Source: Bryoerythrophyllum caledonicum (taxonomy: Eukaryota; Streptophyta; Bryopsida; Pottiales; Pottiaceae). From it: DNA of 64,000 nt. Positions 1 to 64,000 of the stretch are shown one piece after another (the first letter of the stretch is position 1; every line of letters starts with the position of its first letter). Location: positions 4,543,519 to 4,607,518 of the forward strand of contig OZ020521.1 of the NCBI GenBank assembly GCA_963971425.1, written 5' to 3'. The notes under the pieces are model-generated. The model was not told the DNA's origin. It saw only the letters and a list, made by a program, of their open reading frames with translations, and ran no database searches. Position numbers and translations under genes: made by a program.

Positions 1-998
1 TTAACCGTGGTGAACCCTCTTTTTCTATAAACAGGTCCCCATCCAAAAATAAAATAGGGGCCGGGTTTGGCCCCACCACCTTGTGGCCCCATGCGGTAAA
101 TCCGAGCGTGGTGATATCCTGTCAAATCGCTCTTCAGACATGAATTGAAAGAGAATTCTTTCACCTTTACCCCTTACCACCCAGGGATGTGTCTGGAAAA
201 ACCAAGATTTCTGCTGATTTTTTTCCTTTGAACCGGATTTGATGGAAATACAATGCCTAATATTGATATCTAACCTTACTAAATAAAACTAAACTTATGA
301 CCTGAACTTTAAGGAGATTTTGCACAACATCCAATGGTTGATGGAATAGATTATAGTGTTTAAAGTTACCGTATATTGGTAGTGAAAACTGTGGATTTTG
401 GAGGGTGTACTACTTTAACCATCAATAGATTCTTGCAAGAATTTTTTTACTTTGAATTAGAGGGGTTCACATGTGCACTACGTTGATAGCTTCGCATTGA
501 CATATCATATGTGAAGAGAATATTTATACACAATTATTGGTGATTTTTTTGCTTTTTTCTACTTGATTGTATACAAAAATGTTCCAACCCTATACGAATC
601 AAAACGGAAGTTTTGTATGTGAGGAGAGAGATCAACAATCACAAAACAATGAAAAATGTCTTAAAGACGAAGTTCAATCAAAATTTAAGACTAAAATCAA
701 TGTGCATGTGTGTGAAATGCAACATAGTATGCGGCATGGTATTCACTATATTCTCTATAAATTTTTAGTGTATTTGGTGTATTTTGTGTTGTATTCCTAG
801 CTTTTCCAAGAGCTCTATAAATCCAAAGCATGATCTGATTGTTGGAGAGTGTTCATGTAATGAGTGCGCAAATCTGAACCTCGTATCTTGAAGCCTAATT
901 CCTCATGGATTTCATGCAAATTGTGTTTTAGCACCTCCGGAGTGCTATCTTAGGCTTCTTGGGCGCTAAAGGGTTAATCAAGTTGCCTCGGTTTTGGT
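1..998. other. Intergenic AT-rich DNA with a partial MITE-like stretch
   Basis: No gene is supported here. Positions ~40-110 resemble the interior of the short Mutator-like MITE at 16,166-16,433: both share a stretch reading CCATCCAAAAATAAAATAGG. The copy here has lost recognisable termini. The remainder is AT-rich and shows no coding signal. Confidence 0.4.
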
Positions 999-1958
999 TT
1001 AACCCCTAGAGGATTGTGACAATTTTACACCAAAAACACTTCAAAATTGTTGATTCTAGTGCAATGACTAAGGAGAGAAACAAAACCTTAAATTTATAGT
1101 TTTGATCGTAGGATCTCAATTAATACTTATTAATTAACATATTCACAAAATTTCATAAACTTTGACGGCACAAATTGAAAGATTATAGTGTTTGAAGTCA
1201 TGGTAATGGTTCAATTTCTTCCGTGCATCAAGTGGATCAGCAGACTTTGACTTCCCTTAGTATCAAATTTTTGCACTACATAAGGTCTAAATCTCTTACC
1301 ATTGTGTTAAGCATGATGTTATTTCCTTCACACCAATTTTTAGAGGTAGAAAAGGGGTGTAGCATATTCAAAACAAGTGTGCAAGGAGTGGAGGTTTAAA
1401 AATTGAGTATTCACGTTTTAAATCTTTGTGAACTTAATATGTCTTCAAATGATAATCCAAACGGTCAATAAGAAGGTTCTCACCACATGTTGAAAAAATT
1501 AAAAGTCAAAACTATGAAGATCTCTAGGTTTTATGTAGAAAATAAGAAGTTTTTTTCCCTGATTGCAGGAATGTGTAAAAATGTTTCACTTGAGTTTATA
1601 TGTTTTTTACATTAAAGACAAGAAATGTTTTTTGACAACTTCATAAAAAGTAATATTCTTTATATGTATGAAACATCTCAATGTCAATAGAAACTTTTAG
1701 CAAAATTTCTGAGCTGCCCGGAGTACCAGTTTCTAACTTTGAATGACACCAACTTTCAAACCATAAATCCAAAATTATAAAAAAATTAAATTAAAATTTA
1801 AAAAATATATATATATATATATATATCTCCTCAAAGCTCTTATCAAGGACAATCTAATATAAAAATTTCCAAAAAAAAGAGATTTTTTTTCAAATTTTAG
1901 AAACTTGCCCGACATCAAAATTGTCCCCCTAAGGGACACTTGGTCCTTCAGGGGTTAA
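999..1958 (+). mobile_element. TTAA-flanked non-autonomous DNA transposon, copy A
   Basis: A 952-bp element (1,003-1,954) lies between two TTAA tetranucleotides at 999-1,002 and 1,955-1,958. Its left end reads CCCCTAGAGGATT and its right end, on the opposite strand, CCCCTGAAGGACC, so the termini are inverted repeats with a few mismatches. The interior matches the other long copies of the family (for example 23,762-24,694 in the same orientation and 22,744-23,668 inverted). It has no transposase ORF. A TA dinucleotide run sits inside at ~1,806-1,828. The TTAA flank and CCC-start termini are typical of the piggyBac superfamily; the superfamily assignment is inference. Confidence 0.75.
1806..1828. 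repeat. TA microsatellite
   Basis: About eleven uninterrupted TA dinucleotides occur inside TTAA-element copy A. No function is implied. Confidence 0.9.
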
Positions 1959-3405
1959 ATTGTGATCATGGATTGCTTTTGGGCTAGCCGCTTCCGGCTA
2001 CAAACGCTCGTTTATGCCAGGTAACCACTCCAACTCAGTCTTCAAGGTGTCTCTAACAAACGCAAGAGCGTCAGATGCGTGTAGGTGCTTTGCTCAAAGT
2101 AGGATGCTTCAGATTGACTGATGCGCTACAAGGTAAGATTAGTTGCCAAGAGGTACTCTCAAGTTGCAGGAGTGGACTTTCTAGAGACGTTTGCTCTCAT
2201 TGCCACATTCACCACCACGAAGTGCATTTTTGCACTTGGAGTGGCTTTAGACTTGAAGATTTAAAGAATAGAAACATTGACCAAGGCAATGGATTTGCGA
2301 GAAGATAACTACTTGCAAAATGGTAGTGTTAGAGTTCAATAGCTGCTCGTAGTTGATACAACATTGTAAATAGTTGAGATAGATTTAGAGAGGAAATTAA
2401 AGTGGAGAAAATGGAGAGAGGTGAAAGAAACTTGAAGTAGTCACATGTATATTGGCAAAGGTTGTTATTAATTAGTACCATAAGTAAAGGTCTTCAAAAG
2501 AAGGTAATCTCACTCCAAGCATTGTTTGTAATACCTTGTGTGTTTCATTTGCTTGTACAACCATTTCTCTACTTCTATTGAACACCAATACAATTCATCT
2601 CTGCCTTTAGTATACATGACCCTTCACTTGTTTGTTTATAAGTTTGATTGAATGTATTTTATCTCCTCTTTTGTTTTGTATCAATTAAAAATATTAATTT
2701 TGGATTTCTTAATGGTTATTTTTTTCCTTTTACAAATCATCTTTCCATTATAAAAAAATTAGATACTTAAATGCATTCAATTCATTTTTCAATTTTCAAT
2801 AAAAAAATACTTCAAATTATAACAGTCTATAGCATATTATTCCTCATTTATGCTCAATAAGCTCCATGCATAAGGAGCATTTATTGACTTGTGTATGTCA
2901 TCAATGGACCCTATAATTATAGAAGTGGCATGGAAACCATTAGTTAAAACATGCCCACTTTTTGACGATAAACTAAGATGATAACATTCTCAATGATTTT
3001 GTAGAGATGTTGGTTGTCTCTGGCTTGGCGGAGGCTCCCAACCCTTGTCATCCATCAAGCCCACCCATCATGATCCTTGGTAATTTCTTTTGTTAGAGTC
3101 GCCTTCCTTGATTTAACTTTATGTTAGAATTAAATTCTATATGGAAGCCAATATAGTGTTGCACAATGTCTAATGATGTCAACATGGTTAATACAGCATA
3201 AAGCTTATCTCCGACAAAACTATAAGATTTCCAAGACGCTCTTTATTACTTGACGCCCCTGACATCCATTCAACCATTGGCAGCCTAATGGTGGTTCAAT
3301 TTGTCGAGCCCAGGCCCGGGAACGATACTCCCAACCCACTTTCTAAGTGCCAATGCGATTGCTCTCATTTAAAAAAAGTATTATTTTCCGCTATCTAGGG
3401 CTACT
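1959..3405. other. Intergenic, no supported gene
   Basis: A 77-codon open frame at 2,075-2,308 (plus) has a real ATG and several Cys/His residues, but no recognised domain and no neighbouring exon. Nothing else in this stretch looks coding. Confidence 0.4.
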
Positions 3406-4447
3406 TTAACCCTTGAAGGACAATCCCTATAACTGCGTGACCAAATTCGACCACTTCTGGCCTTGCTCATCTTTGAAGAGTTAACACTATGATGCCCAAC
3501 TATTGTGACCCTTGATTTATCATCATCAAAGGAGCTTGACAAGATCAAACCATTGACACTAGTCAGTAAGAGCATCTCCACTGAGGCACTGGGCCTCGGC
3601 AAAAATGAGCAAGATGGCGTGCACAAAGAACAACGCCACCCTAGTGCAGAGTTGTTGCTTGCTGTCATGTTCCGTGTCTTCGCTTCGGCCTTGCGAAGTC
3701 TCAAGAAAAATTTGGACTACGGCAGGTGAATGCCAATTTTTGCCGTCCACACTCACCACTCCCATGCCGCTATGTGGCAACGTGGGAGTGGTTGCAACGA
3801 TCTTCACTACAATTAACTGCATTTTTCACTGCGCAAGGCACTTGTGGTTGTGTGCGGTGGATTAGTTTCCATCTGCAATAGTTTTGTTCCCATCTGCAAC
3901 AGTTTCGCATAGAGCACAAACCTTGGCATGGCATTGGGCAACCAAACCCTTGTCTTGCGGTGTGAAATTAGCACGGAGCACAGTTGGCAAGGCTCTTAAC
4001 GTGAGGACATCCCCGAGCATTTATGTCTGGGCGGGCGTCTCTATGAATGGAACTCTTGATTGTGAGTCTGAACAACTTGCTTTTCATAAACTAGAGTTGT
4101 TTCCACAATAATTATTCTATCTATCAAAGTAATTTCTTAGAAACGAGGGTTGCTTCCACATTACCTAGTCCATAGACTCAACTATTCTAATAATTACAAA
4201 CCTTGTTAATCTGCACTCAAAAGTTTAATCAAGGACATAGAGGTGGAAGACAATAGGCATCTATTGAGACCATTGCCACAACAATCAGTGCAAACATCGG
4301 CGAGCTACAATGATCTCCGTAAAGTGGGATTGTGATTTTCATGTTGAAATGTACCCAAAGCATAGATGTCATTCTACATGATCTAGAACACTAGAACACT
4401 CATAGATTCTCACAAGCCAAAAAAGCTCATCGGCCTTAAAGCGTTAA
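3406..4447. mobile_element. Candidate TTAA-flanked element, divergent subfamily
   Basis: TTAA at 3,406-3,409 is followed by CCCTTGAAGGACAATCC. TTAA at 4,444-4,447 is preceded by a sequence whose complement reads CGCTTTAAGGCCGATGAG. The same type of right end occurs on the 148-bp element at 31,930-32,077. Short overlapping ORFs at 3,381-4,111 are not convincing genes. The ends fit the family but the interior was not matched to another copy. Confidence 0.4.
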
Positions 4448-4720
4448 GTTACATCCAAACTATCAAATACTTCAGTGGCAAATACTGAGTCTATGATGAA
4501 TTGAAATTGCTTAATATTGCTTTTCCCTGAGTACGATTCTAGGATTAGAAGGACCTGCATTCAAGACTCTCGTTTCATAAACCTTGACTGATGTCACATG
4601 ATGAGCACAATGTTGTTCATAGTCGTCTGCTCAAGTATATTGATCATGGTTCCCTTAAAATGGGTCCTCAAATGTATCACATCTGCCTCCATAATGTCTA
4701 CGTATGACTCACTCGCAGCG

Positions 4721-5228
4721 AAAGTTCACAACGATGACAAAACATAACTTTCTAGAGCATCTGCGAAGTAATATTCAACTTGCTGCCACAATAGAATGGA
4801 TAAATCACCACGTGACAGCGACGGTGGTTCTGTTTGCTATAGAGAAAAACCGGAAAGAAACCTAGCCAGGCTTGAGGATCACTTTCCCGGCAGAGGAAAG
4901 TTGACAATGAAGACAGAAACATAGCTTTTCTAGAGCACAAGTCTGTGGATCTGCAAAGTAATATCAAACTCGCAGCCATATTAGAATGGATACAGCGACA
5001 GTGGTTCTGATTGCTGCAAGAAAAAACCGGAAAGGAACCTGGCCGGGCTAGAGGATCACTTTCCTGGCAGAGGAAGTTCACAACGATGCCAGAAATATAA
5101 CTTTCTAGAGGTGCACAAGTCTGTGCATCTGCAAAGTAATATCAAACTCGCTGTCATTTTAGAATGGATACAGCGACGGTGGTCCTGTTTGCTGCAGAAA
5201 AAAACCGGAAGATGGCTTTCCTGGTAGC
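4721..5228. repeat. Three tandem ~176-bp repeats directly 3' of the P450 gene
   Basis: Three imperfect direct copies start at about 4,721, 4,897 and 5,074, each beginning AAGTT(C/G)ACAA and containing TTTCTAGAG, GCAAAGTAATAT, TAGAATGGATA, a GCGAC(G/A)GTGGT core and AAAACCGGAA. The third copy is shortened and runs to within a few bases of the P450 stop codon. The array would be in the 3' UTR or just downstream of that gene. A 109-codon minus frame across the array (4,752-5,081) is a product of the repetition and not a gene. Confidence 0.8.
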
Positions 5229-5231
5229 TGA

Positions 5232-8007
5232 TCAGCTCCTGCAGCGCAAGATCAGTTGCAACCCATACTTGGGCTTGGTAAGCAAGCTATTGCACGGGTG
5301 GTGCTTGTAGTTTGGCGATACGGAGAGCTGGAACCGCCGCAACACCATGGCAATGACAATCTTAGCTTCCATCATGGCGAAGTCCTTCCCTATGCAGCTC
5401 TTGGGCCCGATAGCGAACGGCATGAATGCCTGAGGATTGTTGCACGCTTTGGCCACGCCATTCTCAAACCTCTCAGGGTTGAATTTGTGGACGTCCTCGC
5501 CCCATATCTCAGAGTCGTGATTGAACGCTGCTACAGGGACTTCCACGATCAGTCCTTTCGGAATGAAGAGGTCGCCTATCTGCATGTCCTTTGCTGCCAT
5601 CTTGGAGATTGAGGATATGACAGGGTAAACTCGCATGGTTTCGTTCAAAATCATTCCAACCTGCACAAACCCAGAGTTCAAGTCCAGATGAGGACTCGTA
5701 GGCAGTTTTTCATGAAAACTAACATCTTCAATGGTCCTTCTCAAAGGGAACGTCAGCAACGAGACTTCACTCGCTAAACATAAAATTGAGACCAGTATTC
5801 TTACCTTCGGCAGATATTATTTGCTACCGCCTAATGGCCCATTTCAACCAATACACAAGCAATAGACTTGGTATATTCTCAGTGCACCTCAAAACCTCGT
5901 TTCTGACTATTAACACGAAACGTCTTCTCTCCTCTTTCTTCCCACTCACCAGCCAAAACCATGTGAATGAACATAGGGTCTCTATGGCAAAAGCTCTAAA
6001 TCCTCTCTTCTCGTTGTCCGGTACATCCTAGACTTTCCTCGACTTGCCAGGTTGTTAAATATAATGCCTGAAGGAACTGAACTTCTCAGGATAAAGTGGC
6101 TGGTGTGAAGAAACAAAGAGGCACGTCCTCGCAAGCCCGTCACAGTTCTTTAATAGAGAGCAGGGGGCAAACTTTGCAAGCAATAAGGTAAGGAACATAC
6201 AACTTTCAAGCGAGAGATGGCATCAAAGTCGAAGGCGTCGGAGTCCGCGGTGACTTCCAGAACCTCCTCACGGGCGCGGTCCTGCCACTCCGGATAGCGC
6301 GCCAGCTGCAGGAGCGTGAACGTGAGCGCACTCGCAACAGTGTCCTGTCCAGCGAAGAAGAAGAGCTTGGTGTTGTTGAAGACGGACGCAAGGTTGAACT
6401 CCGGCACCGACTCATCAGTGCCGTCCGCGGCGGCTGCCAGCATCATGCCCAGAAGATCAGTGCCGTACGACTCCGAGTCTCCCTTCTTCGCCGCCTTCTG
6501 CCGCTCATGGATCACCTCATGCAGCAACCCATCGAATCTCGCCTTCAGCTTCGACATGGCTCTGTTCCTCTCCGTCGGAAGATACCTGCACCCATTAATT
6601 CCACATTTGATGATCATATGTTCGCATGAAGGCCTAAGGCTATTGTTTTGACAAGTTAAGAATCACACTTCGGGTACTGAGCATCACAGTACCTGAAGCC
6701 TGGAATCCAATACCAGCCGCTATCCAAGCTCTCAAACAGGAGCGAGACGTATTTCCGTTGCGTCCGGTGGATCTCTTTTGCCATCTCGCGGTCCGTGCTG
6801 AAGGCCGTCCGAGCAATGATACTGTTGGAGATCGCGTTCAGATCCTCCTCCACACTAATCTCAACCGCGCCACCCACGCGGCACGCCTCCTCCCACTTCT
6901 GCAGCTCGCGTCCGCAGCTAAAGACCATGTCCTCCACCAGCGACTGCATTGATTGATAGGTCATCATTTCAAATTCGCGGTTTCCAAAATCCTGAGCACC
7001 AAAACTGAAGTTACAGGCGTTGCAGAGATCACTAAGGGATGGATGTTACCTTCAAAACGTCCTGGTAAAAAAAGGAGCTGAGAGTCCGTCGCTCGATGGC
7101 CCACTTCTCACCTGATAAATTATCCAATCCCAGGCCCACAATGTTCTGCAGCATGGCAACGTCATCCGGGTGCCTCTCGAAGAACCCGTACTTCAACGAC
7201 AGAACCTCTTTTGCAAACTGCGGATCGCGCGACACCAGCCTCACCTGTGGGCCGCGGTAGTAGATGAAGCGTTTCCCTGCAAACACCCGGAAATCATGGT
7301 TCCATCACCAATCGCTGGTTGAAAATTCCAAAACCTCAATTCCTGTGTTGTACTCTCTAACAATTTCCTCCTAACCATTACATTACTCTATATCTGCATC
7401 CGACACCCTATCTGGACTCTTTTGAATGTGTGAAAGCATTCAAAATTGTCTCTGGCGAGAAACATAGACGCTGACCGTGAAGGATTCATCAGTTAGACTC
7501 GGTCTCTGAAAGTTTGGCAATAAGTCCGGAGAAATACTGCGACAACCAATGCGAATGTACAAGAGATATCAACACTGGCCGTGAAGGATTCATTCAATAG
7601 AGATAGAATGAGTAAGTGCTGGGTCTCCGATCCTAGAACCTTGACAACACCGACTCAATCAATGTGGTAGAGCAGATGTGCTTACCGAATTTAGGGAAGA
7701 ATAGATGGAATTGGGTTTTGACAGTGGGCAGCAAGCCGTAGTGGTCATCGAGGGGCATCGACTCAGGGTAGGTTTTCTCGCACGCGCCGATTTCGTGCGC
7801 GGAGCCCACGATGGGGATGAACGGAGGCCCGCGCACCCCCTGCTTCGCCATAATGCGGCTGATCCGAATCGGGTCATACAAGTAGAGCTTCACCAGCCTC
7901 AAACAAGACGTCAAGAACGAGCATGCTGCAAATGTCACCACCAACAGCGCAACCGCATTCCTCACATCCTCCGACTTGAGCACCGCCACCACAACACTAG
8001 ACTCCAT
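5232..8007 (-). CDS. Cytochrome P450, CYP72 clan (five exons)
   Basis: Exons on the minus strand: 8007-7686, 7276-7050, 6991-6693, 6585-6201, 5660-5232. All joins are GT-AG and keep frame, giving 553 residues, usual for a microsomal plant P450. Start: ATG at 8,005-8,007 is the first Met in frame. Order: N-terminal membrane anchor (~17-41), hinge YDPIRI, Pro-rich VRGPPFIPIVGS (~58-69), C-helix WAIERR, I-helix AGQDT (361-365), ExxR as ETMR (418-421), PERF (473-476), and heme loop FAIGPKSCIG (493-502) with Cys500 as thiolate ligand. VAKA and the Lys-Tyr-Gly-Leu-Gln-Leu C-terminus are CYP72-clan features. It should be an ER-bound monooxygenase; the substrate cannot be read from sequence. Oddities: Lys498 replaces the usual heme-propionate Arg, and intron 2 is only 58 bp. 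The family number within the clan is not assigned. Confidence 0.93.
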
Positions 8008-8113
8008 TTCATAAAAGCGTCTCCTGCTAGAACTCGAATAAAAACACACTCCCCATCTAAAGCATCGCCATGATGAATCCCAGACTCAAGTGGCGCTACA
8101 TCTCCAAACCGCC

Positions 8114-8121
8114 CTTTATAA
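8114..8121 (-). promoter_or_regulatory. Candidate TATA box of the P450 gene
   Basis: On the minus strand this reads TTATAAAG, about 107 bp upstream of the P450 ATG. It is a plausible core-promoter position if the 5' UTR is about 75-80 nt. It is the only good TATA match in the immediate upstream region. Confidence 0.5.
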
Positions 8122-8840
8122 GCTAACAAACACTTTAGTGGAAGAAGAGTATCGAAAGCGAGCCGTACAGTACAAGACGAGCAGCTTCCTTCCAGCGGGT
8201 CGAAGTGCCCGGGTGCGCTACGTAACCCACGCTCATGCGGAGCTTAATCGATAATCAAGCGTAAAGGGATATGGACAGTTAACTGCCTGGCCTGCCTCTC
8301 AAGGAAACCATCGGAAGGTGCGAGATCCCTCCAGAAGGTGCGTATTGTTTGCGGTGCCCGAATGGCTACCTTTAACCCGGCTCAGATGGGCCCTGGTACT
8401 TGCATGTGCGACGTGTAGCAGAGATTCCTAGATTCACCTACAGTATTGGCAAAACGCTCCGATGCGGCCACGTGAAATGAGTAAAATATCCGGTGAGAAT
8501 CTTTGGAGTGGGGCCATGAGGTTCATGTTTTTCTTGCTCGCCCATTGGGCCAGCTGCACGAGAGATGCAGGTGCTCGGAGCTTCTGCAGAGACTGAGTTC
8601 GGATCCCCTTGATTCTTTGTCCGAAACGACTCATGAGTTGGACTGGTGTGCAGAGTCTGGACCGACGTTTGAAACGTCGATGCAGTGGATCTACAGGGAG
8701 CTCGTGTCGCTCTGGCGTTTGGTCATTGGACGATGTCGAGTGTTGATTTCGATGGTGTTGTTGTCACTCTCGAGATGCGCTCATTGTGCACCAAGTGTTA
8801 CAGCATCCCAACCAGCGATTCTTTTCTCCGGGTTAATGCT
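8122..8840. other. P450 upstream region, no supported gene
   Basis: This is moderately GC-rich DNA upstream of the P450. Overlapping open frames on both strands (8,434-8,862) lack an ATG or any recognisable domain. It probably contains promoter sequence. Confidence 0.4.
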
Positions 8841-9063
8841 CTACACTGATTTTGATGTTTAGTGTCATGTGCAGTAAATGACTTGTAAATGCTATAAGTT
8901 TTCACTCTTGATGAATATTTTTACCGACCATGTCCACTATGATCCCCCTCTTTGAGTAGTGTAGATTGTTGTGCTCTTAGTAAAAATTTATATCAAAAGT
9001 AAAAATTTATAGCATTTACAAGTCATTTACTGCCCATGACACTAAACATCAAAATCAGTGTAG
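8841..9063. mobile_element. Foldback element with 57-bp inverted arms
   Basis: The arm at 8,841-8,897 (starting CTACACTGATTTTGATG) is repeated as its near-perfect complement at 9,007-9,063. The spacer is ~109 bp and AT-rich. It looks like a small foldback/MITE-type insertion. No target-site duplication is evident, so the superfamily is unknown. Confidence 0.75.
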
Positions 9064-9324
9064 TGGAGACATATTTCAACTTTTATCCACATTCTGGCTT
9101 GTAGGAGGTAAAGTTTACACATGTTTAAGTAAATTTCATCCAAAATTGGTGATGTCATCCAATATGTAAAGAAAAATAGAAGTCATTGAGCAACAAGATA
9201 TTATGAATGGTTCTGTACGATTTGCAAACAAATTAGTTTCAATTAGGGTCTATTTGCACTAAGAGGTTTTGAGGATGTTAGTGGTCGGTGAGATTGTGTT
9301 AGGAAAGTGTGGTTTTGCACCTAA

Positions 9325-10010
9325 AAGGACCACGACAATTTCACACCAAAAACACTTCAAAATTGTTGATTCTAGTGCAATGAGTAAGGAAGGAAACAAA
9401 ACCTAATATTTGTAGTTTTGACCGTGGGATTCAATTAAGACTTACTAAGTAACATGCTCACAAAATTTCAAAAACTTTGACTGCACAAATTGAAAGATTC
9501 AAGTATTCAAAGTCAAAAAAATGGTTCATTTTGTCCCTGCGTTGAGTGGATCAGGAGACTTTGACTTCACTTGGTATCAAATTTTTGCACTATACAAGGG
9601 ATAAATCTTTAACCATTGTCTTAAGCATGATGTTAGTCCCCTTTACACCAATTTTTAGAGGTAAAGAAGGGGTGTAGCATATTCAAAACAAGTGTGCAAG
9701 GAGTGGAGGTTCAAAAATTGTCAATTCACGTATTTTTTTGGTGAACTTAATATGTTTTTGAATGACAATCCAGATGGTCAGTAGGAAGGTTCCCACCGCA
9801 TATTGTTGTTGAAAAACAAAAAGTGAAAAATATAAAGATTTCTAGGTTTTAGGTAGAAAAGTTGAAGTTTTTTCCCCACTTACCCAAAATATGTAAAATG
9901 TTTGACTTTAGTTTAAATGTTTTTTTACACTAAAGGCAAGAAATATTTTTTGACATTTTCAAAGAAGGTAATATTCTCTACATGTATGAAAAATCTTAAT
10001 GTTAAAAGAA
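9325..10010 (+). mobile_element. TTAA-family element, truncated copy B
   Basis: The sequence from TTTCACACCAAAAACACTTC through the AGTGTGCAAGGAGTGGAGGT block closely matches copy A in the same order and orientation. The left terminus has decayed (ACCTAAAAGGACC, without TTAA). The right third, including the terminus, is missing, so this copy is a remnant. Confidence 0.65.
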
Positions 10011-10059
10011 TCGGCACATGAGCAACAATCAAAGAAGAATTCAGATCACAAAGCCATCA

Positions 10060-13000
10060 TCCCATATCCCAGTTTGGATAACAGCAACAATAGTGATAGT
10101 AAATCATCGTCAAGTGACGATGGTGCGGACTAGCCGCTGTTGGAGTCGGAGCCGATGCATGAACCCCAAGCCCGAGGAGGCAGACTTGACTCAAATCGTA
10201 TTAGCCACCCATGGCGATGACAATGATACACCTACATTTTAGGTTGCCAAGCAACGTTTGGTGGATACCCTTGACAACCTTGAGATTTGCGACGATCGAA
10301 ATAGTGTGGGGCGTGAAGCTGACATTGTATGATACAATGACTAACTCCAAACTCTATTTCCAGACATGATAACCATAAACGCTGTAGATAATAAGGCAGT
10401 GCATGGTAATATTTTCCTTTGTAGTTAGATCTCGGTTATATTTCATTTTCATTTTTGATAGTCCTCTTGCATACAGGCATGAGAGAATAACGATGATTGC
10501 GGTATGATTGCATCGCCTTTTGATCATCCGGTACAACCACGTCCCTCTATGATGTAATGTATGCCTAGTATGTGTGTCTTTCATGAGACCAACATGTTTT
10601 CTAGTGGCAATATTGCGATGGGATGGGGAGATCCCTTGATCCAATATCTTAAGTTCTTGGATCAGCTATTAGGATCCTTCGATCCCTCTATCCACTTTAG
10701 TGTAATCGCTTTTTCGGGTGGACATATATGTATGTTGTATTTGAGTATGTTTTCCAAGATCATAAATATATGTCGTATTCCTCCTTCCGGCCGGCAGCTA
10801 TCTTCCAGCAAGATCGTCGGATTTCCATTTGTTGGTCCCGAGTTGGACTACGACCTTACTAACCTTTATTCATGGTCGCAACTTCCGGGCAGAGGTGTTA
10901 GAGGAAGAAGAGGTGATGAAGAGGAGGATATGGAGGTTGAGGAAGAAGAGGAGGAATGGGAGGAAGAAGAGACTGGAAGAGGAAGAAGAGAAGGAAGAAG
11001 AGGAAGAGGAGGAGTTGCTCGATGTGTCTGAGCCTCGGGATGCGAGTGTGTCTGTTCGTCCGCCGAAGAAATTAAATTTCATTTATAATTCCAAATATGA
11101 CCCAAACTATGGGGGGCGTAGAACTAGAGTTACAGACAAGATTGTACCAATTTGACCGCCAGCTCTTGCTCCAGCTTCATTGGCTTTTGTAATTGAATCG
11201 CATGTGTCTAGGCCTACAATGATGGAGGTGGAATAATCATATTAGGATTTCTCCAACGACGCAATGGAGAGTATGTCCGACCCTAACCAATGCTCGGAAG
11301 GAACGGAGATGTTGATAGCAAGCTCGCTGACTTATCTATAGATTCTACAACATCTCGTTACTCTAGATGTAATCAAGCGATGATGGCTTCATCAGGCAAC
11401 ATCATGATCGAGGGGTCGATTTATGAAGGCCTTTCCGAGAGGCCAGAGAAAACTTGCTAGCTAGCTGCCCTGCTAGGAATGTGTCAATGTCTGCTAGAGC
11501 TTATGCTAGTGAAGATCTCTTGTCTTTCATCCCTACAAAGACCGTTTCAAAATCTATTGAGGCTGATGTTGGTGAGAAACATCAATTTTCCGGAACAAGT
11601 GTTGATTCGGGAACCTCTGCAGAAGGTTTGTTTCAATTCGTTCTGTACCTTTTCCAATTTGTTCTATTTTATGACTTGATTGAAGGATCCTCTATTGTCC
11701 AGGCCTCGCACTCACGCTTGGATGTCTTTTTCATAGCAGGGTTACAACTTGGACGTCTTCTCCCTCCAATCCGTCGCAAATTAGAGGTAAGAAAACCAAG
11801 GTACACTGTTGTTCTGGACTTGAATGGATTATTGGTTCACGAATTTGAATAAAGGCACGGCTCTATCTCAAAGCCCGACTCTGCTAAATTTCTCTTTTGG
11901 TTGCAGAGTAAGGCTAATGTTGTGATATCGAGCTGGGCCATTGCTCCTAATGTGGCTAAGATGTTAGAAGAGGCTCTGCATGATTCTTCTCTAAAGCCAA
12001 ATGACCTTATAGTTTTGACTCAACATAATACGACAAAGTCATCCTTTCCTAGAGATGACTCAGACAAGAAATACATGCTGAAGGACCTCACTACTCTCAC
12101 AAGACATCATAAGTCTGTCGACTCCAGTCTCACGATACTCAAAGAAGAACCTCCTCAATGGAGAGTTCAATGCTATTCATCCTCCTCCGTGGACTGGTGA
12201 CACGCCAGACACGCTCCTCTTCAACATCTTGTATCCATGGCCGAAGGCTATGATATCATCAAAACCCCCTGTAGCAAATTTTGTTCAGGACAATACCATT
12301 GAAGGAATTTAGGATGGTCTTGAATTTAGGTCGACTAGGTTGGCTAAATATATCGTAAAGGGGGGCTATCAAAAGTGAAAATCCAATTTAGGTAGATTTT
12401 GTTGACTACTCATTCTCTTCCGTGATGAGTGTATTGTGTTAATGTTGCTTAAATATAACCTTGTAGGTTGCTGCATACGATGACCACGTGTAACAGTCTA
12501 CGTTGTTATAGGCACCATCTTTATCTTTGTCTTCTAGTTCTTAATTTCTCGCTACAATTATCACCTTCCCGCACCATTCTTCATCTCCTCTCCTATTGAA
12601 TTTAACATCAGAGGATCCTTCAATGTTTTTTATAACTATTCTATTATGTTTTGTTTTCGGCAATTCGACAACTCAAAGAAAGTTATCATATTTTATGTGA
12701 ACGGATTGCTTTGTCTTGAGCAATACAATAACTACACCTCGCAACCCTTTGATCCGAACAACATTGTCATTTGGCCTGGCCTCCTAGAGTTCTTCAAAAT
12801 CCTACAAAGGTCCTTCTATGTGGGTATATGGTTGTGCATGGTTTTTTCGCGCCTAAAGAAGGTTCTTGAAATTGTCCTCCGTGAAGATATAAGGTCGCAA
12901 ATTCTTTTTGTTTCTGGACAAAATATGTGTTCAAGGCCACGACATTATCCTTTCTGCAAGAAGGTTCTCTCCAGACTCTCATCGGACTAGAAGACAAAGC

Positions 13001-13300
13001 AATTTTTCCTTCCGAACAAAGTCTTCACGGTTGATGACAAGCCAATGCGGCATGTCTCAAACGGAGACTTGGCTTGTTACTTTCCAAAGCCATGGCATGG
13101 TGAAATGGCCTTACCCAATGCATCCAACGTTATACCTAACATTTTAACAACATTGCTTCCATTCATCCTTCCGCTGCAATCTTATGTCTCGGTGAAAGAG
13201 TACTTGCATGGACATCACATGGATCAAAAGTTTAGACAAGACTGCTTCAACCATGGCACTTTGAACAAATACTACGGAGTACGTAGTTGGTTACTTAATT
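10060..13300 (+). pseudogene. Decayed FCP1/HAD-like (CTD-phosphatase-like) gene
   Basis: Protein similarity is visible to two FCP1-homology (HAD-type) domains in tandem. The first spans ~11,780-12,150 and has a KPRYTVVLDLNGLLVH segment, then ANVVISSWAIAPNVAKMLEEA. The second spans ~12,650-13,290 and has KKVIIFYVNGLL, WPGLLEFF and LPLQSYVSVKEYL. The first domain is broken by in-frame TAA at 11,850-11,852, with homology continuing in frame on both sides, and by a frameshift near 12,140-12,170. The second is broken by in-frame TAG at 12,988-12,990. The DxDxT signature is altered (DLNG and YVNG), so even the intact ancestor probably lacked phosphatase activity; plants have such non-canonical relatives. 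An acidic, Glu-rich segment (~10,890-11,030) with frame changes and an Asp/Ser-rich stretch at ~10,070-10,310 may be remnants of upstream exons. Exon boundaries were not fully resolved. Confidence 0.7.
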
Positions 13301-16156
13301 GGTAGGACTCTCAATCCATTTTTTCATGGCCACTGTTTGTCATTCAGTTAATTTTATGAATAAATTTTCAAATGACTATTACTCTTTTACTTCATCCCTA
13401 CTTCAAAGTCTTTTTGTTTCATGCCTTCATTACTTGTTCACGATCCCTGGTTACCTCACTGAATCGGGAGATCCCTCAAAACAAGACATTTCTCAATGTA
13501 TCCTATAGTATTGCCATTCCTTCATGTACCCTAAATCAGGAGATCCTTTGACGTATCTTGAATCAAGAGATCCCTCTACGTAACTTGAATCAGGATTTCC
13601 TCCTTTCTATATGAAGATACTAAACATCCCACGACATAGTCAACAGTTGTTATTTAACTACACTTTCAATTTATTCTGAACTGATTTTCGTTTTCATACT
13701 TAAGTGCCTACTTGAATGTCGCGTTTCTTGCTAATATATAAGGTCCACACTACATTTGATTAAATATTCCATACGATTGCTTGCAATAATTTCTCACAAT
13801 TATAACATCAAGAGATCCCTCGATTCAATTTCTCATTCTAGATTTTAGAGTCCTGATTTCATCCTCAAGTTTGGATATACTTAAATATTGCATATTATAG
13901 AAATTAATATGGTTTTGTTGGGGTGGCTATTGTGGACGGTAAGGTGTGTTATTTGGATGTTTACTAAATAAAGTACATTGATACAATCAATAAATACGTG
14001 TATTGGTTCATTGGCGTGTTTTGACATGATGATTTGTAGTGCTTTATGGATGGCCATCATTTATGCTCTAAGGATATTATGGAGTCCATGGAGTCTTTTC
14101 GCTAGTTTGATTCTCTTAGCAGAGTTGTATATACCATATCCGGCTTTTTCTCTTCGCCAATGTCCAATGCTAACTTCTATTGGTTATCTAAAGGATCCAT
14201 CGGTATAGTAAGTGTATGCGGGGTCAAATTTTGGGAAGGTGTGTGCTTGGTTGTTAGGGGGGGAGGTGGTATAAGATAATCCAATGTATTGTTGATGTAT
14301 TGTAGTTGTGACCATTTTTTTATTACAATTTACTAGGGTTTGGGTGGGTGTTTAATAGAACACCTTGATATTTTCACCCAAAACCTTGAAACCAATTTTC
14401 ATGGTTCAAAACTCCCTTGTTAGTATTGCTATTACCTTTAATAATATCACTTTTTTTTCAAAATTCGTAGTATTAGTATGACAATAATAAGTTGCCTAGA
14501 TGAATAAGTGCGAGATGAATGATATCTTCATCACATGTCTCATCGCCCTTAGACTGTTGGGCTTTAACCCTTGCTAAGCACGGCCAAGACTTTGGTCTAA
14601 AACAGAATCAGAACATCGATACAGTATTCAAAGAACTAAATCAACAGTGTAGAATCAGCATAATCAATGGCTCAAAATTGGGTAGGCCCCTGCCTCTCCT
14701 AGCAAATTCGTCTGCCCTCATAGGCTTGCCTTATGGCTCGTCACAGGATGGTTTAGGATTGAATCCTATTTACAACCCGCCCGCCCATGAGCTCGCCCTC
14801 GCCCCTTGCCTCAAATCTGCCTGTTGCCCGAGTCCCTCTCCCAAATTTACATGTCGCACTTGCCCTATCCATCACCAAACGTTCATGTCCCGGAACCCTG
14901 TGTTCTCCCTCAACCCTTTCCCAGACCCCCTTATCGCAAAATTTGCCCTCTTTTGAACCCGATGTCCCTAGGTCATTGTCCTGTCAGAGCCCTTCATTAT
15001 CGCGTTACAGAGCATCTAGTGGTGCCTTTGCAATGCATGGCTTTGGTCTCAGTTTTGGCAAGATTTCCGCCTTCCATTGTTGCCCTTCTATTCTGTTTTG
15101 TGCATCTCCATCGATTAATGTTTCATTGCCTGGCGTGAGGTGTGTTATGTGGTCATGTAAAATATACCTTTAGTTATTGTGAGAGTTTGTTAAATTTTTT
15201 ATTTTGTTTTTTATATTGCTAATTTTTTCTGAATTTTTAGTGCCTTTTTTTTTTAATAATATAACATTAGGCATAAATTTGCCAAATGTGATATTATCAA
15301 ATATGTCACACCTTGTTTAAATCACACTTTTTAATAAAACGGAGGGTGTGATGTTATCAAGGTTAGAATGTAGTGTAGCAAGCGTTTCAAAAAGGGGGGT
15401 GTTCTAACAACAATCTTTCCTAACCTTTCAGAGCATAGAGATCGGCTATAACTTACGATACATTTCAAGTTTTTTTGCCGTAGGTTTTTCCCACTCTTAG
15501 TCGACACGCCATTAGGACTGCTTCTCACGCGAAGTTGGTCTAAAGATTGCAGGCAAGCCAGGCACATTGAATGACCGTGTGGAGAAGATGGTTAGAGTGC
15601 GAAGGTGGAGATGGCAGCCAATTCTAGGGCGACATGTGGCAAACAACTGACCTACGCGCTTGCTTTGAATGTGAGAGGCCGTGAAAACTTGGTTGCCCCC
15701 TTTAATTGCCTCGAGCAAAATTTGTTGCAATGCTCTTCACCATCTGGAGCACTCCCACCTTTTGACCAATTTTGGGCAGGGTTTGTATTAGTAGGTCGGG
15801 GGCCGGGTTAGCAGCAAGCCCCACCACATCACACCAGACTTCGTCGCAAGCGCAACTCATATACAATATCTCATCAACCAAAGTCAATAAACGAATAAGA
15901 TAGTGGCACATGTCAACGGTTGCACATGCCGTTTTAGGATTTCTCCCGACAACGGAGTGTGTGAGGCTGGCCGGTGCCTGCTCGTCCATGTTGTTGATGA
16001 CCACCGCTCAGGGGTTTGCGGGCGGGTAGGGATGCTCAAATAGGTGCACATTTCCCTTGCTCTACATTATACTGTAGATGCTAATGGTAAGAACAACTTC
16101 AGCAATTGGACTCCAACCACATGTCTGTCCAAATTTTATTGAAGTATTCTATATAG
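13301..16156. other. Intergenic, short dispersed motifs, no supported gene
   Basis: The motif (T)CAGGAGATCC(C/T)T recurs with variation near 13,465, 13,536, 13,562 and 13,806; a relative lies at ~10,628 inside the FCP1-like pseudogene. Overlapping Pro- and Ser-rich frames at 14,519-15,173 occupy all three plus frames of a C-rich stretch and show no domain. No gene is supported. Confidence 0.4.
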
Positions 16157-16442
16157 CAAAGTGAGGGATCTCAAAATTTAGGTTGCACGAGGTATTTCGG
16201 GGAGGTGGGCCCTTGTCTTAATGGCGCCCTCTCATTTTTTCTGGCCCTCTCATTTAGGAGATCTAGAGACTTTTTTTTAGAATTTATTGGGGCAAATTTG
16301 GAACATGCGGCTCCAATTTCCCCTCGGAGGCCCTTTTGGCTATTAATAATTATATCCATCCAAAAATAAAATAGGGCCAGGTTTTATCCCACCCCATCCT
16401 CCAATGGCTGGTGCAACCTCAAACTTGAGATCCGAAAGTGAG
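16157..16442. mobile_element. Mutator-like MITE with 9-bp target duplication
   Basis: A 268-bp element (16,166-16,433) starts GGATCTCAAAATTTAGG and ends in the imperfect complement. It is flanked by CAAAGTGAG (16,157-16,165) and GAAAGTGAG (16,434-16,442), a 9-bp duplication with one difference. A second copy at 47,651-47,901 has the same termini. A 9-bp duplication with ~23-bp inverted termini fits a Mutator-like MITE. There is no coding capacity. Confidence 0.8.
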
Positions 16443-17062
16443 CAATGAGGAGCAGTGTGGACCTTGGTTGCATCTCCAAGTGCCAAGTTTTAGAGCTACA
16501 TCCGCATTCATAGTCAAAAAAGTCGGCCAAATCCACCAAATTCATTCCCTTTCATCAAAGAGAAGTCAATCATATTTTCTTCACAGAAAGTGCTTGCCTT
16601 TTGCCCTGCGTCAATTATTTCTAAGCAGTGTACTGTTACAGTAGAACGTTCGCAAGACAACAAGAAAATACTTTACAGGCACTTTACACTTTCAGCTAAA
16701 ATAACACCACCACTGTAGATTATTGCCTCTCTTTCCATTCACATCTTATCTGGAGTCCTGCTAATGTGGTCATAACTTAGTGCCCTCAGGCTGGTTTCTT
16801 TCTGTTTCTTGACCTCCAAGCTAAGTTCTCTTGCGAAGTACGCAACACCATAAATTAGACAAACGAATATTACCTGCAGCCTTTCTACAAGCAATCGCTT
16901 GCCAAATATGACATGAGTGTGTTTTTTTTTGGCAGTTTGAGCATTCCGACAGGAAATTATTCCAGGAGGTACTGTAATAAACACGAACATGAACTCTGAA
17001 AGTAGGTCGAAGGACCACCATCCTCGTCTATGCCAAAGGAATCTCTAGAATTAATCTTTTTA
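16443..17062. other. Intergenic, no supported gene
   Basis: Short frames on both strands (16,438-17,021) show no domain or splice context. Nothing is recognised. Confidence 0.35.
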
Positions 17063-17984
17063 CCCTAAAATTTCCTTGACAATTTCACACCAAAAACACT
17101 TCAAAACTGTTAATTCTTGCAATGAGTGAGGAAGGAAACCAAAAATTGTATTTCTAGTTTGACCGTAGGTTCTTATTAAACACTTAATGAATGACAAACT
17201 TTCAAAAGTTCATCAACTATGATCGCACGGATTGGAAGATTATAGTGTTTGAGGTGAGAAACATGGTTCATTTTCATCCCTATGTTGAGTGGATCAACAG
17301 ACTTTGACTTCACCAGGTGTCCAAGTTTTGCACTACAGAAGGTCTAAATTAAATATCATCATGTTGATCATGATATTAACTCCTCATACACCAATTTTTT
17401 GAGGTAGAGAAGGGGTTTGGCATATTCAAAATAATTGTGCAAGGAGTAGAGGTTCAGATAGTGCCAATTCACATTTTAATTTTTTGGGAACAAAATATGT
17501 TTTAGAATGATGATGTGAGCGGTTTGTAAGAAGGTTTACACCACGCCTTGTAATAGAAAAAATGAAAAGTAAAAAATATGAAGATCTCAAAGTTTTATGT
17601 GGAAAAGAAGAAGTTATTTGTTTGTTGTCCGGCAATGTGTGGATTAAATGCGTTTTTCCACTAAAGACAAGAAATATTTTTTGACAATATGAAAGGAAAT
17701 AATATTACTTGCTAGTTTTGGGAATCTCAAATTTACAGTACTAGAGTGTCCTAGAATTTTTTTTGAAGTTGCTCAACATGCCCGCACTTGACAATTTTTT
17801 CTTCAAGATGGTATAACTTTTTTTCTATAAGTTTGATGAGAATAAAAATTATACTCCCACGTACCTCTTGTCTTCTTGCATCCCTGGACAAAAATTCAAG
17901 AATTGCAAATATAAATTGCAACTATGGGAACATGGGTGATATATGCAAAAGCCCATCTCAAGGCTTTTTTCATTTAGGGGTTAA
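17063..17984 (+). mobile_element. TTAA-family element, copy C
   Basis: The interior matches copies A, B and E in the same orientation (TTTCACACCAAAAACACTTC, then the AAGGAGTAGAGGTTC block). The left end has decayed to CCCTAAAATTTCC. The right end reads TTTAGGGG followed by TTAA at 17,981-17,984. Confidence 0.65.
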
Positions 17985-18189
17985 GGACAAGCAAGCCTAA
18001 TTTGGACGGCCATAACTCATTTTGGAGGATAGCAATAAATGCCTCACCGCAGGCTACTCCAAATCAACTTCGCAATCCTTGTGTGTTCATATTTGCCTTT
18101 CTCAATTTCATTTTTGTTAGTTGAATTGAAGTGTGGTTATATATGACCATTTTCTTGGCCAACCATAGCCACCTATTGTCTTTAATGGG

Positions 18190-19053
18190 TCAACCCCTAA
18201 AGGTCCAGGCCTTGTCCTTCACCAAAACCACCCCAAAACTGCCACTTTGAGATGAGATATGACTAGACTTATTCAAACCCTTTTTTACTATTTTCAACCG
18301 TTGGATCCTTAAGCCAACTACTAGGAGGGAACACCCTAAAAATTTCTTAAACTTTGACCATACGAATTAAAAGATATATGCATTTGAAGAGTGCAAAGTT
18401 GTTTTCCTCTACTATGCCTGGATAAAGTCAGCGTACTTTGACCCAAGATAATGGCATATTCTTCCATTATACATTGCGCAAATCCAATGGATCTATGTTC
18501 TACCTTGTGTTAAGTCATTGCACGCCAATAATCATAAGCAATAGAGGTGTTACAATAAAAGAATTGGACCTGCAACACCTAGGGGTACATAAAGTGGCTC
18601 TTTTTCAAGATAACGATTTTATTTTTTAAATAGAGAAATATTTTTTGGACTTGAAATCCAAGCAATGAATAGAACTATTATGATTTAATTATCAATTTCC
18701 AAAAAGGTAAAATCCTTGATTTTTATGCGTTTTAAGTGAACACAATGAAGGTTGCCAAGAACTTTCCTTCAATACTATCCGCCTCAAAAAGGTGCAATTG
18801 TCAACTCTACATTAGCACTATTCATCTCTATAGTACCATGTCCAGTTACCAAAAGAGTCAAGCTTTTTATGTTTGAAGCACCATAACTTTTTTCTTATAA
18901 GTCCAAAAACCCAAAAAAAAAATCTCCACTAAGATAATCCATATTTCTATTTGCAGTAAAAGTTTCAAGAAGTTATCTTCAAAAACAAAATTTTAGGAAG
19001 CTGCCTAAAATTGATTTGTCCTCCATAGGGACAAATTGTCCTTTAGGGGTTGA
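18190..19053 (+). mobile_element. TTAA-family element, 856-bp subfamily
   Basis: The element spans 18,194-19,049. Its left end is CCCCTAAAGGTCC and its right end, complemented, CCCCTAAAGGACA. The flanks are TCAA and TTGA, each one substitution from TTAA. It is the same length (856 bp) as, and homologous in inverted orientation to, the element at 36,711-37,566; shared blocks include the AACTCTA...TTCATCTCTAT segment. No ORF is convincing. Confidence 0.7.
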
Positions 19054-19064
19054 AATCACCAATA

Positions 19065-19756
19065 TTCAACCCCCAAAAGGATGGAGCCTATGACCGTGGT
19101 ATCAATCCAAATTTCCATTCTGGAATGTGCTCTAATTTTTCATTAAATATGAATGGAGATTTCTTTATTTCATTTTTCAGAGATGTGATCGCATGTTGTG
19201 TTTATGTCAGAAAAATATTATATTATTTTGTGGAATTTTGAAAATATTGCGATTTTTGAAAAAAATAAAAATGAAGAAAATTTATATCAAATACAAAATA
19301 TGCCATTTATTTTTGAAAACTTCATCAAAGGCCTACATTATAGTAAATGAAACATTTGTGTTCAGCTAAAATAAAAAACCAGTCAACCATGGTTGTAGGC
19401 CCAAAATTCAAATTGCATAAACTTATTTAATTTGGTATATTTTTCAAGTTTTCAAATTGGAATGGAACCTAGACTTCATATTATTCATTTCATTAGTTGG
19501 ACCCAAAATTAGAAAATATCATTCAATGACTCAAATTCACATTTAGAGCTAGAGCTAGAAGTTTCTAAAATTCACTCTGTTGAGATACATGCCACAAACA
19601 TTTTCTTCTCTAGATATAACATGGTTACTTCTAAGAGGCAAGTTTCATAAACATCAAATACTTACACATCTATTGAACTCTTCACAAAAAGAATTGGATG
19701 AAAAGTGATCGTTAACATCAATTATCATCCTCAAATGTCATCCATTCTAGGGTTAA
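19065..19756 (+). mobile_element. TTAA-family element, ~0.7-kb subfamily
   Basis: A 683-bp element (19,070-19,752) has left end CCCCCAAAAGGATGG, with TTCAA before it, and right end TCTAGGG followed by TTAA (19,753-19,756). It is homologous, inverted, to 38,317-39,046: both contain the complement-related CATTCAATGACTCAAATTC block. Confidence 0.6.
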
Positions 19757-19879
19757 ATGACAGTGAAAGAAATTCCCTGCATCAATCAAATATAAATATT
19801 ATAAATGTTTCATCTCCTTACACATGATCTGAGCTTCTCCTACTCCCACATTGTATGCATTAGTCTAGTTCTGACACCC

Positions 19880-20110
19880 GTGTTTAAACCAATTTTTTAC
19901 TTTAACATAGTGGTTTGGACACAATGGATATCACCTAGGTATTACATAAGTATTGCCTAGATATTATAGGGATATGACCTTGACATTACATAGGTATCAG
20001 ACAAATATTTTATATTTCCGAAATTTTTGGACACACTCCATTTTGAATTAATTATGTACAAACCCGACCAAGGCGTAGGGTAATCTCAAATGATTATAGA
20101 AAACCCATGC
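19880..20110. repeat. Dispersed repeat shared with 24,710-24,940 (inverted)
   Basis: The sequence ACACAATGGATATCACCTAGG and the following CATTTTGAATTAATTATG stretch reappear as complements at 24,710-24,940. The boundaries are uncertain. It is probably another short transposon family. Confidence 0.5.
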
Positions 20111-21506
20111 TCTTTGGCATGCTCCCTCCTTGAGTCCTTGAGCTGTTGAAGTAATTAATAGTGACCACAATCAAATGCATAAATTGATGAGATAAAAGGT
20201 TTTCATATCTACCAAGAGTAGTCCTTCCAACCTGACAAACATATAGATCATCAAAGTTCCTCACCAAGTGCTAAATTTTTTAAGGAGAGTTACTGTATTA
20301 GTAGTAAGAACTCCGACTTCCAAAGGAGGGGGCGTGAATAGTGTCTATTTGTTCGTGTCATTATATTGATGTCTATTGGACAAAGATAAGTGGTGGAGAA
20401 TTATAGCCCACTTGTGAGGGTAAAAACTATAGGACAAATAACCAATAACCAATAACCAATAACCAATAACCACTACTCAATGACTAGTAAAGATGGAGAA
20501 GTGTCACCCTCTATGTCGTGGTCTTAATGATGAGTTTGTTGTGTTTTAGAATAATAATGGTGTTGTTAGGAGATTCTTTTTATATTTATTTATTGATAAT
20601 GAGTATTTTTATGGTGTTGGTGTAGTCACTATATGTATGTAACTATGGTTAAGCGGTGGAACAAAGTGACGTCATTCATGCTGGACTCTCTCAAAGGAGA
20701 TCGGAGTTCTTCTTTCTTTTATTCTCATCCGATTAATGCTTCTTTACAAATGTAAGACACTTTACATGACCAATCAAGAAGATCAATGAAGTAAAAACCT
20801 CAACCAAATTGATTGTAACTTTTGTACAACATAAGGCTCTTAAACCATTATGTCTCTACTCGTAGGTGAACATCTAGTTTGGCACCTCCATGCCAAATAA
20901 TTAATTAAAGTGAGAAAAGGCCATTAGGCATCCAAAATAACATTAAAGTATTTTTTGGCAATTAAGCACATGTTACTATATTTAGAGCGTTTGGCAATCA
21001 CATGATTGAATCGAAGACCTTGGGAACCAAACTAAAGCCATCATGCATGTACAACCAAGAATGAAGGCTTTTCCAAGCCCCACTTCCTTTTGATGTCTCT
21101 ACATGTGACAAAATTTGTTAATATATATAGTTTCTCCAATTTTGGCGTTTTCACTATTTCTTTTCTCACTTAATCTGGCATGCATTTTTCTAATCAATAG
21201 AGGTTCATCCACGGTATTCTAAAGGACCCACCTTAATCTTAATTTAAAACCAATGCTAAAACAACCTTGCATCTAAGAATCTTTGACAAGGAGGTTTTCT
21301 AAAAAAGGATAGAACTATTAAAACCAAAGTGGAAGAATTTGACGGGAATGAAAGCCATTGAAGAGAAGAAATAGATGTGTGTCAATGAAGGAATGAGCAT
21401 GGTCCAGTAGAAGATGAACTTGTCAATGTTGAGCCTTAATAGTGATTCCAAAAACCTATGAGTGTATTGATATCCCTTCTAAGATCTGGTGGTTTTGATA
21501 ACACGA
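20111..21506. other. Intergenic AT-rich DNA
   Basis: It contains a short heptanucleotide array (about five copies of AATAACC near 20,436-20,471). No coding signal was seen on either strand. Confidence 0.5.
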
Positions 21507-22522
21507 GGGCCGCTTCACACCGAGCCAAGTTGAGAGGCCAATCGTCAAAATTTTAGCTCAAACAATGGTGAGAGGCCAAACTTTTAGGCTAAAAAATACA
21601 TCAAATAATTAAAATTGAAGGAAGTTGATGGCCTCTCGAAGGAGGTTTGGGTCAGCTAAGAGCGGCGATCTATGGGCCGCTTCACACTATGCCCAAGTCA
21701 AGTGACCGTCCATCAAAATGAGTGGCCACACTATGGCAAGAGGCCAAACTTTTTTGCCAAAAAAATCCATAAAATAATATAGATTGAAGGTTTGGTTGGT
21801 CGTGGTGTGAAGCCCCAAAGCCCAAGTCCAAAGTCCAAACCCCATTTCATTATGCCAAAAAAATTAGCTAAAAAAATCAGCCAATAAAATCAGCCAAAAA
21901 AATCAGCCATAAAGAATCAGCCAATAATAATCAGCCAATAATAGTCAGCCAAAAAAATCAGCCAAAAAAATCAGCCATAAAAAATCAGCCAATAATAATC
22001 AGCCAATAATAGTCAGCCAAAAAAATCAGCCAAAAAAATCAGCCATAAAAAATCAGCCAAAAAATTCAGCTTTTTTCTTCTAGCGGTCTAGATCTTGTCA
22101 GATTTTGATTATTTATTTGGGTAAGCTATAATGAGCGACCCAAGTTTTGCTCGAGAGGCCGTCGCTTTGGTGCCAAAACAACCCAAAAGTGTTGCCATGT
22201 AGGACAACGGTCTTTGGAATGTGGGCACAAGTGTGAAGGCCCAAAGTCTGGACTTTGGCCATCCTAGCAATCTCATTGGTGGAAATCGACAGCCACTCGA
22301 CTTGGCCACCAAGTGTGAAGCGGCCCTAAGTTTGCACTAGAGAGGCCATCACTTTGACGCCAAAACTCTCTAAAAGTGCTGCCATATAGCCACACTAGAG
22401 GATAATGACATTTGGACTTTGGCCTCTGGTGTGAAGGCCGAGAGGCCAAACTTTGGCCATTCTCAGAATATCATTAGTGAAAATCGATGGCCTCTTGACC
22501 TTGGTCTCTGTGTGAAGCGGCC
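21507..22522. mobile_element. Nested elements with GGGCCGCTTCACAC termini
   Basis: An outer pair of inverted termini lies at 21,507 and 22,522 and an inner pair at 21,674 and 22,326. All start GGGCCGCTTCACAC (the outer right end has one change). The inner termini stay similar for ~40 bp and continue into a CCAAGTC-AGTG segment. The interior holds the AATCAGCC minisatellite. The arms contain several direct copies of GAGAGGCCA-type motifs. The layout fits one element inserted in, or tandemly duplicated within, a relative. TAT/TAA beside the inner ends could be a decayed 3-bp duplication (PIF/Harbinger-like), which is weak. Confidence 0.6.
21853..22070. repeat. AATCAGCC minisatellite with a higher-order period
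   Basis: There are ~16 units of AATCAGCCAA(A/T)AA, 12-16 bp each. A block of about 66 bp containing the variants GCCATAAA, GCCAATAATAA and GCCAATAATAG repeats twice, which indicates secondary amplification. It lies inside the nested GGGCCGCTTCACAC element. Confidence 0.85.
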
Positions 22523-22739
22523 TGGAGTGGTGGTTCAGTGCAATTGTTTGGCTCATTCTTATGGCAGTCAGGATTGGGTGTTTGTCCCAAGTTACACGCC
22601 ATAATTTTATAATTGTATAGAGTTGACATTTGCAGATGTGTGACACATTGCACTATTGAGTGAGCAATTACATTTAGCATAACAAAGTATTGAAGCATTT
22701 GTAAGTAGGGGAACAAAGTAATAACGTAGTGTTGGCTAT

Positions 22740-23672
22740 TTAACCCCTAAAGGACCAAACGTCCCCCCGGGGTCATTTTGGATTTTGGGCATGTACCTAC
22801 AATTCGAAAAAAAATCCTTTTTCATTGAATTTTTTTTTCAAGATAGGATCTGATAAGAGCTTCGTGGAGATATTTTTAAATTTTTTTTTGGATTTGTGGT
22901 TTGAAAGTTAGTACCACTTAAAGCCAAAAGTGGGACTTTAGGCACCTCCAAAAATTTTGACAAAAGTTTCTATTGACATTGAGATTTTTCACACATATAA
23001 AGAATATTTCCTTTCTTGGAAATTTTCAAAAAAAAATCTTGTCTTTAGTGTAAAAAGGCATTTTATTCCAAGTCAAACATTTTCACACATTGTCGGGCAA
23101 CGGGGGAAAAAAACTTCATCTTTTCTACATAAAACCTAGAGATCTTCATATTTTTCACTTTTTCTTTTTTCAACAACAATATATGGTGAAAACCTTCTTA
23201 TTGACCGTTTGGATCATCATTTGAATACATACGTAGTTCACAAAAAAATAAAACGTGAAATGGCAATTTTTGAACTTCCACTCCTTGCACACTTGTTTTG
23301 AATATGCTACACCCCTTTTTAACCTCTAAAAATTGGTGTGTTGGGAAATAACATCATGCTTAAGACAATGGTAAAAGATTTAGACCTTGTACAATGCAAA
23401 AATTTGATACAAAATGAAGTCAAAGTCAGCTGATCTACTCAACGCAGGGATGAAAATGAACCATTGTTTTGACTTCAAACACTAAAATCTATCAATCCGT
23501 GCGGTGGATTGCTACCAAAATTTGATGGCATGTTTATATGGAAGTCTATTTTAAGATCTTACTGTTGAAAATCCAAAATTCACTTTAAAATGTGATTTTC
23601 ATGTCTCTTTTTGGCAGTGGCAGTTTTGGACTGGTTTTAGAGCGAATTAGGTCGTGGTCCTTTAGGGGTTAA
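22740..23672 (-). mobile_element. TTAA-flanked element, copy D, perfect termini
   Basis: A 925-bp element (22,744-23,668) is flanked by TTAA at 22,740-22,743 and 23,669-23,672. Both ends read CCCCTAAAGGACCA inward, a perfect 14-bp inverted repeat. The interior is the reverse complement of copies A and E. This is the best-preserved long copy in the window. It has no transposase. Confidence 0.85.
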
Positions 23673-23757
23673 CCCTGTAAGGAGGAGGTGCTATGGATGA
23701 TGGTCAAATCTACAAGTGTAATAGATTATGTAGAATATTGTTTGTTACACTTTGTCT

Positions 23758-24698
23758 TCAACCACTAAATGACCGTGATAGTTTCACACCAAAAAAACTT
23801 CAAAACTTGTTGATTTTAGTGCAATGAGTAAGGAAAGGAAATTAGAGCTTATGTTTCTAGTTTTGATGGTATGATCTCAATTAAGACTTTTTGAGTAACA
23901 TACTCACAAAATTTTATAAACTTTGATCGCACAGATTGAAAGATTAATAATAGTGTTTGAAGTCAAGAAAATGGTTCTTTTCCTCCTTGCGTAGAGTGGC
24001 TCAACAAACTTTGACTTCACTTGGTATCAAATTCTTGCACTACACAAGGTTTGAATCCATTACCATCGTGCTAAGCATTATGTTAGTTCCTTATACACCA
24101 ACTTATAAAGGTAGAGAAGGGATGTAGCATATTTAAAACAACTGGGCAAGGAGTGAAGTTTCAAAGCCAATTCATCTTATAATTTTTTGTGAAGTTAATA
24201 TGTTTTAGATTGAAAATCTGAACATTTAGTAAGAAATTTCACACCACCTGTTGTTGTGGAAAACAAAATATAAAAAAATATGAAGATCTCTAAGTTTTAT
24301 GTGGAAAGGAAGAAGTTTTTTTGGTACCTTGCCCAACAAGTGTGTGAAAATGTTTGACTTGGATCAATATGTTGTTTTTCATTAAAGACAATAACTCTTT
24401 CTTGACAATATGAAAGGAAATGATATTACTTGCTAGCATTGAAAGTTTCACATTCAATAGAGTGTCCTAGCAAAAGTTTTTGGAAGTGCCCGGTGTGCGT
24501 GCTCTCCTTGATTGAAATTCAAAAGCCTATAACTTTTTCATTAAATGTTGGATTAGGAAAAATTGTTCTTCCACTGAGGTTTTACTTATGTCCTTCTACA
24601 ATAAAAAATTCAAAGAGGAATGCTATAAACCGACGGCATAGGAACCTGACCAAATTTTTAAAAAGCCCATTTTTGACACTTGGTCCCTTAGGAGTTAA
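23758..24698 (+). mobile_element. TTAA-family element, copy E
   Basis: A 933-bp element (23,762-24,694) is flanked by TCAA (left) and TTAA (right). Its left end is CCACTAAATGACC and its right end, complemented, CTCCTAAGGGACCA. The interior matches copies A, C and, inverted, D. A 128-codon frame near the right end (24,430-24,816) crosses the terminus and is not a gene. Confidence 0.7.
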
Positions 24699-24709
24699 AA
24701 GGTTAATTG

Positions 24710-24940
24710 GGACACAGAAGATAAGTCCTCACTCTCAATCTCGTATTGTAATACCATACGCCGTAGTGGCTTTTGTACATAATTCATTCAAAATGGAAAG
24801 TTGTCCAAAATTTTGAAAAATATAATTTTTTTGTCTAGGTGATTATCCATGAAATGACAAGTTGCTATCCGTACAATGCCTAGGTGATATCCATATTTTA
24901 CTCAGGTGATATCCATTGTGTTCAAATCACTGCGTCAAAG
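24710..24940. repeat. Dispersed repeat, inverted partner of 19,880-20,110
   Basis: This is the complement of the ~0.2-kb repeat at 19,880-20,110, with blocks GGTGATATCCAT and CATAATTCATTCAAAATGG. The extent is approximate. Confidence 0.5.
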
Positions 24941-25439
24941 AAAAATAATTCTCACGACAATGAGGTGCCAAAAGTGACCATTGAGTACGGTATAATAATT
25001 GTGGTGCCGCCATGGTGATCATGGTAGAACTTTATGAAAATGTGTGGAAAATTTGTCAACCCACTTGACTATGAGGATTGGAAGATAATAACAATTGAAG
25101 TTTCAAAAAAAGATTTTTTCATCCGAGTTCATCAAGGATGATAGCCTTGAGCCCTTTTGGAATAATCTTTTTTGCTCTATACAGATTTGAGGTTCTTTGG
25201 TAGTTATGAATACATCTTCTTCGGTAGACACATGAATTTTTCATAACCAAATATGTACTGTAACTTACTTTGATTGCAATATAAGGAGGTCAATGAAAAC
25301 AACAATATATTGATTAGTTCATTGAAACGTTGTTGCGCACTCATCCCCTTTAAGTCTAATAATAATCATTTGTTATAAATAGGAATTTTTTGGATTCCAT
25401 AAAAAGATAATCTATATTTACACTAATTTATCCTCTTTC

Positions 25440-25738
25440 ACTCTACCTAGTCTTTGAGTGTCCTTGGAATAGCAAAGCACAGTACCATGCAACAACTGTG
25501 TTTGCTATTACTAAAGACCCCTTACTTCTTATGAGCATTTGTGGGGTTAACCTTTTGGCAGCCACTAGCTAAACATAGCAACACACTTTCAAAATTCATA
25601 ACAATTTTATTCTTCATCAAAAAAATATGAAATCTCTTGGGTTTAAATAATAATTCTACTGGTTACCATTGAAAAATAAATGTGTTGTTATTTATTTTCT
25701 CCATATTTGCTTAACTTGTCGGTTATGGGGGGTTGCCT
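25440..25738 (+). mobile_element. TA-type MITE carrying an empty TTAA site
   Basis: The sequence is homologous to 36,398-36,710 plus 37,567-37,596, and inverted to 44,966-45,291. At 25,711-25,714 it has a single TTAA, continued by CTTGTCGGTTATGG. The copy at 36.4-37.6 kb has an 856-bp element inserted at exactly this TTAA. The right end is near 25,736; the left boundary is uncertain. Confidence 0.7.
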
Positions 25739-26039
25739 TCGTGCATCTCGTAGTAAATTGGATAATCAGTGTAGCAAAAAGCTTAATGAGACGATGAAAA
25801 AGTCAGAAATGTACACTTTGAGCATAACCATAGATTTCAGAGGCCATGTTCGTCGTTCGCCGCTAACTCGAACCTCGTTCTCCACTTCGCCGAAAAGGAT
25901 CTCTTTCAGAACGATAAATAAAATTGAACGAATGAAATCGGCCATCGAAGCCCCGGGCCATCGTCGCCGAAATCGCCGAAATCCTTCCTTCGTCTACAAT
26001 CGTGTACAATCTTGGTTATTCGTTTACATGTCGACGGTT

Positions 26040-27515
26040 TTTTTCTGTCACCAGGAACCTCGTTCGTCTTCTTCGAAGATGGCAGGTCTCTCCGACCGTC
26101 AAACGATGAACGAAGCTCTGCAAGCAAACTTCAATGAGACAGAAGACCCGTGCGCCATCCACCAGCCTGCGCAAATTGTGTATCCAAAAACCACCACCAC
26201 TCCTAAACTCGACAATAGAGACTTTCCTGGACTTCACCTGTTTTTAGACTACCCGCTATTGAGGTCTAGTAACGCATTCGGGAACCCGTCTCCTCCGAGC
26301 TTTCTTCGTTTCCGTGTCTGTTTGCCATGTTTGTTGCAGAATTCGTCGCTAGCTTTCGCCGCGTCGGAGCCAATTCGGAGCGTGGGAGGAGAGGGAACGA
26401 GAGGGAAGGAGAGGGAACGAGAGCGAAGGAGAGTGAAGGAGAGCGGCGTTGAATCGAAGTCTGCTTCTCCGTGTGCGTTTTTTGGACGACGCGTTACGTC
26501 CTTCTTTGTTGATTGTAAGCCGTCTTCTCTTCGTGATTACATCGCGCATTTTTTACTTGAGACAGGCGAGTTTTGTGGCGTAAGTGTTGGCTATGGTGAG
26601 CGTTTGTCTGTAGTTGTGAAGATGATTTCGAGGCTAGATGTTGATTCTTAAGCGTTAGGTTTTTAGAGGGAGCGGTGCTTTTGTGAGAGACTATTTTTAT
26701 TTATTTTATTTGATGTGAATGCGAGTCGTAATTTTTTAGGATGGCGCTGGTTGTAATTTAGGAGGCTCAAGGGTTGTGGAATTTGAGTGTTTTTGACGGC
26801 GATTCGCGTTCTTGGATATGATCTTTGTAGAGTACGTGCTATCTTGCCTTGCTTGTCGTCACGAGCGAGGTGATTATGGTCTCGGGATTGCGATGTGACT
26901 ACTTTAGATGACCTAGTCTTGATGGAAGAGAAATCACGATGTGGCTCTTGAAAGCGTGCTCTATTCTTGTTGCCAGAGGTCAATTTGATTGTAGCAGATG
27001 CGTAGCAATTAACTCAATTTAGCTTCATTAGTGCGCGGTGATTGAACAGAATGGTACACGGCATATTACACGTTTGTCAGCATCGTTCCATTACCTCATC
27101 ACAAGCTTGTGAGTTACTACTTTAGATCATGTCTAAAGGATACAGGTTCGTTATTGATCCAGGATAAGATATATATTGGTAGGAGTGATTCGCAAGGCTA
27201 GATTATCTATCTACTCTATCACTCTCGCAAGCAGCAAGGATTTCATGAAACAGTCGATTCCGAATTGCGTATGTGGATGATGTAGGTTCACCTGGTAGCA
27301 TTGAAATCAGTTGTAAGGTTGCACATCTTGTGATAACGTTGGCTTGGTAATTTCGCTCTATGCAGGACTTGTAGGGCCCCAGATAATCATTTGTGCGGAG
27401 ACCAGTCAGCGTGTTTCAACGTAGAAAGTTAAAGTCAGGCATCACGGCGGCGATACCTGTTCCGGGTATTCGTGAGGAGGATACTCAACGAGAAAAGGAT
27501 AGGGTGTGCTCTCAG
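26040..27515 (+). promoter_or_regulatory. Probable promoter and 5' leader of the RING-H2 gene
   Basis: The first clearly coding exon of the RING gene begins after the acceptor at 27,511-27,515. This upstream stretch has a purine-rich GAGAGGGAACGAGAG-type tract (26,389-26,450) and a long frame (to 26,651) without a recognisable domain. It probably supplies the promoter, the 5' UTR and a first exon, but I could not place the initiator ATG. Confidence 0.35.
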
Positions 27516-29445
27516 GTAGCCAAAACGGGGTCCCTTTGCTGTGTGGCCGCAAGGCCACACGGACCGTCCGAAAATAGACGCAATTTGTCGAACACAGGGA
27601 ATAAGCCCCGTTGGCATACAAACGAGGGATATGTACCTGCTTTCTCGAGCTCGCACTTGGACCAACCTCAAGGTGAGGAGTACCTGGGCACCTCGTCCGG
27701 CACGTTTCCCACTCCGAGAAGATCTCTATCTTCAAGTGGTCGTGGAAGTAGAAGCTGGAGGAGGGTAGATGGTGCTAGGCTTTATAACCATTATCGCACT
27801 CCATCTGGGAGTTTCTATGGTGGGAGTCCCAACAACTTTACATGGAATCCTCTTGCGTCATCTAGTCATCGTATAGCCGACTCGATGACAGCTGAGTCAG
27901 GTACGTGAATGATCGATTTCATTCGCTCTTTGCTGATGCATAATCAATCCTAGTGGACATTAAAATGTCAGGATCGTATTGCTACTTGTTTGAAATTATA
28001 TTCATGGGTAAGCTTGTGAACCAGCTGATTCAAAAGATTCGTCTTATCCGTTTACTCTGTCCTTTTGTTGGGAGAATGCACTTGGAAGTCGGCCTTGCAG
28101 TCTAACATTGCGGAAACTTCTGTACTGCAGAATTAGCAGCGAGCCCTTCAACTACGGTCTCGTCGTCGAAAACGGTAAGTACTAATGTCCACTGTGACCA
28201 TCTGAATGCCTTTTACCTATTATTGATATCTGAGTCCTTTCCAATTTTTCTTTGACGTTTTTTGTTGATGAGAACATTTTAGAGATGGAATCTAATATTT
28301 TCTTAAAGCCTCACAATTAGGTTCTAATATCCATGTCTGTTTGGTAGATCAAATTGCGCTTGTGTAGGAAACTTTTTACTCCACTGAATCATCTGAGGTG
28401 TATTACTTTTTTCCTTCTGAAGACAGTATATTTGATTTGATTTTCTTAAAGTTTACATTGTATACATGTCTGCAGGAGCACTTCTTTACTCGTGCACCTG
28501 AAATTCCAAACAAATCAGAGACCATTTCTGCCTCAAAATTTCCTTCTTCTTCTCAGTCTGAATCGATTTTGCCATCGCATTCTCAGGTGGAGTCTCCATT
28601 CTCCAAACCTTCATTCCTGGTGCCTGGTAATCCTGCACGGAGAGAACATTACGAAGGTCGTTTCCCCCCACCAGGTCCAGGTCGAGTGCCATCTTTGGAT
28701 GGACACGTTTCTTTTCCTCGATCGAGCTCCAGTAGAAGTTCTAGTCCAGGGGGGAGCGGGTCAGACTGGTCATCATTCCAAGGGTTTATGGAAGTGGGTC
28801 CTGATGAGAGGCAGGAATGGTTGAGGATGGAGAATGTCACGAGCCCATCTGAGTACGGCTGGGGTCCGGATCAGACGTGCATTGAAAAAATATCCGCCGG
28901 CGGTTCTCTGTCAGCCTCGCCCTCGCCCAGCCCGCGCTCTGAGGTATATCCAGATTGTTATGATGCAAGTTGCAGATAATCATCTCTGTCAGCGAATGCA
29001 AACGGAGGGCATTAGTTTTTTACTGTATTATAGGAAAGGCATTTTTCTAAAGTAGACCGCTTGTTCTGTGCAGATTTGTGGTGTGTGTTCGCGTACGCTT
29101 ACTCAACGATCTCCATGGGCTGCTTCTCGTGTTATGGGCTTTCACGAATGCAATGTAGTGGGAGTGTTAGTTTGTGGCCACACTTACCATACTGAGTGCC
29201 TGGAGCAAATTACTCCGCAAAGCTATCGCCAAGACCCAGCTTGCCCCCGATGCAACTCTGAGAAGGTTAATTTCAAAAAGCCAATGTCATCTATGCCTAC
29301 GCCTCCTAGACCTGGAACTGTCCGGGGGAGCAGCTTTATGAGCAGGCCAAGCCCTAGAAACAAATTGTCCAGAGTTGGAGCGTTGGACGACAGCTTTCGC
29401 CAGCCAAGGTTTTTGACAAGTTCTCCTGAGGAACCTTCTCCATGA
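27516..29445 (+). CDS. RING-H2 zinc-finger protein, probable E3 ubiquitin ligase (5' end not resolved)
   Basis: Coding exons are 27,516-27,900, 28,131-28,174, 28,476-28,943 and 29,074-29,445. The three joins are GT-AG and keep frame, giving at least 422 residues. The N-terminal part has a conserved-looking GSLCCVAARPHG segment. Long Ser/Pro-rich, probably disordered stretches follow, with DWSSFQGFMEVGPDERQEW in exon 3. The last exon carries the RING: CGVC, then LVCGHTYHTECLE, then CPRC, a C-C-C-H-H-C-C-C ligand order (RING-H2). This should bind an E2 and ubiquitylate unknown targets. The layout resembles a plant family with an N-terminal CCVAA motif and a C-terminal RING. No in-frame ATG lies upstream in exon 1: where Met might be expected before GSLCC there is ACG. 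An upstream coding exon or a non-AUG start is therefore needed. The stop is TGA at 29,443. Confidence 0.8.
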
Positions 29446-30531
29446 CGAGTTACTTCAACGTGGAGAAACCCAACTTGTGTGTGACTGGTTTCATAAACCC
29501 AGCTCAACTTTGAACAGGTAGTCGGAAATAACTTATTCTTTGAAGTCTTGGAGACGTAAGAGTCTCGAAGTTGGTAGTGTTGAAGTTCTCTTCTACACCT
29601 GCCCACTTGAAAATATCTGCAGCAAATGGCTCAAGTGTACTGCACTTACTAATCATGCCATCGAAGTCACTAGCTGTTTTTATATTATATCTACTAATTA
29701 CTGACACGCGTGGTCTTCATCGATGGCATGAATCAGGTTCATTCGTATGCGATTATGCACATGCAACACGTCTCCGGAAAAGGAACTCTGGTTAGTGGCA
29801 GAATCTCACCGGAGAAGGATCGATGTTCATGTCAATGCATCAGGTTCATGCGCACTTCCACTCCATCTTGGATGTTGTTCTATTATATGTTCTTCAGTTT
29901 CTTAGTGAGGTATGTGGTTAACATCAGGAGCATTGGCTTTCTATTATGGGAAGCGCCATCATTAGTGCACCCAATAACAGAGCTCCATCGTACCCTCTCA
30001 GAATGCTCCATTGATCATACATTCAAGACAGAATAATGCACCCTACAAAGTGATCAAGGCAGGGCATGTATATATACTGAGCTGGGTAGAAACCACTGGC
30101 CTTCACTTTGTACTATATTGGCTACGCCATGTACATAGAATGTCACGGTGGTGAGCATGGCCACGTTTCTAATTCTCTCTTATTCTTGCGTTCAAGTTAC
30201 TCTATGGATTGCTATAATATCTCACGACTTCTCTGAGAATTAGGTTGTGAAACACTTTCCATATGCTGCCATTGGAACGGACAATTACATGCTTAGATAG
30301 GTGTCACGAGACTTCGGTTAAGACCATCTTGTATGGGGTTAAAAATTTCAGTATGACACGACTTCTGAGCACAATCAGTAACAGGAAGAACCTTCGCAGA
30401 AACAGTAAACATCTTTTCACATCATGGGAACAATTCTGGCATCCATAGATGAAGAGCATGAGAGATGGTCCAACAGCTACCTTTAGATCTGATCGTCCTG
30501 TCCTATACAAAAAAGATGAAACAAGCTTCTT
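29446..30531. other. Convergent 3' regions of the RING and SufE genes
   Basis: This holds the presumed 3' UTRs of two convergent genes. The short frames show no domain. No repeat was identified. Confidence 0.4.
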
Positions 30532-31372
30532 CTAGCCAATGGGCTGCATCAATGACTGCATATCCTTTGCTTTATTTTACGGAGTCAGGATCTAGGAGCG
30601 CTTTGGTGGAGAGAGAGAGAGCGCGCGCGCGTGCACGACTCTTTTCTATGAAAATGCGTGTCGTCTTGCACCTGCACGGAATTGTCACTGAAGCCACAAA
30701 AACGTCAACGAACTTGGCACACAGATACAGACAGAGGACTGACGATGTAACAACATGTCTTACCTCGGAAGGGGCGAGATCCGAGAGGCCGACGTCGTGA
30801 GGATCGATGGAGGTGATGGGCACAGCGAGAGTCGGGGTGAATGAGTTACCCGAGTAGCTGACAGCTTGCAAGGTCTTCTGCTGAATCAGCTTGAGCATAT
30901 TGAGGAAGCCGTTGCTGCGAGAGGGAGTGAGGCTCTGCTTGAGGCCCAACATGTGCACGAACTCGGGCGTGACCTGGAGCACTTCCTCCACCGTGACGCC
31001 CGAGAGGCCCTCCACGAGCAGCCCCGCCAAGCCCTTGGTGAGCATCACGTCCGACTCCGCCTCGAAGTAGACGCGCCCATCCTCCTCGTTGAACTCGCAC
31101 ACGATGTACACCTTGGACACGCACCCCTCCACCTTATTCTCCGCCCGCTTCTGCTCCTCCGCCAGCGGCTTCAGCTTGGCCGCGTACCGCAGCAGCTGCT
31201 CGCACTTGGCCCTCGGCTCAGTCACGCCCTGGAACACCCGCACGATCTCCTGCAGCTTCGCAGGCAGCGACGACGACGACGACGACGCTCGGCACCTCAC
31301 AAGCGATGGCGACCTCCCAAACGCGGCCCCAGGTCTCGAAAAGCAACATGGGTGAGAAAGGCGAGTCGCCAT
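30532..31372 (-). CDS. SUFE1: Plastid SufE-type cysteine-desulfurase activator
   Basis: Exon 1 is 31,372-30,764. The second exon proposed here is 30,555-30,532 (24 nt, stop TAG), joined GT-AG in phase 0, giving 210 residues. The start is the ATG at 31,370-31,372. Residues 1-~38 are Ser/Arg-rich with few acidic residues, as in a chloroplast transit peptide. Residues ~39-180 are a full SufE domain: KLQEIVRVFQ, LLRYAAKL, ENKVEGCVSKV with the sulfur-accepting Cys84, LTKGLAGLLVEGLSG, and QSLTPSRSNGFLNML. SufE receives persulfide sulfur from the desulfurase NFS2/SufS and passes it to the SUFBCD scaffold for Fe-S clusters. The BolA domain fused to SufE1 in many seed plants is absent. The tiny last exon has a weak polypyrimidine tract and is the least certain part. 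A weak CATAAAGG box lies ~60 bp upstream. The symbol follows the family and is not proven orthology. Confidence 0.88.
30608..30634. repeat. GA/GC alternating microsatellite in the SufE intron
   Basis: An uninterrupted (GA)n run passes directly into (GC)n and then GTGCACG within the single intron (30,556-30,763). Alternating purine-pyrimidine GC is a classic Z-DNA-prone sequence. Any regulatory role is speculation. Confidence 0.85.
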
Positions 31373-31439
31373 GGCGATGGCCGGCAACTAAAGTGCAGTG
31401 GTTTGAGACTCGAGACAAAGCGCATGATCCTTTATGGGC

Positions 31440-31925
31440 AGATGCCGAGGGGAATGTTTGAGGAGTGTGACGATCATTCGTTGGAGGAGTGTGCCGGTGT
31501 GAGGCTGACCATCCATGTCATGTTGCCAGGGCATCTTGTCATTATTGTTGGAAGGAATGACTCAATGAGGGGTGTGGAGTGAACTTGGATTCACTACAAG
31601 CAACCCTGTCGCCCTTCACTCGCTTAGAATGTGGAAAAGGGTGCTTTTTGTGTGTTTTGTGACCCGACTGACTCACCAACTTCTAAAATACTTGAAATAG
31701 TGAGTGGAGCGGTAGGGTCACTAGTAGTGAATGCAGATGGCGTTGGAAGAGGTGGTGTGTGACTTGGTTGCTTGTTGTTTGATTGGAATTCATTTGGGAT
31801 GTCGACCAAGGTTATCAAATACGGGATATATGTATTCCTATTCTGAATAAGGAATATATGTGTTGATTTGTACTCTGGGTTCCAAATACGCCCAAGGGCT
31901 TGATTGAGTGAGGCAAAGAGAACTA
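31440..31925. other. Intergenic, upstream of SufE
   Basis: This includes the SufE promoter region. No further gene or repeat is supported. Confidence 0.4.
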
Positions 31926-32081
31926 TTAACCCTTCAAAGTTGAGCAACCCGATTCTGGTCATCTCCAGAATATCTTGGATGTAGCCGACGGGTAGGTTGC
32001 GACGCTAGAATCTCTGCTCTCGTTACATCCCGTAAATTTTGGAGACGATTGGAATTGGTTTGCTCGGCCTTAAAGGGTTAA
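31926..32081. mobile_element. 148-bp TTAA-flanked mini-element
   Basis: TTAA at 31,926-31,929 and 32,078-32,081 enclose 148 bp. The ends are CCCTTCAAAGTTGAGCAA and, complemented, CCCTTTAAGGCCGAGCAA, inverted repeats of ~18 bp with mismatches. It is the smallest member of the TTAA group and shares its right terminus type with the candidate at 3,410-4,443. Confidence 0.7.
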
Positions 32082-34355
32082 ATGTTAGTTGGGAATAGTC
32101 TTCAATTGAGTTACACCCTCTTCAACCGAGTCACACGTCGCCTTTGAAGACAAGACTTTGTTGCCGGGTTTTGATTGTTCAAACTGGGATTGTGCCTTGG
32201 GAAGCCATGATGTGTTGTTGTGTGGATGAAATGTCATGGTAGTGTTTACCTGGTAGTGTTTACCTTGAAGTGACAAAGTTGTGCTGAATAATTCATTCAT
32301 TTTTACTAAATATTTAAATATTTGGAGGGTGGGGTACAAAAAAGTTGTTCACATGACCACAAATTCTATTTAGTCTTTTGAACTTTTTTGAGTGGTTCTA
32401 AGGTTTTTAAGAATTGAAAAGACCTTTGTATTGTTCAAAACATTTGATATTTTTAATCACTTTTGGTAGTAATCAAAATTTATGATCAAAATGTTTCTAA
32501 AAGAAAAATGGAAACTGTGTCTTGTTTTTGTACTTGCAACATTCAAATAAAATATTTAAAAAATAAATGGGAAACAATTTTGATTTGCAAAAAAATAAAA
32601 TTCATTGGATTCTATTTTAAAATTTCAATGACATACACCATGGAAACATTGCAAACCTTAGTGGGGAGATTTTATTGGTAGCTATTGATGAAGGTTAAAG
32701 TGTTATTTTGAGAGATTAAGAAGTTTACTATAGAAGATCACATTGTCTTAACAAAATAGTCACTACTTTGGTAAGAAGAAGATTCAAAGGTTGAAGCCGA
32801 TTTTGAAATATACCCTTAATAGCCTCATTTTTCTAATAAGCATTCGTTTGTATTGGATGACAACCATGGCCAATCTAATCACAATTTGGCTTTGAAGATC
32901 ACAATTTGTTTTTTTTTTAATATGAATGAACATTTGAGCAAGGTTTTTAAAGTCTTGATTATAGTCATTTGACCAATCTCATCTGGGTTGTACCTATTAT
33001 CTTCAAGACTAACATGAAAAAGTCATGGAGAAAATCAAGTGAAGTCACAAATTCCTTGTAAGGTTTTGCTTGATTGGTGCACAAACAAAAATAACATTGA
33101 GATGGACTTGGCAACATCTACAAGTATTTTTTTACAATATTTAGATGGAATCTACTGGTTGCTTTGTTTTGTTCAAGGCACCTTTTGATGTTGAAGCACC
33201 ATAGCTTTTTCCCTGTAAGTTAAAAAAAAATAAGTAAAAATGTCGAAACACGTATGTCATGTATGTATTCCCTTGAGCATTTTAAATGCCAAAAACACCC
33301 TAAATAGTGACTTGTGTATTGTTCCTCGGATTCTATGAAGTAGCTAGCCTGAACTGATCGGGTTTTACTTCTTACTACACATTTTTTTACAACTCTCTTT
33401 ACTCTTTCTGATCTATCCAATCAACCATTCCTTCCGGTTGGCCAAAAAGTTCTCTTTTCCTTCTTATTTCTGTATATGTTTCCGTATTCGGAGTCCTCTC
33501 ATCAAGTAACAGTAATCAAGATCTAGTTTATCCTTGTGGTTTTAGCTATCGGAGGGCGCATCCTGATTAAAAGAAGAATGGTGCTCAAACTCTACTTTTG
33601 TATATTATAGTGGCAAAAGAATCCACTTTTCAAAACAACCAAAGCAAAAAGAAAATAAAAACACAAACACTAGGACAATACATACTTCCTCACAACTATA
33701 GGGAACGCCGCCAGACAACCAATCACAGAGAAAGTACCTACTAATCCTTCCCAAATACTACAATGACAGCTTCCTACGGATTCCGGATCCGGTCACGCTC
33801 AATGATCCCATATGTACCCCCTCACAACTGTAGGGAACGTCGCCAAACAATCGACCGCGCAAGAAAAAAACACTCACACAAGGAGGAAACACACAAGCAA
33901 AAAACCTCCAACCCAACCTCCAATCCAAAGGAAATCGGATCTAGAACCCACCCTCCCAACAACAACACTTGGGCATCACCAAGGCACTCATCCATAAGCT
34001 AATGGGGTCACTCCTCTCCAAGGATACTTGGAAGCACAACAAATGTGAAGATAAGGGGATGAAGATTAAAGATGCAAATGGCTTAAAACCATTTCACTTA
34101 TGTATACAAAATATCCCTCATGGTCCTAAAAATTTGGGTAGCACACAAAGTCAACACTGCCCTCAAATCCCCAAAAACGGCCATAAAAAACCTTCTGAAG
34201 ACCACCCGACTAGATCCAAAATTTCCGGACCAGATCCACAAATTACGGTTCGATTTTGTTCAAACTTCCAGTCAAAAATCTTAACTACCAGGTTTCAAAA
34301 CTCCATTGTTTAACCTACTCCTGATTTCTAAATCTACAACCTAGTCTTCTTATCC
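32082..34355. other. Intergenic with TTAA-family remnant and a short duplication
   Basis: ~32,690-33,230 resembles part of the 856-bp TTAA subfamily (the GTTGAAGCACCATAGCTTTTT block matches 18,875-18,900). A ~45-bp segment with CCTCACAACTATAGGGAACG is duplicated at ~33,690 and ~33,815. No gene is supported. Confidence 0.45.
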
Positions 34356-35530
34356 TTATTCCTTCTTCTCACCGGATCCAAATGCCTCAGTGTCGGCTTC
34401 TACCGAAGTGCGCGCAATTGGTGCCACCTCGTTATCTTCCTTGCACTCCTGGCCCTCCTCTTGTACGACACTCATCTCGCTCACAGGAGTCTTCTTCTCA
34501 CTCTCTAGCGCTGCCGCTCGTAAGGATGCCCTTGTCTTCCACATGGACGTTGACCCCTTCCTAGTCCTGAGTCTAGATCAGTGTTTGGAGGTTCCGAAAT
34601 CCGGGGTCGCACCTTCTGCTATAACAATCCCCTTTTCCTTACCTCCTTTATGCATTTTCCCTTCCGGGATCCGTCTTGTTTTTGTACCCCAAGCCTTATC
34701 CGGAATTCTATATTCCTATCTCTGTTCCGATTCTGCCTCCTCTTTTTATTCCAGAAGTATGTCTTCAGGTCGATCATCCAAGGTTGCCTTCTGCTTCCCT
34801 TTCCTCATGACCCGGTAGATCCTTTCGTTGATCTTCCGACACTCCTCCACAACCATCTCCATCTTGGCTTGATACTCCACCATCACCTCCACAAACTTCC
34901 TCACTACCGGACCAGATAGTTCCGGTACCTTACCCAGTACGGCGTCAAGAAGCCTTGCCTTCACTAGCACGTCTCCCAGGTGTACCACAAACTCCATTAC
35001 CTTTGTCGAGGCTAGGGCTGACTTGTTTGCCCTCATCGCTGCTAGGTTGGCTTCCTCTTCCTTCTCCTTCACTGCCTTCTTCGATTTGGCATTCCGGTTC
35101 TCGAGAGTTGTAGACCTCTCTAAAAAAGCTCGGCCGTCCACTAATCCGGATCCACTCGTAGCGTGTTGTCCCATTTATTGGAGCCCCCCACAATCAACTT
35201 GCGCTCTATGACCTCGTCTCAAAACCTCAAAGGCCGCCCTCTCAGCCCAAAGCACCCCATCTGCTTCGGGTCCGTGTCAAGGGCTTTTTGTCCTTTTTGT
35301 CCTCTAGTATCCCTAAAACCACGTTTCGGAGATTAATCGGAAGCTCCTTGACTGCGTGGCTGCTCGACGCCTTCACCATCTTCCCTGCCGCCACAATTCT
35401 GCACCCGTACAAAAGACCTCTATTGTTCCACAACCGGATCCTTATCCTACTGGAAACCTTAGCCTCAATCGTGACACGGTCACTTTCTACAATCGTACGC
35501 CCTTGATGGCCGCTCCTTCTAATACTAACC
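34356..35530 (-). pseudogene. Unrecognised, interrupted coding-like block
   Basis: Three consecutive minus-strand segments look coding by length and composition. First, 35,242-~35,530 (RTIVESDRVTIEA... to ...SRWGALG). Second, 34,746-35,174, a real ATG and 142 residues rich in Lys/Glu/Ala, with VKARLLDAVLGKVPELSGPV and a helical C-terminal half. Third, 34,356-34,544, acidic. Stops separate them, so this is either a decayed gene or transposon ORF, or exons whose junctions I could not define. It is GC-richer than the surrounding DNA. I recognise no domain and assign no function. Confidence 0.4.
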
Positions 35531-36397
35531 TTATCCTTTCAAAGCACAAAATAACAAATAAGAACAAGAAAAGTTCCGACACTTGTCCTCCGGTGGTTAT
35601 TTATAGTCGCCAGATGACCGTTATTTTTCCCCGGTTCCTCATGGATCCATTAGATCCACGTCCGAATCTAGATATCCGGAACCCTATCCTATGTTGACCG
35701 GATGTTTAGAAACACCCATCCTTTACACTCCGTAGGTGGTTTCTTAAATACCTTTTCCTTAACACTTTTATTGTTTAAGGAATTGACTATCATGGCCAAT
35801 CGATTAAACTAATAAAAACATATTATTAACAAAAGCTAACTAATCAAAAACAGAAAAACTATTCTACTAAAGCACTCATTACTCTAAGTGACTTCCGAGG
35901 GAAAAAGTAGGTTTTGACAAAAAATATCCCTCAAAGATAATAAGTATTCATATGCTGAATAGATTATCCAAAATTCAATCATCAAAATTAGATTTTTAGA
36001 AACATGCCCAAACTCATAATGTACCCTGCAAGTACAAAATGTCCTTTAGAGGTTAAACATGATACAATTTAATGTCATGTATAGGTTTCACATCAATCAA
36101 CCATGTATTTTCAAAGCACCTACTTTGCTCACTTTCTCGGGCACAAAAGCGAAAAGGTGTCACATGTTGAACCTCTCTATTGCAAAAAAATTCCATGGAA
36201 GAGGATGCAAAGACGACAATGAGAGGCCTTTCCGCGGGAGGTTGTTAGCACGACAAGAAGTGTTGACTAACATTGAGCTGATGAGTTGCTATGGCTTCGA
36301 CACATGACAACCCATTTTAGCTTCAGGGTCAATTGTCGGTAACGCTTTGCAAACGGTGCGGCACTAGTATGGCCAACGGACCTAGGATAGCTCTCTC
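35531..36397. other. Intergenic with an isolated TTAA-element right end
   Basis: GTCCTTTAGAGG followed by TTAA (~36,040-36,056), with a preceding TTAGAAACATGCCC block, matches the right end of copy A. The rest of that element is not recognisable here. No gene is supported. Confidence 0.45.
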
Positions 36398-37598
36398 GGT
36401 AACCAGGCAAGATTGAAAACCAACAACTATCAAATTGGAGTGTTTCCAACCCACTTCTATCCCATCACCATCCATTCAACTTCAAATGGAAGTTTGCTAT
36501 TAGTTAGGACGCCTTACTTTTGGTCAGCACTTATGGAGATTACCTATTGGTGGCCACGAGTTAATTATGGAAGCACACTTCAAAAATTCATAACTAATTC
36601 ACATTTCATCCAATAAATATAAAATCATTTGGGTTGAAATTATTATTCTATTGGCTATTATTGAAAATAGATGTATTATCATGTACTTTCCATATTTGCA
36701 CATTGCTTAACCTTTAAAAGAAATTTTTTGGCTCGTTTCTAAGTATCAAATTTTGAAAATAACTTTTTGAAAATTTTAGTGAGAATAGGAATACAAGTTA
36801 TCTCTGCGGGGATATATATTTTTTCTTTTTTTGGACTTGTAGAGAAACGATTCTAGTACTGGAAGTGTCAAAAGCTCAAGTTTGAGGTTGCTGAGCAGGA
36901 TATTATAGAGATGAATAATAAAGCTATAGAGTTGACTATTGCACTTTTTTGAAGCGGGTAGCTATGAAGGGAATTCTTGGCCATTCTCATTGTTTTTCAC
37001 TTAAACATGCATAGAAATTAAATACTTTTCATTATTTTCAATATTTTTCTATTATTAGAATAAAGCATAATAATTCTTTCCACAGTTGTATTTTAGATCC
37101 GATAATTATTTCTCAATTTATAAATAAATAAAATTTAAATTAAAAAAAAAATCCTAAATAAAGTGCCACTTTCTATACCCATAGTCATTGCAAGATCAAA
37201 TTTCTCATCCAAAACACTTCCATTACTTGTAATTTTTGACTTGCAATGATCTAACACAAGGTAGAACATGGTTTCATAATATTTATGCAATGTCTAGTGG
37301 AGAATATGCTATTATCTCAAGTCAAAGTACGCTAGCCCTGACCTTACAGGGAAGAGAAAACTATATTACACTCTTAAAATGCGTGTATGTTTCAATTTAT
37401 GCAATCAAAGTTTTTGAATTTCTTGAGTGTCTCCTTGTAGTAGTAAACTTGAAGATCCTACAGTTGAAAAGAGCAAGAAGTTGTTCAAATTAATCTTGCA
37501 ATGTCTCATCTTAGAGAAGCAATTTTGGAGTGGTGTTGGTGAAACATAGTCTTTGTCTTTTAGGGGTTAACTTGTCGGTTATGGAGGTATTTACCTTA
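36398..37598 (+). mobile_element. TA-type MITE interrupted by a TTAA element
   Basis: The host MITE is 36,398-36,710 plus 37,567-37,596. Its right end, complemented, reads AGGTAAATACCTCCATAACC and is followed by TA. It is homologous to 25,440-25,738 and, inverted, to 44,966-45,291. Its left end has decayed. An 856-bp TTAA-type element sits inside it. Confidence 0.7.
36707..37570 (-). mobile_element. TTAA-flanked element H, 856 bp, with an empty-site control
   Basis: TTAA at 36,707-36,710 and 37,567-37,570 flank an element of 856 bp (36,711-37,566). Its ends are CCTTTAAAAGAAA and, complemented, CCCCTAAAAGACA. The flanking sequence TTGC-TTAA and TTAA-CTTGTCGGTTATGG is continuous, with one TTAA, at 25,707-25,728. 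The insertion therefore duplicated TTAA precisely. It is inverted relative to the 18,194-19,049 copy of the same length. Confidence 0.88.
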
Positions 37599-38312
37599 GT
37601 ATCCGCCACGGTGCCACATTTTTCCTACGTGGCGGCTCGCATACCCAACAATGTAGGTGGTCTCAACCTTAGAAAACACCCCAGATGGAAGAAAGCTTTG
37701 GAATGCCAAAATGGCAAAGCTAAAACCGACCACCACCATTGACAACCAGTGAAAAGGATACCAAAAGCAATGGAAAGATTTGCAAAAGCACTTGAAAGAT
37801 TTGAAAACACCACTTGAAAGATTCCAAAATTCTACTGGAGATATTTTTTGCTATTATAGCATCCAAAAAGATGAATGTTGTATGAATGTATGAATGGCGT
37901 ATATGTGCGTGCCTGTATTCGAGCAATCTGCCCATAGAACACCATGTTCATTATATTGGAAGATTAGAAACCTCCCAAAATAATATTTGGAGCTTGAATT
38001 GACCTAGATATGCAAATGTTTAGTGAATTTGCACAATGCAATTTGTCCAATACATACAATATGGGTACATATTCAACTTGAGTCGACCTGAAAGTGCACA
38101 AACAATTACTCTTGGGAAAACCATTCATACATTTCAAAGTCTTGAAATTTCCCAATTTAATGAATATGGTGTTGTAGGCAGGCATATTCTTCACCATTTG
38201 CTTTGAGTAGAATGGACAATGATCCCGCTTCTTTCTTGTGCACAACTATTTTAGGGTTAGGGTTCTTCACGTAACCTTGACCTTCTCCGTATCTAGGGGT
38301 GTGGTCAGCAAG
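37599..38312. other. Intergenic with short tandem motif
   Basis: Degenerate repeats of CTTGAAAGATT(T/C) occur at ~37,745-37,835. No gene is supported. Confidence 0.45.
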
Positions 38313-39050
38313 TTAACCCTTAAACATCGGGGCGACCAAAATTTGGTCGATGGAAGAATGTAATATGCTCCCACGTGATGATAAAACATTACTTTCATTA
38401 CTTTTCAAGTTATTGTGAAGGTGTTATCAATGAGTGCATGTACCACATGCATTGTAGATACCCTTCATAGAGTGTGTAACTTTTTATCTAAACAAGAAAA
38501 TGTTTGTGACATGGAACTCAACGTAGTGTATTTTAGAAACTTCTAGCTTCAGCTCTAAATCTGAATTTGAGTCATTAAATGATATTTTTTGAAATTAATG
38601 CCAACTAATGAAATGAATTTTTATCAAATCTAGTTTCCAATCCAATTTGAAAATTTGAAAAATACATAAAATTGAGCAAGTTATTGCAATTTGAACTTTG
38701 GGCCTATTACCATGGATGACCAATTTTCTAATTTTAGCTGAACACGGAAGTTTCATCTACACCACAAGTTGCAGCACAATAATGTACACCTTCAATGAAA
38801 TTATCATATTTTTTACGCAAAATTTGTATTTGATATGAATATTCTTCAAATTTTCTTCAGAAAATCACAATAATTTGAATTTTCACAAAAAAATATTGTG
38901 TTTTTTTGTGATATGCACAAAACATGTGGTGTCATCTTTGAAAAATGAAATAAAAAAATTTCCACTTATATTTGATGAAGAATTAGAGTACAAATTAGAA
39001 TGAAAATCGGGATTGATGCCACTGTCATAGCTCTGTCCTTTAAGGGTTGA
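38313..39050 (-). mobile_element. TTAA-family element, ~0.7-kb subfamily, inverted copy
   Basis: A 730-bp element (38,317-39,046) has left end CCCTTAAACATCGGGG after TTAA, right end complement CCCTTAAAGGACAGAG, and right flank TTGA. It is homologous in inverted orientation to 19,070-19,752. Confidence 0.65.
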
Positions 39051-39209
39051 AGTCGGGGAAGCTTGTGAGAAGTGGGGATGCTTTCAAGGTGCGTGCCTGG
39101 CAATCTGCACTGCATTCAATGAGAAGAGGTTGATTTTAAGCATCTTGAGAATAAATTGTGGTATCTTGAGGTATTTTTCTCTGGGAATGAATTTCTCTTT
39201 GATTGTTAT

Positions 39210-39758
39210 TAAGGTAGAGGCACCCAATTCCGATTGGCCACTCAATTCCGATCAGTAGAGTATGCATGGCATGGTGCATGAAAATGGCAAATGCTTGAAA
39301 TGGTGCATGACGTGACCCAAAACCGATAACTCAAAATTTGAAAACACCAATGATTATCGGCATTGGGTCATGAAGTGTACGATTTTGGGTTGCTCCACCT
39401 CAATTGAGCTCTCATTGGTGGCATTGCCTCGAAAGTCAAACAAGGCTGATCGGTATTGGGTACCCTCCATGAGTTGGTTATCCATGGCATGTCTTCTCTC
39501 TTTCACCCACTCTCAATTATTGGCATTGGGTGAAGGAGGGCACCAAATCTCACCTAATCTAGAGTTTGATTATGGGCTCCGGTGGTTTTTGGGCTTTTAA
39601 ATTCTATATCAATTGCAAATCTTTGTGATTAATTTTGAAAAAATATTTGTTGAGTTTCATTCCTGATTCCGCATCTTTCTACATAAATGTTTTTGACATA
39701 CAATGTCATTTGAGTCCCGAACTGGCTTAAGTGATCGGAATTGGGTGCCTCTACCTTA
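39210..39758. mobile_element. TA-flanked MITE with 23-bp perfect termini
   Basis: A 545-bp element (39,212-39,756) has perfect 23-bp inverted termini beginning AGGTAGAGGCACCC and a TA on each side (39,210-39,211 and 39,757-39,758). The interior repeats an ATCGG(C/T/A)ATTGGGT motif at least four times (about 39,355, 39,449, 39,518 and the right end), which could be transposase-binding subterminal repeats. A TA duplication fits Tc1/mariner-type or Stowaway-type MITEs. There is no transposase; a 76-codon frame (39,370-39,600) is not convincing. Confidence 0.8.
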
Positions 39759-40002
39759 GAAGTGGATTTCTTGTGTGATAGCTATCGTGAAGGTGCTGCC
39801 TTAGTGCTGCATTGCGTTGTTTCGATAACTTGTGATTTTCCTAACCATTTATTGCTGAGAAAGGAAGGTTGTTGGATTGATGCAGGCTGTGAACCGTTGC
39901 AAGCAGCGAGCATTTTGGACATGCTTGGACTCTATGAGAATGTAAGCCTAATTAAGATTTAGTGAAATTTACTGCCTTTGAGTTAAGGATGGTGTGAGAT
40001 AA

Positions 40003-40807
40003 TTAACCCCTTCAAGATCAAGTGTCAAGAATGTGCCTTTTGGAAGTTTGGTTAGGTTTCCATGGTGTCAATTTCTAACATGCCTCTTTGAACTTTTTAC
40101 TATAGATGGGCATTACTGAAACCTCACTCGGAGAACAATTCTTTCCTAAATCCAACATTTGATGAAAAAGTTACAAGGTTTTGAATTTCAAATGGGGAGA
40201 TTGGGCACGTCGGGCACCTCCAAAAACCTTTGCTAGGACACTCTATTGAATGTGAGATTTTCATCACTAGCAAGTAATATTATTTCCTTTCATATTGTCG
40301 AAAAAAGTTCTTGTCTCTAGTGAAAAATAGCATACTTAGAACCCAAGTCAAACATTTTCACACATTGTCGCACAGTGTCGCGCAACGTACCAAAAAAAAC
40401 TTCTCCCTTTCAACATGAAACTTAGAGATCTTCATATTTTCTACTTATTATTTTTTCCACAACAATATGTGGTGTAACTTTCTTATTGACCATTTGGATT
40501 ATCAATCTAAAACATATTAAGTTCACAAAGAATTAAAACGTGAATTGGCATCTTCTGAATCCCCACTTCTTGCACAATTGTTTTGAATATGCTACACCCC
40601 TCCTCTACCTCTAAAAATTGTTGTATAAGGAACTTACATCATGCTTGATATGGTGGTAATGGATTTAGACCTTGTGTAGTGCTCAAATTTGACACCAAGT
40701 GAAGTCAATGTGTGCTGATCCACTCAACACAAGAATAAAATGAACCATTTGCTTAACTTTAAACACTATTATCTTTCAATCCGTGTACTACAGTACTTTA
40801 GGGTTAG
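40003..40807 (-). mobile_element. TTAA-family element, copy F, shortened
   Basis: TTAA (40,003-40,006) is followed by CCCCTTCAAGATCA. The interior is the reverse complement of copies A and E. The right end has decayed to CTTTAGGGTTAG near 40,804. About 100 bp shorter than its relatives. Confidence 0.65.
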
Positions 40808-42722
40808 TATCTTACATGGGCTTCTTCAATTACATGATTTGAGATTTGAATTGACCTAGTGATAACATGCAATTATCCAATCAAGGACAAAATTTGGTCA
40901 TCGACGTGGCTTCAACTTAGGTCAGTTGTTCAGCTCGCTAAATTTTAAACCATTGGAAAAGTTTTTTTTTTTTTTTTTGTTGATTTTCGTTTGTCTTGCC
41001 TTTTTGTAAGTGTGCTTGTTAATGGACAAAGGGAGGTAAAGGCAACTGCTGAGTAATAATACCTGGATATCACGAGAGAAGTCTTGTAATTGATAAGTTC
41101 ATTGTAATTTGAGATTGCAAAGAATAACCTTCATGGGTGTAGAATTTTCAATTTTTGGTGAGTCAATGTTTTATCATCCCATTGGACAAGGTGCAAAAGA
41201 AATTATTTTTCTTGCATGTAAAAATTGAAAATTTTGAATTTTTCTCTTTGTTCCAATTATGTTTGTTTACTTCAAGAAGTAGCAAGTAGGCTCAATTATT
41301 TTCTTCCCAATTTTAATTTTCACTCAATACATGTTCAAAATTTAAATTTGGAAATGAAACTAATTTTTTTCCTCCGACCTACTGTCATAGACCGGAAAAT
41401 TAAAAATGTTATCTGGTGAAATATACTAAAGGATTCTCATAATCTCAAGTATTGGTAAAGTATATTGGTAGTGATTTTAGACAAGTGAAGACTATTGAAA
41501 CCAACAATTAAAAAATACAAATTTGTTCCTTTGACCATTTTAATCTAAATTTTAAAGTTCAGTTTATGAGTTGCAAGGAGATTTCATCATTAATTTTGGA
41601 ATCTCTATATATGGCCTCAAAATCAACGCTTTAAATGACACAAATCCCTATGAGACGGTATAGGGCAACATAGTGGATGAAGAATAAAATCCACTTTTAA
41701 AAATATCTTCCAAAAAGACAAGAATTTTATTCTTTGTAGGAAAACTTGTAGAATTCAATAAAGCAAAAGTTCCATGGCTACATTTGAAGATGTGGGTAGG
41801 ACAAATGAAATAAAAAAAACATACTTAACATTAAATATATTGGAAGAGGCATCCATCATATTTTGGGCACGGACACCTATGTTAAGTTGCATCAAAAGTA
41901 AATTGCAAATATTCAAAACCAAAAATACAATAGTTGGAAATTGCTCTAAATTAGTTTTGACGACGTTGATCAAGGAACAATCATTTAGAATTGCAACAAA
42001 TCAACCCCAAAAAATGCAAGCTTGCAAAGCATATCAAATTTAGATTTTTACATTTATTAGCAACACAAGTTGAGCATTGTAAGCTAGACCGGAGAACTAA
42101 AAATGACAACTTTTAAAAATCAAACAAAAACCTAAGTGACTATACAATTCTATAAATGCACTATAAAGGTCCAAACCATTAATCATGTGAAGTCCGTTAC
42201 AAGATTATACACTATGGATCTATCTATATATAATATAAACAATCACGTTGTAATAATTTTAATGGTACTGGAAAAAACACTAAAGAAGAATAATTATTGC
42301 AAAAATCTCTTTTACTTTCAATTTGATATTTTAAAGCTCATGTCTTTAATATTTCAATCTTCTTTACTGTTGGAGACTAAATCAAGTTACGTGGTTGAAA
42401 TATCAATTATAGATGCAAAGAATTGGAATTTTTTGAATCATCATTAGAACAATAAACCCAAAGATTATACAAAATCACAAATTTATTAAAGGGACCTCAA
42501 ATTCTCATGCATATATGTCTTTGAGCCTTTAGACATGTTGAAATAAGTTTGAAAAAAAACAATACACACTGGAGCGATATATGCCTAGTTAAAATGGAAC
42601 TTCCAATTGACACTCGTAGATTTGCCTTATACGATGATATTTGGAGAACCAAAAATCTTTAGTCATTGAACACAAACATTGCACTAGAGATTTATTTGAT
42701 ATGCAAAAAATACTAAATTGCT
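40808..42722. other. AT-rich intergenic DNA
   Basis: Low-GC sequence with a poly-T run near 40,963-40,978. Open frames on both strands (for example 41,774-42,043 and 42,136-42,447) are of the kind expected by chance in AT-rich DNA. No gene was recognised. Confidence 0.4.
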
Positions 42723-43635
42723 TTAATCCCCTAAAACTCCTTGACAATTTTTTCACAACAACTCTTTAAAACTGCCTATCCTAGTGCAAAGAATGGAAGA
42801 GAGCAAATTTAGTGTCATTTCTATATTTAAACATAAGATCTTAATCTTCACTACTAAAACCACATGCTCACAAATTTTCAAAACATTTGACCGTACGGAT
42901 CTAAATATTATAGTGTTTGAAGTGACCAAGAAGCAATTTGTTCTCCCTACGTTAAGTATATTAGCTAGCTTTGACTCCCCTTGATGTCAAATTTTCTCAT
43001 TAGAGTTGTTTTCAACTTAATACCATTGTGGTTTGCGTGATGTCAAATCCTTGTGCGCTAATTTTAAGAGGTAGAAAAGGAGTGAAGCATTGTCAAAAAT
43101 ATTGTGTAAGATCAGGTGATTAAAAAATTGACAGAAATGCATCTAGTTTTTTACAAATTCACTTTCTTACATATTGAGAATCCAAAATATCAAAAGAGAG
43201 GTATTTTTGGCTTCTTGCAATGCAATAAATCAAATGAGAAAAATGTCAGAATCTCTAATTTTATACAAAACAAAGATGTTTTTTTATATTTCTTATACCC
43301 TGCTTGAGAGACTTTTACTCCTCTTTTAGTGAAATATTTACACCATGGAAAGTTATTTTGTGGAAAATATCAAATAAAACCATGTCAAATACTTGAATAA
43401 AAATCTCCACATTTGATTTCAACTTATTTGAGTTGCCCCTTTAGTAAAAAATCACTTAAGATGGCATGACCTTTATTCTATAGGTCCAATTAGAATAACA
43501 ATTATATTTCCATGTAGCTCTCACCTTTTTCCATCTTCATTCAAAATTTGAACTTGAATTTATGAATTGCAATCACAAGAGCTTGCTTGAGATCTACAAA
43601 ATTCTACCTCAGGACTTTGGTTCTTAAGGGGTTAA
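42723..43635 (+). mobile_element. TTAA-family element, copy G
   Basis: TTAA (42,723-42,726) and TTAA (43,632-43,635) enclose ~905 bp. The left end is TCCCCTAAAACTCC and the right end, complemented, CCCCTTAAGAACC. The interior follows copies A and E but is more diverged. Confidence 0.65.
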
Positions 43636-43639
43636 TCCG

Positions 43640-43905
43640 TGAAGAATAGCTCAAATTGAATTTGGTCAATTTTTGAATCACCGCACCTTGCACAATTTTT
43701 TTGAAAATTCTTCACTCCTCGTCTACCTCTAAACATTGGTGTAAAAGGACTTAACATTATATACACCATAATGGTAAAAAATTTAGAACTTTTGAAATGC
43801 AAGAATTTGACACCAATCAAAGTCAAAGTTAGCTGCTCTACTTATCCCAGGGAAGAAAAATCCCTTTTTTGTCACTTCAAACACTGTAATATTAGGGCGA
43901 ACGGG
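43640..43905 (-). mobile_element. TTAA-family partial copy, inverted, beside copy G
   Basis: The TTTTTGAATCACCGCACCTTG block, the CTCGTCTACCTCTAAACATTG block and the following sequence match the middle and left part of the long family in reverse. No termini were found. It lies directly after copy G. Confidence 0.55.
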
Positions 43906-44963
43906 AGCTAACGAGGGATAAACTGGGCAACCACCAATTTACCCGAGTCCGGATGGATAGGACGATCGGGGGCCTGGATATTGGACGTATGTGACAAAAT
44001 AGCCTTTAGGAGACATTTGCGCCCCCCGTTTGCCCCTCCCCCCCTATATAAGTCCAGTTTGCACCCTCCCTCCTTACTTTGTTTTCCCCACTAAGGAATT
44101 TGGGCCTTCAACTACCTTACGGTGGCTGATTGCTGAATTCTTTGGTAGGCTCTAGACTTACTATTTTCACACCACATATAAGTCCTCAAAGGAATCCGGG
44201 CCTTCATTACATTTTGGTGGATGATTGCTAGACTTCTTAGTGGGATTTTTTTACAAACTTGAGTTTACCGAAGGGTTGATGGAGGCAAATTTAGGGCCGC
44301 CAACGCCACTCACCAAGGCAGACCAGAAGAGACAAAGAGATTAGAGCCGAAAGCAAAGGGGAGAGAAGATGAAGAAGCGGCTACAACGTACATGTTTTGA
44401 ACAACTCTGTAAAGTTGGTATAGAGGTTGGGAGGACAAGCCACAACCATGGAAATATTCCACATGTGAGGAGTACAATGAGCCCTGCCTCATCACTAAGC
44501 CGTTTTTGCATGAGCGCCTCAGATACCATCACCATTCACACAAGGCAAATTTGACTCATTGCTTGGATGGAGCGTTTGTTGAACGTTGTACAGAAGTTTA
44601 TTAATTTCTATACAAACTCAAGCATGTGGAACGCAACTAAGCACCTCTCTTCATTTGTAGAATGGTGTATGCCAAGGTGGTTCTTCACAAAGTAGTGGAT
44701 TGGGAAATATAATGAAGGTGATCCATCTCAACAATCAGCTAACTTTTTAAATCCTAGTCATCCGGTCGCCCGGCGCAGTCGCCCCAAGATTATGGTATTT
44801 AAAGTGACCAAGAACGGATTTTTCTTCCTTGCAATAAGCGGATCAACTAACTTTTTAAATGCATGCAACCCTTATTTTTAGTTTTGACAAGATATTGACG
44901 TTCCTCAAAAAACACACCGATCATATCTTTGCCAAAATGTGGGAAGAAAATCTGTACTTAAAG
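43906..44963. other. Intergenic: TATA-containing segment and a ~97-bp tandem duplication
   Basis: CCCCCTATATAAGTCC near 44,040-44,056 resembles a core promoter or an LTR promoter. After it, an AAGGAAT(T/C)(T/C)GGGCCTTCA...GCTGATTGCT segment occurs twice, from about 44,092 and 44,190. It may be a solo LTR, but no terminal TG...CA pair with a target duplication was found. 44,858-44,922 is repeated inverted at ~47,961-48,032. Confidence 0.35.
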
Positions 44964-45293
44964 TAAGGTAAGCCCCCCTAAAACCGGCAAGTAAAGGGAT
45001 GTGCATATATGGAGAGAGGAAATATTATACTATTATTTTCAGTGATAGCCGATAGAATTACAATTCCAACTCAAGTGATTTCATATTTTTTCGATGAAAA
45101 TTGAATTAGTTATGAATTTTTAAACTATGCAGCCATGTTTAGTGGGTGGCCAGCAATAGGTACACCCTATAACCAACGACCAAAAGTAAAGGTCTTGACT
45201 AATAGCAAATCTTCATTTGGAGTTGAGTTGGTGGTAATGGGATGGAAGAAGGTTGGCTATGGGTTTTGGTTGGTTATAGGAGGGCTTACCTTA
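44964..45293 (-). mobile_element. TA-flanked MITE, AGGTAAGCCC family
   Basis: A 326-bp element (44,966-45,291) has termini AGGTAAGCCCCCCTAAAACC and, complemented, AGGTAAGCCCTCCTATAACC. TA flanks both ends. It is homologous, inverted, to the repeats at 25,440-25,738 and 36,398-37,596. It is the only copy here with both termini intact. Confidence 0.75.
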
Positions 45294-45754
45294 TAACTTT
45301 GGACCTTTAACCATAAGCTCTTCAAAAAAAGCATCTCTAATATCTCCCCATATTTTTTTGGGTCCATGTAAGTCATTAAAAACGAATCCAATGTTAACAA
45401 GGGAAATAGGAAGAGAAAAGAAAAGGTTGAAAAAATTAAAAAAAATATTGCACATGTTAAAGAACTAAGAATAAAATGGAAAGCATCTAACATCGGCGTA
45501 AAAATGACTTTTCTATGTTTCGAATAGACTACATATTCGAAGACCAATAAAAAGGGAATGTAAAAGTTTCCAATTATACGTTAAAAATTTGACTTTTCCA
45601 TTTTAAAAATACAAAATATATGAGTAGTACAAAACACATTCAAAATTATTTTTGTGTAGGAAAATAATTAAATACAAACCATATATAGCACTCTTGTTAT
45701 TCTATATAGAAATAAAATGAAGAAAGAAGTTAACAATTGTGTTTTGTAATGCTA

Positions 45755-46425
45755 GAAATTTTTCTAGAAGCTTCTATTGACATTTAGATTTTTGTTACAT
45801 GTAGAGAATATTACGTTCTTTGAAGATGTCAAAAAAATTCTTGTCTATAGTGTAAAGAAACATTCTTATCCAAGTCAAATGTTTTCACTCATTTTTGGCA
45901 AGGGGGAAAAAGAACTTCATCTTTTTGACATAAAACATAGAGATCTTCATACTTTTCACTTTTTATTTTTTTAATAACAATACGTGGTAAAAATCCTTTT
46001 AATAACCGTTTGGATTATCATTCTAATACACATCAAGTTCACAAAAACAAAATGTGCCATGGCAATTTTTAAACCTCCACTCCTTGCACACTCTTTTTGT
46101 ATATGCTGCGCCCCTTTACTACTTCAAAAAATTGATGTGTACAAAACTAACATCATGATTAACACAATGGTAAAAGATTTGGACAAAATTTTGATACGAA
46201 GTGAAATCAAAGTCTGCTAATCCATTCAACACAAGGAAGAAATGATCCCTTTTCCTAACTTCAAACACTACAATCTTTTAGTCCGTGCCGTGGATGTCAG
46301 CTCAAACAAAATTTTAAGTTCAAATTAAAGTCTCTCTTCAGATCCTACGTTCAAAAGTCCAATTTTTTCGTGCCATTCGGCAATTTTGCCACTTTTTGGG
46401 CGTGGAATTTGTGGAGTGTTTTTTG
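45755..46425 (-). mobile_element. TTAA-family partial copy, inverted
   Basis: The AGCTTCTATTGACATTTAGAT block, the CCACTCCTTGCACACTCTTT block and the final TTTTGCCACTTTTTGGGCGTGG stretch follow copy D in the same orientation. Both ends lack recognisable termini. Confidence 0.6.
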
Positions 46426-47641
46426 ACTAAGAAATATCTTGGGCTCTTTAACAATAACCAATTATTTGGAAAAAAGGTTTCACTATAATTAAAATTGTGA
46501 ACATACCTTCATATTATATTCACTGGTATAAATTCTTATGAAATGAGTAGATGTATAATCACACATGCAATATTGGGCAGAGAAGATACTTCAATTAATA
46601 TGTATTTCATATGCGTCATGTAATACAAAATTAAAAAAATACATGACATGGTTGTCAAGACACCACCAAAATATCCATGTGTTGATGTGTCTAGTTTATA
46701 GTAGTGAAGGAACCCCTTCGGGGACCGGCGTTCTTCTTCTTCTAGTGAAGGAAAAATTCTACAAGCCTTTATAATGCTAAGTGCTATAATATTTTGAACA
46801 TATTTTATTTTGCTACATCAAACACTCAAAAATACACCTAGTTGATATTCATTGGAGTATTATTGGTGCCACTTGGGTCTGCCTCGTTGTCATGCATCCC
46901 TACTTGCATGGGGAGGTCTTTGTCCGAGTCCAAACGATTTCTATGAGCAGTTGATTGAGTTCTCCTCGCTCGTCCATCTTCCTCCAACACGGCCCTTAAG
47001 ATCCGTGATTGCATGAGGTGGTCAAAAGCTTGCCGTGTTCCCGAATTGTGTTGTTCAAGCAAGAAGTCCATTCCGTTGTTTCAGAAAATTTCCCTCCACT
47101 TTGATGTCGATAACTACCTCACTTCTGTGGGGTCAAGTTGGTCAGCATCATCCACAATACAAGCTCCGTTGCATTAGTGATTTGGACTCCATCAACCCTA
47201 CAACCATCATCAGTGATACGGACTCCATTTCAGCCCCTTTTCCCTCAAAATTTCTAGTTGATTGCCTTCGTGTGATTCTCTTATGAGAAGGTTGTCATTG
47301 TTGTCACAGGGAATATTAATTTACTGGACCCATATTACTAGAATCCAACCCTCCCGTGAGTCCATCACATCATCCCCCTTTAAGTTTGATAACAACTTAA
47401 ATACAGGGGGGCAATACCTGGGCAAGCACCACCGTCCTTTCAGTGGCGCCAGAATAGTTCATTCATTAAGCAAATATGCAACTCGACTAGTTATCTGGGT
47501 TCTGGTGCTTGACCAAGTATTCAACATGATACTAAAGGGCCAAAATTGACGAGTTTATAGGCTACATGTGTTTGTACGTTAGAACTATCCCCAGAGTATT
47601 GTTATCCCTTGAATTGCTGCAAAATACAGAGTTTACGGTTA
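46426..47641. other. Intergenic, no supported gene
   Basis: Overlapping frames on both strands at 46,838-47,549 are moderately GC-rich but show no domain. A TGGCGCC string at ~47,440 recalls some retrotransposon primer-binding sites, without an adjacent LTR. Confidence 0.35.
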
Positions 47642-47910
47642 GAGGTCCAAGGATCTCAATTTTGAGGTTGCACGAGCCATTGGAGGAGGAAGGTGGAATA
47701 AAACCCGGCCTCTATTTTATCTTTGGATGAAGACCTATTAAAAGCCAAAATGAGCTTCCAAGAGTAATTTCGAGCTACAGACCTCAAATTTGCCAAACAA
47801 ATTTCTAAAAAAAGCCTTTGAATCCCCTAAAATGCGAGGACGCCATTAAGACGAGGGCCCACGTCTCCAACATACATTGTGCAACCTCAATATTGAGATC
47901 CGAGGTCCAA
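47642..47910. mobile_element. Mutator-like MITE with perfect 9-bp target duplication
   Basis: A 251-bp element (47,651-47,901) has ~23-bp termini starting GGATCTCAAT(T/A)TTGAGG with one mismatch between ends. It is flanked by identical GAGGTCCAA at 47,642-47,650 and 47,902-47,910. It is the same family as 16,166-16,433, in inverted orientation. The terminus contains its own small palindrome (CTCAATnTTGAG). Confidence 0.88.
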
Positions 47911-48128
47911 AGTTATATTTTAAATATAGACTTCCTTCCCGCTTTTTGACAAAGACAAAATTGGTGTGTTTTTTAGGCATGTCAAGATCTTGTCAAAACT
48001 AAAAATAAGAGTTGCATGCATTTGATGGTTTTCTCAATCAATGGAAATGCCATGGCCAAGGCTCAAGTGCATTTCAAAGGCCTGCCTAGCCCCACTCGCC
48101 TACATCGTTGAGTGGATTAAGTTCGTGC

Positions 48129-48544
48129 TCCAATAGGACGTATACACCAAGACCATCTGTCCGCGTCCAACATCCGCATCTTGCATTCCGTCCGCGCCCC
48201 AAGTGCCCACCCTGCACTTTCATTCATGCCAAGACGTCCGTGCCCTATCCATCCGTCTGCGCCCAACGTTCATTCCCTGCCCTTCTGTCCGCACCTTGAT
48301 GTAGATGTCCGCGCCCTGACCTTTTGTTTGCGCCCCACTAAAATGATGTCCGCACCATGTCTTTTATCGGCGCCCTATCCCACGTCCCCGTCCCTACAAA
48401 TTCCGTCCCCGCCCAACGTTCTTTCTGGCCGCCAAGTTGCCCTTTTTTACCTTATCAAACAGTCAACTACATATTGACAACATCGGACGGGCGGGACCGC
48501 TACTGGACGGGTGAACCGGACGTTCGCTCAGTATAACAACCCTG
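48129..48544. mobile_element. End of a second hAT-like repeat-rich element
   Basis: Degenerate GTCCGCGCCC-type repeats (48,129-48,440) lead into a GGACGG-rich subterminal stretch that ends ACAACCCTG at 48,544. That is the same terminus, with the same GGACGG subterminal motif, as the left end of the 57,342-61,444 element read in reverse. The copia integrase frame starts immediately to the right. The partner terminus was not found, so the element is incomplete or its other end has diverged. Confidence 0.55.
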
Positions 48545-50672
48545 GTTTGCACTAAATAATAAATTTTTCCTCATTCCGCAAAATGTCTATATTTTTGCTT
48601 TGCAATACCATTTGTTGTGGTGTGTGGGGTAATGTGAGTTGTTTTCTTATATCATTTTGTTTGCAGAGAAGATTGAATTCAGTGGACATGAATTCTCCAC
48701 CCCTATCTGTCCTAAGGCATGATAATAGTAGTGTAGTCTTTTTTTTCTTCATTCTTCTAAATTCATGAAAGACTGTAAATGTCTCGCTCTTAGAGGGTAG
48801 AAAATAGATCGAGGCCCTTCAAGAATAGTTGTCGATGAATGTAAGTATATACCTATTGCCGATGAGTGACTTATATGGAAACGGTCCACACAAATCTGAA
48901 TGTATCATCTCCATAGGTTGAGTGATATTGGTGAGACTAAATTTTGGTATTGGATGGATATGTTGTTTCCCGAGCATGCAAGATTTGCACATGGTGTTTG
49001 CCTTTTGAAGAGGTGGTATCCCTATTGCCATGTCTTGATGTGCCATATGTGAGTGCCATAAATCCGTTTAATCTTGGGAAGTAGAACCGATTAAGTTAAT
49101 ATATTGTAGAAACTTGGCTTGGGCTCTTGCTAGCAAAGAAATTAATCGATGAAGACTGTTTGCGCTATTGCAAGTCCCTGTAAAGAGGATCTGAGTTCTG
49201 CTGCCTTTGGCAAATATCCAACAGTTACGAGGTCCAAAAGGGGTGAGGTGTCCCTCGTCGGCAAGCAAGTTGCCAACAGATAGTAAATTCTTACGTATAC
49301 CCGGTACATAGAGAACGTGAGGAATGATTTTATTGCCTTGAAGATTAACAGCTCCTTGAACCGCTACAAATACGGCACGACCTCCCACAGTCGTGACTTG
49401 GGATTTCTAATCCTTTCGTACATTTGTCAAAAGGTCTCTATTACCCGTCACATAGGTAGTGGCCCTTGAATCTAGATATGAGTCTTCTTATAGATTAAGA
49501 AGAGAAGTCTTAGCAATGCATATATACCTCATGGATTTCAGCGGAGGAATCGCCTTGGTCATCGTTTGTTTCTTCTTCTCCTACTATCAAGTTGGCTTGT
49601 GATTTTCGTCGCCAGGTAAGTTGGTTGTATCCCCTTCTCAAGCTCAAGAGCCTTGATAGTTTTTTAAGCTTTCTAATGTATCTCAATCAGGCGCCAAGTA
49701 ATCCAGAGCTCCATATTCATGGTAGACTCCGCTGCTGCTGCCCTTGGAAGAGTTACTGCTGCTCCGACTGGTCTTTGTTTCCTTGTTGTCTTTACGTTTT
49801 GAGGGCTTGCTGGAACGTCCACGTCCCGACCGACCTTCACAAGAACTGGACCCTCAATTTGAGCGCCGTTCTTGAGAATTTGAAGTGGAATAATTAGCTT
49901 TTTTGTGGCGAGTGCCTCCTCTTGATCATCTCTTTCCTTCTCATGTGTACAAGTACCGTCTTTGAGAAATACCATGGATTCAAGCTCTGGAAATGTGAGT
50001 TGCTCGTTTTTGGCTGCGGCAAAAGTGGCAACTAGCTACAGAAAAAACAACCATGAAGGTGGGAGACTTGGGAGTACTCTGTCCACGACCTCATTATCTG
50101 GCACTGAAACATTGATGTTAGCAAGCTGTGCAAGTATAGAGTTGACATTTCTAAGATGATCTACAAGTTTCATCTTTTCTAACATTCTCAAATTCCAAAG
50201 CTGTTGTCTAAGATTCATTCTCCTGTTGATTGAACCTTCCTCAAAGAAGGTACGTAACCTAGTCCACACAACCCTACGATCTCTCATGTTCATGATATGA
50301 AGCAAGACGTGCTCCTTCACTGATGCGACAATAATTGCTACTACCTTGTCTCTTTGTTCTTCGAGGTCAGCACTCTTGCTACTGGAGTGGGAAGAAGTCA
50401 ATATTGTCCCTTGCGTAGCAGCTCCCGTGGTGATAGACGTGGCGGACGAATATCTTACATAAAAAAAAATGGGCTGGACACTCCTAGGTAAGCCTAGATC
50501 AATTACCTGCCAGAGCTTATGACCTCTCAAGATAGTGCTAGTTTTATGGCATGGTTTTCTGCACCTTGAAGCCTAGATACCTTAGGGGCATCACAATTTA
50601 TCACGATTGACTCCATCAAACTAGACAATGCTAGTAAAAAAAATTGGTTAGAGGCAACGTGCTCTGATACCA
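48545..50672 (-). pseudogene. Ty1/copia element 1: 5' half (primer site, gag, protease region, partial integrase)
   Basis: The minus strand holds, in order, a tRNA-Met-type primer-binding site (TGGTATCAGAGC, 50,672-50,661) and a gag start ATG at 50,616 that soon meets a stop. A gag body follows at 50,036-50,530 (RRMNLRQQLWNLRM). There is a decayed zinc-knuckle region, then a gag-pre-integrase/integrase start (49,388-48,819) with CKSCMLGKQH and HSDLCGPF, then RTDRGGEF and TPQQM (48,752-48,552). Several stops and frameshifts are present. The integrase is cut at 48,544 by the hAT-like terminus, and RT/RNase H of this element are absent. Its gag is unlike that of the element to the right. Confidence 0.8.
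50661..50672 (-). other. Primer-binding site (initiator tRNA-Met type)
   Basis: On the minus strand this reads TGGTATCAGAGC, the usual plant copia primer-binding site complementary to initiator tRNA-Met. It abuts the LTR at 50,673. It marks the LTR as a 5' LTR for the fragment to the left. Confidence 0.85.
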
Positions 50673-51056
50673 TGTTGAGAAATCAACGAGTGATCTCAAT
50701 TTCTATGATAATTCCTACTGCTCAAATCACTCAACAATCATATACACTGAGAAACACACTAAAGAACACACTCTGCAATTACTCACTTGAATGCACAAAT
50801 GCTTTTGAAGAGCTCTCTCTACTGAACTAAACCAATTGGATAAATCCAAGAGTCAATTAACTAAACATGAGACTGTAGTTCAATTCACCCTGGAACCTTT
50901 CCCTACACATCTACGTGCTTACATCACAATAACTAACTACAGCAATGCAGACAGAAAGCTTATATGTGGAAAACTAAAACCCTAATTATAAAGATGAAAA
51001 ACAAACACATCCAAGTAACAGATGAAAAAACTAAAGAATGTATTTAGAATACAATA
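50673..51056 (-). repeat. Copia LTR shared by two internal regions
   Basis: About 384 bp, ~92% identical by eye to 62,468-62,821. On the minus strand it follows a purine tract (AAGTGGGAG, 51,057-51,065) and ends ...TCTCAACA directly at the primer site. It therefore acts as 3' LTR for the element on its right and 5' LTR for the fragment on its left. The first dinucleotide is TA here and TG in the other copy. Confidence 0.75.
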
Positions 51057-53826
51057 CTCCCACTTGTTCTTTAGTTTAAAAAAAATAGAGGTGAAGTAAA
51101 CTGAAGTCGACAAGAACATATTAGAAAAGGAACGCAAAAGATACATAATCTCCCACTCGTTTATTTCTGTAAAGACATTTTGATCTTATCACGAAGTTGG
51201 AAAAACTTCTCCTTGGGAAGTGCCTTCGTAAAAAGATCCGCAAGTTAAGCGTTGGTATGAATATACAGGACATCGATTTTTCCTTGCTCATATTTTTTGC
51301 GAGAGAAGTAATACTTCCGCTCTATGTGTTTTGTCCTCCTATGAAACTCCGGATTCTTCACTAGACGGATCGCAAATTGATTGTCACATAGAATAATCGT
51401 GCGATCAACTTGAGAAAGCCCAATACTCTTCAGCAAACGTCTAAGCTAGATAGCATCCTATACAGCTTCAGCCAAGGCCACAAACTCTGCCTCGGTAGTT
51501 GAATCTGCCACACATCCATGTTTCTGTGACAACCATGATATTGGCCCATGTGCCAGTTGAAATACTGTATTGGTCCTCGATTTCCTGTCAGTAGTGTCAT
51601 TGGAATAATCAGCATCGACGAAACCAGTAAGCTTCACAGCAGAAACATCTCCGTAGAAGGTGATGCCAAGAAAAATAGTTCCTCCCAAATATTGAAGGGT
51701 TTTCTTCGCAGCCATCCAGTGAGCGACACGAGGTCTTGAAGAATATTGTGCAGAGCGTGTAACTGCGAACGTAATATCCAACCTTGTGAGTACCATGGCA
51801 TACATAAGACAACCGATAGCTTGTTGGTATGGTCCGGTAAATTCCGGATCATCGTCATATAGCTTTTCACAAAGAATACTTTGAGAATCTGCCGGAGTAG
51901 AAATAGGATGACAATTATACATGTCAAAACGATGGAGAACATCTGTAATGTATCGTCCTTGATGAAGCGTTGTAGCATGGTTTTGAGGATCCTAGGACAC
52001 TTGAAAGCCGACAAAGTAATCCATGAGGCCTTGAACAAATTTAAACATCGTCTCCAGGTACTTGATAACATCGGATAGTCTGTGCTTGTCAGTAGAGGCT
52101 GCAAGGCCATCGTCAATGAATATCTCGATGATAATCTTGATGCTAGCATCATGATATACACAAGAATCAACTTCACTCGGTGTGAGATCATAAGTCCGCA
52201 TAAATTGATTGAACTTCAAATTCCACTGTCGGGCACTTTGTTTCAGTCCGTAGAGGCTTTTCCATAATCTGCAAACTAGTTTCTCACAACCAGATGTGAT
52301 GAAACCGTCGGGTTGCAACATAAAAATATCTTCATGTAAATCACCGTTTAGAAAAGCAGTCGCAATGTCAAATTGTAGAAAATGCATTTTCAAAGCTACA
52401 GCTATCGAAAAGATGACTCGAATAGAGGAGTACTTGACCACAGGTGAGAAAGTTTTTGTGTAATCGACTCTTGCACGTTGGGAATAACCTTTTGCTACCA
52501 CTCGGGCTTTAAACCGATCAATTTCTCTAGAAGACTTATACTTGATCTTGTACACCCATTTGCATTGTACCTTAGTACGGCCTGCCAGTAGAGCAACAAG
52601 GTCCCACGTATGAGAGAATCAAATTCACGTTGCATAGCTTGTTGCCAGTCGTTGGAATAGTCAGATTTCATTGCCTCTTTGTACGTAGCTGGCTCCATGC
52701 ATGCTTCCCTTGTCTGTATTAAATATGCATGAGAATCGGATCCTCTTTGGTGCAGCATTAAAACATGATGAGTTGGTTCATCAGCTGTCATTGTGGATGC
52801 ATACATGTCTTCAATAGATCAAAAACGGGGATGAATAGGTTCGCTGGAAAGCTCAGAAACATGATCATGTATATGACGAGGTGTTGAAACGCTAGAATTT
52901 GTAACGCCAAAATCTCCCACTGCTGGTAACTGCGAATTCAGTTCAGACAAAGGACTTGGGTGATAAGGTTGCTCATTATCAGAGAAAATTTCAGAAATCG
53001 GTGGAATGAAGTTGACAGTAGTTGGCAAATCTTGGAGACTGAAAAGAACATGGTTTGAGGTGGAATGGCTATCAATGTTCTGAAACTTTCCACTAGTTTC
53101 ATCAAAAAGCACATCTGAGCTCTCAATAACCTTGTTTGTAGCTAGATTCCAAAACCTCCATCCTTTGCTGGTAATACTGTAGCCTATAAACCGAACTGAT
53201 TTGCCTATAGGATGGAATTTTTGGCGGTGTTTCTCGTCTACAAAAACGTAAGCAAGAGTGCTGAAAATTCTACAGTGAGCAATAGATGGTTTGTGCCCAT
53301 ACCATAATTCATATGGTGTTTGATCTTTGGTTTGAGTATTTATTGTCTTGTCGAGTAAATACACAGCTGTGCATACAACTTCTGTCCATAGGGAGAGGGA
53401 AATATTCATAGCCGTCATCATGCTTCTGGCAGATTTGTAAATTGTCCAATTGTCTCTTTCTATATAACCGTTCTGCTGTGGAGTAAAGGATGTGCTATTG
53501 TCTCGTTTTATCCCATCGAGGTCCAGGAAGTCATCGAATTCTCAATTGTAGAACTCAGATCTACGATCTGATCGAAATTTTTGCACTAAATTCTCTATGT
53601 CCTGGTGAACTATCCGTGTAACTTTCTTGAAGAAAACGAAAGCGTCACTCTTCTGACGAGCAAAGTGAACGAATCTAAAAGAGGTAGCATCATCCTTGAT
53701 AAGGATGTAATAGAGAGATTTTCCAATGGATTCAACTGAATTCTTCCCTGATACATCGGAATGCAGAAACACTCCTAGAGTCAAGGACCGTTGTCGTGTA
53801 GAGAGGGGAGCGCTTTGAGAATTCAC
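51057..53826 (-). pseudogene. Ty1/copia element 2: integrase, reverse transcriptase, RNase H
   Basis: From right to left: the integrase core (53,826-53,542) with HSDVSG and RSDRRSEF, then an in-frame TGA and TPQQNGYIER. The integrase C-terminal part (53,421-52,819) has TPYELWYGHKP. RT (52,555-51,992) has FDIATAFLNGDL and YGLKQS, with FIDD in place of YVDD. RNase H (51,922-51,165) has TTEAEF, HIERKYYF and ADLFTKALPK and ends in TAA. RT and RNase H stay in one frame with stop codons between them; a frameshift separates them from integrase. It is inactive as it stands. Confidence 0.85.
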
Positions 53827-56082
53827 GGGGAATCTGGCTGCAACCGGAATAGATGGCAGGAGAGTCCAGTCGTGTCTTCAATTCTTCTGTTCTTCAAGCC
53901 TTTATATCTTCATATCTTCAACTCTTCAAATAGCTCCCCGTTGGCCTATCATATGGTGGCTTTAAACGGATTAAAGGTAAAGGTAAGGTGATAAGAATCC
54001 ACGGCCTCGGACGGGTAAAATGGGACGACCAGATCACAAGTTGAAACCGTCCGAAAGATTGGCTCCTAAAATTCAAACCTACGGTGACCAGCAATCGCGC
54101 CTCAGCGGTGGGAACAACATAAATACGACCGTGTGGGTGATCAACCCCACTTCACTACAACAAAATTTTCAAAGCAGAATTGAAAAGAACTAGCCTCCAA
54201 ATCCGGCTGGGAATAACAAAATAAAGACAACAAGCCTCCAAATCCGGCTAGAAATAACAAGCCACAAGCTACAACACACGAGTCTTCATGTCTTCTTGTC
54301 TTTAAGTCTTCAAGTCTTCAAATCTTCATGTGTTCAAAAACACAAAGAAACTCGAAAGAAGTGTTCAAAAACACAATGGAAAATCTTCCACCAAGGCTGT
54401 AACCTTCAAACAAGTGCCACAGATGGCTTAAGACTCCAACTACTAAGTGTAATAACTCTTTGGAAAGCTAATACAAATAACTTACACTCCTCCAAATTTC
54501 AAGTCATTCCTAACTACTGTCTGAAAGTTATATGAGTTTAAACTTCCGCCCTTCTAGAAATTCAATCGCTCATAACTTCTTTTTCAAAACTCCAAATCTT
54601 AATTGTAACAGTTTTTTGAAGAGCTATGACAATGGTGCATACACTTTAGAAATCTGAAACCATTTTAAACTACTGTCCAAAAGTTAAGGCTTGTTGAAAC
54701 CTCTGCCCTCTCAATGGATGGCCTCGGATTTTCATAATTTCAAACCTTCATAACTTTTGCAATTCAACTCCAACTAACTTGAATGATAAGTTTATGCAAA
54801 GCTAAACAAAAGTTCTACAACTCCTAAAATTTTCAAAGAGAGACGCAAAAACTACAAACTTTGGTGGCCGCCCAAACGTTTGCTCTTCTTCGTTGGGTGG
54901 CAGCAGACCCTCCTCCACTCACACGCTTGTAACTCTTTGTTTACAACTCCAAATCAAGCGAAAGTAATCTCTTTTGAAGCGCATCTCAAAGAAAAAGAAA
55001 CTCTTACAATTTCATTTCAAATTATTTCTTACAACCAGAGTTATGGCTTATCAAACTCTCGGTTCTCTACACCCACACACACTTCACTCTAAAAGTACAC
55101 TAACTTCTTTTTCCTCCAAAATCCGACTAAGAGGGAGAAAGAAGATGCTTACCTACCCTCTAGACCCCTAAGGTGGATAAGATCAGCCCATGTGCATATC
55201 ACATGGGCCTCAAAACACCCATTGGCCCTAGGAAAATTCAAAAGATAAGTATCTATTTATCTTTTAAGTTCAACAAACCTTTAGAGTTCTAACTAGGAGG
55301 TAAACCACCTTCTATCTACCATCTTTTAATTTCTAACATTCAAATGAAACACAAAATACTTAAATTTAGTACAAAGCTTCAATCAAAATCAAGTAGAGGT
55401 AAAAACTAAAGTCAAAGAATAGTGCTACTCTATCTGCTAGAACTTGAGGATGCGCTTGATAGTCATTGCTATGTAATCAGTACGTTGAGTCTTTGTCAAA
55501 GGGTTCACTGGCCCTTCTAACCAACGATGGTGGCCCGCGCTTATCTCGATTGGGCTAGGTATACAAAAATAATGGTCTTCATTCAGGCCCTCGAAACTCC
55601 CTTCAAATGTCACTTCACGGGTGTCCGGTTCAACACATCCAGTTTGAAGTAAGATTACTAAAACACGAGGGTCCTTTTGGAGATTACCATGCCAACGGTG
55701 CTCAACACGAGGCTGTTTCAACGGACGAAAAGATCCAGCTTCATTTTGTGGGTGAAATGGCAATGGTGTGGAAACTGCCGGCTGGGATGGTTGAATTGGC
55801 AACTGAGACAATGAAAGCTGTAAATCTACCTCCGGTTCAGACTCTAGATCTTGTGACTCCATAAAAATCCTCGAGTTCGATATATTAGTTTGAACTTCAA
55901 ATTCAAACACAAACTCTAAGAACGTATAGGAATATTTCAAATTGGTGAATATTGTTTACGGCTTTCGCCTTTTAAACTATTCCATGAACAATAAGCGTCA
56001 CCTTGAAGCTACTGGAAGCGTCACCAATAAGTTTCGTCCTCCTAATCAAAGATCTTTTAAAAAAGGTAAACAAATAAATATT
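53827..56082. mobile_element. ~2.2-kb insertion inside copia element 2, unclassified
   Basis: Copia coding similarity stops at ~53,826 (integrase core) and resumes at ~56,083 (gag-pre-integrase). The DNA between is not copia. It has short TCTTCAAGTCTTCAAA-type repeats (54,285-54,335), two CCTCCAAATCCGGCT copies (54,195-54,250) and an ORF at 55,437-55,862. No terminal repeats or target duplication were found, so the type is unknown. Confidence 0.5.
55437..55862 (-). CDS. Hypothetical 141-residue ORF within the insertion
   Basis: It opens with ATG at 55,860-55,862 and runs 141 residues. The N-terminal third is rich in Ser/Pro/Gln/Leu (LQLSLSQLPIQPSQPAV). The C-terminal part is more ordered: DPRVLVILLQTG, FEGSFEGLNEDHYFCIPSP, GHHRWLEGPVNP. 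I recognise no domain. It could be a captured gene fragment or an ORF of the inserted element. Its clean frame among decayed copia frames is notable. Confidence 0.35.
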   Translation of the reverse strand: MESQDLESEPEVDLQLSLSQLPIQPSQPAVSTPLPFHPQNEAGSFRPLKQPRVEHRWHGNLQKDPRVLVILLQTGCVEPDTREVTFEGSFEGLNEDHYFCIPSPIEISAGHHRWLEGPVNPLTKTQRTDYIAMTIKRILKF

Positions 56083-57341
56083 TTACACACTGTAGATATT
56101 TACATCATGACACCGTTGCTTATCTGGATCATGCTTATAACTCCCATTTTGTTGTTTTTCCAAGGCACAACCTTCACAAATGGTTCGATCATGTTGTTCA
56201 TCATGGATAATAGGAAAATCTAGTACAGACTTCTTGGTAAACATCTGATGCGTGGTATTAGTGTTTACGTGATTCATTCGCTGATGCCATAGCCCATAGG
56301 GCACTTATACTTTGTTTTATAACAAGATCATCAGGATTCAAAGAAGTAGCAATCTAAGCCACTGAATCAGGAGAGATCACCTGAAACGACATTAGAAACA
56401 ACTTCCCTTGTCTGGTGTCTTCCATAACTGTTGGTCCATGTCATGCGTCTAATTTTAAAGTACAAGTTGAACCACTAGATGTGAACGATAGACCCCTTTC
56501 TATGCCAAGGCCTATCCAGAAAAGATTACGTTTCAGCTGAGGCACAAATAACACATTCTCAAGTGATCCTCGTTTACTAGCGCCCTTGATGTTTCAAAGT
56601 ATACGGATTGTCCCTATTCCCGGAACGTGAAGCTTGCGATTGACTGCCACAGACGCAAACCAGGAACCTTTAGGGATTGATTTAAATGTTGAAAACCAAA
56701 ATTGCTTATCGGTAATGTGTTCTGTTGCACCAGTATGTCCAAATCAGAGGTAAGAAATCAATTCCACTGACAGAAAAAGCCGCAAAATTTGCAGATATTA
56801 CTGTGAAAGCATAGTCCTGGCAGGAGGAATCTCCACACATATTCTGGTCAGATGACGCACGATCTTGGTCAGAGTGAACTGTGGTAACTGCACACGCATA
56901 GCTCCTCTGATAAGATTGTTTGCCCCTGTCGTGATGATAATCACGAGGGGCTGTCTTCATGAAGATTGTCGAGATTGCCTGGGATCATTGCGAGACTGCC
57001 TGGAGTTGTGCTGAGACTGCTTGGATTCGTGCCGAGGTTGCATGGAATCATACTTTGAACGACTAGTATGACTTTCCGTCCGATCACGATAATCATAAGG
57101 TTGGTTTGGATCTGGTTCAGTACAGTCTCTGGCCCAATGACCATATCCACCACATTTATAGCAGACACTGTGGGATTTCAGTTCTTTCACATAGAGGTCA
57201 TCATGTTCCCATTTGAAAAGCTTCGTCACCTTCTTTGTTACAGGTTGTGACTGGTTGAACCGTGAAATAAGCCGTGTCAATCAAATTCTCTTTATCCAGT
57301 TGATTTAGGAGATGCTCCTGCTGTAATAACCGAGTAGTAAT
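56083..57341 (-). pseudogene. Copia element 2: gag C-terminus, protease, gag-pre-integrase
   Basis: The zinc knuckle CYKCGGYGHWARDC lies in the 57,280-56,957 frame. A decayed protease site follows (HTGATEH near 56,720-56,745, where DTG or DSG is expected), in a frame shifted from its neighbour. Gag-pre-integrase has LWHQRMNH and CEGCALEKQ (56,304-56,083). It continues the gag at 61,445-61,973 after the hAT-like insertion. Confidence 0.75.
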
Positions 57342-57499
57342 CAGGGTTGTTCGGCCGTCCGTCCGGTAGTCTCCGTCCGTCTCGCTGTCCGTCCGATAGA
57401 GATTGTTGTCCGTCCGATAAGGGTCAACGCTGGTTTGACCATGACTAGAGGTAAATCAATTTACCCACTGCCACGAAGGCAAATATGTGGCTGACACGT

Positions 57500-58450
57500 C
57501 AACAAGAAGGTCGCGCGCGTACGAACAAGGGCTGGGCGCGTACCTAAGACGGCCGCTCGCGTATCTGACAAGGCCGCGCACATAAGTCAATTTTTTTTTT
57601 TTTTTCCTTATACGCGCCCAGCCCTTGTAAGCATGCGCCCGACCTTTTGGATCGGGCACGTACGTACAAGGGTTGGGCGCATACGTACAAGGGCTGGGCG
57701 CGTACAAACAAGGGTTGCGCACGTTCAAGACAGGGCCGCGCGCGTACGCCAAAAAAACAAATAAATAAATAAATAAAAAATAAAAATAAAAATAAAAATA
57801 AATAAATATATATATATATATATATATATTTTCCTTTGTATGCACCCAGCCCTTGTAAGCATGCGCCCGACCTTTTGGATCGGGCGCGTACATACAAGGG
57901 CTGGGCGCCTAGGCGGGAAAAAAAATAAAATAAAATAAAAATATTTTGGCCGTGCGCGCGCGGCCTCAATAGGTACGCGCGCGTACGTACTAGGGCTGGG
58001 CGCGTACGCCAAATAAATAAAATAAATAAAATTTGGGCGTACGCGGGCGGCTTTGGTAGGTCCGCGCGCGGCCCTTTTAGGCACGCCCCCAACCCTTTTA
58101 AGTTCGCATCCAACCTTTTTGAGTATGCGCCCTACCTCCTTAGGTACCCACGGAACCTCTTTAGATACACGCCCAACCCCTTGAAGTATGGGCCGAACCC
58201 TTGTAAGCATGCGCCTAACCTTTTAAATCGGGCGCGTACGTTCAAGGAATGGGTGCGTGCGATTTTCTTTGTTCTAGGGACGAGCTTAGCCCTTGTAAAC
58301 ATGCGCTTGACCTTCTAGATCGGGCGTGTACGTACAAGGGCCGCACGCGTAAAATGTTTTAATTTTTTTTTTAAAAAAAAATTTAAATTTTTAAAAAAAA
58401 AAATTTGGCGTACGCACGCGGCCCCAATAGGTACGCGCGCGTACCTACCA
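57500..58450. repeat. GCGCGTAC-rich array, left side
   Basis: Degenerate repeats of CGCGCCCAGCCCTTGT, CCGACCTTTTGGATCGGGC and GGGCTGGGCGCGTACG alternate with A- and T-rich runs, including a TAAA/TAAAAA/TA block at ~57,755-57,830. Long open frames here (for example 57,544-58,113 minus) come from the repeats. Confidence 0.85.
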
Positions 58451-58462
58451 GGGGTGGGCAAA

Positions 58463-59880
58463 ACAAATAGAACTCGTCCCCTGTTATTTTGTGTTTTTAA
58501 AATTCCTTTATCTCGTTGAATTATTATTAGTGGCATAATGAAGATGTGGACCATGTATAAGCCTCAGTCCTCCTTGTGCCCACCTTTCCTAAGCTTTTGT
58601 CCACCCCTTATATATATAATGTTGATTCCTTTTCACCAATGTCATCTATTGTCTTTCTTTGATTAAAAGTGTCGTCATTAACTATTATTGATTTCAAAGA
58701 TAGTCAAGGTGTGTGTATCTTTTTATTTACTTTTGGCAATCATGTACACAAAATCATTTATATTTGGCCATGGGCTATGGCCTATTTTAACAAGGATTGC
58801 AACAATTGTTCATGTAATAATTGAATCAAATATTGTAAATGTCATTATAGACTCTAATTTCTTTTTAACCATAGAATGTGTCTTGTGTTCTTGCTTTTTA
58901 TTTTAAGCAATTGACACAAAATTAATTGTAATGATACTAAGAAGAAGTTGATGCGTTCAAATGTAAATATAAATGTCGTATATGCATCTTCATACCTTAT
59001 ACAACTTGCTAAGGTTTCATTGATACATCTAATTATATATCTCAATCACAATTTCTAGTTTAAGCATAGTAAGCATAATGTAAATAATTTGTTTAAGAAC
59101 TTCAAGTATTTGAATGTCCTTACTTTAAATGTCCTTTCTTTAAATGTCCTTTCTTTAAATGTCCTTACTTAAATGTCCTTACTTTAAATGTTTTTATTTG
59201 AAATGTCCTTATTTAAAGTAAGGACATTCAAATACTTGAAGTTCTTAAACAAATTATTTACATTATACTTACTATGCATAAACTAGAAATTGTGATTGAG
59301 ATACATAATTAGATGTATCAATGAAACCTTAGCAAGTTGTATAAGGTATGAAGATGCATATACGACATTTACATTTACATTTGAATGCATCAACTTCTTC
59401 TTAGTATCATTACAATTAATTTTGTGTCAATTGCTTAAAATAAAAAGCAAGAACACAAGACACATTCTATGGTTAAAAAGAAATTAGAGTCTATAATGAC
59501 ATTTACAATATTTGATTCAATTATTACATGAACAATTGTTGCAATCCTTGTTAATTAAATAGGCCATAGCCAATGGCCAAATATAAATGATTTTGTGTAC
59601 ATGATTGCCAAAAGTAAATAAAAAGTTACACACACCTTGACAATCTTTGAAATCAATAATAGTTAATGACGACACTTTTAATCAAAGAAAGACAATAGAT
59701 GATATTGGTGAAAAGGAATCAACATTATATATATAAGGGGTGGACAAAAGCTTAGAAAAGGTGGGCACAAGGAGGACTGAGGCTTATACATGATCCACAT
59801 CTTCATTATGCCACTAGCAATAATTCAACGAGATAAAGGAATTTAAAAAACACAAAATAGTAGAGGGCGAGTTGTATTCG
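58463..59880. repeat. ~1.4-kb palindrome with ~670-bp arms
   Basis: The left arm is 58,463-59,130 and the right arm 59,211-59,880, near-perfect complements. The same 63-residue frame can be read from both arms in opposite directions (59,045-58,854 minus and 59,296-59,487 plus). The 80-bp spacer is made of GTCCTTACTTTAAAT-like direct repeats. Transcription would yield a long hairpin RNA. Confidence 0.92.
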
Positions 59881-60059
59881 TGTTGAGCATAGATGTGTAT
59901 GCAAAGGAGATTGATAAGTGTGCAAGGAGGCATGCGACTATATAAGAAGGGCGGGTCACTACAAAAGAACAGCGGGCGGGTAGACAAGGAGTGAGGGCAA
60001 ATTAGTGAAAAAGGAGGGGGGAAAGAGGGGGGGATTATGGGGCAAGCGATTCAAGAGGA

Positions 60060-61250
60060 TCGCACACATGAGAGTCGAGTTGGCAAATTGGAGGGTTGCG
60101 CGCGTACGGTGGAGGATCGCGCGTGCGGTAGAGGCGCATATGCTTAAATATTATAAAAAATTTAAAAGAGTGTGCGGCCCTCAAGAGCGCACACACGCAA
60201 CCCTCCAAGTTGTGGGCTCGACCTTTTAATGTGTGATCCTCCTTCGATTGCTTGCCCCATAATCTCAGGCGCGTACTCATTCGATCGCGCGCGCGCGCGG
60301 TCGCTAAATGAGGGTCGAGCGCGTATTAAAAAGGGTTGGGCGCGTACGCATTGGATCGTGCGCGTACTTGAAAGTATCAAGCGCGTACCAAAAAGGGGTT
60401 GGGCGTGTATCTAAAGGCTCCAGCGTGTACCTAAAGGGGTCGGGTGCGTACTGAAAAGGGTCGGGCGCGTACTTAAAGAGCTTCCACTCATGCCTGAAGG
60501 AGTCAGAACGAGCCGGACGCGTACCTTAAGGGGACAAGCGCATTCCCAAGGGGTCTGGCGCGTCCCTAAAGGGGTCGGGCGCGTACCTTACGGGGCTGGG
60601 CGCGTACACCAAGGGGCCAAAGCGTACCTTAAGGGGCCAAAGCGTACCTTAAGGGGCGCCGCGCTTGCCTAAAAGGGCCGCGCGCCTACCTTACAGGGCC
60701 GCGCGCGTACAATTTTTTTAATTTTTTTTTTTTTTTTGGCGTACGCGCGCAGCCCTTGTTCGTACGCGCCCAACCCTTGTTTGTACGCGCCCAACCCTTG
60801 TACGTACCCGCCCCATCCAAAAGGTCGGGCACATGCTTACAAGGGCTGGGCACGTGCAATTTTTTTTTTTTTTTTTTTTTCCGCGTACGACGCGGCCCTT
60901 GTTCGTACGCGCCCCATCCAAAAGGTCGGGCGCATGCTTACAAGGGCTGGGCGCGTGCACAATTTTTTTTTTTTTATAATTTTCGCGTATGCGCGTGGCC
61001 CTGCTTGGTGTGCGCGCGGCCCTTGTTCATACGCGCCCAGCCCTTGATGGTACGCGCCCAACCCTTGTTTGTATGCGCCCAACCCTTGTACGTACGCGCC
61101 CAATCCAAAGGTCGAGCGCATGCTTACAAGGGCTGGGCGCGTACAAAAATTTATTTATTATTTATTTATTTATTTTTATTTTTTTCGCGTACACGCGCGG
61201 CTGTTCTAGGTACGCGCGCGGCCCTTCTAGGTGCACGCCCGACCCTATGA
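60060..61250. repeat. GCGCGTAC-rich array, right side
   Basis: The first half is a ~20-27-bp array with units like AAGGGGTCGGGCGCGTACC (60,380-60,670). The second half has CGCGCCCAACCCTTGT and GCATGCTTACAAGGGCTGGG units that mirror the left array in reverse. T-runs of 12-19 occur at ~60,722, ~60,861 and ~60,963. Confidence 0.85.
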
Positions 61251-61444
61251 TGTGACGTGGAAAGCGGTCTGACGTGTCGGCACACGTGTTTTACTAGGGG
61301 GTAAGTTGAAAATTTGATTTAGGGTTTGTAATGTTTTTTTATACGCAACTATCCGCCAAAAAGTGTTGTCCGTCCTGTCCGTACGTCCTACTGTCCGTCT
61401 GTCCGCTGTCTTTGGGCCCTTGTCCGTCTATGTAGACAACCCTG

Positions 61445-61973
61445 GTAGTAATAGCATTGACAGTTTGTGCTTCGATAGACACATTCGCCCAAGCCGCTAT
61501 AGTACCATTGTAGGCAGGAGGTAAATTCATGATGATTTTTGTGATAATCTGTCTATCAGTAGAGGCTCAACTAGATCCTTTAGGATGCTTGCTTTGTGAA
61601 CTATGCTGTTGATATGGGTTTTAATAGAATCTGTCTTTGTCACCTTATAGTCATTAAAATCTGCATGAATCATGTACACATTTTCTGTTGACTTTTGTTG
61701 ATGGATGGATCTAAGCTGTGCCCGCATCTGAGCAACCGTGTTACACGATATGAGATCCTCCATGACAAACAATGAAACTCCTTGCATAATCAACATCCTC
61801 GTATGATTATTCTTATCCTCCCAGCTTGATATCTGTTCGGGTGTAGAGTCATCTCCTGGTATCTCATCTGTTCCGTCAACTATTCTGGCTACCTTCTTGT
61901 AAGCGAAGATGATATCCATCGAGCTCTTCCAGATATTGAAATTCGTCCCATCAAAGTCCTTGAGGCCAGCCAT
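61445..61973 (-). pseudogene. Copia element 2: gag N-terminal part
   Basis: The ATG at 61,971-61,973 opens a gag frame with FDGTNFNIWKSSMD and a long helical region typical of copia gag. The frame shifts near 61,530, resumes with NLPPAYNGTIAAW, and is then broken at 61,444 by the hAT-like insertion. Its continuation is at 57,280 and lower. Confidence 0.75.
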
Positions 61974-62467
61974 TTTTACTTGTCCATAGCTTGTTCCACA
62001 TAGAAACAGCTATGAAGATACTGTAAATCTTAATGGTTCTAGAGTTTTAATTCTAAGATAGGTATGAAAACCGAAAGATTTCTACTCTGTGTAGAGGTTT
62101 GAAAGGATCAACGAGAATAAAATTCTTCCTCTAAAATCCTAGAGAAGAGAGAACATAGATAGCAATAGAAAGAAAACTAAACACAACAACGTACATGCAT
62201 AGGAAAACACAAAAGTGTGTAATCTATGTAGAGTACAGTAGTGAAAAACATGGGAATAAAACTCTACACTCTCCGATAATTAATCAGGTGCTCAGCCAAA
62301 TAAAAGATATGCTCCACAGGAATACGCCATGGTAAGCAGATGATCAAGAGTTTTGCAGCCGTTCAAGAATGGTGGAATCTCCAAATCCGGTAGAAAATAA
62401 GAAACCCATAAAATTGTCTTTGAATCTTGTGAAAGCAATAGAAAAAGGAGAACTACTAGCCCATAAC

Positions 62468-62821
62468 CTATGATAATTCCTACCGCTAAAATCACTCAAC
62501 AATCATATACACTAAGAAACACACTAAAGAACACACTCTGCAACTACTCACTTGAATGCACAAATGCTTCTGAAGAGCTTTCTTTATTGAACTAAACCGA
62601 TTGAATAAATCCAAGAGTCAATTAACTAAACATCATACCGTAGTTCAATTCACCTTGGAACCTTTCCCTACACATCTACATGCTTACATTACAAAAACTA
62701 ACTACAACAATGCAGACAAAAAGCTTATATGTGGAAGACTAAAACCCTAATTAAAAGGATGAAAAACAAACACATCCAACTAATTGATGAAAAAACTAAA
62801 GAACGTATTTAGAATACAACA
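62468..62821 (-). repeat. Copia LTR, right copy
   Basis: About 354 bp aligned to 50,703-51,056, with ~30 differences by eye (~92% identity), so the insertion is old. On the minus strand it starts TGTTGTATTC. Sequence to its left (61,985-62,467) does not match the other LTR, and no standard tRNA-Met primer site is seen there; the inner boundary is uncertain. Confidence 0.7.
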
Positions 62822-64000
62822 TTATTTAGAATGTAATCAAATTAAGAGGAAGAACTTTGAACTAAGCTCCGTTCAAATATGTGGGAGTCTAAAACTCCCA
62901 CTTGCTGGCCCCTAACAAAAAAATTAGTTAAAATAAGGTTTTTAGTATTAGTTAATTAGAAAAGTAGTTAGTATTGTGTGAAATTAGATTAGATAGCGGA
63001 TAGAGAAAATAGGAAAATGCTTAAGTAGTTAATTAGGTTTATAGTGGTGATAAAACCGGGTCTTAAAATTACTAATTTAGGTCCCGGGAAACAATTTCAA
63101 AAGAGTCCCGGGAGAGATCCTGGGACGTAAGTTTAAAATTACCACTTAAATCTAAATAAACTAGTTAAGTTTAGGAGGTAGTTAGAAGTAGTTGAGATAC
63201 TAATTCTTGTTTCAATTAGTAGTAGTGGTAGAAAAAAAAAATAAAAAAAAAAATATATATAAAATAAAAGAATTTTTTTATAAAAAAAATGCATACCTGG
63301 ATATCACCCGGGCAGCAGCCCCAGTAGCTCCAGTAGTCTTGGCCGACCCATCTCTCCCCGAAATTTTCCCCTTCCTCTCCAGAAGTTCTTCTTCCCCCTC
63401 TAGAACTCTTCTCTCTCCCCCTCCTTGTCAAAAATCTTCCCCCCCCTCAAATTTTATCCTCTATCTCCCTCTCTAGTTCTCTCTCTCTCATAAGTTCTCC
63501 CTCTTTCTCTATTTGGTCTTTGTTTGGAGTTGGGGTTCGAAGAAGTAGTCAAAGAAATGAATGAGAGGTGGTGCAACAAAGAGGAAGAAGAAGAAGAAGA
63601 GGCTTCTCAAGTGTCTTGGAGGTGCGCGTAAGCTAGGGTTTGAAGAAGAGGTGCGCGCGGGCTAGGATTTGGTGAAAGAGGTGCGCGAGCTAGGGTTTGG
63701 AGGAAGAGGTGCGCGTTTTCTAGAATTTGTGGAAGTGGAGGAGATTTGTGGCCAAAGCGAGAAGATAAAAGAGACTAAGAAAGGAGATTGCGGGTGCAAC
63801 AACAAAGGTGACTCTTGCCCATGTTGGGTTTCTTTTATTAGTGTGAATTTCTTGTTTGTGTGAATTTCTTGTTTGTGAATCTTTTCCTCTCTTTCTACCG
63901 GGGTGACTCCCCGGTAACATCCTCTCTAGTCTAGAGAAAAAGTCCCCCGGGGGACTTCATCTAGATCTTATTGTGTTGTTTACATGTGTAGTTGTTGTCG
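62822..64000. other. Right flank with a ~37-bp G-rich tandem repeat
   Basis: At ~63,620-63,725 the unit GCTAGGGTTTG...AGAGGTGCGCG occurs about three to four times. A CT-rich stretch (63,350-63,500) and several CCCGGG-containing short palindromes are present. Frames at 63,207-63,920 show no domain. No gene is supported. Confidence 0.45.

Follow-up and report, generated by a model that had tools for sequence, protein, structure and literature searches.

The window, the whole stretch of 64,000 nucleotides analysed here, contains an insertion that belongs, as a non-autonomous copy, to a many-membered family of hAT DNA transposons. The element carries a dispersed internal palindrome that is apparently dynamic, with exchange between its arms. 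Comparison with related copies makes it highly probable, in our assessment, that this palindrome formed once, was spread by transposition, and later underwent homogenisation of its arms and turning of its spacer. The features of the element and of the adjoining host DNA are summarized in Table 1.

Table 1. Coordinates of the element, its internal parts, and the adjoining host frame (positions in the window).
Feature	Position	Strand	Evidence or remark
Target-site duplication, left copy, GTAGTAAT	57334..57341	.	Single copy in four empty sites
5' terminal region: CAGGGTTGT and GTCCGTC-type subterminal motifs	57342..57506	+	Aligned with 9 relatives; 89.6% to coding copy
5' GC-rich array, ~21-bp units interleaved with AT-rich runs	57507..58458	+	Like array in coding copy
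Left palindrome arm, 672 nt, AT-rich	58459..59130	+	55 matches at 39 loci among those listed
Spacer, ~15-bp tandem units (TTTAAATGTCCTTAC type), 80 nt	59131..59210	+	Forward in window copy
Right palindrome arm, 675 nt	59211..59885	-	Inverted repeat of left arm
Stretch outside right arm	59886..60080	+	First 112-113 nt inverted outside left arm in other copies
3' GC-rich array, ~21-bp units	60081..61239	+	Repeat analysis
3' terminal region ending ACAACCCTG	61240..61444	+	Aligned with 10 relatives; 94.2% to coding copy
Target-site duplication, right copy, GTAGTAAT	61445..61452	.	Single copy in four empty sites
Copia-type gag frame, host sequence	61527..62009	-	PF14223

The insertion and its hAT family

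The element proper is a 4103-bp insertion (57342-61444) with an 8-bp target-site duplication on both sides and 9-bp terminal inverted repeats, CAGGGTTGT at 57342-57350 and ACAACCCTG at 61436-61444. The first-pass annotation had described it as exactly delimited by an 8-bp duplication and inverted ends, with bounds of 57334..61452. The duplication and the inverted ends were both found, and four empty sites hold a single GTAGTAAT; the insertion itself therefore stands, although that span takes in both copies of the duplication. A scan of the window for end pairs lying 100-15000 bp apart, with up to one mismatch in the ends and up to two in the duplication, returned the ends and duplication at 57334-61452 as the sole pair. 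A related yet distinct terminus was present at 48544, and the window scan found no partner for it.

The host DNA adjoining the insertion is a copia-type gag frame. Searching the genome with the right flank identified 10 places, the window among them. Four of the five other places that were read (L051, L052, L053, and L054) are paralogous copia copies with empty sites, in which the flanks are contiguous and GTAGTAAT is single, at 86-94% identity. At the fifth place (L055, 72%), the match was confined to the right flank. The 8-bp duplication and the empty sites show that the element arrived by a hAT-type insertion event.

The genome searched comprised 437 Mb in 894 contigs. The 5' query (567 bp) gave 981 candidates and the 3' query (the last 223 bp) gave 1079, with 40 scored in each case. 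Fifteen copies, including the window copy, had both end regions available for comparison. An exact 8-bp duplication was found in eight of these (the window copy, C12a, C1c, C15b, C1b, C15a, L045, and the coding copy on C12), and a duplication with one mismatch in four (C10b, C3c, C10a, and C1j). The remaining three showed no matching duplication: C12b and C9b have damaged ends, and C3a, whose ends are clean, is perhaps a recombinant. The other copies with 8-bp duplications that the first-pass annotation had called for thus exist, seven of 14 being exact and four of 14 differing by a single mismatch. Copy length was 3179 bp for C12a, 2963 bp for C1c, 2947 bp for C15b, and 787 bp for the short member L045.

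The window element has no recognisable transposase gene of its own, as none of the seven reading frames tested matched Pfam at E <= 0.1, in line with its earlier description as coding-free; Rfam gave no match anywhere in the window. Its ends are shared with a coding copy of 3485 bp (C12:18555088-18558572), with identities of 89.6% for the 5' end and 94.2% for the 3' end. This copy, which includes 200 N, encodes a Dimer_Tnp_hAT domain (27.1 bits, cut-off 21.4), and no DUF659 part was found in it. On C3 lies a relative that shares the 3' end (93.7%) and in which one frame bears DUF659 (117.8 bits), with no recognisable 5' end within 8.4 kb upstream, and no complete autonomous copy was found among these C12 and C3 relatives. 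The family transposase had 66 scored matches among 2783 genome candidates, at 88-100% identity. A transposase source for the family is plausible, since some of these 66 matches keep frames open over about 1000 residues. Among relatives of the transposase, the one bearing an organism name comes from the moss Physcomitrium (62%). For a host gene, the first hit with an organism name comes from the moss Ceratodon (63%), below unnamed hits with higher scores, and on these two grounds the genome is probably that of a bryophyte. The duplications, the empty sites, and the coding relative with the same ends together bear out the earlier description of the element as hAT-like.

The two GC-rich arrays flank the palindrome, as had been noted, but their reported mirroring is only rough, since each array holds both orientations of its core. 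Counting the core GCGCGTAC together with its complement, there are 11 occurrences in the 5' array (9 + 2 by orientation), 17 in the 3' array (10 + 7), and 0 in the remaining 59,881 bases of the window. In the coding C12 copy and in L045 (787 bp), units of GGGCCGGGCGC type (5' side) and of CGCGCCCGGCCC type (3' side) lie directly inside the ends, and the coding copy also has mirrored GC-rich arrays. Because the coding copy has the same kind of arrays, they are subterminal sequence of the family, and those of the window element are a lengthened form of this region. The activity of hAT transposases is reportedly modified by subterminal repeats (PMC4763223), and those of this family may act likewise.

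A satellite-building transposon, whose GC-rich arrays seed tandem arrays, had also been proposed. The stretch from the 5' end to the left arm does vary in length among copies, from 790 to 995 bp in five of them, and Tetris of Drosophila virilis is a reported precedent (PMC4079207). Even so, this proposal seems very improbable here: similar arrays occupy a subterminal position in the coding copy as well as in L045 (787 bp), and nowhere else in the window does the 8-base core occur. The place of the arrays in the coding copy was our reason for dropping the proposal.

The palindrome, its copies, and its origin

The palindrome of about 1.4 kb reported at first reading is real. Its inner arms (58787-59130 and 59211-59554, 344 nt) are 99% alike and its outer arms (58459-58787 and 59557-59885, 329 nt) are 95% alike. 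Exact inverted matches within the element reach a length of 168 nt, compared with 10-22 nt for the longest in each of 20 shuffles.

A genome search with one whole arm as the query gave 123 candidates, 40 of which were scored; among the matches listed were 55 arm matches at 39 loci. Both arms were whole at nine of the 39 listed loci, at different places and with different spacers, and one further locus (C36) is a palindromic copy running off a contig end. The second arm was partial (54-531 nt) at six of the listed loci. A single arm was seen at 23 of the 39, a figure that is an upper bound because the other arm of C15a sits past foreign DNA: 389 nt of it lie beyond 2.0 kb of such DNA and were missed by the arm query.

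The objection that the palindrome is an assembly artefact draws on the position of C36 at a contig end and on the N runs within some family members. The nine listed loci with both arms whole, at different places and with different spacers, speak against it, and we give it almost no credence. These independent palindromic copies answer the objection in part, from the assembly itself.

Listed arms lay within 6 kb of 21 of the 40 scored 5' ends and of 13 of the 40 scored 3' ends, so the palindrome is not in every family member. Among the ends and arms listed, a family end lay within 6 kb of 25 of the 39 arm loci and none did at 14; in all eight of the latter that were read, either an end or the 59886-60080 stretch is present. 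No origin of the arm sequence was found in the genome search, with 40 of the 123 candidates scored.

In five copies (L033, L034, L037, L042, and L043), the stretch that follows the right arm has its first 112-113 nt repeated, inverted, outside the left arm. The ancestral arm would therefore have been about 788 nt long, and by this comparison the outer part of the left arm appears to have been lost from the window copy. At six of 679 columns, all of them in the outer 185, the majority base is not the same in left and right arms. Since these outer columns separate left from right arms across copies, the palindrome would predate the spread, and it looks to have arisen once. Repeated origin, with copies inserting into or joining each other in inverted orientation, could account for the four of 11 elements whose own left and right arms group as sisters in the arm tree. 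That account is nevertheless very unlikely, as the outer sites distinguishing left from right arms are common to elements and the outer 113-nt asymmetry is common to several copies.

Arm similarity, spacer direction, and interruptions

To compare the arms, we aligned 36 of them from 25 elements (19 left and 17 right), leaving out C1i and C36. In the 11 elements with both arms, left-right identity was 97.3% within elements and 95.5% between elements, and the within-element value was reached by 0 of 20,000 permutations. Variants private to one element yet present in both of its arms numbered 22, against a mean of 0.04 in 110 control pairs. In the arm tree, whose deep nodes have weak support, the two arms of an element were sisters in four of the 11 elements (C10b 0.99, C12b 0.96, C2b 0.94, and C15b 0.85) and were not sisters in the other seven. 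The arms of C3b and C3c were crossed, the left arm of each pairing with the other's right arm (0.87 each), which is the pattern expected from an inversion. C3a and C1g had no private variant common to both arms, and the arms of C1g were 93.4% alike, below the between-element mean. Private changes present in both arms imply copying between arms, and we read the pattern as apparent homogenisation within copies after the spread, by template switching or recombination.

If transcribed, the palindrome is predicted to fold as one near-perfect hairpin (1461 nt, minimum free energy -1064 kcal/mol), and double-stranded RNA from it, as suggested in the first-pass annotation, is possible. The element could then be a functional source of hairpin RNA, diced to small RNAs that silence or tame its own family, with the likeness of the arms as the consequence. 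The folding of the strand into a single hairpin (-1064 kcal/mol over 1461 nt) and the greater similarity of arms within than between copies would agree with such a role, which we nevertheless judge unlikely. Selection is unnecessary for homogenisation, as the private changes in both arms show inter-arm copying, and a single arm is present at up to 23 of the 39 listed loci. Moreover, the arms, the spacer, and the 59886-60080 stretch had no match to the coding copy at E 1e-5, so RNAs from the palindrome would not match that copy.

The direction of the spacer relative to the element was forward in seven and reversed in five of the 12 copies scored. Forward spacers were found in the window copy, C7a, C12b, C2b, C3c, C1b, and C1i, and reversed spacers in C3a, C15b, C3b, C10b, and C36; C1g was outside this scoring, too much of its spacer having been lost. 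Element direction was taken from one end for C7a and C2b and from the unequal outer stretches alone for C3b, C1i, and C36. Both directions also occur among copies whose duplication matches to within one base, with the window copy, C1b, and C3c forward and C15b and C10b reversed.

An element tree was built from the ends, the outer arms, and the stretch outside the right arm for 25 of 27 elements; C1e and C4a were dropped for having little sequence, and C1b was left out. In this tree, C3b and C3c, with opposite spacers, were sisters (ultrafast bootstrap 94), and C10b, C2b, and C36, with mixed spacer directions, formed a group (ultrafast bootstrap 88); both values are under the customary 95, the tree takes in outer arm sequence, and its deep nodes are weak. 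Comparison of the copies suggests that the spacer turned round more than once. Because the arms are about 97% alike, assembly error is conceivable in some copies as a partial cause of both the flips and the identity of the arms. In yeast, template switching at short inverted repeats yields both arm homogenisation and spacer inversion (PMC8604942). For the present element, arm-to-arm template switching and ordinary recombination would fit the data alike.

Homology stopped near the spacer in 14 of the 15 copies examined, the exception being C1j. An excess of breaks at the palindrome tip is doubtful because the whole-arm query favours full arms, and the idea of a breakage hot spot there was accordingly left as weak. 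The foreign DNA near the tip of C1b (about 803 bp) keeps its bounds, exactly or almost exactly, in most of the 40 copies scored and looks like another transposable element nested there. In C15a, 2006 bp of another repeat stand in place of the spacer together with 286 nt at the inner end of the right arm. Three copies of the donor repeat were read; the repeat runs past the left edge of the replacement, and the right edge is the repeat's end, which fits a truncated insertion or repair filler. Loss of a single arm near the tip may be partly due to nested insertion, as the repeat in C1b suggests. C1a and C1d are a possible single element split by 13 kb, and their foreign flanks showed no match common to both.

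In the reading we favour, hAT transposase from coding relatives would cut and paste the element in trans, recognising its ends and perhaps its subterminal arrays as well. A single ancestor would have given rise to the palindrome, its arms then about 788 nt long, and transposition would have carried it to other sites. Arm-to-arm template switching or recombination would then have homogenised the arms and repeatedly reversed the spacer. No host function would be necessary, and any hairpin RNA would be a by-product of read-through transcription. We hold more tentatively, and with somewhat less than even confidence, that the palindrome is a self-renewing module in which replication or gap repair after excision drives copying between arms and turning of the spacer, some copies losing an arm at the tip.

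Relation to known elements and significance

Ds-like derivatives are the comparison group among non-autonomous hAT elements. The window element is like non-autonomous hAT elements in its 8-bp duplication, its short inverted ends starting with CAGGG, its subterminal repeats, and its coding relative with the same ends. It differs from Ds-like elements in its interior, where a dispersed palindrome, its arms about 0.7-0.8 kb long, is apparently homogenised and flipped between copies. MITEs have a size limit of under about 0.8 kb, which the window element exceeds at 4103 bp. L045 (787 bp) has the ends of the window element and an exact 8-bp duplication, whereas the arm-bearing members measured are larger, at 2.9-5.7 kb.

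Galileo is a foldback element with large inverted repeats, internal tandem arrays, non-autonomy, and rearranged copies. The same features liken the window element to foldback elements such as Tetris (PMC4079207). However, it lacks long terminal inverted repeats: the terminal match is 9 bp, and the large inverted repeat is internal and closed by the 80-bp spacer.

Long palindromes are unstable and have mostly been studied singly or on sex chromosomes. Those on sex chromosomes undergo arm-to-arm gene conversion (PMC7023750), and this is their likeness to the window palindrome, which differs in being small, in lying within a dispersed transposon, and in being comparable across copies. No prior report of this hAT family was found in the part of the open-licence literature surveyed.

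The findings also counsel caution against reading such a structure as a silencing device or a satellite seed from sequence alone. Because one palindrome has apparently been spread by a transposon, its independent copies, whose relationships are known, allow a count of arm conversions, spacer inversions, and arm losses. If the palindrome is indeed a self-renewing module, the transposon family would keep a palindrome with 0.7-kb arms alive over dozens of insertions, and its many copies would form a natural record of how a palindrome changes in a plant. The way in which a plant genome handles palindromes thereby becomes testable within one species.

Other repeats and hAT transposases

A terminus of the CAGGGTTGT type with GTCCG-type motifs lies elsewhere in the window, and it apparently belongs to a hAT subfamily other than that of the main element; a search for its partner end within the window found none. 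The window also carries a tandem array of AAAAAAATCAGCCA units of 13-14 bp. Genome-wide profile searching with PF05699 (150 of 1150 candidates scored) revealed that hAT transposases are abundant, with all of the matches listed exceeding the cut-off and some of them containing open frames of approximately 1100 residues.

Locations of the features described
Feature	Location	Strand
Tandem array	window 21854-22070	
CAGGGTTGT terminus	window 48465-48544	minus
Family member of 5709 bp (L044)	C1:38799500-38805700	
Other DNA in L044	about 1380-4880 of locus	
Palindromic copy C3a (L041)	C3:25504300-25510000	
Two half elements (L026, L021)	C1:44791111-44808409	
High-copy repeat piece (L056, 44-2049)	C15:16096743-16098748	

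Two further family copies

The family member at L044 is 5709 bp long and includes approximately 3.5 kb of other DNA, within which a long, repetitive, EEEHD-rich frame was observed. The palindromic copy C3a has both family ends clean and differing 8-bp flanks (TGCGCTTC vs AGCTATCC), as if it were the product of recombination between two elements.

Arrangements at the palindrome tip

At L056, the former place of the palindrome spacer is occupied by a piece of a high-copy repeat (1222 candidates in the genome); on its right the piece ends sharply, and on its left it is truncated. On contig C1, a half element with the left arm and another with the right arm share one strand and are separated by 13 kb; they may represent a single element split at the palindrome tip.
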